Below, one piece after another: positions 1-64,000 of a DNA stretch of 64,000 bases. The DNA comes from Sulfuriroseicoccus oceanibius (GTDB lineage Bacteria; Verrucomicrobiota; Verrucomicrobiia; Verrucomicrobiales; SLCJ01). Position 1 is the stretch's first letter. The number at the start of each line of letters is the position of its first letter. The DNA lies in contig NZ_CP066776.1 in the NCBI RefSeq assembly GCF_010681825.2, forward strand, positions 992,001 through 1,056,000, read 5' to 3'. The position numbers were made by a program, and so were the translations under genes. The notes beneath the pieces were generated by a model that saw only the letters and a program-made list of their open reading frames with translations, was not told the DNA's origin and did no database searches.

Positions 1-498
1 GCGGAAAAAGGTGTCGATCATCGATTGGCTGAATCCGAACTTCTCCAGATAGCGTTCGGTGGAAATGTCCTCGGTTTGGGCAATTTCTTCGATGGTTTTG
101 GCTCGGAGTTTTGCCCGCAGCGCACCCACTCGCAGTTTGTCGCCAAGCGTGCCTATCGGTGCCGCGGCCGTGCCGATCAGTGATGCCGGGCGGCGGAAAA
201 CGTCCATCAACCGGTGGAATTTTTTGCCCGTCCAAATGAGCGCTCCCGGATCGAAGGACCGAAGCTCAAGCGATTGCAGATCCAATAACCGGCCGGCGGT
301 GGGGTAGGCGTCGAGGTAGACTTGGAACCCACGGTCAATCAAATATCCGTCCACCTCATCGGTTCCCACGCGTCCGCCGACCCTATCTGATCCCTCATAC
401 ACCACGACCTCGTGGCCTGACTCGATCAAGCGCAGCGCGCAACTAAGACCCGCCATGCCGGCCCCAACAATGACGACAGGTGGAAGCGTGGACGACAT
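1..498 (-). CDS. FAD-dependent amine-oxidase-like oxidoreductase (partial, runs off the left edge)
   Basis: Reading the minus strand from an ATG at 498 gives an open frame to the window edge, about 166 residues. It begins MSSTLPPVVIVGAGMAGLSC, a classic GxGxxG dinucleotide-binding fold. This is followed about 20 residues later by an acidic strand end and an RVGGRVGT segment (the GG-R motif of flavin-containing amine oxidases), then GYLIDRGFQVYLDAYP, typical of the protoporphyrinogen-oxidase/phytoene-desaturase-like superfamily. The FAD-binding role is secure from the motifs, but the substrate cannot be told from the N-terminus. It lies 57 nt downstream of cls on the same strand, so the two may be co-transcribed. 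The C-terminal part is outside the window. Confidence 0.85.
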   Translation of the reverse strand, partial: MSSTLPPVVIVGAGMAGLSCALRLIESGHEVVVYEGSDRVGGRVGTDEVDGYLIDRGFQVYLDAYPTAGRLLDLQSLELRSFDPGALIWTGKKFHRLMDVFRRPASLIGTAAAPIGTLGDKLRVGALRAKLRAKTIEEIAQTEDISTERYLEKFGFSQSMIDTFFR

Positions 499-555
499 GA
501 TTTGATGCTTGCCCGAGCGGCGGAGAAACTCAAGGCCGAAACCCAGTTGGGGCGG

Positions 556-2064
556 CTACAGCACCGGCGACAAAAGCCGCGCGGTTTGCACAAGCAGGCG
601 GCGGGAGAACGGCTGGGTGCGCATGTAGTGGGCGGAAATGCGTTCGCTGTTAGCGACGTCGTCTTCGAGCATTTTGCGTGTTCTCCAGCAGAACTCGTGG
701 CTCTTGGCGCAGACCATGAGCTCGAAGTTGAGGCGGAACGAGCGGTTGTCAAAGTTAGCGGTGCCGATGGCGGCGATCGCGTCGTCTACCAGGATGACTT
801 TTTGGTGAATGAACCCGGGGAGGTAGTGGTAGAGCTCGATCTGCGGCAGGTCGAAATGGTGGAGGAAGGCGTCGTTGCCGAGGCGGGTGAGTGGGCGGTC
901 GCCGTGGCGTGGGGTGATGACGCGCACCCGCACGCCACGCATCGCTGCGAGTTGGATGGCTGCGATTTGTGATCGATCGGGCACAAAGTAAGGCGAGGCG
1001 ATCCACAGCTCCTTGCGCGCGGCGTTGATCAGATGGGTGAAGAACAATCCACCGTTTTCGAGCCGGTCGGTCGGGCCGGTGGGGATCACGATGGCGTCGA
1101 CGTTGCGGGAAAAGCGGGCGTCATGGGCGTCGATGGCGAAGGAGTCCGGATCGTCGGGTTGTTTCCAATTGAGCATCGGGATGTCACCGGTCGACCAGTG
1201 CCAGTCGTCGAGGAACGCGAGCTGGAGCTGGAGCACGGTGGGGCCCATCAGTTGGATCGATGTGTCGCGCCATTTACCAAACCGCTTCACTTTCCCCAGG
1301 TATTCGTCGCCCACGTTGTGGCCGCCGGTGAAGCCGTGGATGCCATCGATCACCACCATCTTGCGGTGGTTGCGGAAGTTGATCTGGAACTGATTGAGCA
1401 CTCCGTCACCCATGCCGAAGCGCGCCACGTGGATGCCGTGGTGGAGCATCTCGTCGGTGAAGTCGTTGCCCAGTTTGTAAGAGCCGATCTCGTCGCACAG
1501 AAAATAAACACGGATGCCTTCGCGGGCCTTGGCGATCAACCGACGCTGAAGTTCGCGGCCGGTGGCGTCGTCGTTGACGATGTAAAACTGAACGAGGATG
1601 TAGCGCTCGGCCTGGTCGATCGCTGCAAACATGGCCGCGAATGCCTCGGTGCCGTCGGACAACAGCCGCAGCGCGTTGTCTTTGGAGAATGTGACGTCGG
1701 CCATGTCTTCAAGGATGCCAAAGCGGCGGCGGTCCTCTTCCGGAAGTTCTGCTTTGTAACTTGGAATCAGGCGGCGTAGATCGAGTTCGGTGGATTCGAA
1801 GAGTTGGTTCCCTTGGCGCCTCATCTCGACGTAGCCTTGGAACCGGTTGCGGCCGAGCATCATGTAGAGCGGCAGCGAGATTACCGGCATCAAGGTCAAG
1901 GACAGCACCCAGGCAATGGTTCCCTGCGACGTGCGGGTGGCAAACAACGCATGCACCGCCGCAATCCAGCCACCCACCGTCATCAATGCACCCAGCACCG
2001 TGACGGTGAAAACCCACTCGTCGGCGAAGGTAACAGCTAATGTAGAAGGCAGGGGCATCCGCAT
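556..2064 (-). CDS. cls: Cardiolipin synthase (phospholipase D family)
   Basis: The 502-residue protein makes cardiolipin from two phosphatidylglycerol molecules (or a PG/PE variant) at the inner membrane. Two hydrophobic segments lie within the first ~65 residues, the usual N-terminal membrane hairpin of ClsA-type enzymes. Two HKD motifs follow: HRKMVVIDG with a trailing GGHNVGDEY at about residues 233-255, and HQKVILVDD with GTANFDNRS at about 421-443. Length matches the family (about 480-510). The track start is used; an in-frame ATG two codons later (MPLPST) is equally possible. A partial oxidoreductase gene follows on the same strand. Confidence 0.93.
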   Translation of the reverse strand: MRMPLPSTLAVTFADEWVFTVTVLGALMTVGGWIAAVHALFATRTSQGTIAWVLSLTLMPVISLPLYMMLGRNRFQGYVEMRRQGNQLFESTELDLRRLIPSYKAELPEEDRRRFGILEDMADVTFSKDNALRLLSDGTEAFAAMFAAIDQAERYILVQFYIVNDDATGRELQRRLIAKAREGIRVYFLCDEIGSYKLGNDFTDEMLHHGIHVARFGMGDGVLNQFQINFRNHRKMVVIDGIHGFTGGHNVGDEYLGKVKRFGKWRDTSIQLMGPTVLQLQLAFLDDWHWSTGDIPMLNWKQPDDPDSFAIDAHDARFSRNVDAIVIPTGPTDRLENGGLFFTHLINAARKELWIASPYFVPDRSQIAAIQLAAMRGVRVRVITPRHGDRPLTRLGNDAFLHHFDLPQIELYHYLPGFIHQKVILVDDAIAAIGTANFDNRSFRLNFELMVCAKSHEFCWRTRKMLEDDVANSERISAHYMRTQPFSRRLLVQTARLLSPVL

Positions 2065-2292
2065 TGGTTATCCGTGATGGGGCGGGTGAATGCAAGTGCT
2101 CGCTACATTGGGCGGGGTGCTGTGGTTCTCCGGTGGTTCGTTTGGTTTTACCGCTTCGGCTGGTCCACTATCAAAACCGAGGCATCAGGTGGCCCGCACC
2201 ATTGACGGATGGGGCTCGTGGCGACAAGGTGACTAGGCGTGAAGTTGCGATGTCAGTCCACTCGCGCATGAACCATTCAACTATTATTTCCC

Positions 2293-3822
2293 ATGTCCGA
2301 ACTCGGTGATCAATTGTTCCACGAAATCCTCATGGCCCGTCAGCGGGTTTATGCGGTTGGCCAGCCTACGCCACTTCAGGAGCTTGAGATTCCGGGCATT
2401 CCAGCGCGTGTGTTTTGCAAACGTGAGGACCTGGGGCCGATCAAGGCGTACAAGTGGCGCGGAGCCTATAACCGGATGGCGCTCTTGAGTAAAGACGAGC
2501 TCGAGCGAGGCGTGGTCGCGGCCTCTGCCGGCAACCATGCGCAAGGCGTCGCCATCGGTGCCAAGGTGCTGGGTACACGGGCCACTATCTTCATGCCCCG
2601 CTCGACGCCGGGGATGAAGCAGCAAGCCGTTGCTAACTATGGTGGCGATGCGGTGGACATTCGGTTGGTAGGCGATAGCTACGACGAAGCCGCCGCAGCC
2701 GCAAAAGACCTCGCAGCTCTTGAGGGGCAAACTTTCATCCATCCCTACGACGACGTGCAGGTCATGGGTGGGCAGGGAACGCTGGCCGACGAAATCGTGA
2801 TGTCGGGTGACGGGCCATTCACTCACGTTTTCCTCCAGATCGGAGGCGGTGGAATGGCTGCGGCCACGGCTTGCTGGCTGAAGCGCCACTTCCCAGGCAT
2901 CAAAACCATCGGCGTCGAAGGCGTGGACCAGGCGTCGATGAAGGCGGCGGTGGCAGCCGGTCAGCCGGTGGAGCTCGATTACGTCGATGTGTTCTGTGAT
3001 GGCACCGCAGTGCGTAAAGCGGGTGATTTGACCTTCCAGATCTGCAATGAGTTCATCGATGAATTCGTGACGGTGACCAATGACGAGGTGTGCAATTCCA
3101 CCCGTTTGTTGTGGGAAGCCAACCGCGCCATCCCCGAGCCGGCCGGCGCATTGGGCCTCGCCGCCGCATTGAACTACAGCGACCAACTGACCGAGAACGA
3201 TCGCGTGTTGGTCATCCTTTGCGGAGCCAACATGGATTTCTCCCAGCTTGCGTTCATCGCCCGTCATGGCGGCAGCGGACCGAACTCCCGCCGCTATGTG
3301 CGGATCCCGCTCAGTGAAGAACGCGGGTCGCTCGTTCAGTTACTGCGCGGTTTGCCGAAGAACATGAACATCGTGGACGTGCAACACGGCAAGACCGGCA
3401 AGTCCAAGTCGTATCCAGTGATCGGCCTCACCGGCTCGGCGGAAGACTTCACTGAGATGGAGGCGTACTTCGCGCAGATGGGGATCAACCATCAGGACGT
3501 GACCCGCAGCGAAGATGTGGACTTCCGCATCATCAACTACTCGCCGGATCTGTTTACGCATCCGTTGTTTGTGCACATCGAATTTCCTGAGCGTCCGGGG
3601 GCGTTTCTCGCGTTCATGGAGCAAGTGCGTGACCGAGCGAACCTCTGTTATTTCAACTATGCCTACAGCGGGGAGCGCGTTGGTCGCGCCTTGGTCGGGA
3701 TGGAGTTTGAGTCAGCGGAAGACCGCGCCAGCGTGCACGCCCAGCTGAAGAATTTCGTGAACGCCTCGATCCGTGCGTACCGCGAGGTTTCGCCATCCGC
3801 GCTCGAGCGCATTCTGGGGTAG
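2293..3822 (+). CDS. ilvA: Threonine ammonia-lyase, biosynthetic type
   Basis: This PLP enzyme deaminates threonine to 2-oxobutanoate, the first committed step to isoleucine. The N-terminal fold-type II domain carries CKREDLGPIKAYKWRGAYN, where the lysine before WRGA is in the place of the Schiff-base lysine, then SAGNHAQGVA and the phosphate-binding QIGGGGMAAA near residue 185. Beyond about residue 335 the protein continues with RIPLSEERGSL and a duplicated ACT-like region (LFVHIEFPERPGAFLAF), as in allosterically controlled IlvA. Length 509 aa is typical of the long biosynthetic form (about 500-515). It is a stand-alone plus-strand gene; no other ilv gene is nearby. Confidence 0.95.
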   Translation: MSELGDQLFHEILMARQRVYAVGQPTPLQELEIPGIPARVFCKREDLGPIKAYKWRGAYNRMALLSKDELERGVVAASAGNHAQGVAIGAKVLGTRATIFMPRSTPGMKQQAVANYGGDAVDIRLVGDSYDEAAAAAKDLAALEGQTFIHPYDDVQVMGGQGTLADEIVMSGDGPFTHVFLQIGGGGMAAATACWLKRHFPGIKTIGVEGVDQASMKAAVAAGQPVELDYVDVFCDGTAVRKAGDLTFQICNEFIDEFVTVTNDEVCNSTRLLWEANRAIPEPAGALGLAAALNYSDQLTENDRVLVILCGANMDFSQLAFIARHGGSGPNSRRYVRIPLSEERGSLVQLLRGLPKNMNIVDVQHGKTGKSKSYPVIGLTGSAEDFTEMEAYFAQMGINHQDVTRSEDVDFRIINYSPDLFTHPLFVHIEFPERPGAFLAFMEQVRDRANLCYFNYAYSGERVGRALVGMEFESAEDRASVHAQLKNFVNASIRAYREVSPSALERILG

Positions 3823-3972
3823 TAGCGCCGACTTCTTCCGCGGGATTCGCTGCGGAAGAACGCTCCATGCGCCGGTTCATGGAGCGGAAACTGGGCCGCC
3901 TGAGAACCTAAATCCCCGGGGCAACGGGATTTTACGTTGCGCCAGCGGCCAATCCCCTCAATTCTTTCCGCC

Positions 3973-4944
3973 GTGAACGCCATCGTTGAACACATCAAGA
4001 TCTGCCGCATCGAACACTGGTTGAAAAACATCTTCATCGTGTTCGGTCACGCGGTGGCGGTGGTCGTGTTCTTCAACTTGTCTCTCGAGACATCGATGGT
4101 GTGGAAGGCTGCGTTGTCGCTGATCCCAGCCTGCTTGATAGCTTCGGCCAACTACATTCTCAACGAGATCCTCGACGCCCCATTCGACGCGCTGCACCCG
4201 ACCAAAAAGCTGCGCGGCATCCCTGCGGGTAAAGCGAAGGTGCCGATTCTGTGGGCGATGATGGGTGGACTGATTGTCGGCGGATTCGGGCTCGGCTGGC
4301 TTTGGTTTGAGAACATCGGCTACACCGTGGCTCTCGGCCTGCTCTTGTTCAGTGGCTTGGTGTACAACATCCCGCCAGTGCGCCTGAAGGATCGTGCGTT
4401 CCTCGACGTCATCGCCGAATCGTTCAACAACCCGATCCGTCTGTGGCTGGGGTGGTACGCGCTGCTTCCACCGAACGAACACGCGCTGCCACCGCTCTCG
4501 ATCACCATGGCCTGGTGGTTCTTCGGGGCTTTGCTGATGACCGGTAAGCGCTACTCCGAGTTCCGCTTCATCGGTAATGCCGACCTTTCCGGCCGCTACC
4601 GCAAGTCGTTCAAGACTTACACCGAGCAGAAGTTGATCGTCGCGATGATCACTTACGCCAATTTGTTCTGCTTCTGCACCGGGATCGCCATGGCGACCTA
4701 CCCGCAGCTGGAGAACCTCGTGCTGGTTTTCCCGATGATCGTGATCGCTGTGATCTGCTACTTCAACCACGCGATGAGCGAAGTGGGTGCCAAGCTCGAG
4801 CCAGAGAAGTTGCTCCAAAACAAGTGGATCATCGTCTCCACGCTCGCCACTGGAGTCGCTGCAGCGTGGCTACTCTACGCTCATCAGCAGGGTATCTTCA
4901 ACGCGAAGGATGCTCTCCATCTGATGCAGCCTACCTGGAAGTAG
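3973..4944 (+). CDS. UbiA-family prenyltransferase, resembling polyprenyl-phosphate phosphoribosyltransferases
   Basis: An integral membrane protein of about 323 residues with 8-9 predicted hydrophobic helices. The N-terminus ICRIEHWLKNIFIVFG and the Asp-rich motif NEILDAPFDALHPTKK fit UbiA enzymes that transfer phosphoribose to polyprenyl phosphate rather than ubiquinone enzymes; this sub-assignment is inferred from motif style only. A second polar motif, GKRYSEFRFIG, lies near residue 190. GTG at 3973 is chosen as start because it directly precedes the conserved start region; a TTG 36 nt upstream would add a polar leader. No partner gene (epimerase, DprE-like) is in view, so the pathway is unresolved. 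Confidence 0.8.
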   Translation: MNAIVEHIKICRIEHWLKNIFIVFGHAVAVVVFFNLSLETSMVWKAALSLIPACLIASANYILNEILDAPFDALHPTKKLRGIPAGKAKVPILWAMMGGLIVGGFGLGWLWFENIGYTVALGLLLFSGLVYNIPPVRLKDRAFLDVIAESFNNPIRLWLGWYALLPPNEHALPPLSITMAWWFFGALLMTGKRYSEFRFIGNADLSGRYRKSFKTYTEQKLIVAMITYANLFCFCTGIAMATYPQLENLVLVFPMIVIAVICYFNHAMSEVGAKLEPEKLLQNKWIIVSTLATGVAAAWLLYAHQQGIFNAKDALHLMQPTWK

Positions 4945-4975
4945 GGCTCCAGGGCTCGCTGCGCTCGGGGGCGGG

Positions 4976-5820
4976 GAATGGTGTGCGGAGGTTCCTGTTT
5001 TTGGGATCCGCAGATTGCTCAGATTGATGTGATTTTGCGCGGGCGTGAGCGGAGGTGAAGGGCTAGCGATGCTAGGGTGTGGTGAATGGCGTGCGACGGG
5101 TATTTTTTTCACAGATCGGGAGGATGGGGAGGATTACCGCTCCTCGGGCATGGCGCATGGAGTGACGGTGTTCTGGACCGCCGGTCTCCTGTCCGGCCGC
5201 TGAAATGCATCGGGCGAAGCCGCACTCTTTTTTCGGGCGAGGAATGGTGTGCGGAGGTTCCTGTTTTTGGATCCGCAAATTTCGCAGATTGATGTGATCT
5301 TGTTTAGGCGTGTGCGGAGGTGGGGACTCGCGTTGCTCGGGGTGTGGTGGGTGGTTTGCGGAGAGGATGTTTTTTCCGCGGATGGGCGGGATGCGTGGGA
5401 TGGTTCTCCTCGTGCGAGATCTCATGGAGTGACGGTGTCCCCACCGTCCGCGGGATGGTTCTTAGGACCGCCGGTCTCCTGTCCGGCCACTGAAATGCGT
5501 CCGGCGGAGCCGCACTCGTTTTTCTGGATGTGAATGGTGTGCGGAGGTTCCTGTTTTTGGGATCCGCAGATTTCGTCGATTGATGTGATTTTGTTTAGGC
5601 GTGGGCGGAGGTGAGGGGCTCGCGTTGCTCGGGGTGCGGTGGGTGGTTTGCGGAGAGGAGATCGTTTTCCGCAGATGGGCGGGATGCATGGGATGGTTGT
5701 CCTCGTGCGTGAGCTCATGGAGTGACGGTCTCCCCGCCGTCCGCGGGATGATTCTCGGACCGCCGGTCTCCTGTCAGGCCACCGAAATGCATCCGGCAAA
5801 GCCTCACTTGTTTTTGACTG
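4976..5820. repeat. Three tandem copies of a 266-290 bp composite repeat
   Basis: The phrase GAATGGTGTGCGGAGGTTCC recurs at about 4976, 5242 and 5532. Each copy continues with TGTTTTTGGATCCGCA, CAGATTGATGTGAT, a GGGCTCGCGTTGCTCGG segment and a GACCGCCGGTCTCCTGTC segment ending near AGCCGCACTC. Copies are diverged (small indels and substitutions) and carry no conserved ORF; every short frame through them is broken. The same building blocks recur at 9470-9760 (inverted), 27352-27900 and 29460-29600, so this is a dispersed family. Confidence 0.8.
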
Positions 5821-6102
5821 GATGCACGCCACAACGCCAACCCTCTGAGCTCCTGTCATCTCGCCGAACACCTGCTCCACCTTCCCCGCAGGGGAAACGC
5901 AAACCAGCCCAAGGTGAACGGAGCCTCAAGCGACGTCACCTTGGGATACACGCCTCACAAACAACAGGCCGAGCCCTAGGCTCCGGCACACGGATCATCC
6001 AGCCCGATGGCCTCAGCTACCACCCCGTAGTTATATCCCAAAAGCGCCGACCCCACGCTCCAACGCCGAAAATCCCCGCCCCTCCCTACTTCCTACTCGG
6101 TG
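5821..6102. other. Intergenic stretch without a supported gene
   Basis: Between the tandem repeat and the GTPase stop codon. Several short overlapping frames exist on both strands but none has a convincing start, composition or recognisable motif. It contains CAAGGTGA and TCACCTTG arms about 30 nt apart that could form a loose hairpin. Nothing further is claimed. Confidence 0.4.
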
Positions 6103-7905
6103 CTAGCTACTGGAAACTCCCAGCAACTTCCTCGCCGCCTCCAGCTTCGGGTCGTTGATTTCCACCTTCAGCTTCTCTTCACCGAAGCGTCTTCCGATTT
6201 CCGCACCAAGCGCTTTGCGGATCGCTTTGGTCGTGCGTCTCACCCTGCTCCCGCCACAGGCCGATGCCATTACCAGCATCGCCACCACCACCGTAGGTGC
6301 AAGGCTCAGCAACAAACTCGTCAGCCACAGCGATGCCGATGGGGTAGGGTAAGCTTTCCATGAGAAACTCCCCGCTTTCAGGTCGGCGAGCAGGTTCATC
6401 AAATAGTCCGAATACAAGCCGGCGATCGGCCCGGCCATCAAGGTCCAGAACCCGGCAGTGGCTACAATTCCGCCTAGCCACAGCACCACGCCGTTCACGC
6501 GGTGCCCGCGGATCTCGTCGTCGATGATGGTTCGCGATTTCATCTCCAAGCCGGCAAGCCCGCGCAGAGTGATCGAGTGGCGCTCAGGTGGCGTGGTGGT
6601 GCCGGTTTCGGCAACAGACTCCAAGCCGATAGCAAAGGCCCGCAATGTGTCGGCAAACCGATCCTGCAACGATTCCTGGACCTTTGAACGCAAGTCGTCA
6701 CGCAGCGATGCATTCAGTGGTTTGCCGTCCTTGAATGATTTGGCGGCCTGCCACGCGCTCAGTACCAGCGACGGCACACTCCCCATCGTGGCGAAGATCA
6801 CCCGGTCCCACGCCCCCAGCGTTAGCCCGAGAATGCCGAGCAGCGAGCGGTAGGGAAAGAGCAGGATCGGCGTGCGATCGAGGGCGTCGCCGCGGAACCG
6901 GGCCCGCACCGCACCGCGTAGCACGTCGTTGTTGCCGATCAGCTCGTCTTCGATGCTGGCTCCGGCCTCTGCTGTGAGTTGGTTAAGTTGTTCCACCGGG
7001 GCTCCGATGCGCTGCCGGAATGGTTCGAGTGTCTGGGCGATGTCCTGGCGGGCAATGGCGAGACGCTCGCGCAATTGAATGTCGATGCGGTCGTCGAGCG
7101 CGGCGCGGTCGGCGAGGATGGGCTGGAGCGTCTCCGTTAATTCCTTGCGGGCAATGGCCTCGGCCTCCTCCTGTCCCGCCACTCCAGCGTCAGGGACGAA
7201 AAGCGGGGCGGCAAAATGACAATGAGGCGCGGCTTCCGACCACTGGGCGATCTCTCTTCGACAGTCGGAGATGATGTCGTCGCTCGGGAGCTGGGCGCTG
7301 CCTCCCTCCGGACGGAATCGAACCACCGGCACAATCGTCGCGCCGTCCATCGAGCGCACAAAAGGAAGAAGCGATCCATCGCGGATCTGGCTCACTGATG
7401 TTGCCAAGATTTTCACCGACGCCGACGTGATCGCCACACTCGACAAGGCCTCGAGCGTCGGGTCGTGGTCCGAGTATCCCGGCGAATCCGCCAATGCATA
7501 CGGCGTGCCCAGATCGAGCATTGAGGAGGTGGGTACGCGCACAAATAACTCATCATGGCTGCGGGCGGAAAATGGGGCCGATTCGCCCAACCAGATCAGT
7601 TGGTGCGTGCGGTCGCCCGCGTTCTGCCCGCTACGGACCATTTCTCGGACATGCGCCGATGCAGTGTCGCCATTCAAAAAGCATTGGGCCAGCCAGCTTT
7701 TGCCTTCTCCGACTTTCCCCACCAGCGCAATTGTGGGCACGTCGCCCATTCCTCGTTCTTTCAAGCGTGCGGAATCTTCCCGCAGCGACGTCGTATGCTG
7801 GCCGATGCGCATCGCAGTTGGCGAATCTGAGGGGAAGATCAAAGCCGCCGCGGCATCCACTTGATCCGCAAAGCCAAGAGGAACTGGAGAAGGAGAAGAA
7901 GTCAT
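6103..7905 (-). CDS. Membrane-anchored P-loop GTPase-like protein (dynamin/EngB-like, unassigned)
   Basis: The 600-residue protein has a Walker A/G1 motif GKVGEGKSW near residue 62 and a G3-type DSPGYSD near residue 145. A clear NKxD/TKxD G4 motif is not seen; the strand where it would be expected reads TIVPVVRFRPEGG. The middle is helical. Hydrophobic segments occur near residues 350-390 and, strongly, near 490-515 and 535-565, so the C-terminal half is probably in the membrane. Overall plan resembles bacterial dynamin-like or YfjP/YeeP-type GTPases, but I cannot name a family. An IS256-type element begins about 225 bp upstream of its start and may have changed its promoter. Confidence 0.7.
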   Translation of the reverse strand: MTSSPSPVPLGFADQVDAAAALIFPSDSPTAMRIGQHTTSLREDSARLKERGMGDVPTIALVGKVGEGKSWLAQCFLNGDTASAHVREMVRSGQNAGDRTHQLIWLGESAPFSARSHDELFVRVPTSSMLDLGTPYALADSPGYSDHDPTLEALSSVAITSASVKILATSVSQIRDGSLLPFVRSMDGATIVPVVRFRPEGGSAQLPSDDIISDCRREIAQWSEAAPHCHFAAPLFVPDAGVAGQEEAEAIARKELTETLQPILADRAALDDRIDIQLRERLAIARQDIAQTLEPFRQRIGAPVEQLNQLTAEAGASIEDELIGNNDVLRGAVRARFRGDALDRTPILLFPYRSLLGILGLTLGAWDRVIFATMGSVPSLVLSAWQAAKSFKDGKPLNASLRDDLRSKVQESLQDRFADTLRAFAIGLESVAETGTTTPPERHSITLRGLAGLEMKSRTIIDDEIRGHRVNGVVLWLGGIVATAGFWTLMAGPIAGLYSDYLMNLLADLKAGSFSWKAYPTPSASLWLTSLLLSLAPTVVVAMLVMASACGGSRVRRTTKAIRKALGAEIGRRFGEEKLKVEINDPKLEAARKLLGVSSS

Positions 7906-8130
7906 CGGTTCCTTAGTTGTAACTGGAATCGCCCACCGCTGGTAGTTCGTTTTTTTAGGCGGTAGCTCGATCTCACGCGATGCCGAGGTTGTTCGATCTG
8001 AGGTTGGGAGCCTTGGGTCGGGTTGTGTTACGTGTTAGGTTGTTAAGTTTTACGGGTTTCCCTTCGTCGCGCCTCCAGAGGAATCTGCTATCGCTGGGAA
8101 GGATGTGACACCGCCCCCCCATGAAAGGTA

Positions 8131-9457
8131 GTGTGCCAAAGCTTCTGCAAAAAGGGTCATGATGATTGATTAGGTTTTTAACAAAACAAGAACCCCTAAT
8201 CGTCACACCATGACCCCACGACCAGATAAGACCACAACGCCGCAGTTGAAAAGTATTCTTGCCGAGCAGGAAGATTTTCTGAGGCCCTTGGTTCAGAAAT
8301 TGATGCAGGAGATGCTCGAAGAAGAAATGAACGAGACACTCCAGGCGGTAAAATCAGAACGCAGCGACAGACGCCGAGGTTATCGCAGCGGCAGTTATCA
8401 ACGCAGTCTCCTGACACGGGTAGGAAGGATCGAGCTGCGCGTCCCTCAAGATCGCGACGGACTCTTCAGCACCGAGATCTTCGATCGCTATCAACGCAGC
8501 GAGAAGGCTTTGGTAAGCACCCTGATCGAAATGTACGTGCAGGGCGTCTCGACACGTAAAGTCGCGCAGATCACCGAGGAGCTCTGCGGTCACCGGGTCA
8601 GCGCCAGTGTGGTAAGCAGGCTGAACAAAACGTTGGACGAAGAGCTTGAGAACTTTGCCCGACGCAAGCTCAACCACGCTTATCCTTACCTCATCCTGGA
8701 TGCCCGCTACGAAAAGGTTCGAGAGAACGGCGTGGTGCGCAGCCAGGCTGTGTTGATCGCCATTGGCATCAGTTGGGATGGCCGACGGGAGGTCCTTGCT
8801 ACCGAGCTCGATCAAAGGGAAAGCGGAAGCAGCTGGAAGAACTTCCTACTTCAACTCAAGCAACGCGGACTGACGGGTGTTGAGTTCTGCGTGACTGATA
8901 ACCATGCCGGCCTGCGACGAGCTATCAGCGAAGTGCTTCCCGAGGCGCTGTGGCAACGCTGCTACGTCCACTTCCTTCGCAACGCTCTTGATCATCTACC
9001 TCGCAAGCATGACGACGACTGCTGCACCGAGCTGCGCTGGATCTATGACCGTCGAGACATCAATGAAGCGCGTCAGGATCTGCGGGCATGGTTGGCGAAG
9101 TGGGGAGGCAAATACCACAAGCTCTGTGACTGGGTCGAAAGTGAGATCGAAGAAACGCTCACCTTTTATCGACTTCCCAGAGAGCATCACAAGCATCTCA
9201 AAAGCACGAATATGCTCGAGCGACTCAATGAGGAGATTAAGCGTCGTACGCACATTATCCGAACCTTCCCCAACCAGGCTGCAGCCCAACGTTTAATCCG
9301 GGCTGTCACGCATCAAGTCCATGAGCAGTGGATCGATCAACACCGCTACCTGAACATGGATCACCTCAAAGAAGCCCAAAAGCTCAGCCTTACTTCAAAT
9401 CAAACGTCCGCAGCCTGATCATCATCCATCAAACCCTTTTTGCAGAACTTGACGTAC
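8131..9457 (+). mobile_element. IS256-family insertion sequence
   Basis: One transposase gene is flanked by imperfect inverted ends. The left end has TTCTGCAAAAAGGG at 8143-8156. The reverse complement of the right end has the same 14-mer at about 9435-9448, and similarity continues inward (TCATGATGATTGAT versus TTTGATGGATGATG). Outer bases are less well matched, so the exact termini and any 8-bp target duplication are not fixed. The element sits between the start of the GTPase gene and a block of dispersed repeats. Confidence 0.75.
8210..9418 (+). CDS. IS256-family (Mutator-type) transposase
   Basis: The protein is 402 aa, normal for the family. It has the N-terminal LKSILAEQEDFLRPLVQKLM and GYRSGSYQRSLLTRVGRIEL region, a YLILDARYEKVRENG segment containing the first catalytic Asp (about residue 165), FCVTDNHAGL with the second Asp (about 228), and LKSTNMLERLNEEIKRRT containing the third acidic residue (about 343). 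The frame is intact with no internal stop, so the copy may be active. It is transcribed away from the GTPase gene. Confidence 0.95.
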   Translation: MTPRPDKTTTPQLKSILAEQEDFLRPLVQKLMQEMLEEEMNETLQAVKSERSDRRRGYRSGSYQRSLLTRVGRIELRVPQDRDGLFSTEIFDRYQRSEKALVSTLIEMYVQGVSTRKVAQITEELCGHRVSASVVSRLNKTLDEELENFARRKLNHAYPYLILDARYEKVRENGVVRSQAVLIAIGISWDGRREVLATELDQRESGSSWKNFLLQLKQRGLTGVEFCVTDNHAGLRRAISEVLPEALWQRCYVHFLRNALDHLPRKHDDDCCTELRWIYDRRDINEARQDLRAWLAKWGGKYHKLCDWVESEIEETLTFYRLPREHHKHLKSTNMLERLNEEIKRRTHIIRTFPNQAAAQRLIRAVTHQVHEQWIDQHRYLNMDHLKEAQKLSLTSNQTSAA

Positions 9458-9469
9458 ATAACCCCATGA

Positions 9470-9760
9470 AAGTTCTCCGCCCGAGCGCAGCGAGCCCACC
9501 GGTGCCGCATCCGCTTGCGAACCATGCCCATGCATGCTGCCCATCCGTGGAAAAAACCAAACCTACCTCGTAGCATAGCCTTCACCCGACCCGAGCAACG
9601 CGAGCCCATCATCTCCGCCTCCGCCTGCGTAAAATCCCATCAATCTGCGCCATCTGTGGATCCCCAAGCAGGAGCCGCCGCACACCCTTCACCCCGCCCG
9701 AGCGCAGCGAGCCCATCCGCCCCGCCGCATCTCCCGCTCGCCAAGGTTGCCATCCCATCT
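9470..9760 (-). repeat. Dispersed composite repeat, inverted copy
   Basis: This 365-bp gap between the IS and def is made of reverse-complement versions of the modules seen at 4976-5820 and 27352-27900: CGCAGCGAGCCC (twice), CATCCGTGGAAAAAACC, and AAAATCCCATCAATCTGCG followed by CCATCTGTGGATCC. No gene is supported in it. It directly abuts the right end of the IS256 element. Confidence 0.7.
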
Positions 9761-9783
9761 GCGGTGATGTACCTATTGCGCCT

Positions 9784-10362
9784 ATGATTCGTGAGATTGT
9801 CTTTTTTGGTGACCCGGTGCTGCGCAAAAAGTGTGCTCCAGTCGTGTTGACGGATGAACACAAAGCTCTGGCCGACGACATGATCGAAACCATGCACGCC
9901 GCTCAAGGGATCGGTCTCGCCGCACCTCAGATCGGTCTTCCAATTCAAATGGCAGTCGTCGACGTCGCTCACGATCCAGAGTGCCTCACGTTCCTCAAAG
10001 TCGACGGTGAAGACACACCGCTGGCTGACATCATGCCGCTCATCTTCGTCAATCCGGAGCTCGAGTTTGGCGACGATAAGGACGTCATGAACGAAGGCTG
10101 TCTCAGCATTCCAGACCTCCGCGCCGACGTCACCCGTCCCGAGCAGGTCACCGCCAAGCTCACTTTGCTCGACGGCCGCCGCGTCACCATCGAGACCGAT
10201 GGTCTCCTCGGTCGCGCCATCCAGCACGAGGTGGATCACCTCAACGGCGTTCTCTTCATCGACCGCCTCAAGCCGACCGCCAAGGCCCGCCTCCGCACGT
10301 CGCTCAAGCGCATGCAGCAAGAGTACAAAGAGCGCCAGCGCCGCAAACAGTGGAAGAAGTGA
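9784..10362 (+). CDS. def: Peptide deformylase
   Basis: Removes the N-formyl group from nascent proteins in the cytoplasm using a bound divalent metal. All three family motifs are present: GIGLAAPQIG (residues about 41-50), EGCLSIP (about 106-112, with the metal-ligand Cys) and QHEVDHLNG (about 149-157, HExxH). At 192 aa it is of normal size, with a basic C-terminal extension rich in R and K. It stands alone with no fmt next to it, and lies between a repeat block and a convergent minus-strand gene. Confidence 0.97.
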   Translation: MIREIVFFGDPVLRKKCAPVVLTDEHKALADDMIETMHAAQGIGLAAPQIGLPIQMAVVDVAHDPECLTFLKVDGEDTPLADIMPLIFVNPELEFGDDKDVMNEGCLSIPDLRADVTRPEQVTAKLTLLDGRRVTIETDGLLGRAIQHEVDHLNGVLFIDRLKPTAKARLRTSLKRMQQEYKERQRRKQWKK

Positions 10363-10473
10363 GGTAGGGGTTAGAGGCGCGCATCCCGCGCGCGCTGCCT
10401 GGCTTCCGTCCTGAGCTCAGTTGGCGTCGCCCGGAATCTTTGCCGTGGTGGCGGCAGAGGTTTTCGTCCGCTG

Positions 10474-11286
10474 CTATTGGGATCGCTCACTCCCCGGTGC
10501 TGCGAGTGGTTGCTCACGGATCGGTTGCTCCATCAGAGGTTTGATCAAGTCGACCGTTGTCCTTGTGATTTTCCAGTCCACAAGGAAATCCGTCGCCACA
10601 TAGAGGTGGGTGGCCACAATGATTCCGAAAACGAGCTGGTAACCGGCTTTCGAGCATTTGTGGCGGAACTTGCGTTGGGCCAGGTAGGCTGCAGGCCAGC
10701 CGCCGCTCATTTCCAGCCAATGGAGCGTGGACTCCGACGTGCGCCAGGTTTTGTTCTTCGCCTTCTGCTTGTCTCCTTTGTAGGTCAGGTAGGTGATGAT
10801 GTTGATCACGAATACCAACCCGCAGCCGTAGAGAGCTATGTTTTGGTATGTGTTGGAGAGTTTCCAGCCGGCGATCAAGGGAATTAACGTGAGTAAACCG
10901 AGTGTGCCGAGCGTCCTGGTGGTGACTTTTCCTCCGTCGTTGACGTGGATTGCATTCACTGCGCACGGGCGCCCTTTTTGATCGGTGCCGAGCTCATAGG
11001 TGATCTGGTCCCCAGGTTCCGGACGTTTGTGATGTTCCGAGAAATCCTTGATATGGAGGAAAAGCCGCCCTCCATCGTGGTCAAGATAGCCGAACCCTTT
11101 CTCGTCCTTCCACTGGGTTAATGTCGCGCCAAACCGCTCCGCTTTTTCGGGCACAGGTCTGGAGGCTACTGCTTTTGCGGGCATTGGTGCCGGCTGCGGT
11201 CGAGGGGGGCGACTCCTATCGGCCGGTTCTCTCTCTCGGCGCAAATGTTGCGCGGCGTTGGTGATGATGTAGCTCTCTGGTTTCAC
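10474..11286 (-). CDS. Cold-shock domain plus DUF1294 membrane protein
   Basis: A 270-residue fusion. After a basic, Pro-rich linker (residues 15-50), a cold-shock OB fold runs from about 50 to 115 (TQWKDEKGFGYLDHDGGRLF, then LHIKDFSE; RNP1-like KGFGYL). Two hydrophobic helices follow near 125-165. The C-terminal DUF1294 region includes YKGDKQKAKNKTWRTSE, WLEMSGGWPAAYLAQR and FRHKCSK. This CSD-DUF1294 architecture is known in many bacteria; its function is not established, though nucleic-acid binding at the membrane is plausible. The NERD gene lies upstream on the same strand, 85 nt away. Confidence 0.88.
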   Translation of the reverse strand: MKPESYIITNAAQHLRREREPADRSRPPRPQPAPMPAKAVASRPVPEKAERFGATLTQWKDEKGFGYLDHDGGRLFLHIKDFSEHHKRPEPGDQITYELGTDQKGRPCAVNAIHVNDGGKVTTRTLGTLGLLTLIPLIAGWKLSNTYQNIALYGCGLVFVINIITYLTYKGDKQKAKNKTWRTSESTLHWLEMSGGWPAAYLAQRKFRHKCSKAGYQLVFGIIVATHLYVATDFLVDWKITRTTVDLIKPLMEQPIREQPLAAPGSERSQ

Positions 11287-11371
11287 CGTGATTCTAAGTT
11301 GGCGGGTCCTCTTGCACTCCCGCTGTCATGGGGGCGTCGTCCCTGCGGAGGAGTATCCGCATCTGCGCCCC

Positions 11372-12229
11372 TCACTCAACCTCCAGTTGGCATCGTTCTT
11401 CGAGCCAGTTGCTGATGCGTTGTTGTTGCTCTTGGCTCAGCGATGCCGGTTGGCTTGTGATGTATCTCTCGATCTGCTTCGGGTGTAGCACTCGCACCGG
11501 CCCGAGCTTTCTCTCACTCACAAACCATCCTGGTAAGGTAAGCACTGCTTTGCACGCCACGGGTTCGGCGGTGAGTTTGGTCAATTGTTCCGATAGCCAA
11601 TGTGCATTGCGCTCGGCTTGCTCAAGGCCATGACTGTCGGAAAATGACGTGGATTCCAACTTCGTTCTATCGAAAACGACTCGATGTCCTTCCTGCTCGC
11701 GTTTGCGTCGACGACACTTCGTTTCGATCACATACACGCCCGTTGGTCCTACCACCACGTGGTCGATGTTGCCGATTTTGGTGGTTTGCAGGTCGTGGAA
11801 CACAGCGCAGCCATTTCCCCAAAGCCTGGCGAGGATGCCGCCCACGATTTCTTCGCCAAACAGCCCGAGGCGATGGTTGCGGATTTTGATCACCAGCGGA
11901 ACCATCCGTAGGGTTGCGACCAAGCTCAGCAGGAAAATGAATGCCAAAGCTAGTATAAACGGAATCTGGTTATAGAGGTGCAGCATTCCGATAGTTACCG
12001 GGATCGCCACGATCAGCATGATCCAAAAGTCTAGCTTCTCGCGTAGTTCATCGACCCTTTCGCGCAGGCTCCATCCCGGTGGCTTGGCGATGCGCTCGTC
12101 CCTGCCTTTTGGAAACATCGTCCGCCGCGCCCGCCGATCCCGCATCGTCCTAAAAACGATGATCACCGCAGCGGTTGGAATCGCAATGAACAGAAGGATC
12201 GCAAAGTACTTGGCAAGAATCGGAAACAT
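11372..12229 (-). CDS. NERD domain membrane protein
   Basis: The 285-residue protein has an N-terminal transmembrane helix (residues about 8-28), a basic stretch, and a hydrophobic pair near 70-110. The nuclease-related domain follows: FGEEIVGGILARL, then TTKIGNIDHVVVGPTGVYVI and ETKCRRRKREQ at about residues 125-175. The D and ExK positions of the predicted nuclease fold are present (IDH..ETK). A short C-terminal region mentions LHPKQIERYI, seen in other NERD proteins. Enzyme activity is unproven for the family. It is in a minus-strand run with the CSD-DUF1294 gene and the decayed nuclease operon. Confidence 0.88.
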   Translation of the reverse strand: MFPILAKYFAILLFIAIPTAAVIIVFRTMRDRRARRTMFPKGRDERIAKPPGWSLRERVDELREKLDFWIMLIVAIPVTIGMLHLYNQIPFILALAFIFLLSLVATLRMVPLVIKIRNHRLGLFGEEIVGGILARLWGNGCAVFHDLQTTKIGNIDHVVVGPTGVYVIETKCRRRKREQEGHRVVFDRTKLESTSFSDSHGLEQAERNAHWLSEQLTKLTAEPVACKAVLTLPGWFVSERKLGPVRVLHPKQIERYITSQPASLSQEQQQRISNWLEERCQLEVE

Positions 12230-12473
12230 GATCTGCTAACTAACCGAATCTTCGCCTGCGGTCACTCGGTATTCTTAATCAAAATTGGAATGCCGAACCA
12301 CAGATCAAACTGAAAAGACAGGACAGGGGGGGATTCAAGCAACAAAGGCTTGATGTGCTTGGCTTCGGCTTTGCGTGACACGATTGCCCTGCTCTTCCTA
12401 GTGTGAATGAGTCCGCATGTCGCGCAGCGTGCCAGTCCGCGAACCGGAACGAAGTGAATTGATCGGAGCCGAC

Positions 12474-12670
12474 TCAATCGATCAGATTGTATCTCGGACA
12501 TGTCCTTAGTTGGTCGGCAAACAAGCGGAGATGTAGTGTCACGTCGTAGAGCAGCGGGCTGAGAAGTATATCGCCGTGAAAGTACAGGTTTCTCATGTCT
12601 GGGATGACTTTTACGAGCCTCTCGGCATATCCCTCGGGCGAAACCTGTAAGTGAATTTTCGGGTTCCAAT
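12474..12670 (-). other. Open remnant frame downstream of the broken nuclease
   Basis: After the nuclease frame leaves the family pattern near 12665, a different minus-strand frame stays open for about 65 codons to a TGA at 12474. It reads like protein (for example EGYAERLVKVIPDMRNLYF) but has no start codon of its own and matches nothing I recognise. It could be the tail of a deleted gene now joined to the nuclease, or chance. The rest of the gap (12230-12474) shows nothing supported. Confidence 0.3.
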
Positions 12671-13120
12671 GATCGGCGGCAGGCCGTCGATCTCCGCTTC
12701 CAGGTGCACCTCGACTCCGGCGATCTGCTCGTCTTCATCAATGGGTGAGGCATCAAGATAGGCTTCAACCAATGACCACGCTTTATCGCGCAGTTCTGCT
12801 TCCTTGTCCTCGGACTCCCATTCAATGGGTTGGTCAAGCTGTTCGCTGATCCATGCGTCGAGAAACGCGGCGCGGAGTTGTTTCCGGGTGTAGCTTTGCT
12901 TGTCCCAGCGCCAGAGGTTCCAGCGTTGGAGCGTGCTGTGGACTACTTTACCCAGATGTAGTGCGGGGCTGGGTTGCGAGGGCAGCTTTGCAATGTAGCG
13001 GAAGTAATGCTTCCTGCGGCATTGCTGCCAACAACTCAAGCGGCTGGCGGAGATGTACTCCAGTGCCTCTTGTTGGATGTTGGGATCCTCGTTGGTCTTG
13101 GTAAGTGCCGTGGAGATCAT
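12611..13120 (-). pseudogene. Truncated PD-(D/E)XK (RecB/Cas4-like) nuclease
   Basis: The 169-residue frame opens with the RecB-like hallmark SASRLSCWQQCRRKHYFRYI (residues about 29-48) and HLGKVVHSTLQRW. It then runs through a helical region to EVHLEAEIDGLPPIIG at about 139-154. Intact relatives continue there with the strand carrying the catalytic Asp and the (D/E)xK pair. Here the frame changes character to TRKFTYRFRPRDMPRGS and stops, so the active site is missing. The start ATG overlaps the TGA ending the upstream frame (ATGA), a translational-coupling layout. I infer a deletion or frameshift near 12660. Confidence 0.7.
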
Positions 13121-13596
13121 CGCTGACCTCCCCGGTAAAAGACCTTGCGACGTGGTGCCGGTTTCGTTGCCTTCTGCTGTTCGAACAAATGGTCGATCAG
13201 TCAGGAGGCCTCCAGTTTGTTCAACTCGCGGACGCCCTTGTTGAAGCGCTGCTGGGCAACGGATTCAACGTCGTGCTTGTCGAGGTGTTGTTCCTCAATG
13301 ACCTTGAGTATCAGCTTCTGCTGTTTGGGCGAGCAGTTCCACTGGCCGCCGTTGATGGGAACAATGTTACCGTTGTCTGCAGGTGGCGAACTTGCGTAGT
13401 GCCCGTCGGGAACGAACCCGGGTGACTGGATCTGTTGGTCTACGTTCTGCTGGAGCAGATGGTAGAGCCGCTCGATCTCAGCGGGGAGGGCATCGGTTGA
13501 TGCGAGCTCGACCTCAATCGAAGCCGAAAACGCGTGGGACGAATAGCCCGGCAAGCCGAGTTTCTTCGAGTAGTTGGTGGATAAGGTAATAGCCAT
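13117..13596 (-). pseudogene. Nuclease-partner protein gene with an in-frame TGA
   Basis: From ATG 13596 (MAITLSTNYSKKLGLPGYSS) the frame encodes 131 residues and stops at TGA 13201-13203. It then continues open in the same frame for 27 codons (LIDHLFEQQKATK...) to a TGA at 13117. Around the stop the sequence reads NKLEAS-stop-LIDHLFEQQ, which restores an EAS-x-LID-L helix common at the end of small ligase/nuclease-associated domains. So the TGA is probably a nonsense mutation rather than the natural end. An upstream ATG at 13632 exists, but MAITLS looks like the native start. The function of the family is unknown; pairing with a RecB-like nuclease is seen here. Confidence 0.6.
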
Positions 13597-13629
13597 GGTA
13601 TTAGTGGGTTTGGGTTCATTTGCTCCGGA

Positions 13630-13664
13630 CACAAAAAATGCCGCGAATCAGTGAGATTCGCGGC
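13630..13664 (-). terminator. Hairpin with T-run upstream of the decayed operon
   Basis: GCCGCGAATC and GATTCGCGGC form a perfect 10-bp stem with a 5-nt loop at 13640-13664. On the minus strand it is followed by ATTTTTTGTG, an intrinsic-terminator shape. It lies between the second IS and the start of the nuclease-partner gene, so it either ends a gene the IS disrupted or acts as a leader attenuator. Confidence 0.6.
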
Positions 13665-13783
13665 GTGGTCCAAGATGCTGGACTGGCTACACATCGGGAT
13701 GAAACCCGATAGGTAGTGATAGAGCATGTTCTTCTCTATCAGTTATTTATAACTCAAAATGGGAAAGAATTTCGCCGCTTTCC

Positions 13784-15186
13784 TGTTGCCTCATAAATCG
13801 AGCACACTCAAAGATCTCAAGCTGAAGGGTACCGTTGCCTCATAATTGGGACACCGAAGCGACCTTGTGTGTGGTTCGTTCTTTGGTTGTCGTTGAGGGG
13901 CGGTCGGAGCGTAGCGGAGTCCGCCCCTCAACGACAAGGGCTTCTTCGTCCCCGAGGTAGAGGTTGTTCCGAGTCTCCCAAAATTTGTCTTCGAGTTGGC
14001 GGATCCTTTCTCGCATCTCAAAAGGATTGTGAGCTTCTAGTAAATCACGCAGCCGCTCCTCTTCCCTTGGAGTGAGTGTTGATCCATCCAGTAGGCGCTG
14101 TGCCGGCGTGCGGCTCTGCTTGGCGTGTTTTCGGATCTGTTTGGAGCCTACTCTTTCTTTACTGACTTGTTGCATCGTTACGCAAAACAAGTTCTTCCAA
14201 AGGCTCCAATTGGTGAGTAGCTCGTTTAGACCTTCGATCAACTCTTGGTGCTCGAAACGTTCGTAGCCAAGCAACTCTCTGACATGGGTATAGTTCTTCT
14301 GCTCGACGTAGGCTTGATCGTTTTTGAAGTAGGGCCGTGAGCGGGTTTGTTTGATTCCATGGCCTTTTAGACGTTGGTGGAGGTGATGGTTTAAAAACTC
14401 GCCACCGTTATCGCTATCAACTCCAAGTAACTTGAATGGCTGCGAGCTCCAAATGCTTTCAAGGGCTTCACAACAAGCGTGTTGACCTCGATTCCACGTA
14501 GCTCTCAGCTCGGTCCAACCGCTAAATACATCCACGCTGGTGAGCGTCCAGATGAAGCTTCCGCTCATATCTCCGCCACAGTGGGCCACGGTATCAACCT
14601 CAGTCCACCCCGGCTCCGACACGTCCCAGCTTTCCGCTCGCACATCAATCAGCCTCTTTACCGCTGAGGCAGGCTTCGGTGGGCGGGCTTTCTTGCTGGC
14701 GGTCACTTTGAAAGACGCCAGATGCCGATCAATGCTCGCTGCACTCACTTGCTTGAGTTGTTCACGTACACCTGCCGAATACTCAATGTGCTCGATCCAC
14801 AACGGCAGCATGTCCTTCATGCGCTTGCCACAGGGCTGATCCATCGCCAGCCAGCAACGCCTGAGTTCACTCACCAGTTCCTCTCCATATCGCCGCGGAG
14901 CCCCACGGCGCTTCTTTGTGCTAGGGTTTCTCTTATGCCCCAAAAGCACCTTGTTGGCGTGCTTTCTCTCACGGCCGGTTACCGCGACATATTCATCCAA
15001 TAGCCTGGATCGAGCCTGTTTCGATCGCCTGCGAGCGTACCTCGCCTGCATCTTCAGCGTGTATTCTTCTATGCTTGATTCACTCATTTCCATGGCTGGT
15101 GCCATGGTGTCCCTAATTGTGAGGCAACGGGAGGTTTAGGCCTTCTTGCTCCAAACTGCTTCAGTGTCCTCTTTTATGAGGCAACA
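13784..15186 (-). mobile_element. Insertion sequence with rve-type transposase and doubled ends
   Basis: The outer 13-bp ends TGTTGCCTCATAA (13784-13796) and its exact reverse complement (15174-15186) bracket a single transposase gene. A second, inner copy, GTTGCCTCATAATTGGGACA, lies at about 13834 and, inverted, at about 15107-15127 (GTGTCCCTAATTGTGAGGCA). CGCTTT lies just outside both ends (13776-13781 and 15187-15192) and may be part of a target duplication, although two extra C bases separate it on the left. Length is about 1.4 kb. Confidence 0.75.
13840..15105 (-). CDS. DDE integrase/transposase (rve superfamily)
   Basis: The 421-residue protein has an N-terminal basic helix-turn-helix region (KMQARYARRRSKQARSRLLD, then EYVAVTGRERKHANKVLLG) and a central integrase catalytic core. 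The core carries TEVDTVAHCGG (first Asp), LLGVDSDNGGEFLNHHL (second Asp with NGGEF) and FKNDQAYVEQKNY (Glu). The catalytic triad and the frame are intact. It resembles IS481/ISNCY-like integrases rather than IS3 with programmed frameshift, as it is a single ORF. The C-terminal end lies within the left terminal repeat region. Confidence 0.9.
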   Translation of the reverse strand: MAPAMEMSESSIEEYTLKMQARYARRRSKQARSRLLDEYVAVTGRERKHANKVLLGHKRNPSTKKRRGAPRRYGEELVSELRRCWLAMDQPCGKRMKDMLPLWIEHIEYSAGVREQLKQVSAASIDRHLASFKVTASKKARPPKPASAVKRLIDVRAESWDVSEPGWTEVDTVAHCGGDMSGSFIWTLTSVDVFSGWTELRATWNRGQHACCEALESIWSSQPFKLLGVDSDNGGEFLNHHLHQRLKGHGIKQTRSRPYFKNDQAYVEQKNYTHVRELLGYERFEHQELIEGLNELLTNWSLWKNLFCVTMQQVSKERVGSKQIRKHAKQSRTPAQRLLDGSTLTPREEERLRDLLEAHNPFEMRERIRQLEDKFWETRNNLYLGDEEALVVEGRTPLRSDRPSTTTKERTTHKVASVSQL

Positions 15187-15211
15187 CGCTTTAGGTCTTA
15201 AATAGAGCTTG

Positions 15212-15225
15212 ACCTATGATTAGGT
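15212..15225. promoter_or_regulatory. Inverted repeat over a TTGACC box, candidate metal-responsive operator
   Basis: ACCTA-TGAT-TAGGT forms a 14-bp palindrome overlapping CTTGACC, 35-50 bp upstream of the first gene of the copper island. CueR-type promoters also place an ACCT/AGGT dyad next to a TTGACC -35 box, but their spacing is longer, so this is only an analogy. No MerR, CopY or two-component regulator gene is in the window. The preceding IS end lies about 25 bp away and could also supply a promoter. Confidence 0.35.
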
Positions 15226-15259
15226 GCGTGCTTCTTCATGGTTGATGAGTCGTATCAAA

Positions 15260-15643
15260 ATGACCAACAAACTGACCGCGATCGCGATGATCGTTTGGTT
15301 GGTGTTGCCATTTTGTTGTTGTTCCGTTCAGTCCGTGTTTGGGGGTGTCGACGCGCCGGTGAGTTCTTGTTGCACAAGTCAGCCGGTGGATGAGCCAGCG
15401 CCTTGTGGCGATGATAGTGATTGTCCGTGCGGTAAGCGCCAGCTCGCCGAGTCCAGTGGAGGAGCCATCCCGGATACGATGCATCTTGCTCCCGACCATC
15501 AGTTGGTGGTCGCATCGATCGAGGACGGGAAGGGTGAGCTGCCGGTGGCGGTTCCTCGTGTCATCAGCGGAGCCGCAGAAGTGGATGGTGGCCCGCCACC
15601 TCCGACCGGACTCTACCGGTTGTTTGATAGTTGGTTGTTGTAA
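15260..15643 (+). CDS. Small cysteine-rich exported protein at the head of the copper island
   Basis: From the ATG at 15260 the 127-residue product has a hydrophobic export signal (LTAIAMIVWLVLPFCCC) followed by a Cys-rich stretch: SSCCTSQPVDEPAPCG and DDSDCPCGK. About ten cysteines lie in the first ~60 residues. The second half is ordinary and ends with GLYRLFDSWLL. Cys clustering and position suggest periplasmic or membrane metal binding, but no family is recognised. A GTG at 15224 would add 12 residues; the ATG gives the better signal peptide. Confidence 0.65.
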   Translation: MTNKLTAIAMIVWLVLPFCCCSVQSVFGGVDAPVSSCCTSQPVDEPAPCGDDSDCPCGKRQLAESSGGAIPDTMHLAPDHQLVVASIEDGKGELPVAVPRVISGAAEVDGGPPPPTGLYRLFDSWLL

Positions 15644-15768
15644 GAGCCGGGAACGCTCCGGGCCTCGTTAGAGATCGAGCGCCTGAGTGATACTCCCGTT
15701 ACGTACCGTTTCCCGAAGAGCGGGAGGTACATCTGTTCATGCTCAATACAACAACAACTATCTATATG

Positions 15769-16080
15769 AAGTTTTCTATTCCTACTCTTGCTGTCGCAGC
15801 GATTGCTGCATTTTCGTCGTGTTCTGATCAACCAGCAGCATCCCCTGTCGCGGATGCTGAAGCACCTGCGGTTAAACCTTACCCGATCGACTTCTGTGTG
15901 GTGTCCGGGGAAAAACTCGGATCCATGGGGGAGCCTCATGTGATTACCCACAAAGGTGTGGAAGTTCGGTTCTGCTGTGACCACTGCGTGCCGACCTTTG
16001 AGAAGGATCCGTCCAAGTACATTGCCAAGATCAAGGCAGGTGCTACGGCCGAGTCATCGGACGCCGTCGAGATGCCGTAA
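15769..16080 (+). CDS. YHS/TRASH-like metal-binding lipoprotein
   Basis: A 103-residue product starting MKFSIPTLAVAAIAAFSSCS, a signal peptide with a lipobox-like FSSC. The mature part carries DFCVVSGEKLGSMGEPHVI, then EVRFCCDHCVPTFEKDPSKY, the spaced Cys pattern of YHS/TRASH metal-sensing or carrier domains. It probably holds copper (or a similar soft metal) in the periplasm and hands it to the efflux pump encoded next. The start is placed at the ATG before the signal peptide; ten upstream in-frame residues are Thr-rich and unlikely to be coded. Confidence 0.8.
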   Translation, partial: KFSIPTLAVAAIAAFSSCSDQPAASPVADAEAPAVKPYPIDFCVVSGEKLGSMGEPHVITHKGVEVRFCCDHCVPTFEKDPSKYIAKIKAGATAESSDAVEMP

Positions 16081-16101
16081 CCACACACACCATTTAATGC
16101 C

Positions 16102-17433
16102 ATGAACCGTGTTATTCACGTGGCGCTCTGCATCCTGCCGCTGATCGCGGCAGGATGTCGGAGCGGTGGTGGTTCCGACGATGGCTCTCAGACTGGAGCT
16201 TCAGCTGTCGATATCGCAGCAACCGCTTCACCTGCGTCCGCTTATTCGGTGCCGTCGTCGGCATCGGTCGATGATCTCGTCGCGCTTGCGATTGCCCGCC
16301 ATCCGTCAGTCGCTGCAGCCCGTCACAAGGTCGAGCGCCTCGAATCAATGGTCGATCAAGTTTCGGCTTTGCCCGATCCGTCGGCAAAGGTCACCGCCGG
16401 TCAGTTGGCGGAAACGGCTGCCGGTCGAGTTGACGGTGTGATCGGGGTCGAACAACGCATTCCGTTCCCAGGGAAGCGTCGGGCGCGTGCCGAGAGAGCA
16501 CATCGTCAGGCGGATGTTGCGCGCGCCGAGTTGGATGCACTGCGCCTCTCCCATGCGGCACGTGTTCGCGATGCTTACTGGCGCTATTATCAGGCGGCCC
16601 GTACGGTGGGGGTATTGGGTGAATCGCGTGCCGCCCTTGTTCAGATGCAGGAATCGGTTGATGTTCGAGTCAGGGCAGACAAGGCAGCGCAACAAGATCT
16701 GCTGAAAGTCGGGAACGAGTTGGGGCTGGTTGACCAGAAGATCATCACGGCAACTGCTCAGGTTACGGCGATGCGTGCACGCCTCAATTCGCTGCTTCAC
16801 CGCCCGGTGAATGCGCCGTTACCATCGCCACGTAAGCCTGTACCCTCGAGAGTTTCGACTGCTCTGGATGCGATGATTGCTGAGGCTCAGTCGCGCCATC
16901 CAGACGTTGCTGCGGCGAAGTCACGGGTTGCGATGTTCAATGCTCAGCAGAAAATGGCTGATCTAGAACGGTGGCCGGATTTTGCTATCGGGATGCAATA
17001 TGGAGCGGTGTCCAATCGCGGCCTTGCTCCATCGGCAAATGGTCGAGACCAGTTCGGGGCGACGGTTGGAGTAACCATTCCTTTGTGGCGCAAGAAACTC
17101 GACGCGATTGACCGTGAAGCACGTGAAGGATTGGCCGAGGCTGGCGATGCACTGGCCGCCGTGCGCAGCGAGGTCGGGTACAACGTGGCTGCTGCTGTCG
17201 CCCGCGTTGATTCCGCTCGGCGTGTGGTCACGTTGTTCGAGTCGTCCATCCTGCCCGATGCTAATCAAGCGTTGGAGTTGGCATTGGTCGGGTACAGTGC
17301 GGACACCGAGGGGTTCATCGATGTGATCGATGCGTGGCGTCAGTCATTGGCATACCAATTACAACAAGTGGATAACCAGGCGGCCCTTGGAGCCGCCGCT
17401 GCGGCACTCAAACTTGCCGCTGGGATCGAGTAG
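16102..17433 (+). CDS. CusC/TolC-family outer membrane efflux protein
   Basis: The 443-residue protein has an N-terminal lipoprotein signal ending LIAAGCRSGGGSDDG. Two repeats of long amphipathic helices follow, typical of TolC-type channels: ARHPSVAAARHKVERLES in the first half and QSRHPDVAAAKSRVAMFNAQ in the second, with IGVEQRIPFPGKRRARAE and GVTIPLWRKKLDAIDREA as the strand-helix junctions. It forms the outer-membrane duct of the RND pump encoded downstream. Only 21 nt separate it from the YHS lipoprotein gene and 34 nt from the adaptor, so the genes are likely one operon. Confidence 0.92.
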   Translation: MNRVIHVALCILPLIAAGCRSGGGSDDGSQTGASAVDIAATASPASAYSVPSSASVDDLVALAIARHPSVAAARHKVERLESMVDQVSALPDPSAKVTAGQLAETAAGRVDGVIGVEQRIPFPGKRRARAERAHRQADVARAELDALRLSHAARVRDAYWRYYQAARTVGVLGESRAALVQMQESVDVRVRADKAAQQDLLKVGNELGLVDQKIITATAQVTAMRARLNSLLHRPVNAPLPSPRKPVPSRVSTALDAMIAEAQSRHPDVAAAKSRVAMFNAQQKMADLERWPDFAIGMQYGAVSNRGLAPSANGRDQFGATVGVTIPLWRKKLDAIDREAREGLAEAGDALAAVRSEVGYNVAAAVARVDSARRVVTLFESSILPDANQALELALVGYSADTEGFIDVIDAWRQSLAYQLQQVDNQAALGAAAAALKLAAGIE

Positions 17434-17467
17434 AGGTTCCTGAGTAACCCAACCTATAGATGATGTT

Positions 17468-19378
17468 ATGAATTTTGATATACTGAGTGGCAGTTCGTTG
17501 GCAGGGCTGCGGACGATATTGGCGGCAGCGCTGTGCGCGCTGATGGTGGTGGCATTGCCATCGTGTGGAGGTGATGATCAAGTGGCCGACGGCGAGGGAG
17601 CGGTTGCCGAGGTCTGGACGTGTTCGATGCACCCATCGGTGCGCAGCGACAAGTTCGGTGCCTGTCCGATCTGTGGAATGGATTTGATCAAACTCGATCC
17701 CAATGCGGAGGATCTCGGGCCAAGACGCGTGTCGTTCAGCGACGAGGCTGTCGCCCTCGGGCAGTTTGTTACGGCTCCGGTAGTACGCAAGCTCGCGGAG
17801 GTCGAAGTGCGTTTGGCCGGGCGTGTCGAGCTTGATGAAACCCAGGTGCGCACGATGACTGCACGCTTTCCCGCGCGTCTCGACCGCTTGTTTCTCGATT
17901 ACACCGGGATTCGCGTAAACAGCGGTGATCACCTTGCCAAGGTCTACAGTCCTGAATTACTGGTCGCTCAGCAGGAGCTGATCACTGCGGCGCGGACGAA
18001 CCCCAAAGGGGCATCGGCGAATGCAGCCCGGGAAAAACTGCGATTGTGGGGTTTTTCTGCTGAACAGATCGCTGCTGTGGTGGCATCAGGGAAGGCAAGT
18101 GATCGGACCGATATCGAGGCGCCTGTCGGAGGTGTGGTGACTGAGCGGTTTGTTAGTGAGGGTGATTATGTGAAAACTGGTGATCAGCTGTTCGAGCTTG
18201 CCGCTTTTGACAAAGTTTGGGTGGTATTCGACGCCTACGAGTCCGACTTGCCGTGGCTGAGGTTCGGTCAGCGATTGGAGTTTACATTGGACGCGGTTCC
18301 CGGGCAGTCATTCACCGCACGTGTCGCATACATTGATCCGATTTTGAATCCTAGAACCAGAACTGCGAAAGTTCGGATCAATCTCGACAATCCTGATGAG
18401 CTCGTGAAGCCCGGTATGCTCGCGACGGGGAAGGTGATTGCTCAAGTGGCAGTCGGAGGGAAAGTCGCAACGAGCGACCTGGCTGGTAAGTGGATCAGCC
18501 CGATGCACCCTGAGATTGTGAAAGACGAACCCGGGCCATGTGATGTCTGTGGAATGCCGCTGGTCAAGGCGGAGGAGCTCGGGTACGTGATGGTGGACTC
18601 TGCCGCCGTAGCAATGCCGATGGTGGTGCCTACTTCCGCAGTGTTGCGGACGGGGGAGCGAGCGATCGTCTATGTTGAAGTGCCGGATCGGGACAAGCCG
18701 ACTTATGAGGTGCGCGAAGTGCTGCTCGGCGCTAAGGCTGGTGACGAATTCATTATCGAAGACGGAGTGAGGGAAGGTGAGCGGGTCGTGACAAACGGAG
18801 CGTTCAAGATTGATTCGGAACTCCAGATTGGCGGCAAGGTTAGCATGATGCAACCGGGTGAGCCCGCCGACCTTGTGGCCCGAAGGGCCGGCGAGGCATT
18901 GGTCAATGATCAGATGAAGGCCTTGCTGAACGGTTACTTCATTGTGCAGCAGGCCCTTGCTAATGACCAACCTGACGCTGCAGCAGCAGGAGTTCTTAAG
19001 TTGGCTGATATCGCATCCGCTCATATGAAAGTGGAAGGCCTCAGTGCAGATGATCAGCAGGCATGGCATGACGCCGTGATGGCGATCCGTGAGGGTGCGT
19101 TCGCTGTGGGCGCTGATGGACTGACGGTGAAACAACGACGCGTCGCGTTCGAGCCCCTGACCCACGCGCTGATTGCTTTGTCACGCGAGTTTGGCACGGG
19201 AGGCACATCGGCCTACGTCGTGCATTGTCCGATGGCATTCGGTAATCGCGGAGCGGATTGGTTGTCGGCAACCGATGAAGTGCTGAACCCATATTTTGGT
19301 GACATGATGTTGCGCTGCGGTGTGGTGAAATCACCACTCGCCACATTCATCCCGGAACCTAAGGAGGAATCCAATTAG
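17468..19378 (+). CDS. CusB-like RND periplasmic adaptor with two heavy-metal-binding domains and DUF3347
   Basis: The 636-residue lipoprotein (signal ending ALPSCGG) links the RND pump to the outer-membrane channel. Domains: heavy-metal-binding motif 1 (TCSMHPSVRSDKFGACPICG, about residues 50-70), barrel-sandwich/beta-barrel core (about 95-335; DIEAPVGGVVTERFVSEGDY), heavy-metal motif 2 (SPMHPEIVKDEPGPCDVCG, about 343-361), membrane-proximal region, then a DUF3347 domain (about 479-620; LNGYFIVQQALANDQPDAA ... HCPMAFGNRGADWLS). The second CMHP/CxxCGM motif inserted mid-protein is less usual. Its stop is separated from the pump ATG by one base. Confidence 0.93.
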   Translation: MNFDILSGSSLAGLRTILAAALCALMVVALPSCGGDDQVADGEGAVAEVWTCSMHPSVRSDKFGACPICGMDLIKLDPNAEDLGPRRVSFSDEAVALGQFVTAPVVRKLAEVEVRLAGRVELDETQVRTMTARFPARLDRLFLDYTGIRVNSGDHLAKVYSPELLVAQQELITAARTNPKGASANAAREKLRLWGFSAEQIAAVVASGKASDRTDIEAPVGGVVTERFVSEGDYVKTGDQLFELAAFDKVWVVFDAYESDLPWLRFGQRLEFTLDAVPGQSFTARVAYIDPILNPRTRTAKVRINLDNPDELVKPGMLATGKVIAQVAVGGKVATSDLAGKWISPMHPEIVKDEPGPCDVCGMPLVKAEELGYVMVDSAAVAMPMVVPTSAVLRTGERAIVYVEVPDRDKPTYEVREVLLGAKAGDEFIIEDGVREGERVVTNGAFKIDSELQIGGKVSMMQPGEPADLVARRAGEALVNDQMKALLNGYFIVQQALANDQPDAAAAGVLKLADIASAHMKVEGLSADDQQAWHDAVMAIREGAFAVGADGLTVKQRRVAFEPLTHALIALSREFGTGGTSAYVVHCPMAFGNRGADWLSATDEVLNPYFGDMMLRCGVVKSPLATFIPEPKEESN

Positions 19379-19379
19379 T

Positions 19380-22300
19380 ATGTCAGCGATTCTTAGATTC
19401 TGTTTGGAGAACAAACTGGTCGTCGGCATTGTTGCCGCGTTGTTTGTTTTCGTTGGTGTGTTGTTTGCTCCCTTTGCGTGGGACGAAATGAAGATCGCCC
19501 GTGACCCGGTGCCGGTCGATGCGATTCCCGACTATGGAGCGAACCAACAAATTGTGTTCACTCAATGGGAGGGGCGGTCGCCGAAGGATGTTGACGACCA
19601 GATCACCTACCCTCTGACGGTTGCGCTGATGGGGTTGCCGCATGTCGAGACGGTTCGCAGTTACAGCTACTTCGGGTATTCGACCATCTTTGTGATCTTC
19701 AAAGATGACGCGGACTTCTACTGGTCGCGGAGCCGATTGCTTGAGAAACTGTCGAGTCTTCCGTCGGGGACGTTGCCACAGGCGGTTTCGCCAATGCTCG
19801 GCCCCGACGCCACAGGGCTTGGTCAGGTGTTTTGGTACACGTTGGAAGGCCGTACACCGGATGGAAAACCGGCGCCGGGATGGGACCCTCAGGAGCTTCG
19901 CTCGATCCAGGATTGGACGGTGCGCTATGCACTGCAAGGCGCAGACGACGTGGCCGAAGTGGCGTCGGTGGGAGGGTTTGTAAAAGAGTATCAAATCGAT
20001 GTCGACCCGGATGCGTTGCGTCATTTCGATGTGTCGATCGAGCAGGTGTTCTCTGCAGTGCGCAGTTCTAACATCGATGTTGGTGCGCGTACAATCGAGC
20101 TCAACCGCGTCGAGTATATCGTGCGCGGAATCGGGCGCATCGATAACCTTGACGATGTGCGCAGTATTGTCGTGGCCGAACGCGACAATATTCCGGTGAC
20201 CGTCGAACAACTCGCCAGCGTGGAACTGGGGCCCGCAATGCGCCGTGGTGCGCTGGACAAAGACGGGAGCCCCACCGTCGGCGGTGTCGTAGTGTCGCGC
20301 TTCGGTGCCAACCCGATGCAGGTGATCGATAATGTGAAGGATAAGATTGCCGAAATCGCACCAAGCTTGCCCAAGAAGGTGCTCGAGGACGGGACTGTTA
20401 GTCAGGTGACGATTGTTCCGTTCTACGATCGGTCGTCGTTGATCAAGCAGACTCTGGGGACACTTGAGGATGCTTTGATACATGAGGTGCTGATAACGAT
20501 CATTGTGGTCGTTGTCATGGTGATGCACATTCGAAGTAGTTTGCTCATCAGCTCTGTTCTGCCATTGGCGGTTCTCGGAACGTTCATCGCTATGAAGTTT
20601 GCCGGAGTCGATGCCAACGTGGTGGCGTTGTCCGGGATTGCGATCGCAATTGGCACGGTTGTCGATGTCGGAATCGTTCTGTGCGAGAACATACTGTCGC
20701 ATGTTAAAACTGCTCCCGACGACGAGCGGAGGATCGACACGGTCTTCCGCGCTACCAAGGAAGTGAGCGGCGCGGTCGCCACTGCGGTTGCCACCACGGT
20801 GGTTTCATTCCTGCCAGTGTTTAGTCTTGCGGGGGCTGAGGGGAAGTTGTTCAAGCCCTTGGCTTATACTAAGACCTTCGCGTTGGTGGCTTCGATTGTC
20901 GTGTCGCTGGCGTTGATCCCTCCGTTGTTTCACCTGTTGCTGGGTAAGAGGCGTAGCTCCGGATCGAGTCGCTGGCGTCGGCGTAGTGGATTGGCCCTAC
21001 TCGGATTAGCTCTGCTGATGAGTCCGTTGATCTTTGAGGCTATGGCTTGGTGGATGGCCGCATTGCTCGCGGTGCTGTGTTGGTTCAATGCTGTGCGCGA
21101 TTTGTTGCCTGAACGTATCTCTCGCCACGGCTTACTGGTGACCAATCTGATGCTCGCAGCAGGAGTCGCTGTTTACTTGGCGGGCGCATGGCACCCCCTG
21201 GGGGTTGATCATGGTTTCGGCAATGTGGTGTTCACTTTGCTGGTTGTCGGAGGAACGCTCGCCTTGATGATCGGTTTTACTAAGATCTATCCAACGTTGT
21301 TGGCCTTCGTGCTGCGTTGGAGGGTTGTTTTCTGGGTGTTATGCCTCGTCGTATTGTCGATGTCGTTGCTCGTTCCACTGGGAGCGCGTGCGACGTTAGG
21401 GTTCTTGCCTGACCGTGTGCTTGAGGGCAGAATTGTCAGCAAGGTGGACGAATGGTTTCCCGGGCTGTCTTCTGAGTTTATGCCTAAGCTGGACGAAGGG
21501 TCGTTCCTCCTCATGCCCACCACCAGCGCTCATGCGTCGATAGGTGAAGCGATTGAAATTATCAGCCTCCAGGATGCTGCGATCAGTGCGATTCCAGAAG
21601 TGGAGACAGTTGTAGGTAAAATCGGGCGCGTCGAAAGCGCGCTTGATCCTGCTCCCGTGTCGATGGTGGAAACGGTGATTAACTATAAGCCGGAATTTAA
21701 AGAAGATGCCGATGGGCGGGTGATGCGCTTTGCGTGGGATAAGTCTACTAGTGAGTTCGTACGTGATGCCTCTGGTGAATTGGTTGCCGACCCGAAAGGT
21801 CGGCCGTTCCGCAACTGGCGCGATGAGATCAAATCCCCTGACGATATATGGGAGGAAATTGTCCACGCTGCGAAGGTGCCGGGGGTGACCGATGCACCGA
21901 AACTCCAGCCAATCGAAACCCGCATCGTGATGCTCCAGTCGGGTATGCGCGCGCCGATCGGGATGAAGGTTTTCGGACCGGATCTCGAATCGATCGAGAA
22001 AGCGGCACTTCAGATCGAGCAGATTCTTCGCAGTGGTGAGGCTGCCGCTATCAACACTGCAGCTGTTTCGGCGGACCGGGTGGTAGGAAAGCCTTATATC
22101 GAAATAGATATTAAGGCCGAGGCAATCCAACGGTATGGGCTGCAGAAAGAGGCGGTGCAACGCACGATCGAAGTGGCTGTTGGTGGGCGTTCGGTGACCA
22201 CGACCATCGAGGGTCGCGAGCGCTACCCGGTTCGCGTGCGTTATCCACGCGAACGTCGCGGCGATTTCGGTGCGCTCGATAAAGTGCTAGTCGCCACCCC

Positions 22301-23135
22301 TAGCGGCGCTCAGATCCCGCTGGGCCAATTGGCAACTATCTCGTATCGGCGCGGTCCGCAGATGATCAAAAGCGAAGATACGTTTTTGGTTGGCTATGTG
22401 ATCCTCGATACGAATCCGGGCTTCTCGGAGATCGACGCGGTCAATCAGGCACAGGCGCTGCTCGACGAAAAAGAGGAGAGTGGTGAGTTCGTTCGTCCCC
22501 CTGGTGTGACGTATGTCTTCACTGGAAACTATGAAAACCAAGTGAGGTTCAAAGAGAACCTTGTCCGTATCCTGCCGGTGACACTCGCGTTGATCTTTCT
22601 CCTGATCTTCATTCAGTTCAGAAAAGTTTGGTTGACGGCGGTGGTGTTCACCGGAGTCGCATTCGCATTGTCTGGTGGGTTTGTTATGATTTGGCTCTAT
22701 GGGCAAGAGTGGTTCTTGGCCGGGAGCTGGTTCGGGGTGGACTTGCGGTCGTTGTTCCAGATGCAGACGATCAATTTGAGTGTTGCGATCTGGGTCGGAT
22801 TCCTTGCGTTGTTTGGCATCGCCACCGATGACGGCGTGTTGATGAGCGCCTATCTTGAGCAACGTTTCAATAGTGATCCTCCGCGTGACAAGGATTCGGT
22901 GCGGCGTGCGACAATCGAGGCGGCCACCAGGCGGATTAGACCTGCTATGATGACCAGTGCCACCACGGTTCTTGCGTTGTTGCCAGTTCTCAGTAGTACG
23001 GGGAAGGGCGCTGATATCATGGTGCCAATGGCGATCCCGACATTCGGCGGGATGGTCTTCGCGCTGATCACCGTGTTCGTTGTGCCGACGATCTATTGCA
23101 CGGTGAAGGAGAAGGGAGTGAGGGAGATTGAATAG
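19380..23135 (+). CDS. CusA-like heavy-metal efflux RND pump, enlarged form
   Basis: A proton-driven inner-membrane pump of the HME-RND class. Evidence: VPVDAIPDYGANQQIVFTQW near the start, VEYIVRGIGRI in the pore domain, ALSGIAIAIGTVVDVGIVLC with the conserved intramembrane Asp (about residues 417-436), and IRPAMMTSATTVLALLPVL near the end. At 1251 aa it is about 200 residues longer than E. coli CusA (about 1047). The extra length is mainly a segment at about 525-660 with several added hydrophobic helices (LALLGLALLMSPLIFEAMAW, GNVVFTLLVVGGTLALMIGF). This expanded type is known in some other phyla. A copper role is inferred from the copA gene next to it. Confidence 0.93.
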   Translation: MSAILRFCLENKLVVGIVAALFVFVGVLFAPFAWDEMKIARDPVPVDAIPDYGANQQIVFTQWEGRSPKDVDDQITYPLTVALMGLPHVETVRSYSYFGYSTIFVIFKDDADFYWSRSRLLEKLSSLPSGTLPQAVSPMLGPDATGLGQVFWYTLEGRTPDGKPAPGWDPQELRSIQDWTVRYALQGADDVAEVASVGGFVKEYQIDVDPDALRHFDVSIEQVFSAVRSSNIDVGARTIELNRVEYIVRGIGRIDNLDDVRSIVVAERDNIPVTVEQLASVELGPAMRRGALDKDGSPTVGGVVVSRFGANPMQVIDNVKDKIAEIAPSLPKKVLEDGTVSQVTIVPFYDRSSLIKQTLGTLEDALIHEVLITIIVVVVMVMHIRSSLLISSVLPLAVLGTFIAMKFAGVDANVVALSGIAIAIGTVVDVGIVLCENILSHVKTAPDDERRIDTVFRATKEVSGAVATAVATTVVSFLPVFSLAGAEGKLFKPLAYTKTFALVASIVVSLALIPPLFHLLLGKRRSSGSSRWRRRSGLALLGLALLMSPLIFEAMAWWMAALLAVLCWFNAVRDLLPERISRHGLLVTNLMLAAGVAVYLAGAWHPLGVDHGFGNVVFTLLVVGGTLALMIGFTKIYPTLLAFVLRWRVVFWVLCLVVLSMSLLVPLGARATLGFLPDRVLEGRIVSKVDEWFPGLSSEFMPKLDEGSFLLMPTTSAHASIGEAIEIISLQDAAISAIPEVETVVGKIGRVESALDPAPVSMVETVINYKPEFKEDADGRVMRFAWDKSTSEFVRDASGELVADPKGRPFRNWRDEIKSPDDIWEEIVHAAKVPGVTDAPKLQPIETRIVMLQSGMRAPIGMKVFGPDLESIEKAALQIEQILRSGEAAAINTAAVSADRVVGKPYIEIDIKAEAIQRYGLQKEAVQRTIEVAVGGRSVTTTIEGRERYPVRVRYPRERRGDFGALDKVLVATPSGAQIPLGQLATISYRRGPQMIKSEDTFLVGYVILDTNPGFSEIDAVNQAQALLDEKEESGEFVRPPGVTYVFTGNYENQVRFKENLVRILPVTLALIFLLIFIQFRKVWLTAVVFTGVAFALSGGFVMIWLYGQEWFLAGSWFGVDLRSLFQMQTINLSVAIWVGFLALFGIATDDGVLMSAYLEQRFNSDPPRDKDSVRRATIEAATRRIRPAMMTSATTVLALLPVLSSTGKGADIMVPMAIPTFGGMVFALITVFVVPTIYCTVKEKGVREIE

Positions 23136-23192
23136 TTTCTAGGCTGATGAATTTCCTGAGTTCGAAACGAGCCAAAACCTAACTGAGAAGCC

Positions 23193-25655
23193 ATGAAGGA
23201 TTTGTCCAAATCAGTTTCGTTGCCAATCGAAGGGATGACATGTGCGTCATGTGTCGGTCGAGTCGAGCGCGCCTTGAGTGCCGTTCCTGGGGTTACTCGT
23301 GCCAACGTCAATCTGGCGACTGAACGGGCCAATGTTCATTTCGAAGGTACGGTAGAGCGCGATTCTCTCGTGCAAGCGGTTGTAGAAGCCGGTTACGAAG
23401 TGCCCTCCGAATCTGTGAAACTTGCCATCGACGGCATGACTTGCGCTTCGTGCGTGGGGAGGGTTGAGCTGGCGCTGATGAACGTGCCGGGAGTATCCGA
23501 GGCGAACGTCAATCTCGCGACAGGGCGGGCAAGTGTGAGGGGGAGCGCTGAAGTAGCTGGGCTGATTGCGGCTATCAAGCATGCGGGCTACGATGCGCGA
23601 GAAATAGTGGACAGCGACAAGACTGTAGGCTCCACCACGGAAAAGCTAGACCAAGAAGATCTCGCTCTCCGTCGAGACCTGGTGATAGCGAGTACCCTTA
23701 CGTTTCCAGTGTTTTTGTTGGAGATGGGAAGTCACCTAATCCCCGCGTTCAGCCATTGGGTCATGTCGACCATCGGGACGCAGGTGAGTTGGTATATTCA
23801 GTTCGTCCTTACCTCGCTGGTCTTGCTGGGGCCTGGTCGTCGGTTTTACACCAAAGGGTTTCCTGCACTCGTTCGAGGCGCGCCTGATATGAATAGCTTG
23901 GTGGCAGTCGGTACCACGGCAGCGTACCTTTACTCTATCGTTGCGACCTTCGCTCCGAGTATACTGCCAGCCGGGACGATCAGTGTGTATTTCGAGGCCG
24001 CTGCAGTCATTACCACACTCATCCTTTTAGGGCGATGGATGGAGACTCGGGCCAAGGGCCGTACGTCGGAAGCGATAAAACGGCTAGTCGGCCTCCAAGC
24101 AAAAACCGCGAGAGTGCGCCGGAACGGAAAGATAGAAGAAGTCCCTGTTGCCGACGTCGTTGTCGGTGATGTCGTTGAAGTCCGGCCGGGCGAACGGGTG
24201 CCGGTTGACGGGGAGGTCGTTGAAGGGGCTAGCTACATCGATGAAAGTATGGTCACCGGTGAGCCGCTACCCGTCGCCAAAGAGAATGGAGCTGCGGTTG
24301 TTGGTGGCACTGTCAACCAAACGGGTGCTCTTACGTTGCGAGCGACCGCTGTAGGAGGCGACACAATGCTCGCGCAGATCATTAGGATGGTTGAGGAAGC
24401 TCAGGGATCGAAGCTCCCCATTCAGGCTCTGGTGGATAAGGTGACAATGTACTTTGTTCCCGTGGTCATGGTGTTGGCGCTTTTGACATTCGGGTTATGG
24501 TTCTTCTTGGGTCCGGAGCCTTCACTTACCTATGCGCTTGTCAACGCTGTCGCTGTTCTGATCATCGCGTGCCCGTGTGCCATGGGGTTGGCTACACCCA
24601 CCTCGATCATGGTGGGTACCGGGCGTGGCGCTGAGATGGGGGTGCTCTACCGGAAGGGGGAGGCGTTGCAGTTGTTGAAGGATGCTCGGGTCGTGGCTCT
24701 CGACAAGACCGGTACGCTTACTGAAGGCCACCCCCGCATGACCGACTTCGAGGTGTTGGAGGGGAGCGATCGTAGTGACGTACTGGCAAAAATCGCGGCT
24801 GTTGAGTCCAAGTCTGAGCATCCGATTGCTCGTGCGATTGTTGCAGCGGCAGAGCAGGAGGATCTACTGTTACCGGATGTTACAAATTTAGAGAGCGTAA
24901 CGGGGATGGGGGTCGTCGCCACCGTGGGGAGCGATCGCGTTGAGATCGGCGCGGATCGCTACATGGCTTCGGTCGGGTATGACGTGGCTGAGTTTGCCGA
25001 GGTTGCGAATCGTCTCGCTGACGTCGGTAAGTCGCCAATTTATGCTGCGATTGGTGGGAAGCTTGCCGCCATTATCGCGGTGGCAGATCCGGTCAAGAAA
25101 AGCACACCGGGTGCGATCGATGCCTTTCATCAGTTGGGATTCAAGGTTGCGATGATTACCGGGGATAACCGTCGCACGGCGGAAGCGGTTGCCAGACAAT
25201 TAGGTATCGACCAGGTTATTGCCGAGGTTCTTCCGCGTGGCAAAGTAGATGCGGTTCGGGCACTCAAAAAAGAGCACGGTAGCGTCGCGTTTGTCGGAGA
25301 CGGAATTAATGACGCACCGGCGTTGGCGGAGGCCGATGTCGGGCTTGCGATAGGTACTGGCACCGATGTGGCAATCGAGGCCGCAGATGTGGTTCTGATG
25401 TCGGGATCGCTAAAAGGGGGACTGAACGCCATTGCTCTGTCCGTGGCTACCCTTCGAAACATCAAACAAAATTTGTTTTGGGCGTTCGCCTACAACACTA
25501 TTTTACTCCCCGTAGCAGCTGGCGCTCTTTGGCCACATTTCGGCATATTGCTATCACCTGTGTTTGCGGCCGGCGCTATGGCCTTTTCGTCTATCTTCGT
25601 TCTCGGCAACGCTCTTCGGCTGCGTCGTTGGGTTGCTCCTATGGCTGATAGCTAG
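23193..25655 (+). CDS. copA: Copper-exporting P1B-type ATPase with two N-terminal HMA domains
   Basis: The 820-residue ATP-driven Cu(I) exporter has two heavy-metal-associated domains, each with [12 protein letters not shown] (residues about 9-20 and 78-89), then eight expected TM helices. Ion-path motif ACPCAMG is at about 459, [11 protein letters not shown] at about 768, and [17 protein letters not shown] near the C-terminus; together CPC, YN and MxxSS define the Cu(I) P1B-1 group. Catalytic parts: MVTGEPLP (about 352), DKTGTLT (about 503), HP dipeptide in SEHPIARA (about 543) and [10 protein letters not shown] (about 703). It lies 57 nt after the RND pump gene and is probably the last gene of the island. 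Confidence 0.96.
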
Positions 25656-26084
25656 TTGTCGAGTTTATGGGGAAAGAGCATTCAGCCCAGTGCGAGAAGG
25701 CGGAGGCTGTGGTTGAGATTCCGAGTTATGTGAGTCGAGGTTGGGCACACCTGACATAGCTTTGCGCAATGTCTCGTCACCTAGACGGGTACACAGACTA
25801 TAAACGTCTTCCGATTGGTAGTCGACAATTGCAATCCGGACCTCAGAAGCCATGTTTGAGTTCTCCAGTCAACAAGTCAGGCTATGGCGTTAACTTTGGA
25901 GGCTGTGCTTTGGTCGTCTAGCTAGAGTTCGTAAAACTCTAGCTGTCGAGCGATGGAGAGGTGACGCATATGAACCGCCTTGAACGCCGATGACTAATAT
26001 GAAAACAACTTACGTATGACTTACAGTTGCTGTCTCGACGGGCGCCTGCTTTTGTAAGTTTCTTGTTTTGAGGCTGTTGTGAAG
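25656..26084. other. Right flank of the copper island, no supported gene
   Basis: A 430-bp stretch that is richer in A and T than its neighbours. One 62-codon minus-strand frame (25665-25853, start MASEVRIAIVDYQ) is open, but it has no ribosome-binding site or recognisable motif and overlaps the end region of copA closely. I do not accept it as a gene. The island ends against tRNA-Arg, a common integration boundary, but no attachment-site duplication was spotted by eye. Confidence 0.4.
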
Positions 26085-26159
26085 TGGCGTCCCCGAGAGG
26101 AATCGAACCTCTATCTAAAGTTTAGGAAACTCTTGTTCTATCCGTTGAACTACGGGGAC
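26085..26159 (-). tRNA. tRNA-Arg (anticodon CCU)
   Basis: The minus strand folds as a full cloverleaf: acceptor GTCCCCG/CGGGGAC, D stem GTTC/GAAC, anticodon stem AGAGT/ACTTT around loop TTCCTAA giving anticodon CCT, T arm GAGG-TTCGATT-CCTC, discriminator G and an encoded CCA. It reads the AGG codon. Confidence 0.95.
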
Positions 26160-26463
26160 CCAGTGGTCGCATGGACGGCGCGAAGGTATCCTGCAGTTGC
26201 TGCGAGATCAAGGGGCGAGAGAGAATTTGAACTTGAAAGCTGGAATGAGGGGGGGCGGAAGTAGGGCGAAGGTTAGCAGGTCGTTGTGGTTGCTATGTTT
26301 TGGAGGGAGGCGCTGCGGGTATTTAGGAGGGGGGCTGGGTCTAAGCTGGCGGGCTGAGAGGCGGGTCGCGTGCAGGTGGAGTGCTGTGTCGTGCTGCTTC
26401 ATGCGTGCTTGCTGCTGCTCTGGTGTTGATGAGCGTTGACTGAGGGTACGGGTTCTTTGCATC

Positions 26464-27291
26464 ATGGCCGGTATGAAACGCGACAAGATGCGGGTGTGCC
26501 ATGTGGCTCAATGGTGTCGGAAGGCTCTGGAACCATGGGCTGAGAAGGCGGCGCACGGTGGGCCGCTGAGTGATGAGGATGTGCATCAGTTGCGGGTTGC
26601 GACCAAGCGGGTGCGCGCGGCATGGCGAGTGATGGAGTCGGATAAAAGGGTGGCGCGTGAGCACAGTGCGAACTTGGCGGCGGCGGCGCGTATGGTTTCT
26701 GGCGAGCGGGATGCAGCGGTTTTGCGGGCGTTGATCACGGAGATGGAAAAGACGTCGGAGCAGTCTGCTGGTGATGGATTCTACGAATGGTTGGCGGATG
26801 CGGTGACGTCGGATTGTCTGGATCGCAGTGTGCCGGTGGAGCGTGGGGATGGGGTGTCGATCCGGGCGCGGTTGGCCAAGGCTTTGGATGATCTGGCCCC
26901 TTATCTTCAGGATGAGTTCAGTGGTCACCGCAAGGTGCTGTATGGGATGCGGCGGACGGCGAAGAAGTGTCGCAAGTCATTGCGCAAGGCGGCGCGGAAT
27001 GACACGCCGGAGGAGTGGCACAAGGCGCGTCGGCGGGTGAAGTTTGTGGTGCACCAGAACCAGATTGTGTGCGAGTTGGCGGGACAGGATTTGCCGGATG
27101 AGGTGACCGCGATGCGCGGGTTGGCGCGTCAGCTGGGGGAGTGGAATGACTTGGACAACTTACGGGCTGCGATGAGTCGGATTGCGGTGCCGGCGTGTCA
27201 CACGGACGACGCGCGCTCGGTGATGGAATGGATTGAGGCGCGTGACCGCGAGATGAGAGATGCGGTGAAGAAAGTGGTGCGTGGCGGGTGA
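26464..27291 (+). CDS. CHAD domain protein
   Basis: The 275-residue protein is all helical and rich in Arg, Lys and His, fitting the conserved histidine alpha-helical domain, a polyphosphate-binding fold. The signature VHQLRVATKRVRAAWRVM lies at about residues 40-57, with partner helices including GMRRTAKKCRKSLRKAARND and EEWHKARRRVKFVVHQ in the second half. There is no CYTH domain, polyphosphate kinase or exopolyphosphatase next door, so the biological partner is unknown. It is a monocistronic plus-strand gene starting 305 bp from tRNA-Arg; the space between shows nothing supported. Confidence 0.88.
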   Translation: MAGMKRDKMRVCHVAQWCRKALEPWAEKAAHGGPLSDEDVHQLRVATKRVRAAWRVMESDKRVAREHSANLAAAARMVSGERDAAVLRALITEMEKTSEQSAGDGFYEWLADAVTSDCLDRSVPVERGDGVSIRARLAKALDDLAPYLQDEFSGHRKVLYGMRRTAKKCRKSLRKAARNDTPEEWHKARRRVKFVVHQNQIVCELAGQDLPDEVTAMRGLARQLGEWNDLDNLRAAMSRIAVPACHTDDARSVMEWIEARDREMRDAVKKVVRGG

Positions 27292-27351
27292 AGGATGGGC
27301 GGTTTTGGACAGGATTTACATGATGGTCATGATTTTACGCAGGGGGGAGTT

Positions 27352-27900
27352 GAGGTTGTAGACTCGCTGGGCTCGGGGGGCGGGGAATGGTGGGCGGAGG
27401 TTCCTGTTTTAGGATCCGCAGATGGCGCAGATTGATGGGATTTTGCGCAGGCATGGGCGGTGGGGATTGGCTCGCGGTGCTCGGGTGGGGCGAATGCTAT
27501 GTTACGGGGAAGGATTGGTTTTCCACAGATGGGCAGGATTGGAGGGATGGCTCGCAGGCGAGAGCTGAGGTTGTAGGGCTCGCTGCGCTCGGGGGCGGGG
27601 AATGGTGGGCGTAGGTTCCTGTTTTAGGATCCGCAGATGGCGCAGATTGGGGTGATTTCGCGCAGGCATGGGCGATGGGGATTGGCTCGCGGTGCTCGGG
27701 TGGGGCGAATGCTATGTTACGGGGCGGATTGGTTTTCCACAGATGGGCAGGATTGGATGGATGGCTCGCGGGCGGGAGCTGAGGTTGTAGGGCTCGCTGC
27801 GCTCGGGGGCGGGGAATGGGTTTGCGGAGGTTCCTGCTTTGGGATCCGCAGATGGCGCAGATTAGGGTGATTTTGAGTCGGCTTGGGCGGAGATGGGCGT
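27352..27900. repeat. Tandem repeat of about 214 bp, 2.6 copies, of the dispersed family
   Basis: GAGGTTGTAG followed by the GCTCGCTGCGCTCGGGGGCG phrase begins at about 27352, 27567 and 27781, giving a period of 214-215 bp. Each unit contains GTTCCTGTTTTAGGATCCGC, GCAGATGGCGCAGATTG, TCGCGGTGCTCGGGTGGGG and TTTTCCACAGATGGGCAGGA; the third copy is cut short. The units keep short open frames, but these differ between copies and have no starts. It lies between the CHAD gene and the convergent MFS gene. Confidence 0.85.
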
Positions 27901-27951
27901 TCGTTTGTGCTCTGGTTAGGGGCGTGGTGTGCGGAACAGATGTGGGGGCGA

Positions 27952-29199
27952 TTAGGAGGCGTTTTTGCCGCGGTAGTAGATGAGGAAGAAGATGAGGGTG
28001 GCGGCGATCATGGCGGATTGGACGCCCCAGAAGAGTGACCAGCCGCTGGAGGTGGAGTGGATGGCAGATTGTTTGAAGAGCTCGCCGCCGACGAGCATGC
28101 CGATGAGGGTGCCGACACCTCCGTTGAGCATGACGAGCAGCGATTGGGCCTGGCTGCGCATTGAGGGGGCGATGCGGTCGGCCAGGTACATTTGGGCGGT
28201 GATGAAGACACCGGTGTAGCAGATGCCGTGAAGGAAGATGCCGACCCAGAGCCAGGTGGTGGCTGACGATGCCGAGCCGACGGTAAAGAGGATGTAGCGG
28301 ATGAGGGCGGCGCTGAGCGAGGTGAGGAAAATCCAGCGCATGCGGACGCGGGCCACGAGCATTGGGAGTGAGATCATGGCGACAATTTCACTGACCTGGC
28401 CGAGGGTCATGGTGGAGGCAGGATGGGAGTCGCCGAGCTCGCGCAGGAGGATGGGGGTGTAGGGGTAGAAGGCTGCAAATGGGATGGAGACGAGTGTGGT
28501 GGTGAGGAAAACGGCCCGGTGGTCGCGGTTGCGGAGGAGGGAAAAGGCATCGAGCCCGAAGAGTGCGGTCAGTCCTTTTTTGGCGCTGACCATTGCCTGG
28601 GGCGGGACGGCGGGGAGGAACCAGCAGGCGATGGCGAGGGCGGCGAGGACGACGGCTCCGGCGTAGCCACCGGCGACTGAGGTTTCTCCGTGGAGAAGGT
28701 GGCTAACGGTCCAGCCGGCAGCGATCCAGCCGAACGTGCCCCACAGCCGGACGCGGGGGAATCGGGTGTCGCCTTTGCCGAGGAGGGCGAAGGCAAGCGA
28801 GGCGATCAGCCCGAAGGTTGGCGTGAAGAAGAGCGCACGGATAAAGAAGACAAAGATGAATACCCACGGAGGGGCTCCGCGGTCGAGCAGGTAGAAGGAC
28901 CAGGCAAGAGTGATGGACGAGGCGGCGAAAAGAACCGCCAGAACTTTGCCGAGGTCGAAGCGTTTGTCGGCCAGGGCACCGGACATCAACGGGGCGAGCA
29001 TGGCGGCGACCGGGCCGGCGGACATGGCCAGGTGGATGAACTCACCGAGCCCACGGGAGGACATGACATTGCCCAAGGTTACGGTGAATAGCCCGGGGAC
29101 TCCGAGGTGAAAGAAGAACAGGATGCATAGCAGGATCTCGACCCGTGCCGCCGACCATTTGGGGCTGGTATATTCGGGTGGGGAGGGGTGAGATTTCAT
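27952..29199 (-). CDS. MFS transporter, nucleoside/sugar permease-like
   Basis: About 415 residues with 12 hydrophobic helices. N-terminal features include LFFFHLGVPGLFTVTLG, GPVAAMLAPLMSGALADKRF (the DRxGRR-like loop between helices 2 and 3 reads ADKRFDLGK) and RLWGTFGWIAAGW, which resembles the RxxGSxG region of the NupG/LacY-like nucleoside:H+ symporter group. Substrate not determinable. The start is set at the ATG at 29199 (MKSHPSPPEY); a longer frame adds 23 residues with no homology-like content. tRNA-Thr lies upstream in the opposite orientation. Confidence 0.8.
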   Translation of the reverse strand: MKSHPSPPEYTSPKWSAARVEILLCILFFFHLGVPGLFTVTLGNVMSSRGLGEFIHLAMSAGPVAAMLAPLMSGALADKRFDLGKVLAVLFAASSITLAWSFYLLDRGAPPWVFIFVFFIRALFFTPTFGLIASLAFALLGKGDTRFPRVRLWGTFGWIAAGWTVSHLLHGETSVAGGYAGAVVLAALAIACWFLPAVPPQAMVSAKKGLTALFGLDAFSLLRNRDHRAVFLTTTLVSIPFAAFYPYTPILLRELGDSHPASTMTLGQVSEIVAMISLPMLVARVRMRWIFLTSLSAALIRYILFTVGSASSATTWLWVGIFLHGICYTGVFITAQMYLADRIAPSMRSQAQSLLVMLNGGVGTLIGMLVGGELFKQSAIHSTSSGWSLFWGVQSAMIAATLIFFLIYYRGKNAS

Positions 29200-29327
29200 A
29201 GCAAGGGACTCATACACGTGCGGGGTGGGAGGTGCGCGTGGAAAAATTCTGCTAAAGATACGATTCACGCACTTGCATCCGGTGAATCCGTGGCTAATAT
29301 GGCTGCTCGCTCGCAGATAGCAGAGCG

Positions 29328-29403
29328 GCCGACTTAGCTCAGTTGGTAGAGCAACTCACTTGTAATGAGTAGGTCGTCGGTTCGAATCCGACAGTCGGCT
29401 CCA
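29328..29403 (+). tRNA. tRNA-Thr (anticodon UGU)
   Basis: Cloverleaf: acceptor GCCGACT/AGTCGGC, D arm GCTCAGTTGGTAGAGC, anticodon stem ACTCA/TGAGT around CTTGTAA giving TGT, T arm GTCGG-TTCGAAT-CCGAC, discriminator T and encoded CCA. Confidence 0.96.
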
Positions 29404-29419
29404 GTTTTCATGAAAAAGG

Positions 29420-29450
29420 ACTCACCAGATGGTGGGTTCTTTTTTTGTTT
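29420..29450 (+). terminator. Intrinsic terminator after tRNA-Thr
   Basis: ACTCACC-AGAT-GGTGGGT hairpin followed by TCTTTTTTT, 17 nt after the tRNA CCA end. Confidence 0.8.
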
Positions 29451-29459
29451 CGGGGGAGG

Positions 29460-29600
29460 GGCTCGCGGCGCTCGTGGGAGGGGAATGGTCTGAGGAGGTT
29501 CCTGTTTTTTGGGATCCGCAGATTTCGCCGATTGATGTGATTTTGTATGGGGGGAGGTGAAGGGCTCGCGATGCTCGGGCGGGATGGAGGATTCTTCGGA
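29460..29600. repeat. Single copy of the dispersed composite repeat
   Basis: Contains GCTCGCGGCGCTCG, GGAGGTTCCTGTTTTTTGGG, ATCCGCAGATTTCGCCGATT and GGGCTCGCGATGCTCGGG in the same order as units at 4976-5820. Confidence 0.7.
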
Positions 29601-29622
29601 GACTGGGGCGGGGGCGAAAGAA

Positions 29623-29652
29623 AAAGGGACGCCTCTGGTGAGGTGTCCCTTT
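29623..29652 (-). terminator. Intrinsic terminator of the small minus-strand ORF
   Basis: AAAGGGACGCCTC-TGGT-GAGGTGTCCCTTT pairs almost perfectly over 13 bp; on the minus strand a T-run (TTTTTCTTT) follows. It lies 43 nt beyond the stop of the gene at 29695-30072, supporting that gene as real. Confidence 0.8.
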
Positions 29653-29694
29653 GTTTGAGTGTCTGTGATTTGCGATGCCTATGGGTGCCGCTGG

Positions 29695-30072
29695 CTATTC
29701 TTCTTCGTCGGACGAGGTCTGGGCGTCGCGTTCTTTGGCGGCGGTGATGAGAGCGTCGACTTCTTCGACGTGTTCCCATGGGAGGCGGCGGCGTTGGTAT
29801 TTGCCGAAGATCTTTTCGCGCAGGACTTCGAGTTGGGTGACCGAGAGGTCTGCTGGATCGTGGTCGGTCCAGACGCGAGGGAACCCTTCATTGGCTGCGC
29901 GGCCTTTTGGGATTTCGCAGGTGCGGTAGAACCAGCGTCCGGTTTCGCGCCATGCTTGGATGAGGCGGTAGGTGTGGTTGTCTACCTTTTCACGCCAGTC
30001 GTGCATGTTTTTGGTGCTCCGTCCGTAGGAACGGCGTGGGTCGCGGTCTTTGGCTGGGCGGCGTCTTGGCAT
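29695..30072 (-). CDS. Small hypothetical protein, basic N-terminus and acidic C-terminus
   Basis: A 125-residue product starting MPRRRPAKDRDPRRSYGRS. The middle (WREKVDNHTYRLIQAWRETG, WFYRTCEIPKGRAANEG) looks folded, followed by SVTQLEVLREKIFGKYQRRR and an acidic end (DAQTSSDEEE). No family recognised. The start ATG at 30072 is preferred over the longer open frame, whose extra N-terminus runs into low-complexity sequence. A strong terminator just downstream and a sensible composition argue that it is a gene. It may be a small nucleic-acid-binding or regulatory protein, but that is a guess from charge only. Confidence 0.55.
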   Translation of the reverse strand: MPRRRPAKDRDPRRSYGRSTKNMHDWREKVDNHTYRLIQAWRETGRWFYRTCEIPKGRAANEGFPRVWTDHDPADLSVTQLEVLREKIFGKYQRRRLPWEHVEEVDALITAAKERDAQTSSDEEE

Positions 30073-30322
30073 GAAGAATAGATAGTCGCGGATGGCGCGT
30101 AGGGCAAAGTTGAAATCGGGGCGCGGGGAGGGAGAGAAGTGCGCGCGGTGCGCGGATGGGGAGCTGGCCAAGCTGGAGCTTGGCGTTCCAGCTTGGTGTT
30201 GGGAGATTGGGAGGTGCGACGGAGGTTGGATCGCCCTTGCAGGGCTTGGGTGTGGGGTGGGGCGATTCCCATGCCGTTGGCATGGGCTACGTTGGGACGC
30301 ACCTCCGGTGCTGGGGCGGGAA

Positions 30323-30522
30323 GGTTGGAAGGTTGGAAGGTTGGAAGGTTGGAAGGTTGGAAGGTTGGAAGGTTGGAAGGTTGGAAGGTTGGAAGGTTGG
30401 AAGGTTGGAAGGTTGGAAGGTTGGAAGGTCGGAAGGTCGGAAGGTCGGAAGGTCGGAAGGTCGGAAGGTCGGAAGGTCGGAAGGTCGGAAGGTCGGAAGG
30501 TCGGAAGGTCGGAAGGTCGGGA
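30323..30522. repeat. Two-phase octamer array: about 13 x GGTTGGAA then about 12 x GGTCGGAA
   Basis: About 200 bp of uninterrupted 8-bp units. All units up to about 30426 are GGTTGGAA and all later ones GGTCGGAA, a single T-to-C difference that switches once in the array. Because 8 is not a multiple of 3, long frames appear on both strands (GRLEGWKV or LPTFQPSN); these are artefacts. The array ends about 75 bp before the CPBP protease start. The rest of the gap (30073-30322) shows only dispersed-repeat-like sequence and no gene. Confidence 0.95.
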
Positions 30523-30595
30523 TCTTGGATCTTGGTGCGGCTTTCGGATTCCTTGCTTGGCAAGTGGGGTGATCAGGGGTTTGTTGTCGGCGATT

Positions 30596-31588
30596 ATGAC
30601 TGGCTCATCTTTATTTCGTCAGGACTGGCTGAAGGTCACGCTGTGGCTTGTGGGAACGATGGTGCTTGGGGCGTTATTGGCGCCTTGGGTGTTTGTTGGA
30701 GGCAAGGCTTTTGCGGAGTGGGTTGTGGCTGGAGGTGAGGCGAGGCAGGGGCTGCCACTGGTTGGCTGGGTGGGCGAGGAGGCGCTGAAGGCGGACTTCA
30801 AGCGCTACTTCAACCGTGCGATGCTGGTGGCTGCGTTGGTGTTGTTGTGGCCGTTGGTGAAGTCATTGCGTGGTGGTGATGCGGCGCCTCACGGGTTGCG
30901 TTTGGAGAAGACTCCGCACCGGTTTGGCTATCTAGCAGTGGGCTGGGTGATGGCGTCGGCGATCTTGCTGGCGATGGGGTTCTCGTTTGTGGGCGTGGGC
31001 TTTTTCCGGATGCGGGGTGAGCCTGAGTGGGGCGAGTGGTTGACGACGGCTTTGATTGCCGGGTTCGGGGCGGCGGTGATGGAAGAGATCTTCTTCCGCG
31101 GTTTGTTGACCGGGGCGCTGTTGCGTCGCGGGCGTCCGCTGGCGGTGATGCTCTTTGTGACGACGTTTTTCGCGGTGGTGCATTTCCTCAAACCACCGGA
31201 GGCGTTGTACATTCCGGACGAGACGGTGGATTGGCGGTCGGGCTTCTTCCTGACCGGGATCATCTTGCGTCATATGCTCGAGCCTGAGTTTTTGCTGGCT
31301 GAGTTTGCGACTTTGTTTGCGGTGGGCTGGGTGTTGATGGTGGCACGGATGAAGACGCGATCGCTGTGGTTGTCGATCGGGCTGCATGGCGGCTGGGTGT
31401 TCGGGCTGAAGTTGTTCAGTGCCTGCACGCGTCGTGACGCGCCATTGGAAGAGACGCTGCCGTGGATTGGCAATGATTTGAAGACGGGGCTCGTGCCGTT
31501 GGTGCTGGTGAGTGTGACCGGGATCCTGGTGATGTCGATGACGCGCAAGTGGCGGACGCCGCCAGCATTGCAGGGCGAGAAGCATTAA
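30596..31588 (+). CDS. CPBP-family intramembrane metalloprotease
   Basis: The ATG at 30596 gives 330 residues (MTGSSLFRQDWLKVTLWLVG) with about eight hydrophobic helices. Family motifs: AVMEEIFFRGLLTGALLRRG (EExxxR), TTFFAVVHFLKPPEAL (FxxxH) and LSIGLHGGWVFGLKLFSAC (H in the last conserved helix). Members cleave membrane or prenylated substrates, or act in bacteriocin immunity; the role here is unknown. The in-frame extension upstream is the octamer array and is not coding. bioA follows after 31 nt and may be co-transcribed. Confidence 0.85.
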   Translation: MTGSSLFRQDWLKVTLWLVGTMVLGALLAPWVFVGGKAFAEWVVAGGEARQGLPLVGWVGEEALKADFKRYFNRAMLVAALVLLWPLVKSLRGGDAAPHGLRLEKTPHRFGYLAVGWVMASAILLAMGFSFVGVGFFRMRGEPEWGEWLTTALIAGFGAAVMEEIFFRGLLTGALLRRGRPLAVMLFVTTFFAVVHFLKPPEALYIPDETVDWRSGFFLTGIILRHMLEPEFLLAEFATLFAVGWVLMVARMKTRSLWLSIGLHGGWVFGLKLFSACTRRDAPLEETLPWIGNDLKTGLVPLVLVSVTGILVMSMTRKWRTPPALQGEKH

Positions 31589-31619
31589 GCCGAGAGAACC
31601 TTAGAATTCAGAGCGGATC

Positions 31620-32933
31620 ATGAGTTCCAACCTACTTGAGCGCGACCGCAAGGCGGTGTGGCATCCATTTACCCAGCACGGAATCCCGAGCGAATTGCTG
31701 CGGGCGGCGAGGGCGCAGGGGGCGCATGTCTTTGACGACACTGGCAAGCAGTACCTCGATCTGATGAGCTCGTGGTGGGTGAGCATCCACGGGCATTGTC
31801 ATCCGCGGGTGGTGGAGGCGATCAGCCAACAGGCGGCGACGCTGGACCACGTGTTGTTTGCCGGGGCAACGCACGAGCCTGCGGTGAAGTTGGCCGAGGA
31901 GTTGCTCGATCTTGCAGGGATCAAGGCGGGCAAGGTGTTCTACACGGACGATGGATCGACCGCGGTGGAAACGGCGGTGAAGATGGCACTGCAGTATTTT
32001 GGTAACCGTGGCGAAAAGCGCACCAAGATTGTCGCGTTCGAGAACGCCTACCACGGCGATACTTTCGGCGCGATGACGCTGGGGCAAAGTACGCACTTTT
32101 TCACGGCATTCCCGGCGACCGCGCTAGAGGTGGAGTTTTTGCCGGTTCCCCAGGTGTGGGAAGGGCACACGGACGATGCAGCGGAGGATGCCGTGGTGGC
32201 GCAGTTTGAGGAGATCGCTGCGCGTGGTGATTGTGCGGCGGTGATTTTCGAGCCTCTGGTGCAAGGGGCCGGTGGGATGTTGTTCCACTCCAAGCGTTTT
32301 TTGTCGGCGATTGTTCGCACGGCGAAGAAGCATGGGGTGCTGGTGATTGCCGACGAGATCATGACCGGGCTCGGGCGGACGGGGGAAGTGTTTGCCACCG
32401 ACCATCTCGACGCGGACGCGCGGCCGGATATTTTGTGTGCGGCCAAGGGGTTGTCGGGCGGGATGTTGCCGTTGGCGGTGACAATCACCCACGATTTCAT
32501 CTACGATGCGTTTATTGGCGAGACGTTCAGCAAGGCGCTGGCTCATGGGCACAGCTACACGGCGAACCCAATCGCCTGTGCCGGCGGGGTGGTGAGCATG
32601 GAGTTGCTGCGCGATGGGGCGACTATTCAGGCGCGTGATGCGTTGAGTGATGCGATGCGGAAGCACTTCCTCGGGCTGGTCGATCGGTATCCGGATTTGT
32701 TGGAGAAGCCGCGTATCCTAGGCGGAGTGGCGGCGGTGAACCTGGCACCGGAGTCGGTGGAATATGGATCGACGGTGAGTCGGAGGTTGCAGCAGTTCTA
32801 CCACGAGCGTGGGCTGATTTTGCGTCCGGTGGGGCCGGTGATTTATTTGATGCCGCCGTACAAGGTGGATGAACAGGAACTGGCGGATGCGTGTGAGGTG
32901 GTGGCGGAGTCGCTTGAGCGGTTTGTGCGGTGA
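31620..32933 (+). CDS. bioA: Adenosylmethionine-8-amino-7-oxononanoate aminotransferase
   Basis: The PLP enzyme converts KAPA to DAPA in biotin synthesis, using S-adenosylmethionine as amino donor. Seen: RKAVWHPFTQHG (residues about 10-21), DLMSSWWVSIHGHCHPRVVE, GSTAVETAVKMALQYF, AYHGDTFGAMTLG, VIADEIMTGLGRTG and ILCAAKGLSGGMLPLAVTI, where the lysine is the PLP-binding residue. At 437 aa it is of normal length. No other bio gene is within the window; accD, which uses biotinylated carrier protein, lies 1.4 kb downstream. Confidence 0.95.
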   Translation: MSSNLLERDRKAVWHPFTQHGIPSELLRAARAQGAHVFDDTGKQYLDLMSSWWVSIHGHCHPRVVEAISQQAATLDHVLFAGATHEPAVKLAEELLDLAGIKAGKVFYTDDGSTAVETAVKMALQYFGNRGEKRTKIVAFENAYHGDTFGAMTLGQSTHFFTAFPATALEVEFLPVPQVWEGHTDDAAEDAVVAQFEEIAARGDCAAVIFEPLVQGAGGMLFHSKRFLSAIVRTAKKHGVLVIADEIMTGLGRTGEVFATDHLDADARPDILCAAKGLSGGMLPLAVTITHDFIYDAFIGETFSKALAHGHSYTANPIACAGGVVSMELLRDGATIQARDALSDAMRKHFLGLVDRYPDLLEKPRILGGVAAVNLAPESVEYGSTVSRRLQQFYHERGLILRPVGPVIYLMPPYKVDEQELADACEVVAESLERFVR

Positions 32934-32950
32934 TCCGAGGGGGGGTAAAC

Positions 32951-33034
32951 CGTCCCTTCGGGACGAGGTGTCTGTGGGGCGGGAGCCCGGAGGTTGAAAC
33001 CTCCGGCTAGCCGGTAAGTCGTCGCTTCGCGACG
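32951..33034. repeat. Cluster of three short perfect hairpins
   Basis: CGTCCC-TTC-GGGACG (32951-32965), CCGGAGGT-TGAA-ACCTCCGG (about 32987-33006) and CGTCGC-TTC-GCGACG (about 33020-33034) stand in a row after bioA and directly before the 13-mer array. Two share a TTC loop. They have no T-runs, so they are poor terminators and look more like small REP-type palindromes. Confidence 0.75.
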
Positions 33035-33035
33035 G

Positions 33036-33302
33036 GGATGTGGGTGTCGGATGTGGGTGTTGGATGTGGGTGTTGGATGTGGGTGTTGGATGTGGGTGTT
33101 GGATGTGGGCGTCGGATGTGGGCGTCGGATGTGGGCGTCGGATGTGGGCGTCGGATGTGGGCGTCGGATGTGGGCGTCGGATGTGGGCGTCGGATGTGGG
33201 CGTCGGATGTGGGCGTCGGATGTGGGCGTCGGATGTGGGCGTCGGATGTGGGCATCGGATGTGCGGGCGTCGGATGTGCGGGCGTCGGATGTGCGGGCAT
33301 GG
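33036..33302. repeat. 13-bp tandem array (about 17 units) ending in 15-bp variants
   Basis: Units GGATGTGGGTGTT (first five or so) change to GGATGTGGGCGTC for the rest, then lengthen by two bases to GGATGTGCGGGCGTC for the last two to three copies. The period of 13 makes every frame open on both strands, so the long Trp/Val/Gly- or His/Pro-rich ORFs here are artefacts. With the hairpin cluster it fills the bioA-comF gap; no gene is supported. Confidence 0.95.
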
Positions 33303-33397
33303 ATCGAGGTGGTTTGTTGGGCGGAGCGAAGAGAAGGGGGCGGGTGCTGGAGATTTTGGGTTGGAGTTGGGAGTTGTTGTTGTGTAGGTGTTAGTTT

Positions 33398-34177
33398 GTG
33401 ATTTCTCGAGTCAACTGGTGGGCGGGCAAGGTATTGGATTTGGTGGCTCCCCGGGTGTGTGAGGTTTGTGAGGGGCTGGTGGAGCGGCCGGAGCCGGCGT
33501 GGCGCCGTGGGCCGCGGCGGGATGTGTGTGTGGCGTGTGAGGAACGGCTGGAGTTGCAGAGTGATCGGTACTGCCAGCGTTGTGGGGAATCGTTTGATGG
33601 GGATGTGGACGGGCGGCTGCGGTGCATGAACTGTGAGGATCTGACCTTGCCGTTTGCGTTCGCTGTGGCGCGGTATCGGGCGTCGGGTGCGGTGAGGGAA
33701 ATGGTGCACCGCTTCAAGTTCGGGCGTCAGTTGCGGTTGCGGCAGACCTTGGCGTCGATGGTGGTGGATGTGTTTTCTTTTGATCCCCGGCTTGAGGAAA
33801 TGTGGCAAGCGGGGGGCTTGGTAATGGTGCCGGTTCCGTTGTCGCCGCGCCGATTGCGTGAACGTGGGTTCAACCAGGCATTGCAGGTTTCCTTGTTGGC
33901 GGGGCGGGAGCTGAGGGTGCCGGTGGTGGATTGTCTGGTGCGGACACGGAACACGTCGCCACAGAGTCAGCTGTCGCGGAAGAAGCGGCTGGAGAATATG
34001 AAAGGGGCGATTGGTGTGAAGCCCCGAAAGCGTGGTGGCTGGGAGCTTGAGGGGATGCGTGTGGTCTTGGTGGATGATGTTTTGACCACGGGATCCACGG
34101 CGTCGGCGTGTGCGCGGGTGCTGATTGATGAGCTTGGCGTGACGCAGGTGGTGGTGGCGACGGCCGCGAGGGGGTAG
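33398..34177 (+). CDS. comF: ComF-family phosphoribosyltransferase-like protein
   Basis: 259 residues from a GTG start. The N-terminus has paired cysteines for zinc (VCEVCEGL, CVACEERL, CQRCGESF, CMNCEDL). The C-terminal half is a type I PRTase fold with PVPLSPRRLRERGFNQA and the PRPP-binding VVLVDDVLTTGSTASACA at about residues 225-242. ComF supports DNA uptake in naturally competent species; in others its role is unclear. The frame starts just after the 13-mer repeat gap. Confidence 0.9.
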   Translation: MISRVNWWAGKVLDLVAPRVCEVCEGLVERPEPAWRRGPRRDVCVACEERLELQSDRYCQRCGESFDGDVDGRLRCMNCEDLTLPFAFAVARYRASGAVREMVHRFKFGRQLRLRQTLASMVVDVFSFDPRLEEMWQAGGLVMVPVPLSPRRLRERGFNQALQVSLLAGRELRVPVVDCLVRTRNTSPQSQLSRKKRLENMKGAIGVKPRKRGGWELEGMRVVLVDDVLTTGSTASACARVLIDELGVTQVVVATAARG

Positions 34178-34319
34178 GGGGAAGTCTGGCGAGATCGGGG
34201 AGAAAATTCGGTATTAGGAAAAGGTAAATGCCTATTGGCATCCTGCGATTGGTGGGGCTAAGATGCGCGGAATGCACGCTGCGGCGTCGAACTACGCAAA
34301 CTGATAGCCACAACAGATC

Positions 34320-35183
34320 ATGGGAATTTTCAAACGTCCTCGCCTGAAGTCGAAGAACCGTAAATCCTCGCAGCCTGAGATGCCCGAGGGCTTGTGGCAG
34401 AAGTGCCCGGCTTGTAACGAGGTGATCCACGAGATGGACTTGAAGCAGGCGCTGCGCGTGTGCCCGAAGTGTGATCATCACTTCATGTTGGGATCGCGTG
34501 AGCGGATCGAGTCGATCGCCGACGAGGGGTCTTTTGAGGAGTTTGACGCGAATTTGGTGTCGGTGAACCCATTGGGCTTCGCCAACTATGAGAGCAAGAT
34601 TGAGAAACAGCGCGAGGTTTCCGGCTTGAACGACGCAGTGGTGACCGGACGCATCAAGGTGCGCGGCAACACAGCGATCATCGCGGTGATGGACTTCAAG
34701 TTCTTCGCGGGCTCGATGGGCTCGGTGGTGGGTGAGAAGATTACCCGTGCGGTGGAAGCCGCGACCAAGGAGAAAGTGCCGGTAATCGTGGTCTGTGCCT
34801 CGTCTGGTGCTCGTATGCAGGAGGGGATGTTGTCCCTGATGCAGATGGCGAAGACATCGGGTGCGCTGGCTCGTCATCACGATGCGGGTCAGGGGTACAT
34901 CGCGGTGCTGACACATCCGACGACCGGTGGTGTGACGGCTTCTTTCGCGACCCTGGGCGATGTGATTTTGGCCGAGCCAAAGTGCATGATCGGCTTCGCT
35001 GGTCCGCGAGTGGTGAAGGAAACGACCCACCAGAACCTGCCGGATGGATTCCAGACCGCCGAGTTCATGCTTGAGCATGGATTGGTCGACCGGATTGTCG
35101 AGCGTTCGGCGATGCGTCCGACATTGGCGCGTTTGATTGCGTTCTTCAGCGGCAAGGGGAACCCACTTTCAGCTGACGCATAA
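34320..35183 (+). CDS. accD: Acetyl-CoA carboxylase carboxyltransferase subunit beta
   Basis: Half of the carboxyltransferase that moves the carboxyl group from biotin to acetyl-CoA in fatty acid synthesis. The N-terminal zinc ribbon is CPACNEVIHEMDLKQALRVC followed by PKC (residues about 30-52). The crotonase-like core has DFKFFAGSMGSVVGEKI, SSGARMQEGMLSLMQMAKTS, HPTTGGVTASFA and FAGPRVVKETT. Length of 287 aa matches E. coli (about 304) closely. A terminator-like hairpin follows, then folC, the usual accD-folC pairing in many bacteria. Confidence 0.97.
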   Translation: MGIFKRPRLKSKNRKSSQPEMPEGLWQKCPACNEVIHEMDLKQALRVCPKCDHHFMLGSRERIESIADEGSFEEFDANLVSVNPLGFANYESKIEKQREVSGLNDAVVTGRIKVRGNTAIIAVMDFKFFAGSMGSVVGEKITRAVEAATKEKVPVIVVCASSGARMQEGMLSLMQMAKTSGALARHHDAGQGYIAVLTHPTTGGVTASFATLGDVILAEPKCMIGFAGPRVVKETTHQNLPDGFQTAEFMLEHGLVDRIVERSAMRPTLARLIAFFSGKGNPLSADA

Positions 35184-35207
35184 CTTGTCCGAAAGATGAA
35201 TTTTGAT

Positions 35208-35247
35208 TCACGCCGTCGAGCCGGAAGGCCGGCGGCGTGATTTGTTT
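35208..35247 (+). terminator. Hairpin with T-rich tail between accD and folC
   Basis: TCACGCCG (35208-35215) pairs with CGGCGTGA (35233-35240) around an inner GCCGG/CCGGC stem, followed by TTTGTTTCT. It lies 25 nt after the accD stop, and so may limit read-through into folC. Confidence 0.65.
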
Positions 35248-35268
35248 CTGGCTATCAGCAAAGCGACG

Positions 35269-36522
35269 ATGAACTACGGCGAAGCGATTGATTGGTTGTA
35301 CCGCACCCAGTTGATAGGGATCAAACTCGGGCTGGAGAATGTGAAGCGCTTGTTGGCGGTGCGGCTGGCGAACCCAGCGCCCGGTGTGAAGGTGGTGCAC
35401 GTGGCCGGAACGAATGGCAAAGGCTCGACGTGTGCGATGATTGACGCGATTGCGCGGGCGAGTGGAATGCGCTGCGGGCTCTTTACGTCGCCGCATTTGG
35501 TGGATTTCTGCGAGCGGATGCGGGTCGGAGGAGAGATGCCGACACGTGAGTTTGTGGCGGACGAGCTCACGACGATCCGTGAGGCGGTGAAGGATTGGGA
35601 GAACCATCCGACGTTTTTTGAGATTACGCTGGTTTTGGCGATGCGTTATTTCCGTGAGCGATCAGTCGAAATGATCGTGCTGGAAACCGGGATGGGCGGA
35701 CGCCTGGATGCGACCAATGCGATTCCGAAGGATGTTGCGGTAATTATGCCTGTGGCGATGGACCATGCGGAATGGCTTGGTGACACGCTGACCAAGGTAG
35801 CCGGTGAGAAGGCTGGGATTATTCAGGACGGTGTGCCGGTGGTTAGTGCGCCACAGGAGCCGGAGGCGCTGACGGTGATCGAGCAGGAGGCGAATGCGAA
35901 GCGATCGGTTTTGACTGTGATCGACGAGCCGTTGGAGGGATACGGAATTGGCTTGGCTGGCGCGCATCAGCGCTGGAATGCGGCGGCGGCTGTGCAGGCA
36001 TTGCATGCGATGGGCTTGCGGCTGCGGGTGGATGTGATCCGGTTTGGCTTGGAGAATGTGGTGTGGCCGGGACGCTTTGAGCGGCGTCAGGTGCGTGTTG
36101 CCGACCGGATGGTCGAATTGGTGATGGATGCGACGCACAACCCGCACGCGGCCGAATCATTGGCGGCGACCTGGGATTCGGTGTTTGGCTCCGAGCGTAA
36201 AGCGGTGGTGGTGATGGGGGCGGCGGACAAAAAGGATGTCGATGGGGTGTTGGACCACATTGAGCGGATTGGTGCGGAATGGATCTTGGTGCCGATCAAT
36301 TCTCCGAGGTCCATGGCTCCCGAGGCGCTCGCAGAGAAGTTGCGCGGCCGTGGTGCGGGCGATGCTGATGCGGTGGAGGATGTTGAGGGCGGGCTTCAGG
36401 CCGCTTTGCAACGTGGGGCGGACAATGGGATGCCGGTTTTGGTGACGGGCTCGCTTTTCCTTTTGGGGGAAGTTACCGGGTTGCTCGATGGCGGTGAGGG
36501 GCCTCGGAAATCGAGCCAGTAA
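35269..36522 (+). CDS. folC: Folylpolyglutamate/dihydrofolate synthase
   Basis: Mur-ligase-type enzyme that makes dihydrofolate and adds glutamates to folates. Seen: VVHVAGTNGKGSTCAMIDAI (P-loop GTNGKGST, residues about 43-62), GLFTSPHLVDFCERMRVGG, LETGMGGRLDATNAI, VAMDHAEWLGDTLTKVAGEK, AHQRWNAAAAVQAL, MDATHNPHAAESLA and VVMGAADKKD. 417 residues is normal. The start is placed at MNYGEAIDWLY, which fits the family; the longer frame would run through the accD terminator hairpin. Confidence 0.95.
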   Translation: MNYGEAIDWLYRTQLIGIKLGLENVKRLLAVRLANPAPGVKVVHVAGTNGKGSTCAMIDAIARASGMRCGLFTSPHLVDFCERMRVGGEMPTREFVADELTTIREAVKDWENHPTFFEITLVLAMRYFRERSVEMIVLETGMGGRLDATNAIPKDVAVIMPVAMDHAEWLGDTLTKVAGEKAGIIQDGVPVVSAPQEPEALTVIEQEANAKRSVLTVIDEPLEGYGIGLAGAHQRWNAAAAVQALHAMGLRLRVDVIRFGLENVVWPGRFERRQVRVADRMVELVMDATHNPHAAESLAATWDSVFGSERKAVVVMGAADKKDVDGVLDHIERIGAEWILVPINSPRSMAPEALAEKLRGRGAGDADAVEDVEGGLQAALQRGADNGMPVLVTGSLFLLGEVTGLLDGGEGPRKSSQ

Positions 36523-36588
36523 GGTCGATGGATACGGGAGGCTTTCCTCCGTTGACATTGAGGATCTGGGCCGCATCTTGGCGTCGCC

Positions 36589-37005
36589 ATGAGTATCCAA
36601 GACAAGCAGCAACAACTTCTCGACGAGCTTTCTTTGTTCCAAGACTGGACCGAGCGCTACGAGTACGTGATCGGATTGGGAAAGCAGCTCGAGCCGATGG
36701 CTGATGATTCCAAGCGTGATGATCTGTTGATCCGTGGATGTCAGTCGATGGTGTGGCTTGACGCAAGCTGCAAAGATGGAGTGATGCACTACCAGGCGGA
36801 CTCGGACTCCTTGATCACCAAGGGGATGATCGCGCTTTTTGTGCGTGTGCTGGACGGGGAAAGCCCTGAGGAAGTGCTTAAGGCGGACATGAGCTTTGTC
36901 GAACAGACCGGGTTGAAGGAGCATTTGGCGCCAACCCGCGCCAATGCCTTGAACTTGATGGCGACGCAGATGAAGCAGCGCGCACTCGAGTTTGCCGGCA
37001 AGTAG
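36589..37005 (+). CDS. SufE-family sulfur acceptor protein
   Basis: 138 residues matching SufE/YgdK: QQLLDELSLFQDWTERYEYV and LGKQLEPM, then LIRGCQSMVWLDASCKDG, where the cysteine of GCQS is the persulfide acceptor, and SLITKGMIALFVRVLDGESP. It helps a cysteine desulfurase deliver sulfur for Fe-S cluster assembly; no sufS or iscS is in the window. It is in the same direction as folC, 66 nt downstream. Confidence 0.92.
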   Translation: MSIQDKQQQLLDELSLFQDWTERYEYVIGLGKQLEPMADDSKRDDLLIRGCQSMVWLDASCKDGVMHYQADSDSLITKGMIALFVRVLDGESPEEVLKADMSFVEQTGLKEHLAPTRANALNLMATQMKQRALEFAGK

Positions 37006-37203
37006 CCGAGAGCTGGGGGGGATATATCCGGGCGCATTTGACCGGATCTTGACGTGGAAGCACGAGGTGTCGTTGTGCCCGTGAGGAGGCTTTTTTCTAA
37101 CAATTGAGAATCAACTGCTCTCATCTAACTTAATTCGTTTCCTGCGTGTTCTTAAAGTGCGTGGTGGTTGTTAGCCGCGTGTAAAAGAGAACAACAGAAT
37201 ATC

Positions 37204-37779
37204 ATGAAACGAATGAATCAGTGGATGATGGGCGCGGCGACGGCATGCGCGATTGCTGTGACTGCGGATGCAGCGGTGGTTTTTAGTGGTACCGATGGAA
37301 CGCTCGATTTTGACGCGGTATCGGGGAGTTATTCCCTTGGGGGCGTGGAGGTTACAGTCTCGGCGAATATTGGGTCGGTGAATGCCACAAGTTCGGGATT
37401 GGGGATCAATCATCCGTCGGCGGGAGATCCGACGGCGCAGCTCGACACGGTAAACGCGGTGGAGATCCTGACCTTCATCTTCAACAAGGATGTGCTTTTT
37501 GAATCGGTGACGATTGCGGGTGTCGGGGCAAGTGATGCCTTGGGTGTGCAGTTTGATGGCGGTGCGACGACTTTGTTGGATTCGTCTGGTGAGCACGTGT
37601 TCGGCACCTTTGTGGCGGCGGGGCAGACGGTAACGTTGGCAGCGGCCGCTCCCGATGATCCGACGCCGAACAACGGGGTGGGAATTACGGCCTTCACGGT
37701 GACTGCGGTGCCCGAGCCATCGGCAGCCGGGCTGGCTCTTTGTGGCGGGCTTGGGTTGATGCTCCGCCGCCGCCGTTAA
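37204..37779 (+). CDS. PEP-CTERM sorting domain protein
   Basis: 191 residues: signal peptide MKRMNQWMMGAATACAIAVT (then ADAA), a beta-rich Gly/Ala/Thr/Asp-rich domain, and a C-terminal VPEPSAAGLALCGGLGLML followed by RRRR. The PEP motif, hydrophobic helix and Arg tail are the substrate signal for exosortase, which links export to exopolysaccharide production. Exosortase itself is not in the window. The frame starts at the ATG that gives the signal peptide; the longer open frame adds 12 residues. The 200-bp upstream gap likely holds its promoter. Confidence 0.85.
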   Translation: MKRMNQWMMGAATACAIAVTADAAVVFSGTDGTLDFDAVSGSYSLGGVEVTVSANIGSVNATSSGLGINHPSAGDPTAQLDTVNAVEILTFIFNKDVLFESVTIAGVGASDALGVQFDGGATTLLDSSGEHVFGTFVAAGQTVTLAAAAPDDPTPNNGVGITAFTVTAVPEPSAAGLALCGGLGLMLRRRR

Positions 37780-37913
37780 TGGGGAGTTCTTGTAGTGGAG
37801 AATAAGCCGGGCGGGGAGTTGGCGGGTGATTGTAGAATTCGCGGTCTTCCCGTCCGGTGAATTGGTGGGATTGTGTGATATTTGGGTTTCCAATCAGGTG
37901 TGTCCTGCGTTAG

Positions 37914-38822
37914 ATGCGGGGCATGGATTTGACCGAGGCAGAGAGCGCTTCCGATGGATCCGCGGTGAGGATCCGCGGGTTGGCGAAGGATTTTAAGATT
38001 CCGTTGCGGCGGAAATTGTTCCGCGCTGTGGATGATGTGTCGTTGGATGTCGAGGAAGGTGAGGTCTATGGATTGATCGGTCCGAACGGCTCCGGCAAGT
38101 CGACGACGATGAAGGTGATGCTTGGTATCATGAGCCCGACCGAGGGGGAGTGTCGCATTTTCGGGCGGCCTGCGGGACGTGCGGACAGTCGGCGTGAGGT
38201 TGGCTACTTGCCGGAGAATCCATACTTTTACAAGCATCTGACCGGCGCTGAGACGATGCGCTTTTACGGCGGTCTTTGCGGGCTGAAGGGGAAAGCGCTG
38301 CGCCAGCGTGCGGACGAGTTGCTCGACATGGTGGGGCTGAGTGATGCGGCGGATCGTCGCATTGGTGGCTATTCGAAGGGGATGCTGCAGCGGATTGGGC
38401 TCGCGCAGGCGGTGATTCATAACCCGCGCCTGGTGGTGCTGGATGAACCGACTGCCGGTGTGGATCCAATGGGCTCACGCCAGATCCGTGATTTGATTTT
38501 GGATCTGAAGAAGCGTGGGATTACCGTGTTTTTGACATCGCACCTGCTCGAACAAGTGCAGGAGGTGTGTGATCGGGTGGGGATTATTTTCCGCGGGAGG
38601 ATGCTGAGACAGGGGCGGCTTGACGAGATGGTCGCGGTTGAGGATCAGACCGAGGTGGTGTTGAGCCATCCGTCACCGGCCCTGTTGGATCGGATTCAGG
38701 CATTGGTGGCCGATGACGAGGCTGCTTCGGTGGTGCGTATGGGGCATCCGCGGACGTCATTGGAGCGGCTTTTTATCGAGGCGACGAGCGAGCAAGCAGC
38801 ATTGGAGGACGAGACGAAATGA
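37914..38822 (+). CDS. ABC transporter ATPase subunit
   Basis: 302 residues of the ABC-2-type export group: Walker A GLIGPNGSGKSTTMKVMLG (about 52-70), a signature reading GGYSKGMLQRIGLAQAV (about 147-163), Walker B LVVLDEPTAGVDPMGS and switch His in VFLTSHLLEQ. The C-terminal extension has an acidic end. It starts at ATG 37914, or at the next in-frame ATG three codons later. Its last codons overlap the permease start by 4 nt (ATGA), so the two are translationally coupled. Confidence 0.95.
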   Translation: MRGMDLTEAESASDGSAVRIRGLAKDFKIPLRRKLFRAVDDVSLDVEEGEVYGLIGPNGSGKSTTMKVMLGIMSPTEGECRIFGRPAGRADSRREVGYLPENPYFYKHLTGAETMRFYGGLCGLKGKALRQRADELLDMVGLSDAADRRIGGYSKGMLQRIGLAQAVIHNPRLVVLDEPTAGVDPMGSRQIRDLILDLKKRGITVFLTSHLLEQVQEVCDRVGIIFRGRMLRQGRLDEMVAVEDQTEVVLSHPSPALLDRIQALVADDEAASVVRMGHPRTSLERLFIEATSEQAALEDETK

Positions 38823-39748
38823 GCGACGATGTGAATTTGATTGGGGGCGCTCCTATCGGGGGATCGCGTGGGTTGTTTTCGATTCGGCGGGTGGGGGTGC
38901 TGGGATATCACACCTTTCAGCAGTTGGTTCGGATGCGGGTTTTCTATTTCCTGGCGATCTTTGCGGTGATTTTGATCGCGAGTTCGCTTTTCGTGCTGCG
39001 GTATAACAGTCCGGAGCAGGAGTTGAAGATACTGAAGGACTTCGGGCTGGGGGCGATGACCTTGTTTGTCAGTGTGTTTGCCGTGGTTGCAACCTCGATG
39101 CTGATTCCCAAGGATATAGAGGACAGGACTTTGTACACGGTGCTCTCAAAGCCGGTTTTGAGGATTGAGTATCTGCTCGGCAAGCTGGTGGGTGTGGTGG
39201 CGTTGCTGGGCGTCAGCCTTGTCGTGATGGATGCGCTTTTCACCGGTGTACTTTACTTGCGGGAGGTTGCGGTGATGGACGAGCAAGTGCGGCAGCTTGA
39301 GGCTGCGGGCTATTCTGACGACGCGATTGAAGCGGTGCGTCAGTTGGTTTCGAAGGCAGGTGTGACGTGGTCGTTGCAGGTTGGGGTGTTTGCGGTGTTG
39401 TGCAAGGGCGTGGTGTTGGCGGCGTTGACGTTGTTGGTGAGCACGGTGGCGAGCAGTTCGCTTTTCACGATGGTGGTGGCGATCACTGCGTTTTTCGTCG
39501 GCCATGTGCAGGCGGATGTGCGGGCGTTTTACGAAGCGAGCGGGCTTGGCGGTGGGGTGATGTCGGTGATTTCCGCAGTGATGGTGTTGATGTTCCCCGA
39601 TTTTCAGATGTTCAACGTGGTGGATGCCGCGGTGGGTGGGGAAGTGTTGGGCTGGGATGTCGCGGGGACTTTGGGTGGATTGGCTGGCGGCTATGTGCTG
39701 GTCTACGTGTTGCTGGCGTGGGTCGCGTTTTTTGACAAGGAGCTGTAG
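38819..39748 (+). CDS. ABC transporter permease subunit
   Basis: 309 residues with about six hydrophobic helices (VFYFLAIFAVILIASSLFVL; LVGVVALLGVSLVVMDALFT; LCKGVVLAALTLLVSTVASS; TMVVAITAFFVGH; LGGLAGGYVLVYVLLAWVAF), plus SMLIPKDIEDRTLYTVLSKP, a cytoplasmic segment common in ABC-2 permeases of the NosY/GldF-like type. The substrate is unknown. It starts inside the end of the ATPase gene and is followed after 17 nt by the third gene. Confidence 0.9.
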   Translation: MSDDVNLIGGAPIGGSRGLFSIRRVGVLGYHTFQQLVRMRVFYFLAIFAVILIASSLFVLRYNSPEQELKILKDFGLGAMTLFVSVFAVVATSMLIPKDIEDRTLYTVLSKPVLRIEYLLGKLVGVVALLGVSLVVMDALFTGVLYLREVAVMDEQVRQLEAAGYSDDAIEAVRQLVSKAGVTWSLQVGVFAVLCKGVVLAALTLLVSTVASSSLFTMVVAITAFFVGHVQADVRAFYEASGLGGGVMSVISAVMVLMFPDFQMFNVVDAAVGGEVLGWDVAGTLGGLAGGYVLVYVLLAWVAFFDKEL

Positions 39749-39765
39749 GGTTTCAGGAAGTCGAT

Positions 39766-40692
39766 GTGATGATGCGTGGAAAGAAAGTTTTGGTGATGCT
39801 CGGGATCCTGCTCGTCTTCGGGCTGGTTCGCTGGCCTGTCGAGTCGGCGCTGACGCGCGACCTGCGGGCAGGTGGTGTATTGCCGGAGCCTCTTGATGTT
39901 ACCATGCGGGAGCAGCTGAGTCAGAACAGCTACGTGGCGGCTTTCGGTGGGTTTCGCTCGGTCATTGCGAGTATCCGCGACCTGCAAGCCTACGTTGCGT
40001 GGGAGGATCGCGACTGGGGGAAGGTGGAGCGCGATTACGAAGTGATCACCGCGTTGCAGCCGCGCGTGGGGTCGTACTGGGAAACGGCATCGTGGCACAT
40101 GGCGTACAATGCGGCGGGCTATTATCGGGAGGACTGGGACGAGGAAGGTGTGACCGATGAGTTGCGGCGTGAGCGCTGGCAGCGCTACATCGACCGAGGC
40201 TATGAGTTTTTGAAGGATGGAATGCGTTACAATCCCGAGCGTTGGCGGCTACCGATGCTTGCTGGGATGTTGTTTTCCGATCGGTTTAAGAAAATCGATC
40301 ACGAAAAGGCGGCTCATTACTTCGAGATGGCTGCCGCGAGGGAAGGGTGCCCCGAGTACATCCGGAGGCGGGTGGCGTACGAGTTGAGCTATGTGAAGTC
40401 CCGCCGGGATGATGCGTATCAGCTGCTGCAGGCGTTGTACGACGAGTCGCCGCAGCATCACTTGCCCATGTTGTTAGGGAGCTTGCTCGACCTTCAGTTG
40501 GAGTTGGGTGTGGACCCTGATCGGATGGTGCGGTTGACTGAATTTGGCACCACCGACGAAGAGATTGCCCAGCAGTTGAGTGACTACCGGTTGTACCGAA
40601 AGTCCATGGGCGGTGGGGTCGGGCACCGCATGGGCCAACTGATAGACGCACTGACCGCATCCGAAGCGCAGACCGAGAATCGGGCTGAGTGA
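39766..40692 (+). CDS. Membrane-anchored helical (TPR-like) protein of the ABC module
   Basis: 308 residues. It has an N-terminal transmembrane helix (KVLVMLGILLVFGLVRWPVE) and a soluble helical body with repeat-like elements (SYWETASWHMAYNAAGYY; YEFLKDGMRYNPERWRLPML; KAAHYFEMAAAREGCPEYIR; YQLLQALYDESPQ), consistent with tetratricopeptide-type folding. No domain named with certainty. It is the third gene of the ABC cluster by spacing and strand, so it is probably a periplasmic or inner-membrane partner of that transporter. A hairpin-forming stretch (GCGCGAAAG/CTTTCGC, about 40724-40757) follows. Confidence 0.7.
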   Translation: MMMRGKKVLVMLGILLVFGLVRWPVESALTRDLRAGGVLPEPLDVTMREQLSQNSYVAAFGGFRSVIASIRDLQAYVAWEDRDWGKVERDYEVITALQPRVGSYWETASWHMAYNAAGYYREDWDEEGVTDELRRERWQRYIDRGYEFLKDGMRYNPERWRLPMLAGMLFSDRFKKIDHEKAAHYFEMAAAREGCPEYIRRRVAYELSYVKSRRDDAYQLLQALYDESPQHHLPMLLGSLLDLQLELGVDPDRMVRLTEFGTTDEEIAQQLSDYRLYRKSMGGGVGHRMGQLIDALTASEAQTENRAE

Positions 40693-40788
40693 GGATTCTA
40701 AGTTAAAATCGCTAGCAATGAGCGCGAAAGTCGTTATTGATTTGTTCTCGCTTTCGCAAATTACCGCATCATCCCCGCTTTTCCTGTA

Positions 40789-41517
40789 ATGAAATACGCC
40801 ATCTTCGGTGACATCCACGCCAACCTGGAAGCACTTGAAACTGTGCTCGCTGACGCCAAGGAACAGGGATGTGACAAGTATGTCTGTCTTGGTGATATCG
40901 TTGGCTACAATGCCAATCCTCGTGAATGCCTGGAAATTGTCCGCAGTTTGGATTGTCCGGTGATCAAGGGGAACCACGATGAAGAGTGCTCGCGGGATAC
41001 ACCTCTGGAGGGGCTCAATCCATTGGCTTTTGCTGCTCTGACGTGGGCGCGTGAGCAGATGGTGCCTTCGGAGAAGGAGTATTTGCGCAACCTGCGCTTC
41101 GTGCGCCAGGTGTCTGATTTCACGGTCGTTCACGCGACATTGGATTCGCCGTCGAGTTGGGCATACGTGACCAACAAGTTCGACGCCATGGCGAGCTTCA
41201 ACTACCAGTTCACTTCCGTGTGTTTCTACGGCCACACCCACGTTCCGATGGCATTCGTGCAGAACGACGGTGGGCGTCCGGATCAGCGGATGGAAGAGGT
41301 TGTGGAGATCAAGCCGGGTGAGAAGTATTTCATCAATGTGGGGAGTGTCGGTCAGCCGCGTGACGGGGACTGGCGTGCGTCCTACGCGATCTACGACAAG
41401 GCGGCGAAAACTGTGACCACGCGTCGCTTGGAGTACGATATTCGCAAGACCCAGGAGAAAATTCTCGCTGCAGGGCTGCCAGAAGGTTTGGCGGATCGTC
41501 TTGCGGAAGGTCATTGA
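40789..41517 (+). CDS. Metallophosphoesterase (YfcE-like/calcineurin-type)
   Basis: 242 residues with all metal-site motifs in order: IFGDIHANLEALE (residues about 4-16), CLGDIVGYNANPRE (about 35-48), VIKGNHDEECSR (about 62-73), VVHATLDSPSSW (His near residue 113) and FYGHTHVPMAF (about 145-155). This is the bacterial two-metal phosphodiesterase/phosphatase superfamily; the natural substrate is unknown. It is a stand-alone plus-strand gene, 200 nt before tRNA-Thr. Confidence 0.92.
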   Translation: MKYAIFGDIHANLEALETVLADAKEQGCDKYVCLGDIVGYNANPRECLEIVRSLDCPVIKGNHDEECSRDTPLEGLNPLAFAALTWAREQMVPSEKEYLRNLRFVRQVSDFTVVHATLDSPSSWAYVTNKFDAMASFNYQFTSVCFYGHTHVPMAFVQNDGGRPDQRMEEVVEIKPGEKYFINVGSVGQPRDGDWRASYAIYDKAAKTVTTRRLEYDIRKTQEKILAAGLPEGLADRLAEGH

Positions 41518-41588
41518 GGATCAATGAGTGGCGCGGGGTGTTTGCTTCAATGTGCGTGAAAAATTCGCTGATTCGTTGCAAAACCTTT

Positions 41589-41616
41589 TTGACACTGGCT
41601 CCATCGTTGCTAGTTT
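41589..41616 (+). promoter_or_regulatory. Candidate sigma-70 promoter for tRNA-Thr/tuf
   Basis: TTGACA at 41589-41594, a 16-bp spacer and TAGTTT at 41611-41616, about 100 bp upstream of the tRNA. The -35 box matches consensus fully; the -10 box is weak (3 of 6). Confidence 0.45.
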
Positions 41617-41716
41617 CCAGTCCGCTTCCGCAAGACCGGCAAGCCTGAAGAGCTCGAAAGGGTTTGGATGGTGGATGGTAAGAAAGGGGCGGTACGCGTC
41701 ACATCGTCAGAAAGAT

Positions 41717-41791
<75 letters not shown>

Positions 41792-41917
41792 TTTCTCTGA
41801 AGGTGGGGCGTTGACTTGGTCAGGCGTTAAGCCTGGTCGGGCACCACACCAAGAAACAACTGCCTGCCTGGATTTGCGATTCGCTCCCGGGCAATCAATA
41901 TCCAACCTATATCTACC

Positions 41918-43102
41918 ATGGCCAAAGAATCCTTTGAAAGGTCCAAGCCTCACGTGAACGTGGGCACCATCGGTCACGTTGACCACGGCAAAACCACACT
42001 TACCGCAGCTATCACCACCATCCTTGCTGAAGCAGGTGGTGCAGAAGCTAAGGCGTACGACGAGATCGACGCCGCTCCAGAAGAGAAGGCTCGCGGAATT
42101 ACTATTTCGACCGCTCACGTTGAGTACGAGACCGAGAATCGTCACTACGCTCACGTTGACTGCCCAGGTCACGCTGACTACGTGAAGAACATGATCACCG
42201 GTGCTGCCCAGATGGACGGTGCTATCCTCGTGGTCTCCGCTGCTGATGGCCCAATGCCTCAGACCCGTGAGCACATCCTTCTTGCTCGTCAGGTGGGTGT
42301 CCCGGCGATCTGCGTTTTCCTCAACAAGTGCGACATGGTCGACGACGAAGAGCTTCTTGAGCTCGTTGAGATGGAAGTTCGCGAACTTCTTTCGGCTTAC
42401 GACTTCCCAGGTGACGACCTTCCAATCACCAAGGGTTCGGCTCTCAAGGCCCTCGAGGGTGACGAGAAGTACAAGCAGGCGATCCTCGACCTCATGGCTT
42501 CGGTTGATGCTTACATCCCAGAGCCAGAGCGTCCAATGGACCAGCCATTCCTGATGCCAATCGAAGACGTGTTCTCGATTGAAGGTCGTGGTACCGTTGC
42601 TACCGGTCGTATCGAGCGTGGTATCATCAAGAAGATGGAAGAAGTTGAGATCGTGGGTATCCGCGAAACTCAGAAGACCACCATCACCGACATCGAGATG
42701 TTCCGTAAGCTTCTCGACGAAGGTCGTGCAGGTGACAACGTGGGTCTCCTCGTTCGTGGCCTCAAGAAGAACGACCTCGAGCGTGGTCAGGTGATCGCCA
42801 AGCCAGGTACCACCACACCACACAAGAAGTTCAAGGCAGAGATCTACGTTCTGTCGAAGGACGAGGGTGGCCGTCACACGCCATTCTTCTCGAACTACCG
42901 TCCACAGTTCTACTTCCGCACCACCGACGTGACCGGTTCCATCGAGCTCCCAGAGGGCACCGAGATGGTCATGCCTGGTGACAACACCGAGCTCACCGTT
43001 GAGCTCATCACCCCGATCGCGATGGAGAAGACAATGCGCTTCGCTATCCGTGAAGGTGGCCGCACCGTGGGTGCAGGTCGTGTTGGCGACATCATCGAGT
43101 AA
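41918..43102 (+). CDS. tuf: Elongation factor Tu
   Basis: GTPase that brings aminoacyl-tRNA to the ribosome. 394 residues: [20 protein letters not shown] then [10 protein letters not shown] (G1), [12 protein letters not shown] (G3), [20 protein letters not shown] (G4 NKCD), and C-terminal beta-barrels with [13 protein letters not shown] and the end [10 protein letters not shown]. Codon use is extreme for the window: proline is nearly always CCA and glycine GGT/GGC, as in the ribosomal genes that follow, unlike the CCG-rich metabolic genes. It lies between two tRNA genes. Confidence 0.98.
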
Positions 43103-43140
43103 TCTCGATTGAGTTGCTGACCAACTCGCGAAACTTAAGA

Positions 43141-43184
43141 TCCCGGGCCGTGTGGCTCAATTAGGGCGCGCGGTCCGGGATTGT
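43141..43184 (+). terminator. Hairpin after tuf
   Basis: ATCCCGGGCCG pairs with CGGTCCGGGAT across a 20-nt loop (one G-T pair), followed by TGTTTC. No long T-run, so termination may be partial. The remaining gap to tRNA-Trp shows no gene. Confidence 0.6.
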
Positions 43185-43310
43185 TTCGAGAGCTTTTCGT
43201 TGGCTTTGGTTCTTAGTGATCCATTGCTGACAACCAAGTCAGGCAGTCTTCTTGGTTTACATTAGCGCATTTGAGGAGCATCGACTCCTCGGATGCCTGA
43301 TTATCTAGGG

Positions 43311-43386
43311 AGGGCAGTAGTTCAATTGGTAGAGCGTCGGTCTCCAAAACCGAATGTTGTGGGTTCGAGTCCCGCCTGCCCTGCCA
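43311..43386 (+). tRNA. tRNA-Trp (anticodon CCA)
   Basis: Cloverleaf: acceptor AGGGCAG/CTGCCCT, D arm GTTCAATTGGTAGAGC, anticodon stem TCGGT/ACCGA around CTCCAAA giving CCA, T arm GTGGG-TTCGAGT-CCCGC, discriminator G and encoded CCA. The tRNA-Trp-secE-nusG order is the widespread arrangement. Confidence 0.96.
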
Positions 43387-43466
43387 CTGCATGACTCAAA
43401 ACAATCTATATGAGCGCGCCGGTGATCGGTGCGCATCCCCTGAAATCAAGCTGTCACTCAAGAGCG

Positions 43467-43700
43467 ATGCCAAGCCCTGGAAAATATCTGACTGAAGTCA
43501 AAGGTGAGCTTCACAAGGCCAGCTGGCCATGGGAGCCGAAAGGGCGTGGACTCAAGGGTCTTAAGCGCTTCAAAAAACTGACGGATTCTACCGTTGTGAT
43601 TTTGATCGCATCCGCATTGCTGGGTGGTTTTGTTGCGTTGTTCGACTTGCTGATGAAGGGCGGGATTTTCTTCCTGATTCAAAAGACCAGTGGATTTTGA
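43467..43700 (+). CDS. secE: Preprotein translocase subunit SecE
   Basis: The small essential clamp of the SecYEG channel. From ATG 43467 it has 77 residues: MPSPGKYLTEVKGELHKASW leading into PWEPKGRGLKGLKRFKK, then one transmembrane helix (STVVILIASALLGGFVALFD) and IFFLIQKTSGF. Single-helix SecE is the common form outside enterics. A start at 43410 (20 more residues) is open, but the conserved region begins at the chosen ATG. nusG follows. Confidence 0.85.
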   Translation: MPSPGKYLTEVKGELHKASWPWEPKGRGLKGLKRFKKLTDSTVVILIASALLGGFVALFDLLMKGGIFFLIQKTSGF

Positions 43701-43833
43701 GTAAAAGCTCATTATATTCCCGCTGACCTGGCTGATCCGGCCGCGGACATCACTGACCACCGGACCAAGCCGACCGAATTTCTAAAAACCGTCGTAAGGC
43801 AAACCGCCGCGACGGATTCTTCGTCTAAATCTC

Positions 43834-44406
43834 ATGCCTTCCATTCCTCAGCCTAAAGACCAATGGTATGTCGTGCACGTTCTCTCCGGTCAGGAGAAGC
43901 GCGTGTACAATAACTTGCTTCGTCGCGTGAAGAGCGAAGAGATGGGCGATTACGTCTACAATGTCCTGATGCCGACCGAGCTCGTGTCGGAAGTGAAGGG
44001 CGGGCGCAAGACCGAAAGCAAGCGCAAGTTCTTCCCAGGGTATCTCATTCTCAATATGAACTTGCTGACCGAGGACAATCGCCTCGTCGACAAGACATGG
44101 TACTTCATTCAAGAGACCGACGGAGTCATCGGGTTCGCGGGAACCAAGGACAAGCCGTTGCCTATGCGTCCGCGCGAAGTGGATGCATTGTTGTCACAGA
44201 TTCAAGAGCGCGAAGAAGGCGCTCGCCCGAAAGTCGCCTTTGAGGTTGGCGATTCGGTGAAAGTTGTTGATGGGCCCTTCGAAAGCCAGGATGGCATTGT
44301 CGAAGAGGTCGATCCAGAGCGAGGCAAGCTTCTCGTGTCGGTCACCATCTTTGGTCGGTCGACTCCGGTCGAGCTCGAGTATTGGCAGGTCCAAAAAGAG
44401 GGCTAA
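43834..44406 (+). CDS. nusG: Transcription termination/antitermination factor NusG
   Basis: 190 residues: N-terminal RNAP-binding domain (QWYVVHVLSGQEKRVYNNLL, KRKFFPGYLILNMN, WYFIQETDGVIGFAG) and a C-terminal KOW domain (FEVGDSVKVVDGPFESQDG). It binds RNA polymerase and Rho or S10. Normal size (181 in E. coli). Its promoter is probably shared with secE upstream, and it is followed by the ribosomal protein genes. Confidence 0.97.
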   Translation: MPSIPQPKDQWYVVHVLSGQEKRVYNNLLRRVKSEEMGDYVYNVLMPTELVSEVKGGRKTESKRKFFPGYLILNMNLLTEDNRLVDKTWYFIQETDGVIGFAGTKDKPLPMRPREVDALLSQIQEREEGARPKVAFEVGDSVKVVDGPFESQDGIVEEVDPERGKLLVSVTIFGRSTPVELEYWQVQKEG

Positions 44407-44466
44407 GCCGCACCCCAATCAGCCCGGTTGTTACGTCGGGCGCACAAATTCCAACGAATACTTATT

Positions 44467-44895
<429 letters not shown>

Positions 44896-44984
44896 TCTCG
44901 GTTGCGTCTGCAATCGGGGTGATTACCCCGCAGGAGGGATGCGGCAAGTTCGCATCCCCTTTGAACTGCAAACTATAAAATACA

Positions 44985-45683
44985 ATGGCTAACAAGCGAT
45001 CCAAGCGATACCAGAAGGCAGCCGCGCTCGTTGAAGAAGGGAAGTCCTACTCCCTTGTTGACGCAGCAGCGCTGATCAAGCAATTCCCGGCACCCAAGTT
45101 TGACCAGACCGTAACTCTGTCGTTCAAGCTCGGCGTGGACCCACGTAAGTCCGACCAGATGGTGCGTGGTACCTGCCCACTTCCAAATGGCAGCGGTAAG
45201 AACGTTGTGGTGGCAGTCTTTGCGACCGGTGAAGCTGCAGAAGCCGCCAAGGCAGCTGGTGCTGAGCACGTCGGATTCGAAGACCTCATCGAGAAGGTCA
45301 AAGGTGGATTCACCGACTTCGATGTGGCAATTGCTACCACCGACGCGATGGCAGAAGTGCGTAAGATCGCACGTGTTCTCGGACCTCGTGGTCTGATGCC
45401 TAACCCTAAGACCGGTACCGTGACCGACGACACCGCCAAGGCAATTGGTGAAGTCAAGGCTGGTCGTGTGGACTTCAAGCTCGACAAGAACGGCAACGTC
45501 TCCGCAACCGTGGGTCGTGCATCGTTCGAGCCTGAGAAGCTCGCTGAGAACGCATCGTCGCTCATCGATGCTGTGCTTCGCGCCAAGCCGGCATCCGCCA
45601 AGGGTGTGTACGTTCAGGCAGTGACCATGGCAGCGACCATGAGCCCGGGCGTTGAAATCGAACCTGCAGCATTCGTCCGCTAA
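44985..45683 (+). CDS. rplA: 50S ribosomal protein L1
   Basis: 232 residues: MANKRSKRYQKAAALVEEGK, FDQTVTLSFKLGVDPRKSDQ and LGPRGLMPNPKTGTVTDD. It forms the L1 stalk and is often an autogenous repressor of the L11-L1 operon. The short gap upstream (44896-44984) contains a GC-rich hairpin (GGGGTGATTACCCC). Normal length. Confidence 0.98.
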   Translation: MANKRSKRYQKAAALVEEGKSYSLVDAAALIKQFPAPKFDQTVTLSFKLGVDPRKSDQMVRGTCPLPNGSGKNVVVAVFATGEAAEAAKAAGAEHVGFEDLIEKVKGGFTDFDVAIATTDAMAEVRKIARVLGPRGLMPNPKTGTVTDDTAKAIGEVKAGRVDFKLDKNGNVSATVGRASFEPEKLAENASSLIDAVLRAKPASAKGVYVQAVTMAATMSPGVEIEPAAFVR

Positions 45684-45724
45684 TTCCGCCTCCGCGTGAA
45701 TTCAGCACATCACTAGAAATTGCT

Positions 45725-46234
45725 ATGAAACTGGAAAAACAAATTTTCGTCGACGAACTGCTCGAGCGCATCCAGGCGTCTCCATACCTCTTGGTTTTCG
45801 ACTACCAGGGATTGACCGTGGATGGTTTCGAGGAGCTGCGTAAGCGCCTCAAGGAAGTCGGTGCCAAAGGTACCGTCGCCAAGAACCGTCTCGTCAAGCG
45901 CTCGCTTCAGGCTGGTGACTTCCCTGATCTCTCGGAAGCGTTCGTGGGTCAGACCATGATCGTGACTGGTGAAGGGGAGATCCCTGCAGCAGCCAAGGTG
46001 CTCAAGAACTTCACCGCTGAGTTCAAGAAGCCGGTCTTCAAGGCTGGTGTTCTCGACGGCGATGTGATCGATGAGTCGCAGCTCAAGGCTCTTGCAGAGC
46101 TTCCAAGCCGCGAAGAGCTTCTTGCAAAGCTTCTCAGCGTTATCAACGCACCAGCGTCGAAACTCGTTCGCACCATCAACGAGCCGGCAGGCTCGCTCGC
46201 CCGCGTTCTCCAGGCATTCGCCGACAAGGGCTAA
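45725..46234 (+). CDS. rplJ: 50S ribosomal protein L10
   Basis: 169 residues: MKLEKQIFVDELLERIQASP, LLVFDYQGLTVDGFEELRK and VAKNRLVKRSL, with the C-terminal L7/L12-binding helix INEPAGSLARVLQAFADKG. It is the base of the L7/L12 stalk. The 5' gap to rplA is only 41 bp, so a classical long L10 leader is absent unless it lies within rplA. Confidence 0.97.
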   Translation: MKLEKQIFVDELLERIQASPYLLVFDYQGLTVDGFEELRKRLKEVGAKGTVAKNRLVKRSLQAGDFPDLSEAFVGQTMIVTGEGEIPAAAKVLKNFTAEFKKPVFKAGVLDGDVIDESQLKALAELPSREELLAKLLSVINAPASKLVRTINEPAGSLARVLQAFADKG

Positions 46235-46258
46235 TACGCGTTATCAATTTGAACAGAT

Positions 46259-46370
46259 GGCGGTCCGAGCCAATCGTTCGGGCCGCTTGATTAAAATCAG
46301 GTTCCTTGTCGGGGCGGCAGCCGTCGCCCTTAAACCTTCCGGGGCTCCGGGAACCGACAACACCAAAAAT
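46259..46370 (+). promoter_or_regulatory. Structured rplJ-rplL spacer
   Basis: Two hairpins can form: GCGGTCCGAGC with GTTCGGGCCGC (46259-46287), and GGTTCC...GGGAACC (about 46301-46357) enclosing GGGCG/CGCCC. There is no ORF. It may adjust L12 expression over L10 (L12 is needed in several copies per ribosome). Confidence 0.5.
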
Positions 46371-46377
46371 AAATATT

Positions 46378-46758
46378 ATGGCAGATCTAGCTAAAATCGC
46401 AGAAGAATTGGGCAAGCTTACCGTGCTTGAAGCAGCTGAGCTTGTGAAGACCCTTGAAGAAGAGTGGGGCGTGAGCGCCGCAGCTCCTGTGGCAGTTGCA
46501 GCAGCCGGCGGTGCCGCTGGTGGCGAAGCAGCCGCTGAAGAGAAGACCGAGTTCGACGTTATCCTTGCTGAAGCAGGTGGTAACAAGATCGCTGTCATTA
46601 AGGAAGTGCGCGGCGTTGTCGCAGGCCTTGGCCTTGCAGACGCTAAGAAGCTCGTTGAGAGCGCTCCAGCACCACTCAAAGAAGGTGCCAGCAAGGAAGA
46701 AGCCGAAGAGATCAAGAAGAAGCTCGAAGGCGCTGGTGCCAAGGTCGAAATCAAGTAA
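46378..46758 (+). CDS. rplL: 50S ribosomal protein L7/L12
   Basis: 126 residues: [20 protein letters not shown], an Ala/Gly hinge ([20 protein letters not shown] region), and the C-terminal domain [40 protein letters not shown]. It is present in multiple copies on the stalk and recruits translation GTPases. Start ATG at 46378 is the conserved one. Confidence 0.98.
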
Positions 46759-46779
46759 TTCATTTCGTACTTTCACCAT

Positions 46780-46832
46780 TGTTGCGGGCGGGTCGGCACG
46801 AGTTGCCGGCCCGTACCGCAACATTTTTTTGT
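46780..46832 (+). terminator. Strong hairpin with T-run between rplL and rpoB
   Basis: TGTTGCGG-GCGGGTCGGC pairs with GCCGGCCCGT-ACCGCAACA, then TTTTTTT. This is a textbook intrinsic terminator, 20 nt after rplL. In E. coli an attenuator lies at the same place and lets only part of transcription reach rpoBC. Confidence 0.85.
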
Positions 46833-47312
46833 GCTTAAAAGAGAATTCCAGTCGACAAGTGCTGGATTTCGATGTTGATTGCACACTGTCCGGCGGCCTG
46901 ATCAGCTCCGGATTTCCTTGTAATCGGGTGTTGTTGCCCGGTTCGGAGCCAATTTCAGCCCGTTTGAACTCTGAAAATTAGCGCAATTCATCAGAAACTG
47001 GTTCTGTAAAAACGAACGCCATTAGAAGCCGACAGGAGACCTATGTACTTCTGGACGGCGTTTTGTCGTCTCTAAGCAACACCCCCTCAATTTCCGCCTC
47101 TGTTTTCCACTGGACATCGTCCGCTGGGATGCCGGGGAAGTCGTCCCAACTCCTGGATGTGAATCCGAGATGCGGGGTGGCGTCAATCCAATTTCCTGGG
47201 AGAAGATCCTCCGCCACCTGACCACGTACCAGATCGTGGAGCGGGCAGTGGAGGATGGTCCCCCCGGACCCACACCACCCAATAACAACGAGCCCGCAAC
47301 GACTACGCGATT
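46833..47312 (+). other. rpoB leader region, no gene
   Basis: 480 bp from the rplL terminator to the rpoB ATG. Short frames on both strands have no motif. It probably carries the rpoBC promoter; TTGATTGCACACTGTCCGG near 46874 is a loose -35 candidate without a good -10. Nothing stronger is visible. Confidence 0.5.
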
Positions 47313-50300
47313 ATGTCGGAACGCAAATACTTCGGAAAAATCAAAGAGGTTCTCGAACCACCAAACCTCATCGAGGTCCAACTCAGCTCCTACGAGGAAT
47401 TCCTGCAGAAGGATGTTCCTCCAACCGAAAGAAAAGTCGTGGGCTTGCACGCTGTTTTCAGCGAAGTGTTCCCGATCGACAGCTACGACGAGAAAGTAAA
47501 GCTTGAGTATGTCGCCTATGAGGTGCGCAAGCCGAAGTTGACGTCGCTGGAGTCGTTGCGTGAGGGTGAAACCTTCTCCGCTCCGCTTTACGTGACCTTC
47601 CGTCTTACCGACGAGTCCGGCTCGAAGGAAGAGAAGGTGTACATGGGCGAGCTCCCACTGATGACCCGCCGCGGTACCTTCGTGATCAACGGAGCCGAGC
47701 GCGTGATCGTGTCCCAGTTGCACCGTTCGCCTGGTATCAGCTTTGAGACCGAGCGTCACTTGAATGGCAAGTTGTTGCACTCGTTCCGCATCATCCCTGA
47801 CCGCGGATCGTGGTTGGAAGTGCAGTTCGACATCAACGACCTGCTCTACGTTTACCTCGACCGTCGCCGTCGCCGCCGTAAGTTCCTTGCGACCACGTTC
47901 ATGCGTGCGCTTGGTTTCTCGAGCAACGACGACATCGTCAAGCAGTTCTACAGCACCCGCAAATTGCGCCTCACCTCGAAGCTCGAGGAGGCTGATTTGG
48001 CTGACAAGCTTCCGTTCAACGACATCCTTGATGGCGAGAACGTGATTGCCAAGGCATTCGAGCAGCTCACCCCTGGTGTGGTTGCCCAGTTGATGGCATT
48101 GGGTCACAAGTCGGTGGAGATCATCGAAGCGTCCGAGGACGACCTTTTGGTCAAGTCCCTCAAGAAGGATCCGGCGACCAACGAAGAGGAAGCTCTCAAA
48201 GACATCTACCGCCGTTTGCGTCCTGGTGATCCTCCGACAACCGCCAACGCCCGTGCGTTGCTCAAGCGTCTCTTCTTCGATCCGAAGAAGTACGACCTGA
48301 CCCGTGTTGGTCGTTACAAGATCAACCAGAAGCTTGACCTCAACGTCGACGAAGACGAGCGCATCATCACGTCCGATGACTTCATCGCCGCGACCAAGTA
48401 CCTGCTCTCGCTCAAGCGTGGAACCGGTATCCTCGACGACATCGACCACCTCGGTAGCCGCCGCGTGCGTGCCGTGGGTGAATTGCTTGGCAACCAGTGC
48501 CGTGTCGGTCTCGCCCGTACCGAGCGTTTGGTCAAAGAGCGCATGACGCTGATCGACCAGCAGTACGAGTCGCTGAGCCCGTCGAAGCTCGTCAACCCGA
48601 AGGCACTTAGCGCCGTCGTGCGTGACTTCTTCGGTCGTTCGCAGCTGAGTCAGTTCATGGACCAGACCAACCCTCTGGCCGAGTTGACCCACAAGCGTCG
48701 TCTTTCGGCTCTCGGACCTGGTGGTCTGAACCGTGACCGTGCCGGCTTCGAAGTGCGAGACGTTCACCCGTCGCACTACGGACGTGTCTGCCCGATTGAG
48801 ACTCCGGAAGGACCGAACATTGGTCTGATCAACTCGATGAGCTCGTTTGCTCGCATCAACGAGTTCGGATTCATTGAGACTCCATACCGCAAGGTCACCA
48901 AGGATGGCAAGGTCACCAGCAAGATCGAGTACCTTACCGCTGACCAGGAAGAGAAGTATCTCATTGCCCAGGCGAACAACAAACTCAACGAGGACGGCAC
49001 CTTCGTCAGCGAGCGCATCACCGCTCGTGAGCGTGGTGAGTTCATCGAAGTGGACCCAACCACCGTCGACTACATGGACGTCAGTCCGAAGCAGTTGGTG
49101 TCGGTGGCTGCGGCCATGATTCCATTCCTCGAGCACGATGACGCCAACCGCGCATTGATGGGCTCGAACATGCAGCGCCAGGGTGTGCCACTTTTGACAA
49201 GTGACGCGCCATTGGTGGGAACCGGCATGGAAGCCAAGGCTGCCCGCGATTCGCGTGCCGTCGTAGTTTCCGAGGCCAAGGGCAAAGTCGCGGCATCCAC
49301 CGCCGAGGTGATCGTCACCAGCCCGGACGGCAAGTTGCCAATCTCCGACCGTGAGTTCCTCTCGGCACCTGAGAAGCTCAAGAGCGATCCTGAGAAGGGG
49401 CTCTACGTTTACCCACTGCGCAAGTTCATGCGCTCGAACGCAGGTACCTGCATCAACCAGAAGCCGATCGTCAAGCGTGGCGACCGCGTGAAGGTGGGTG
49501 ATGTGCTGGCAGACGGCCCGAACACCGAAAACGGTGAGCTGGCAATCGGCCGCAACGTGCTCGTCGCGTTCATGCCATGGAACGGATACAACTTCGAGGA
49601 CGCCATCACCATTTCCGAGCGCGTCGTGAAGGAAGACATCTACACCTCGATCCACATCAGTGAGTTCGAAGTGGCTGCCCGTGACACCAAGCTTGGACCT
49701 GAAGAGATCACCCGCGACATCCCGAACGTCGGTGAGGAAGCTCTGAAGAACCTTGGTCACGACGGCGTGGTCCGCGTGGGTGCCGAGGTCAAGCCTGGCG
49801 ACATCCTCGTCGGTAAGATCACTCCTAAGAGCGAAACCGAGCTGGCTCCAGAAGAGCGACTCCTCCGTGCGATCTTCGGTGAGAAGGCTGCAGACGTGAA
49901 GGACACCTCGCTGCGCGTCCCATCGGGTTGCACCGGTATCGTGATGGACGTTCGCGTCTCGTCGCGCATCGCTGGTCCTAAGGATCGCAAGCCATCGAGC
50001 GAGAGCAAGAAGGCGCTCAAGCAGATCAACGAAGAGTACAACAAGAAGAAGACCGAGCTTACCGATCAGCTGACCGAGAAGCTCTCCGACATCCTTCTTG
50101 GGGAGAAGATCCCACTTGACGTGGTCAATGGGCAGACCGGCGAGATCGTGATCCCTGCAAACCGCAAGATCACCAAGACGCTGCTGCGCAAGTTGGCATC
50201 GATCTACGACAGCATCGACATCGACCCAAGCCCGATCCGCAACAAGATCTTCGAGATCGTCGACGGCTTCCAGAGCAAGTTCGAAGACCTCGACGTTGAT

Positions 50301-51230
50301 CGTGAGCGCGCCCTCGACCGAGTTGAGAGCGGCGACGAGATCGAGCCAGGTGTGGTCAAGTCCGTTAAAGTCTATGTCGCCGCCAAGCGTAAGCTTTCGG
50401 TGGGTGACAAGATGGCAGGACGTCACGGTAACAAGGGTGTGGTCGCTAAGATCGTTCCTGAAGAAGACATGCCGTTCCTCGACGACGGAACTCCAGTGGA
50501 CATCTGCTTGAACCCACTGGGCGTGCCATCGCGAATGAACGTGGGTCAGGTTCTTGAGACACACCTCGGTGTGGCTGCCAAGGCACTTGGCTTCACCGTG
50601 GCGACTCCGGTCTTCGACGGTATCCCTGAGAGCAAGATCTGGGAGTACCTCTCCGAGGCCAAGAAGGTCGACGGTGTGAAGATGATCGGTGACAACGGTG
50701 TGGCGCGTGAGCGTTTGCCGGATGAGCCGGAAGGACAGAGCTACACATGGATCGGTGACGGCAAGGATGGCTCGACCGGCGGTAAATCGACACTTTACGA
50801 CGGTCAGACCGGTGACAAGATCCACCAGCCAGTGGTGGTCGGATACATCTACATGCTCAAGCTCGGCCACTTGGTTGCCGACAAGATCCACGCCCGTGCG
50901 GTTGGTCCGTACAGCCTCGTGACCCAGCAGCCGTTGGGTGGTAAGGCGCAGTACGGTGGCCAGCGATTCGGTGAGATGGAAGTGTGGGCACTGGAAGCAT
51001 ACGGCGCCGCCTACTTGCTCCAGGAATTGCTCACGGTGAAGTCCGACGACGTGCAAGGTCGTACCCGGATCTACGAGGCAATCGTCAAGGGCGACAACAA
51101 CCTCGAGGCCGGTACACCGGAATCGTTCAACGTTCTCATCAAGGAGATGCAGGCGCTCGGACTCGACGTCCGTCCGGAGGCATCGACCAAGTCGGAGGCG
51201 GACGAAGCCATCGACATCCTGTCTGCATAA
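47313..51230 (+). CDS. rpoB: DNA-directed RNA polymerase subunit beta
   Basis: 1305 residues. The rifampicin region reads [20 protein letters not shown] and [20 protein letters not shown], wild type at the usual D, H and S positions, followed by [19 protein letters not shown]. The C-terminal part has [20 protein letters not shown] and [19 protein letters not shown]. Slightly shorter than E. coli (1342), as lineage inserts differ. The start ATG follows a long untranslated leader. rpoC follows 84 nt later. Confidence 0.98.
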
Positions 51231-51313
51231 CTCAATCCACGCCGGTAGCGCCCGGCGGCTCACCCAGCCGCCGGGCGCGTGCCGCAACCTGAAATTCTAT
51301 TACTTCTGAACAA

Positions 51314-55465
<4,152 letters not shown>

Positions 55466-55495
55466 TCCGGCTCTCTAGCTGAAAAACTCAAACCG

Positions 55496-55535
55496 GCCGG
55501 GCCGCGGAGTCTCTCTCCGCGGCCCGGCTTTTTTG
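55496..55535 (+). terminator. Intrinsic terminator of rpoBC
   Basis: GCCGGGCCGCGGAG-TCTCT-CTCCGCGGCCCGGC, a perfect 14-bp stem, then TTTTTTG, 30 nt after the rpoC stop. A diverged second copy of this terminator and its flank occurs at 56337-56650. The rest of the gap to the next ORF (to 55837) has no supported gene. Confidence 0.95.
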
Positions 55536-55837
55536 TGCTCCGCGCATTTGTGGTGAGAGGGGCAGTCAGTTAGACCACGAGCCCAAGTAGTTGCTGAATC
55601 CAGTGTGGGATCTGTAGTACCCTGGAGGTGTGGTGATTCGGGCGAAAACGCGTGGAATCCGTCTATCTGAGGGACAATCAGCGGGAATTGATGGAGGCGG
55701 GGTGAAATGGCTTGCCGATGAACTGTCGGGTGCGCAATGTATCGCGGATGGTTAGAAATGATGCATGTCCGCGGTTTTCCTGGTCGAAATCATGGCAGTT
55801 TAGTTCTGAAGTTTTACCGGCATTTTAAATTGGGTTT

Positions 55838-56314
55838 ATGGTCGGTCATTGTGTATTAGAGTATCGGTATTCGTGGTTACAAGAAATTGTAACCGCTGCT
55901 GGGTGCGCGCTTGTCGCTTGCGTGTTTTTTTTGTGTTCGCGTGAGTGGGGGTGGATGTTGATTCCTGGAGGGGGGTTCCTGTGTTTGTTTTTTTACACCG
56001 TATGCACCTTTAGGAGACGTGGCAGGTTTTTCGTTCGTATTGAAGGAGATTGTCTTGAGTATGGTGATAACTTGCGAGTGAAGTCCATTGAGCTTTCCTC
56101 GATTACCAAGGTGATATATCGCAGTGTGCCTGAGCATTCTTCAATATACATACATAGAGATCGATCAGAATGTGTCGAGCTTGATGGCCGATGGATTCTC
56201 TTGGGTGGAGGGTTTGTAGAGGAGTTTCTTTGGTATTTTGAGAAAGAGGGGAAGCTCAGCATCACCGATAAAGATCGTGGGTGGTTGGAGGATAGGTGGA
56301 AGAGAAAAATTTAG
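55838..56314 (+). CDS. Unrecognised small membrane protein (two helices plus PH-like domain)
   Basis: 158 residues starting MVGHCVLEYRYSW. Two hydrophobic helices near residues 17-35 and 38-55 (VTAAGCALVACVFFLC; GWMLIPGGGFLCLFFYTVC) are followed by a soluble beta-rich domain (RRGRFFVRIEGDCLEYGDNL, RVKSIELSSITKVIYRSVP) that looks like a bacterial PH-type fold, then a helical end. No family named. Base composition is clearly more AT-rich than rpoC or tuf, suggesting foreign origin. It sits between the rpoBC terminator and that terminator's duplicated copy. Confidence 0.6.
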   Translation: MVGHCVLEYRYSWLQEIVTAAGCALVACVFFLCSREWGWMLIPGGGFLCLFFYTVCTFRRRGRFFVRIEGDCLEYGDNLRVKSIELSSITKVIYRSVPEHSSIYIHRDRSECVELDGRWILLGGGFVEEFLWYFEKEGKLSITDKDRGWLEDRWKRKI

Positions 56315-56320
56315 TGGAGA

Positions 56321-56343
56321 AATGACTGCAGGTGTCAAGTGAG
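56321..56343 (+). repeat. 23-bp junction sequence, copy 1
   Basis: Begins AATGACTGCAGGTGTCAAGT and ends with GAG; identical over all 23 bases to 57918-57940. It sits immediately before the duplicated post-rpoC terminator segment. It is not found at the original rpoC end. Confidence 0.75.
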
Positions 56344-56650
56344 ACCCTAGCTAGAAACTCAAACCGGCCGGGCCGCGGATACTCTCTCCGCGGCCCGGCT
56401 TTTTTATGCCCCGTGCATTCGAGGTGGTGGGGCTAGTCAGTGAGACGACGAACCCAAGTGGTTGCTGTAGTCAGTGTTGGATTCGAGCTGGCGAAATCGG
56501 ATGGGAATCGTCCATGAGGCGCAGTATCAGCGGGAAATGATGGAGGCTAGGTGAAACGGCTTGCCGATGATCTGTCGGGTGTGCAGAGTGTCGCGGATGG
56601 TTAGAAATTATGCGTGTCCTGATTCTGGTCCTAATAGCCATGTTAATTTA
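56337..56650 (+). repeat. Diverged duplicate of the region after rpoC
   Basis: Aligns with about 55474-55800: both share CTAGCTGAAA/CTAGCTAGAAA, AACTCAAACCGGCCGGGCCG, the terminator stem, CCGTGCATTCG versus CCGCGCATTTG, CAGTCAGTTAGAC versus TAGTCAGTGAGAC, AAGTGGTTGCTG versus AAGTAGTTGCTG, ATCAGCGGGAA, TTGCCGATGA.CTGTCGGGTG and TCGCGGATGGTTAGAAAT. By eye identity is around 75-80% with some deletions. The copy lies downstream of the first accessory ORF and upstream of the second group. Confidence 0.85.
56367..56406 (+). terminator. Duplicated rpoBC-type terminator
   Basis: GCCGGGCCGCGGA-TACTCTC-TCCGCGGCCCGGC then TTTTTT; the stem has been kept intact while its surroundings have diverged, so it probably still works, for the 158-residue ORF. 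Confidence 0.9.
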
Positions 56651-56656
56651 GATGTT

Positions 56657-56842
56657 ATGCCGTTTGTGTGGGCGTTGCAGTTGGATGGTACTCCAGCTCA
56701 GGGCGAGAAAGGTATAGTTCCGAACTACAAAGAAATTGATCAGTCGATTATGCACGAAGGGTGTTGTATTGGGGAGTATCTCAAGCTGCGTCCACCAATC
56801 GCTAATGATAAGCTGGAGCTTGCACCTGGGAATTGTCCATGA
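56657..56842 (+). CDS. Small unrecognised ORF coupled to the following gene
   Basis: 61 residues from the ATG at 56657 (MPFVWALQLDGTPAQGEKG, then IVPNYKEIDQSIMHEGCCIG and EYLKLRPPIANDKLELAPGN) with normal amino acid balance. Its TGA overlaps the ATG of the next gene (ATGA), which supports translation. A longer frame from 56561 begins inside the duplicated segment. No family is recognised. Confidence 0.45.
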   Translation: MPFVWALQLDGTPAQGEKGIVPNYKEIDQSIMHEGCCIGEYLKLRPPIANDKLELAPGNCP

Positions 56843-57768
56843 AATACACATTAATAAGTATCGTTCTCCTAGTTGCAGGTTTTCTGGGGTGGTGGCTGCT
56901 CAGTTTGGAGCCCAAAGGGAATCCAATAGCGGTTATTCAGGACGCAGATGAGCAAATTGCTTCTTCACTTCCTGACGAGGGGGTAATAGCTAGAGCAGCA
57001 GCAGCAGATGGCGAGAGTAGAATTAGAACGTTATGGGAAAAACACGTATATCCCCAACGATTGAAAGTTGCTGACGTTGACTTTCCTGTGGTGTTTGAGG
57101 GAGATGTCCCTGAGGAGCTTAAGCAGGTGATACTATCTGATGTTCATATGATTTATGGTCATATGGAAAGTCACGAGATTTACGAGCTTCATAACGAGAT
57201 CTCGGTTGGAGGTGGGAATATAGTGCTCACTAAAAGGCTCGGTTTTAGAGGGCGCGGGCGGCATTGGCCTGAAAAACATCAGGGGGCTTTTGGAGGTATC
57301 GCAATGCTAGATAGCGAAGATACAGTGGTTTTCCCCAAACAGCTTACTGATCATTATGAGTTAGCATGGCGCGCAAGGAATGACGCCCCTGCAAAATACG
57401 AGAAGCTTGAAATATTTATCGATTGGTTGAATTCCGCCTCAATGGAGGAGTTGGGCGCAGATAATCCGTACTGGTTGTACGGATACGATGGTGTGTCTGA
57501 CGAGAATCCAGAGTTAGCTGCTGAAATGAGAGCTCGTCTGTTGGGTGACGATAGGAGTGTCTTGAAGTTTCGCCATCCCAGTATTCTGGAGTTCACGTAT
57601 GTAGATCAGGAGGTCTTGAAAAAGGATAAGGCCGAAGGGCAGCTTCCTGTCGGAGTCACACTAGCTGACGGATTCTATTTGGATCAGAGTAACGTCCCTG
57701 TTCAGCAAGCTCTCTATTTGTATCATGGTGGCAAGTGGTACATAGCGTTTGCTCCCCCTGGAACCTGA
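56839..57768 (+). CDS. Unrecognised exported/membrane-anchored protein
   Basis: 309 residues: one N-terminal helix (MKYTLISIVLLVAGFLGWWL, then LSLEPKG), so it is either anchored or exported. The rest is soluble with segments FPVVFEGDVPEELKQVILSD, EISVGGGNIVLTKRLGFRG, YELAWRARNDAPAKYEKLEI and a C-terminal QQALYLYHGGKWYIAFAPPG. No domain is recognised. Composition is AT-richer than the flanking core genes. It is the second accessory gene in the patch between rpoC and the rpoC fragment; coupled to the small ORF upstream. Confidence 0.6.
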   Translation: MKYTLISIVLLVAGFLGWWLLSLEPKGNPIAVIQDADEQIASSLPDEGVIARAAAADGESRIRTLWEKHVYPQRLKVADVDFPVVFEGDVPEELKQVILSDVHMIYGHMESHEIYELHNEISVGGGNIVLTKRLGFRGRGRHWPEKHQGAFGGIAMLDSEDTVVFPKQLTDHYELAWRARNDAPAKYEKLEIFIDWLNSASMEELGADNPYWLYGYDGVSDENPELAAEMRARLLGDDRSVLKFRHPSILEFTYVDQEVLKKDKAEGQLPVGVTLADGFYLDQSNVPVQQALYLYHGGKWYIAFAPPGT

Positions 57769-57917
57769 TCTTTGAACGGTTCGCAAACTATGTCGTTTGT
57801 TGGCGCGAGACGGTTGGAGATGTGTGAGAGTTTGTACGAACGCATCATGTTTTTTTGATAAGCGATCATCCAGCCACCATTTGAGTCAGCTTGCCTGCTG
57901 AGACCGTTGTTAAAGGA

Positions 57918-57940
57918 ATGACTGCAGGTGTCAAGTGAGC
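57918..57940 (+). repeat. 23-bp junction sequence, copy 2
   Basis: Identical over 23 bases to 56321-56343, and directly joined to the duplicated rpoC fragment. CCCT follows both copies, directly here and after one extra A in copy 1. Confidence 0.75.
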
Positions 57941-57941
57941 C

Positions 57942-58090
57942 CTTTGGGGCGACGAGGTCGAGAAGAGCACCTTCGAGTGCATTAACCGCGAGGTCATCGA
58001 AGAAGGTGGTAAGCCTGCTGAAGGCGTGCCAGTCCTCCTCGGGATCACCAAGGCGTCGTTGGAGATCGAGTCGTTCATTTCGGCGGCTTG
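57942..58090 (+). pseudogene. 149-bp internal fragment of rpoC
   Basis: Matches 55090-55238 without gaps, about ten mismatches. In the rpoC frame it reads [20 protein letters not shown] then [20 protein letters not shown] and ends at a TGA just at the end of the match (SFISAA-stop). A stop also precedes it in frame, so it cannot be expressed as RpoC. Some changes alter amino acids (Q to E, R to C, E to V), consistent with relaxed selection. Confidence 0.9.
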
Positions 58091-58155
58091 AGCCGTCGAG
58101 TGGGATCTTGGCGTTGCTGGGCTTGCGTGTGTTGATGCGCCGGAGACGATCGTAG
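58088..58155 (+). pseudogene. Remnant of a PEP-CTERM C-terminal tail
   Basis: Directly after the rpoC fragment, the frame reads [17 protein letters not shown] then RRRRS and stop: a (P)EP motif, a hydrophobic helix and an Arg cluster, the layout of an exosortase sorting signal (compare VPEPSAAGLALCGGLGLML in the gene at 37204). There is no body or start codon, so it is the end of a lost gene. A shared CGGCTTGAG-like junction joins it to the rpoC piece. Confidence 0.6.
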
Positions 58156-58192
58156 TTTTCCCTTTTCCCGGAAAGTGACGATGACCCAAAGA

Positions 58193-58225
58193 AATGCCCC
58201 CGTCGGATGATCCGATGGGGGCATT
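58193..58225 (-). terminator. Terminator of the barrel/Pro-rich operon
   Basis: AATGCCCCC-GTCGGATGATCCGAT-GGGGGCATT with an inner TCGGA/TCCGA pairing; on the minus strand it is followed by TCTTTGGG. It ends 18 nt after the stop of the Pro-rich gene and may act in both directions. Confidence 0.8.
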
Positions 58226-58242
58226 GTTGTGTTCAATTGTGA

Positions 58243-59499
58243 TTAGCGGTTCGGGCGGCTCGGCCGGTTGGGTTTTTCCGGTTTGCTGGGCTTGTCTGGT
58301 CGCACGGGCTTTTCCGGGCGTTGGGGTTTCTCAGGGCGGTCCGGCTTTTGTGGACGTTCAGGTTTGTCTGGTCGTTCCGGCTTTTCGGGGCGCTCTGGTT
58401 TTTCCGGTCGTTCCGGCTTGTCCGGACGCTCTGGTTTTTCAGGGCGTTGCGGTTTCTCGGGACGAGTTGGCTTTTCCGGGCGTTGGGCCTTCTCCGGGCG
58501 TTGGGCTCGGTCGGGACGGTCCGCTTTGCCAGATTTCTGCGGGCGCTCGGGTTTGGCTGCATTGCGGGAGTCTGGATTACGGACAGCTGCTCCGCCTCGG
58601 CCAGGTCGGCGGTCGGGGGCTGTGAGCGTGTTCGCTTCCAGTTCGGGATCCTCGATCTGAGAATCTTCAAACACAGGTTTGCCTCGGCCTTTGTGGGTTC
58701 GGTTCTTTCCGGACATCAAGGTCCCGACTTTCACTCCGAGTAGTTCCTGGCTGATTTCGCCCCAGCCGGCACCGGCGGCCCGCATTTCGAGGATGCCGTC
58801 GGCGAGTGCGGGATCCGTGCCGAAGATGGCGCCGGAGAGACTGGCCATATCCGGATTGATTCCCTGTTGCTTGAGCGATTCCTCGGCCATGAGAAGCGTG
58901 AGCTTCACGTTGCCGATTCCCATAGCCCCTGAGCCATTCTCTACCACGACGGTTTCGACGATGGTTTCCATCTGAACGGCGGTCTCTGGAACAGGGTTTC
59001 CTTCGGCGTCGAGCATCGGAGTGCCGTCCGGGTTCACTTTGTAGACCGGGTTCCCCTCGGCATCGAGCACTGGAACTTCGACCGTGGTGGTCTCTGGGAC
59101 TGGATTCCCCTCGGGGTCTACCATTGGGGTTCCATCCGGATTCAGCTTGTAGACCGGGTTGCCGTCGGCGTCGATCAGCGGGGCAGTGACGGGGACTTCG
59201 GTCTCCACTTCATACGAGATGTCACTGCCGCCGCGCAGCGCTTCGGCAAGAGTGAGAGCCTCGCTTTCTCCAAGATCCGGGAAGCTGTCGGCAATGCTGG
59301 ACAACACCTTCCGCTCTCCGGTTGAGAGGGACTTGGGGGATTCAGGTGTTTCACCGATATCCGGCGTGTCGGAGAGATCGGGAGCGACCTCTACTTCGGT
59401 GACTTCCGGGCTGTCTGGAAGGTCTGGAGATTCAATGTCTTGGGCAAATGCGTAGGGGGCGGTGAGGCCGAGGATGCCTGCGATGAGTTTGTAGTTCAT
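58243..59499 (-). CDS. Secreted Pro-rich repeat protein
   Basis: 418 residues. Signal peptide MNYKLIAGILGLTAPYAFA (cleavage near AQD); acidic Pro-rich stretch (SPDLPDSPEVTEVEVAPDLS); a helical segment (STGERKVLSSIADSFPDLGE); two tandem repeats of about 34 residues (VYKLNPDGTPMVDPEGNPVP, VYKVNPDGTPMLDAEGNPVP); a conserved-looking region GIGNVKLTLLMAEESLKQQG and GAGWGEISQELLGVKVGTLM; and about 100 residues of RPEKPERPDKP-type repeats to the C-terminus, very basic and extended. No family recognised. It is cotranscribed with a barrel gene 15 nt upstream. Possible roles: periplasm-spanning spacer, cell-envelope or polymer binding. Confidence 0.75.
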   Translation of the reverse strand: MNYKLIAGILGLTAPYAFAQDIESPDLPDSPEVTEVEVAPDLSDTPDIGETPESPKSLSTGERKVLSSIADSFPDLGESEALTLAEALRGGSDISYEVETEVPVTAPLIDADGNPVYKLNPDGTPMVDPEGNPVPETTTVEVPVLDAEGNPVYKVNPDGTPMLDAEGNPVPETAVQMETIVETVVVENGSGAMGIGNVKLTLLMAEESLKQQGINPDMASLSGAIFGTDPALADGILEMRAAGAGWGEISQELLGVKVGTLMSGKNRTHKGRGKPVFEDSQIEDPELEANTLTAPDRRPGRGGAAVRNPDSRNAAKPERPQKSGKADRPDRAQRPEKAQRPEKPTRPEKPQRPEKPERPDKPERPEKPERPEKPERPDKPERPQKPDRPEKPQRPEKPVRPDKPSKPEKPNRPSRPNR

Positions 59500-59514
59500 G
59501 GGGAATTGGTGGTG

Positions 59515-60309
59515 TTAGAATTCGTAACGGCACTGGATTCCACCTCCGAGGTCGGGGCTGCCGTCGGTCAGACCGAAATAGGTGTAGAACGTGAGTAGGG
59601 TGCTTTCGCTGGCCTTGTAGCCGAGGTAGCTGAAGACCTCGATGGCGTCGTCAGACGACGCGGAGCTGGCCTCCTGGTAGTCCAGTGTGGTGCCGAAGTT
59701 CACGGAGTCGGTGAGTCGGTAGTCGGCACCGATCGATGTGTAGAACACGTTGTTCAGATCCGAGCCGTCCGGATCGCCTTTTATCTTGTAGGCGAGGGTG
59801 GCCATGGGGCTGAGCTTGCCGAGTGGCTTGAAGAAGTCGAGCTGGACGGTGTAGTCGAATGCTCCAGTGCCGAGACCTTTGGCTTCGTCTGCGGTTGGGA
59901 ATTTCACTTTCCCTACCAAGTCGAGATAGAACCAGTCGGATGGGATCGCATCGACTGCGAAGGACTGCTGCAACCAGATGTCGCCGAGGCCGGAGGCGTC
60001 GACTGCCTCCATGCCGCCGGTGACGACGCCGCTGTCGCCACCGCCTACGACCGAGCCTGGACCTTCGATACGCAACCAGGGCACGGTGAGCTTGGTCGTT
60101 GATGCGCCGCGTTGGTAGGAAATGCTGGCTGGAATGAAGAGAATGTTGGTGTCGGCGTCATCGCCATAGCTGCCGGAGCTGTAGTCGATACCGCTGCTGG
60201 CTTGCCATGTGCCGGATTGAGAAGAATCGGAGGCTGCATGGACGGGAGCGGCCAGGGCGATGGCGCCCATCAGGGACGCGACGGTGAGGGATTTGGGGCT
60301 GGGAATCAC
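59515..60309 (-). CDS. Outer-membrane beta-barrel protein (phenol-degradation MetA-like)
   Basis: 264 residues from GTG 60309: signal peptide (SLTVASLMGAIALAAPVHAA), then many alternating beta-strands (TNILFIPASISYQRGASTTK; LTVPWLRIEGPG; GDIWLQQSFAVDAIPSDWF; YLDLVGKVKFPTADE) and a C-terminal QCRYEF ending in Phe, the usual barrel-insertion signal. This fits the PF13557-type putative outer-membrane transporters. A longer frame to 60396 adds 29 residues that do not look like a signal. It pairs with the Pro-rich secreted gene downstream; both are likely one transcript ending at the hairpin near 58193. Confidence 0.75.
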   Translation of the reverse strand: MIPSPKSLTVASLMGAIALAAPVHAASDSSQSGTWQASSGIDYSSGSYGDDADTNILFIPASISYQRGASTTKLTVPWLRIEGPGSVVGGGDSGVVTGGMEAVDASGLGDIWLQQSFAVDAIPSDWFYLDLVGKVKFPTADEAKGLGTGAFDYTVQLDFFKPLGKLSPMATLAYKIKGDPDGSDLNNVFYTSIGADYRLTDSVNFGTTLDYQEASSASSDDAIEVFSYLGYKASESTLLTFYTYFGLTDGSPDLGGGIQCRYEF

Positions 60310-60624
60310 GATGTCTGTGTGGATTTGGTTCGAGCCCGTTGTGGCGGGCATGGGCAGGAGGCATAGCGGTTCCGCGTCTTTATGATCAAGTGTCAATTTT
60401 TCATAACGTGATTATGGTGAGTTGGTTGTGAGCTTTCGTGAGAATTGTCCCGTGAAATCTAAAGACAGTGGTGTGGGTGTGGTGTTGGATCCAAAGTGCA
60501 CGCCATCAAATTTTATGGGGCGAGGGCCTGCGCGACCATTGGGTGGGGAATCATACAGGTTTTGGCATTTCTGGTGGATTTGTGGAAAGAACAGGGGCAC
60601 TTGTCGCTGTTTGATGCTGCGATT

Positions 60625-63597
60625 ATGAGAGTACCGAAGATCATTAAGTCTCTGTCCGGAGCGAGCTGCGTCCTAGCGACGTCGTTTGCGTTGAGTGTGA
60701 GTGCCGCGGAGGCGGCGAGTGTGAATGAGGTAGCGCAGAACTTTGATCCTGCGTCTCACCTCGACCTAACCGGAGGATCGGTCGGCTACCGGATTGGCGG
60801 TGGAGTCGATGCCAGGATCGTCGGATCGACTTTCGAGCAAGTGGTTGGCATGGATGGCAAGATCCGCAGGCCGTTGTCTGATGTGGCCACGCTCGTTACT
60901 TTTGAGCTCACCAAGGATGGAAAGGACAAGCAACTGGTGACGCGCCCGCTGGTGATTCCTGGGCGGATGAAGGCCGTTGCCGGAGCCAACCAAAAGCCGG
61001 CCGTGGTGCCAGCGCTACAGGAATGGGTTGGTAGAAAAGGGAGCTTCTCGGTGTCGGCGGGATCGCGGATTGTCATCCGCAGTGGAGATGGAGCAAAGGG
61101 AAGCCCGTCGTTGCGCGAAAGGATGGACGTTTTTGCAGCGGACCTGCAGGACGTGACCGGGCTGGCGCTTGAGGTCGTTGAGGCGGATGCGGCGAAGGCC
61201 GGGGATATTTTTGTGACGCTGGAATCCAAGGGCGATGCCGCGTCGATCGGTCATGAAGGCTACACGCTTGCGGTGGATGATGTGTTGACCATCGATTCCA
61301 GCGACCCGCTCGGTGCCTTCTGGGCGACGCGTTCGGTGCTCCAAGTCCTCAAGGCGAACGAGAATCAGTTCCCTTGTGGCTATGCGGTGGACTATCCGCA
61401 GTACCCGGTGCGTGGGTTTATGTACGACGTCGGCCGCAAGCCGGCCTCGCTCGAGGCGGTGCAGTCGGTGATGAAGACCATGGCGTGGTACAAGTTGAAC
61501 GATCTTCAGTTGCACCTGAACGATAACTTTATCTGGCTCCACGATTACACTGACATTCCAAACAAAAAGGATGCAACGCCTGAGCAGAAGAAGGCGGCGA
61601 TCAAGGAGGTCATGGATGCCGCTCCCACTGCGTTCCGTTTGGAATCGAGCATCGTTGGTGAGGACGGCACAGCGCTCACCGCGACTGACCATTTCTACAC
61701 CAAGCAGCAGTTTGGTGCGTTGATCGACCAAGGGCGTGAGTACGGAGTGAACATCGTGCCGGAGATCGATGTGCCGGGGCACGCGATGAGCTTGGTGCGT
61801 GTGCGCCCTGACTTGATGTACCGCGGCGGGCTGAGCAAGCCGCACGACGTCGAGCGCGCGGCGATGCTGGATGCATCTGAGGATGTGTTTGATCCGGCAA
61901 CGGGCAGGACCTACCGCGAGGAGACGCTGGATTTCGTGAAGCAGGTCTTTGACGAATATCTGGTCGGCGAAAATGGTGAGGAGCCTGTGTTCCGCGATGC
62001 GGTGGTACACATTGGTACCGACGAATACTATGGCTCGGCGGAAGATTACCGTGCCTTTGCCGATGCCCTGCTCAAGCATGTGAAGTCGCGTGGGTTCACA
62101 CCTCGCCTCTGGGGCAGCTTGCGCGCCAAGCCGGGCAAGACGCCGATCATCAGCGAAGGGGTGCAGATGCACATCTGGTCGCTCTACTGGGCGTCGCCGA
62201 TCGATGCGTTGAACCAAGGGTTCGACGTCATCAACATTCTCGATGGTACGTCGTACATCGTGCCGAACGGGACCGGTAATGTCGGTGGCTATGGCGACTA
62301 TTTGAACCTCGCCAACCTTTATGCTCCAAGCTGGCAGCCGCACATCATGGGCAACGAGAAGGTGATCCCAGGTCACCCTAAGATGCTTGGTGCGCAGTGG
62401 GCGCTGTGGAATGACAACTCGTTCCGCCGTGATACCGGGTTGATCGATTACGATTTGTTCGACCGCATCCAGCAGTCGTGCTCGGTGATGGCGGAGAAGA
62501 CGTGGTCGACCGGTAGCGATCGCTCGTTTGATGAGTTCACGCAGTTGGTGAAGCGGGTCGGCGATGCTCCGGCAACGAATCCGCGATACAATGTGGCGAC
62601 CAAGAAGCCGCTCGCGCTCGATCTGTCCGCAAAAGATGGCCAGCTAGTCGATGGATCGGGCAATGGTTACAATGCCGTGGCTGCGGAGAATGTCGGGTTT
62701 GTCGATGGCGACGGCGGCCAAGTGGTCGAGTTGCGCGGTGGGCGTAGTTTTGTAAAGAACGCGGTGGAGAACATCGCGCCGAATTACGTGGCCGAGTTCC
62801 GCGTCAAGCGGACGTCGGACTCGCAGGCTCCGCAGGTTTTGTTCTCTTCGTTTACTGGTGCGTTTTACGCAGTGCAGAAGGAAACCGGGAAGGTTGGAAT
62901 CACCCGCGACACGTGGGATTACTCGTTCGATTACACATTGCCAGTGGGCGAGTGGGTCACGCTGAAGTTGGTGGCATCCGGTCGTTCGCTGACGTTGTTT
63001 GCCAATGGTGAGGAGATCGGTGCTCCGGTGCGTCACCAGTTTCCAGAGTCGCACAAGTACAATAGCTTCATCTTCCCGGTCGAATACCTCGGCGCGGAGG
63101 AGGACGCGTTTGTCGGCCAGGTGCGTGACGTGAAAGTGACGGTCGAGATTCCAGCTAACATGGATCTTGCGATTCCATCCGGGGATCTTCAAGCGAAGGC
63201 GAGCAGCGAACATGGCGTTGGTGCCGATGGTGATATCACCAAGGTGCTCGATGGCAAGGCGTCGACCTATTGGCACAGCAAATACAGCCCGAAGGATGAG
63301 CTGCCATTTGAGATCAGCCTCAAGCTGCGCAATCCACAGACAGTCGATATGGTGAGCTTCCTGCCACGTCAGGACCATGCCAACGGAGCGATTCAAGGCG
63401 CCGATCTCTTTGCTCGTAATGGCGACGGCGATTGGGAGAAGGTCGCAACCTATTCCGGTGCCGGAACCAGCCGCGACCGTCAGGTCGTTTCGTTCCCCGC
63501 CCGTGAAGTGAGTGATCTCAAGCTGGTCATCACCAACGCCGTTCAGGGCTTCGGCACCATGGCCGAGTTGAATGTCCACCGCGCCGCCGGCGAATAG
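60625..63597 (+). CDS. Secreted beta-N-acetylhexosaminidase (GH20) with LamG-like and F5/8-type C-terminal domains
   Basis: About 990 residues: signal peptide (SLSGASCVLATSFALSVSAA), a GH20b N-terminal domain (about 140-240), and the GH20 barrel: RGFMYDVGRKPASLEAVQSV, KLNDLQLHLNDNFIWLHDY, VPEIDVPGHAMSLVRVRPDL and VHIGTDEYYG with the Asp-Glu catalytic pair (about residue 470). Then a LamG/concanavalin-like domain (about 665-830) and a discoidin-type domain (about 845-985; KVLDGKASTYWHSKYSPKDE). It removes terminal GlcNAc or GalNAc from glycans such as chitin oligomers or mucin-type sugars. The start is placed at the ATG giving the signal peptide; transcription diverges from the barrel operon. 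Confidence 0.9.
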   Translation: MRVPKIIKSLSGASCVLATSFALSVSAAEAASVNEVAQNFDPASHLDLTGGSVGYRIGGGVDARIVGSTFEQVVGMDGKIRRPLSDVATLVTFELTKDGKDKQLVTRPLVIPGRMKAVAGANQKPAVVPALQEWVGRKGSFSVSAGSRIVIRSGDGAKGSPSLRERMDVFAADLQDVTGLALEVVEADAAKAGDIFVTLESKGDAASIGHEGYTLAVDDVLTIDSSDPLGAFWATRSVLQVLKANENQFPCGYAVDYPQYPVRGFMYDVGRKPASLEAVQSVMKTMAWYKLNDLQLHLNDNFIWLHDYTDIPNKKDATPEQKKAAIKEVMDAAPTAFRLESSIVGEDGTALTATDHFYTKQQFGALIDQGREYGVNIVPEIDVPGHAMSLVRVRPDLMYRGGLSKPHDVERAAMLDASEDVFDPATGRTYREETLDFVKQVFDEYLVGENGEEPVFRDAVVHIGTDEYYGSAEDYRAFADALLKHVKSRGFTPRLWGSLRAKPGKTPIISEGVQMHIWSLYWASPIDALNQGFDVINILDGTSYIVPNGTGNVGGYGDYLNLANLYAPSWQPHIMGNEKVIPGHPKMLGAQWALWNDNSFRRDTGLIDYDLFDRIQQSCSVMAEKTWSTGSDRSFDEFTQLVKRVGDAPATNPRYNVATKKPLALDLSAKDGQLVDGSGNGYNAVAAENVGFVDGDGGQVVELRGGRSFVKNAVENIAPNYVAEFRVKRTSDSQAPQVLFSSFTGAFYAVQKETGKVGITRDTWDYSFDYTLPVGEWVTLKLVASGRSLTLFANGEEIGAPVRHQFPESHKYNSFIFPVEYLGAEEDAFVGQVRDVKVTVEIPANMDLAIPSGDLQAKASSEHGVGADGDITKVLDGKASTYWHSKYSPKDELPFEISLKLRNPQTVDMVSFLPRQDHANGAIQGADLFARNGDGDWEKVATYSGAGTSRDRQVVSFPAREVSDLKLVITNAVQGFGTMAELNVHRAAGE

Positions 63598-63621
63598 CAA
63601 GTTCGCTGAAGTTTGAATCCG

Positions 63622-63657
63622 AAGAACGCGCCTCTAACCGGGCGCGTTCTTTTTTTG
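63622..63657 (+). terminator. Terminator of the GH20 gene
   Basis: AAGAACGCGCC-TCTAACC-GGGCGCGTTCTT hairpin then TTTTTTT, 25 nt after the stop. Confidence 0.92.
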
Positions 63658-63804
63658 AGTGACGGTGTCCCCAGCGTCGGGGGGCACCGTGGGACGACAT
63701 ATGAGGGTAGGGGACTGTGGAGAGTGGTCGCTGCGCTCCTTGTGTTGGAGTCGACGGGGACGTCGAGCCTCCAATTGAAATCGCGCCGCTGTGGTGGGCG
63801 GGTA

Positions 63805-64000
63805 TTACCGCACACCCGCCACGGGGCGGACTTGGTAGCGTTGCAGGCCGGCGACGGCGAGCAGGACGAGGATGCCGCCGCCGATGATGCCGGCGCCCGG
63901 GGATTCTCCTGGGATGAAGAGCGTGGAGAGTGTCACGCCTGAGACGGGGATGAAGAAGCGGTAGGCGGCGAGGAGGTTGACCGGGAATTTGGTGGTGAGC
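63805..64000 (-). CDS. EamA/DMT-type transporter (partial, runs off the right edge)
   Basis: The minus-strand frame ends at TAA 63805-63807. The visible C-terminus (TKFPVNLLAAYRFFIPVSGV, TLSTLFIPGESPGAGIIGGG, ILVLLAVAGLQRYQVRP) matches the last two helices and GxxGGxLI-like motif of drug/metabolite transporters of the EamA group. The N-terminal part is outside the window. The substrate is unknown. Confidence 0.75.
   Translation of the reverse strand, partial: LTTKFPVNLLAAYRFFIPVSGVTLSTLFIPGESPGAGIIGGGILVLLAVAGLQRYQVRPVAGVR

Follow-up and report, generated by a model that had tools for sequence, protein, structure and literature searches.

Two 23-bp repeats beside copied rpoC DNA in Sulfuriroseicoccus oceanibius look like break-and-join points of a RAYT system

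Results and discussion

The window analysed here is a stretch of 64,000 nucleotides from the genome of Sulfuriroseicoccus oceanibius (contig NZ_CP066776.1, positions 992,001 to 1,056,000). Two identical 23-bp sequences downstream of rpoC in this window look like break-and-join points of a RAYT system, and not like a new kind of element. We judge, with a probability of roughly 0.6, that the joins behind them are best explained by cleavage by a RAYT at its leader motif, followed by joining of the cut end to nearby DNA. If this is true, joins placed only a few bases from a RAYT leader motif and beside rpoC copies would be footprints of RAYT activity and would offer a concrete test substrate; the spread of REP sequences and the cutting of the chromosome by RAYTs in vivo are still poorly understood (PMC8266576). 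If the motif was simply left behind by a deleted element, the locus would be a case of ordinary genome decay.

The 23-mer pair and the DNA behind it

The sequence AATGACTGCAGGTGTCAAGTGAG occurs exactly at 56321-56343 and 57917-57939, on the plus strand in both cases, and the repeat around it reaches 29 nt at 93% identity in the window (AGRAATGACTGCAGGTGTCAAGTGAGMCC). An earlier note on this DNA had reported the pair; its first position stands, and the second lies one base lower than the 57918-57940 given there. A search with up to three mismatches found 0 matches in 100 shuffles, which rules out a chance repeat as the origin of the pair. The features of the locus, all on the plus strand, are as follows.

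51314-55465, plus: intact rpoC, donor of the copied pieces (RpoC sequence in a frame of 1383 aa)
55090-55238, plus: rpoC segment copied behind the second 23-mer (94% repeat with 57941-58089)
55475-55561, plus: T1, rpoC terminator region, source of the copy behind the first 23-mer (repeat with 56347 onwards; GC-rich hairpin and T run)
55562-55778, plus: repeat A copy 1, the 3' flank and right end of RAYT-2 (dispersed, about ten places)
55838-56314, plus: ORF1, 158 aa, probable membrane protein (homologue search in the order)
56321-56343, plus: 23-mer copy 1, RAYT-1 leader motif (exact match, genome-wide search, locus comparison)
56347-56482, plus: T2, copy of the rpoC terminator region (repeat comparison)
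56490-56627, plus: repeat A copy 2, RAYT-2 right end (repeat comparison)
56633-56842, plus: C-terminal remnant of the first gene of a two-gene operon (41-49% identity to the C-termini of relatives, E 3e-14 and 2e-19)
56839-57768, plus: ORF2, about 310 aa, second gene of the operon (ATGA overlap kept; the listed ORF starts at 56833)
57917-57939, plus: 23-mer copy 2, RAYT-1 leader motif (exact match, genome-wide search, locus comparison)
57941-58089, plus: decaying copy of the internal rpoC segment (149 nt, 94%)

From about 56347, after copy 1, the sequence is a copy of 55475-55770 (77% over 299 nt), whose source is the rpoC terminator with the repeat that lies downstream, and not rpoC as such. 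Behind copy 2 stands a 149-bp internal rpoC piece, 94% identical to its source at 55090-55238. The statement that rpoC-region DNA directly follows each 23-mer holds for both copies to within a few bases. The two pieces do come from different positions, as had been claimed, and the window search likewise bore out that the 23-mer is missing from the native rpoC locus. A genome-wide search with 55460-57945 found no copy of the terminator piece elsewhere in the genome.

Genome-wide copies of the 23-mer

A search of the complete genome and its relatives, as the earlier note had proposed, revealed seven copies of the 23-mer in the 3.5-Mb one-contig genome (five exact, one with one mismatch and one with two) and none in 56 relatives, searched at a tolerance of two mismatches. 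No match was found in genome_contigs or viral_contigs either, and the idea of a widely shared sequence was rejected on these results. The left boundary is identical in all seven copies, and in most of them a small ORF, predicted to encode a membrane protein or lipoprotein, ends to the left of it. One copy, L001, stands directly before the intact RAYT-1 gene, 33 nt from its ATG; the gene is located in the same genome (positions beginning with G000:C1 are those of its contig) as follows.

G000:C1:58709-59983, minus: RAYT-1, intact gene, 426 aa (Y1_Tnp, E 4e-9; REP_Tyr_transpos, E 1e-17; HFH (HUH) motif)

Copy L006 is followed by 90 nt of the RAYT-1 5' end (92%) and then by IS-like repeat DNA, L004 by about 30 nt of the RAYT-1 leader, and L007 by an internal RAYT-1 piece (94% over 180 nt). 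Behind L005 there is IS-like repeat DNA, and before it lie an Rhs gene and, downstream of that gene, a small ORF. L002 and L003 are the two window copies. Counted by their borders, four copies adjoin RAYT-1 or its pieces, one adjoins IS-like repeat DNA, and two adjoin housekeeping-gene pieces, both at the rpoC locus. No further copy marks a junction of housekeeping-gene pieces, and the outcome that the earlier note had named as a refutation, a 23-mer dispersed with no link to duplications or part of an ordinary gene family, was obtained in part: the motif belongs to the RAYT family, and five of the seven copies are without housekeeping pieces.

Two of the regions that carry the 23-mer have further features. 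At L035 (G000:C1:1827174-1833384), a large Rhs-type gene (1924 aa) and a small downstream membrane-protein ORF, possibly a toxin tip and its immunity gene, end 57 nt before a 23-mer copy. At L034 (G000:C1:1366813-1371505), there is an array of three units of repeat A plus orphan lipoprotein-like ORFs with the 23-mer at its end; the array is flanked by 178-bp direct repeats (93%), and part of it is common to 1836380-1837627 at 95%.

Relation of the 23-mer to the RAYT-1 leader

The 23-mer is associated with the RAYT-1 gene and has its place before the start codon. Judged from this place, the 23-mer (26 nt with the following NCC) is the REP-like leader motif of RAYT-1, because its CAG lies at -48 and the different motif of the paralogues has its CAG 47-49 nt before the ATG. 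Across the genus, the CAG core is found 47-49 nt before the ATG in nine of ten RAYT-1 genes. The paralogues of RAYT-1 at 820341 and 2944569 carry TTTGATGCCAGCCATCAAATG at the equivalent leader place, and in the congener a GATGCCAGRCAWA-type motif precedes six of seven RAYT-1 genes. When aligned by the ATG, the 23-mer and the paralogues' motif match in register at 12 of 20 positions (shuffle p about 0.005); taken by itself, the match to the motifs of the congener is weak (best p 0.05).

The sequence TTTGATGCCAGCCATCAAATG is itself dispersed in the genome, with 17 matches at about ten places and 0 for the reversed control. It is the hairpin of a second RAYT-linked family (L089-L105), in which TTGGCGCAGGAT follows about 80 nt on, the units being about 100 nt long and dispersed in the genome. 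The same pair is also present at +139 in RAYT genes, where the second motif lies in coding sequence (AKxGAGWW). This paired right-end motif TTGGCGCAGGAT is absent after the solitary 23-mers. The RAYT load in related genomes is large, with 41 RAYT-1 matches in G002, a genome of the same family (2.8 Mb, 82% complete), and 24 in G001.

Joins behind the motif

Three sharp joins, to the rpoC interior, the terminator copy and the RAYT-1 interior, start 1-4 bases past the 23-mer, and each of them is readable as a join between C and T, the C being present on the motif side and on the donor side. This reading was made after the joins had been seen, and because of microhomology the position of each join is uncertain by 1-3 bases. 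In the donor sequences, 3-5% of the dinucleotides are CT, and the chance of three such joins is about 0.001, a post hoc estimate based on three events with 1-3 ambiguous positions per join. In vitro, the TnpA-REP of E. coli cuts at CT 5' or 3' of the REP, and the S. maltophilia enzyme cuts 3' of it (PMC8266576); the cut leaves a 3'-OH, which may prime synthesis or attack another end (PMC8266576).

The 23-mer would most likely be bound and cut by its cognate RAYT. We infer the steps of nicking, joining and priming as follows. RAYT-1, a Y1/HUH single-strand endonuclease, would bind the single-stranded motif and nick just 3' of it, leaving a 3'-OH at the motif end, which would then be joined to another DNA stretch or prime copying from it. 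With rpoC or its terminator, on a nearby strand, as the partner, the product would be the motif followed by a copied rpoC piece. Against this model speak the weak fold of the motif, the lack of an inverted copy 3' of RAYT-1, and the involvement of rpoC DNA in only two of the joins, both of them at one locus. Among the identities suggested for the 23-mer in the earlier note, an element end and a recombination hot spot both fit, as it is the 5' leader motif of a RAYT gene with breaks clustered just behind it; the integration core site is not supported.

Local duplications are also found in the leaders of RAYT genes from other genomes. Repeats of at least 14 nt within 200 nt upstream of RAYT genes were found in 3 of 10 cases versus 1 of 108 control windows (Fisher p 0.002), and in a second set, which overlaps with the first in some genes, leader duplications were found in 4 of 12 versus 1 of 99 control windows. 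Several of these duplications contain the motif. The leaders L056, L057, L067 and L070 of other genomes have short motifs, GGGACAG-type or other, frequently present as tandem copies of 10-40 nt. The idea that host DNA on the flanks is regularly duplicated when RAYT-1 inserts was not supported: the congener has a single such case, a 36-bp terminator-like pair on the flanks of a RAYT.

Upstream of the rpoC join, CAGGTG is common in register to the native rpoC (55069-55089) and the 23-mer (57920-57940), by chance or as microhomology; it was considered as the homology behind this join, and nothing similar is present at the other two. A literature search on REP-joined tandem duplications found no papers on these terms.

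Alternative explanations of the joins

In the main rival explanation, the solitary 23-mers are instead leftover left ends of complete RAYT-1 elements whose bodies were deleted or replaced, so that the motif only marks the start of a lost element. In this reading, which we regard as possible and somewhat doubtful, the rpoC DNA was copied by ordinary tandem duplication or template switching, or was taken up as related DNA. Such remnants agree with the shared left boundary and with the graded series formed by the copies, which runs from the intact gene (L001) through 90 nt (L006), about 30 nt (L004) and the motif plus an internal piece (L007) to the motif only (L002, L003 and L005). However, random deletions should not have ended on three occasions only a few bases from the end of the motif, and the start of the sequence with the rpoC-region copies is left unexplained. 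For some copies the graded series supports loss of the element body, and the remnant and cleavage readings may both apply.

It is quite unlikely that the 23-mer is a REP-like passive hot spot of recombination, for example a target of gyrase or fork stalling, without RAYT action, because in REP-REP cases both partners carry the repeat, whereas the rpoC and terminator partners here are without the 23-mer. Highly improbable is an attB/attL-like integration core site belonging to a mobile unit that entered at rpoC, restored the 3' end of the gene and left the displaced piece at its far end: rpoC 3' pieces that look displaced do lie beyond the insert in the same orientation, but the tested insert ORFs (ORF1 and ORF2) gave no integrase-like family match, the 23-mer is missing from the native rpoC end and from the relatives, where an att-site core would stand at the native or empty site, its copies are not at both ends of one unit, and the others are at RAYT-1 or beside IS-like repeats with no common target gene, so that a phage-type attachment core is not supported.

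Composition of the block downstream of rpoC

The best copy of the full repeat A unit stands 3' of RAYT-2 at G000:C1:1834161-1835228. Since repeat A is the right end of this second RAYT, the block downstream of rpoC is a mosaic of fragments, captured ones in the preferred reading, with ends of two RAYT genes as its bounds. Among 337 genomes of the order, none has a homologue of ORF1. Only the last 69 codons of the first gene of the two-gene operon are left, and they start at the point where the second repeat A stops. This operon is present in 7 of 289 genomes of the order, its own genome counted; ORF2 has no relatives in genome_contigs, and in one relative (L112) the ORF2 homologue is followed, about 1 kb further on, by a gene of the RAYT-1 type. 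There are no convincing known domains in ORF1, ORF2 or the other cassette ORFs, no Rfam families at E 0.1 or below within 55300-58300, and none of the block behind the rpoC of the congener.

The rpoC copy differs from rpoC by 5 amino-acid changes and 4 silent ones (hand count from the alignment), a ratio as would be expected of a fragment without function. T1 and T2 are about 77-84% identical versus 94% for the rpoC copy, and this unequal divergence points to at least two events of different age or to later exchanges. As ORF1 and ORF2 are unlike, simple tandem duplication alone does not yield the present order.

It is conceivable, and we think it unlikely, that this is a fragment-capturing RAYT system, in which nicking at the leader motif and joining between C and T would string together host pieces (the rpoC end, the truncated two-gene operon and orphan membrane-protein genes), bounded by one RAYT's right end and by the left motif of a second RAYT. 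If true, RAYT activity would have left a natural record in the block, and genes would slowly be shuffled by this route.

Downstream of the block, on the minus strand at 58243-59499, a 418-aa ORF contains a run of 18-nt repeats (at least 12 units, 58271-58518), which probably encodes a repetitive proline- and arginine-rich stretch; a second repeat pair, of 92 nt, is present at 58978-59177.

Comparison with REP sequences and related systems

The 23-mer shares with REP/RAYT systems (REPtrons; TnpA-REP) the arrangement of a short sequence before the RAYT gene with further solitary intergenic copies; it adjoins the intact RAYT-1, and two more copies precede RAYT-1 remnants. Its fold is a 4-bp stem (-1.6 kcal/mol, z -0.56), no better than shuffles, in which TGAC can pair with GTCA (TTGAC/GTCAA in L006); the variant at 354920 has a 5-bp stem. 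The motif of the paralogues pairs TTGAT/ATCAA with both sides changed, forms a perfect 8-bp stem (z -3.6) whose letters change together relative to the 23-mer, and has an inverted copy 3' of the RAYT at 2944569, as in REP/RAYT systems. The 23-mer differs from these systems in its stem of 4-5 bp, in having no GTAG/GTGG or CGTC tag in it or its directly flanking bases (read by eye), in having no inverted copy 3' of RAYT-1 among all seven genomic copies, and in its copy number, seven in 3.5 Mb being short of a high intergenic number. REP families differ widely in size, many of them with no more than 20-100 units (PMC3733652); atypical flanking structures are also known for RAYT genes (TnpA-Y1 subclass 2.6; PMC6006769). 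Because the strong hairpin, GTAG tag, inverted partner and high copy number are missing, we do not class the 23-mer as a canonical REP and call it only a REP-like RAYT leader motif, which would function like a REP with its RAYT.

With the ends of IS200/IS605 elements (TnpA-Y1, hairpin and cleavage site) the 23-mer family shares the Y1 (HUH) enzyme family and one conserved hairpin-like motif beside variable DNA; unlike them, it showed no conserved right end and has no known precise empty site. Compared with REP sequences at recombination junctions (PMC1525189), the motif is on only one side of the join here, and the likeness is that a repeat of such a class marks the join of rearranged DNA.
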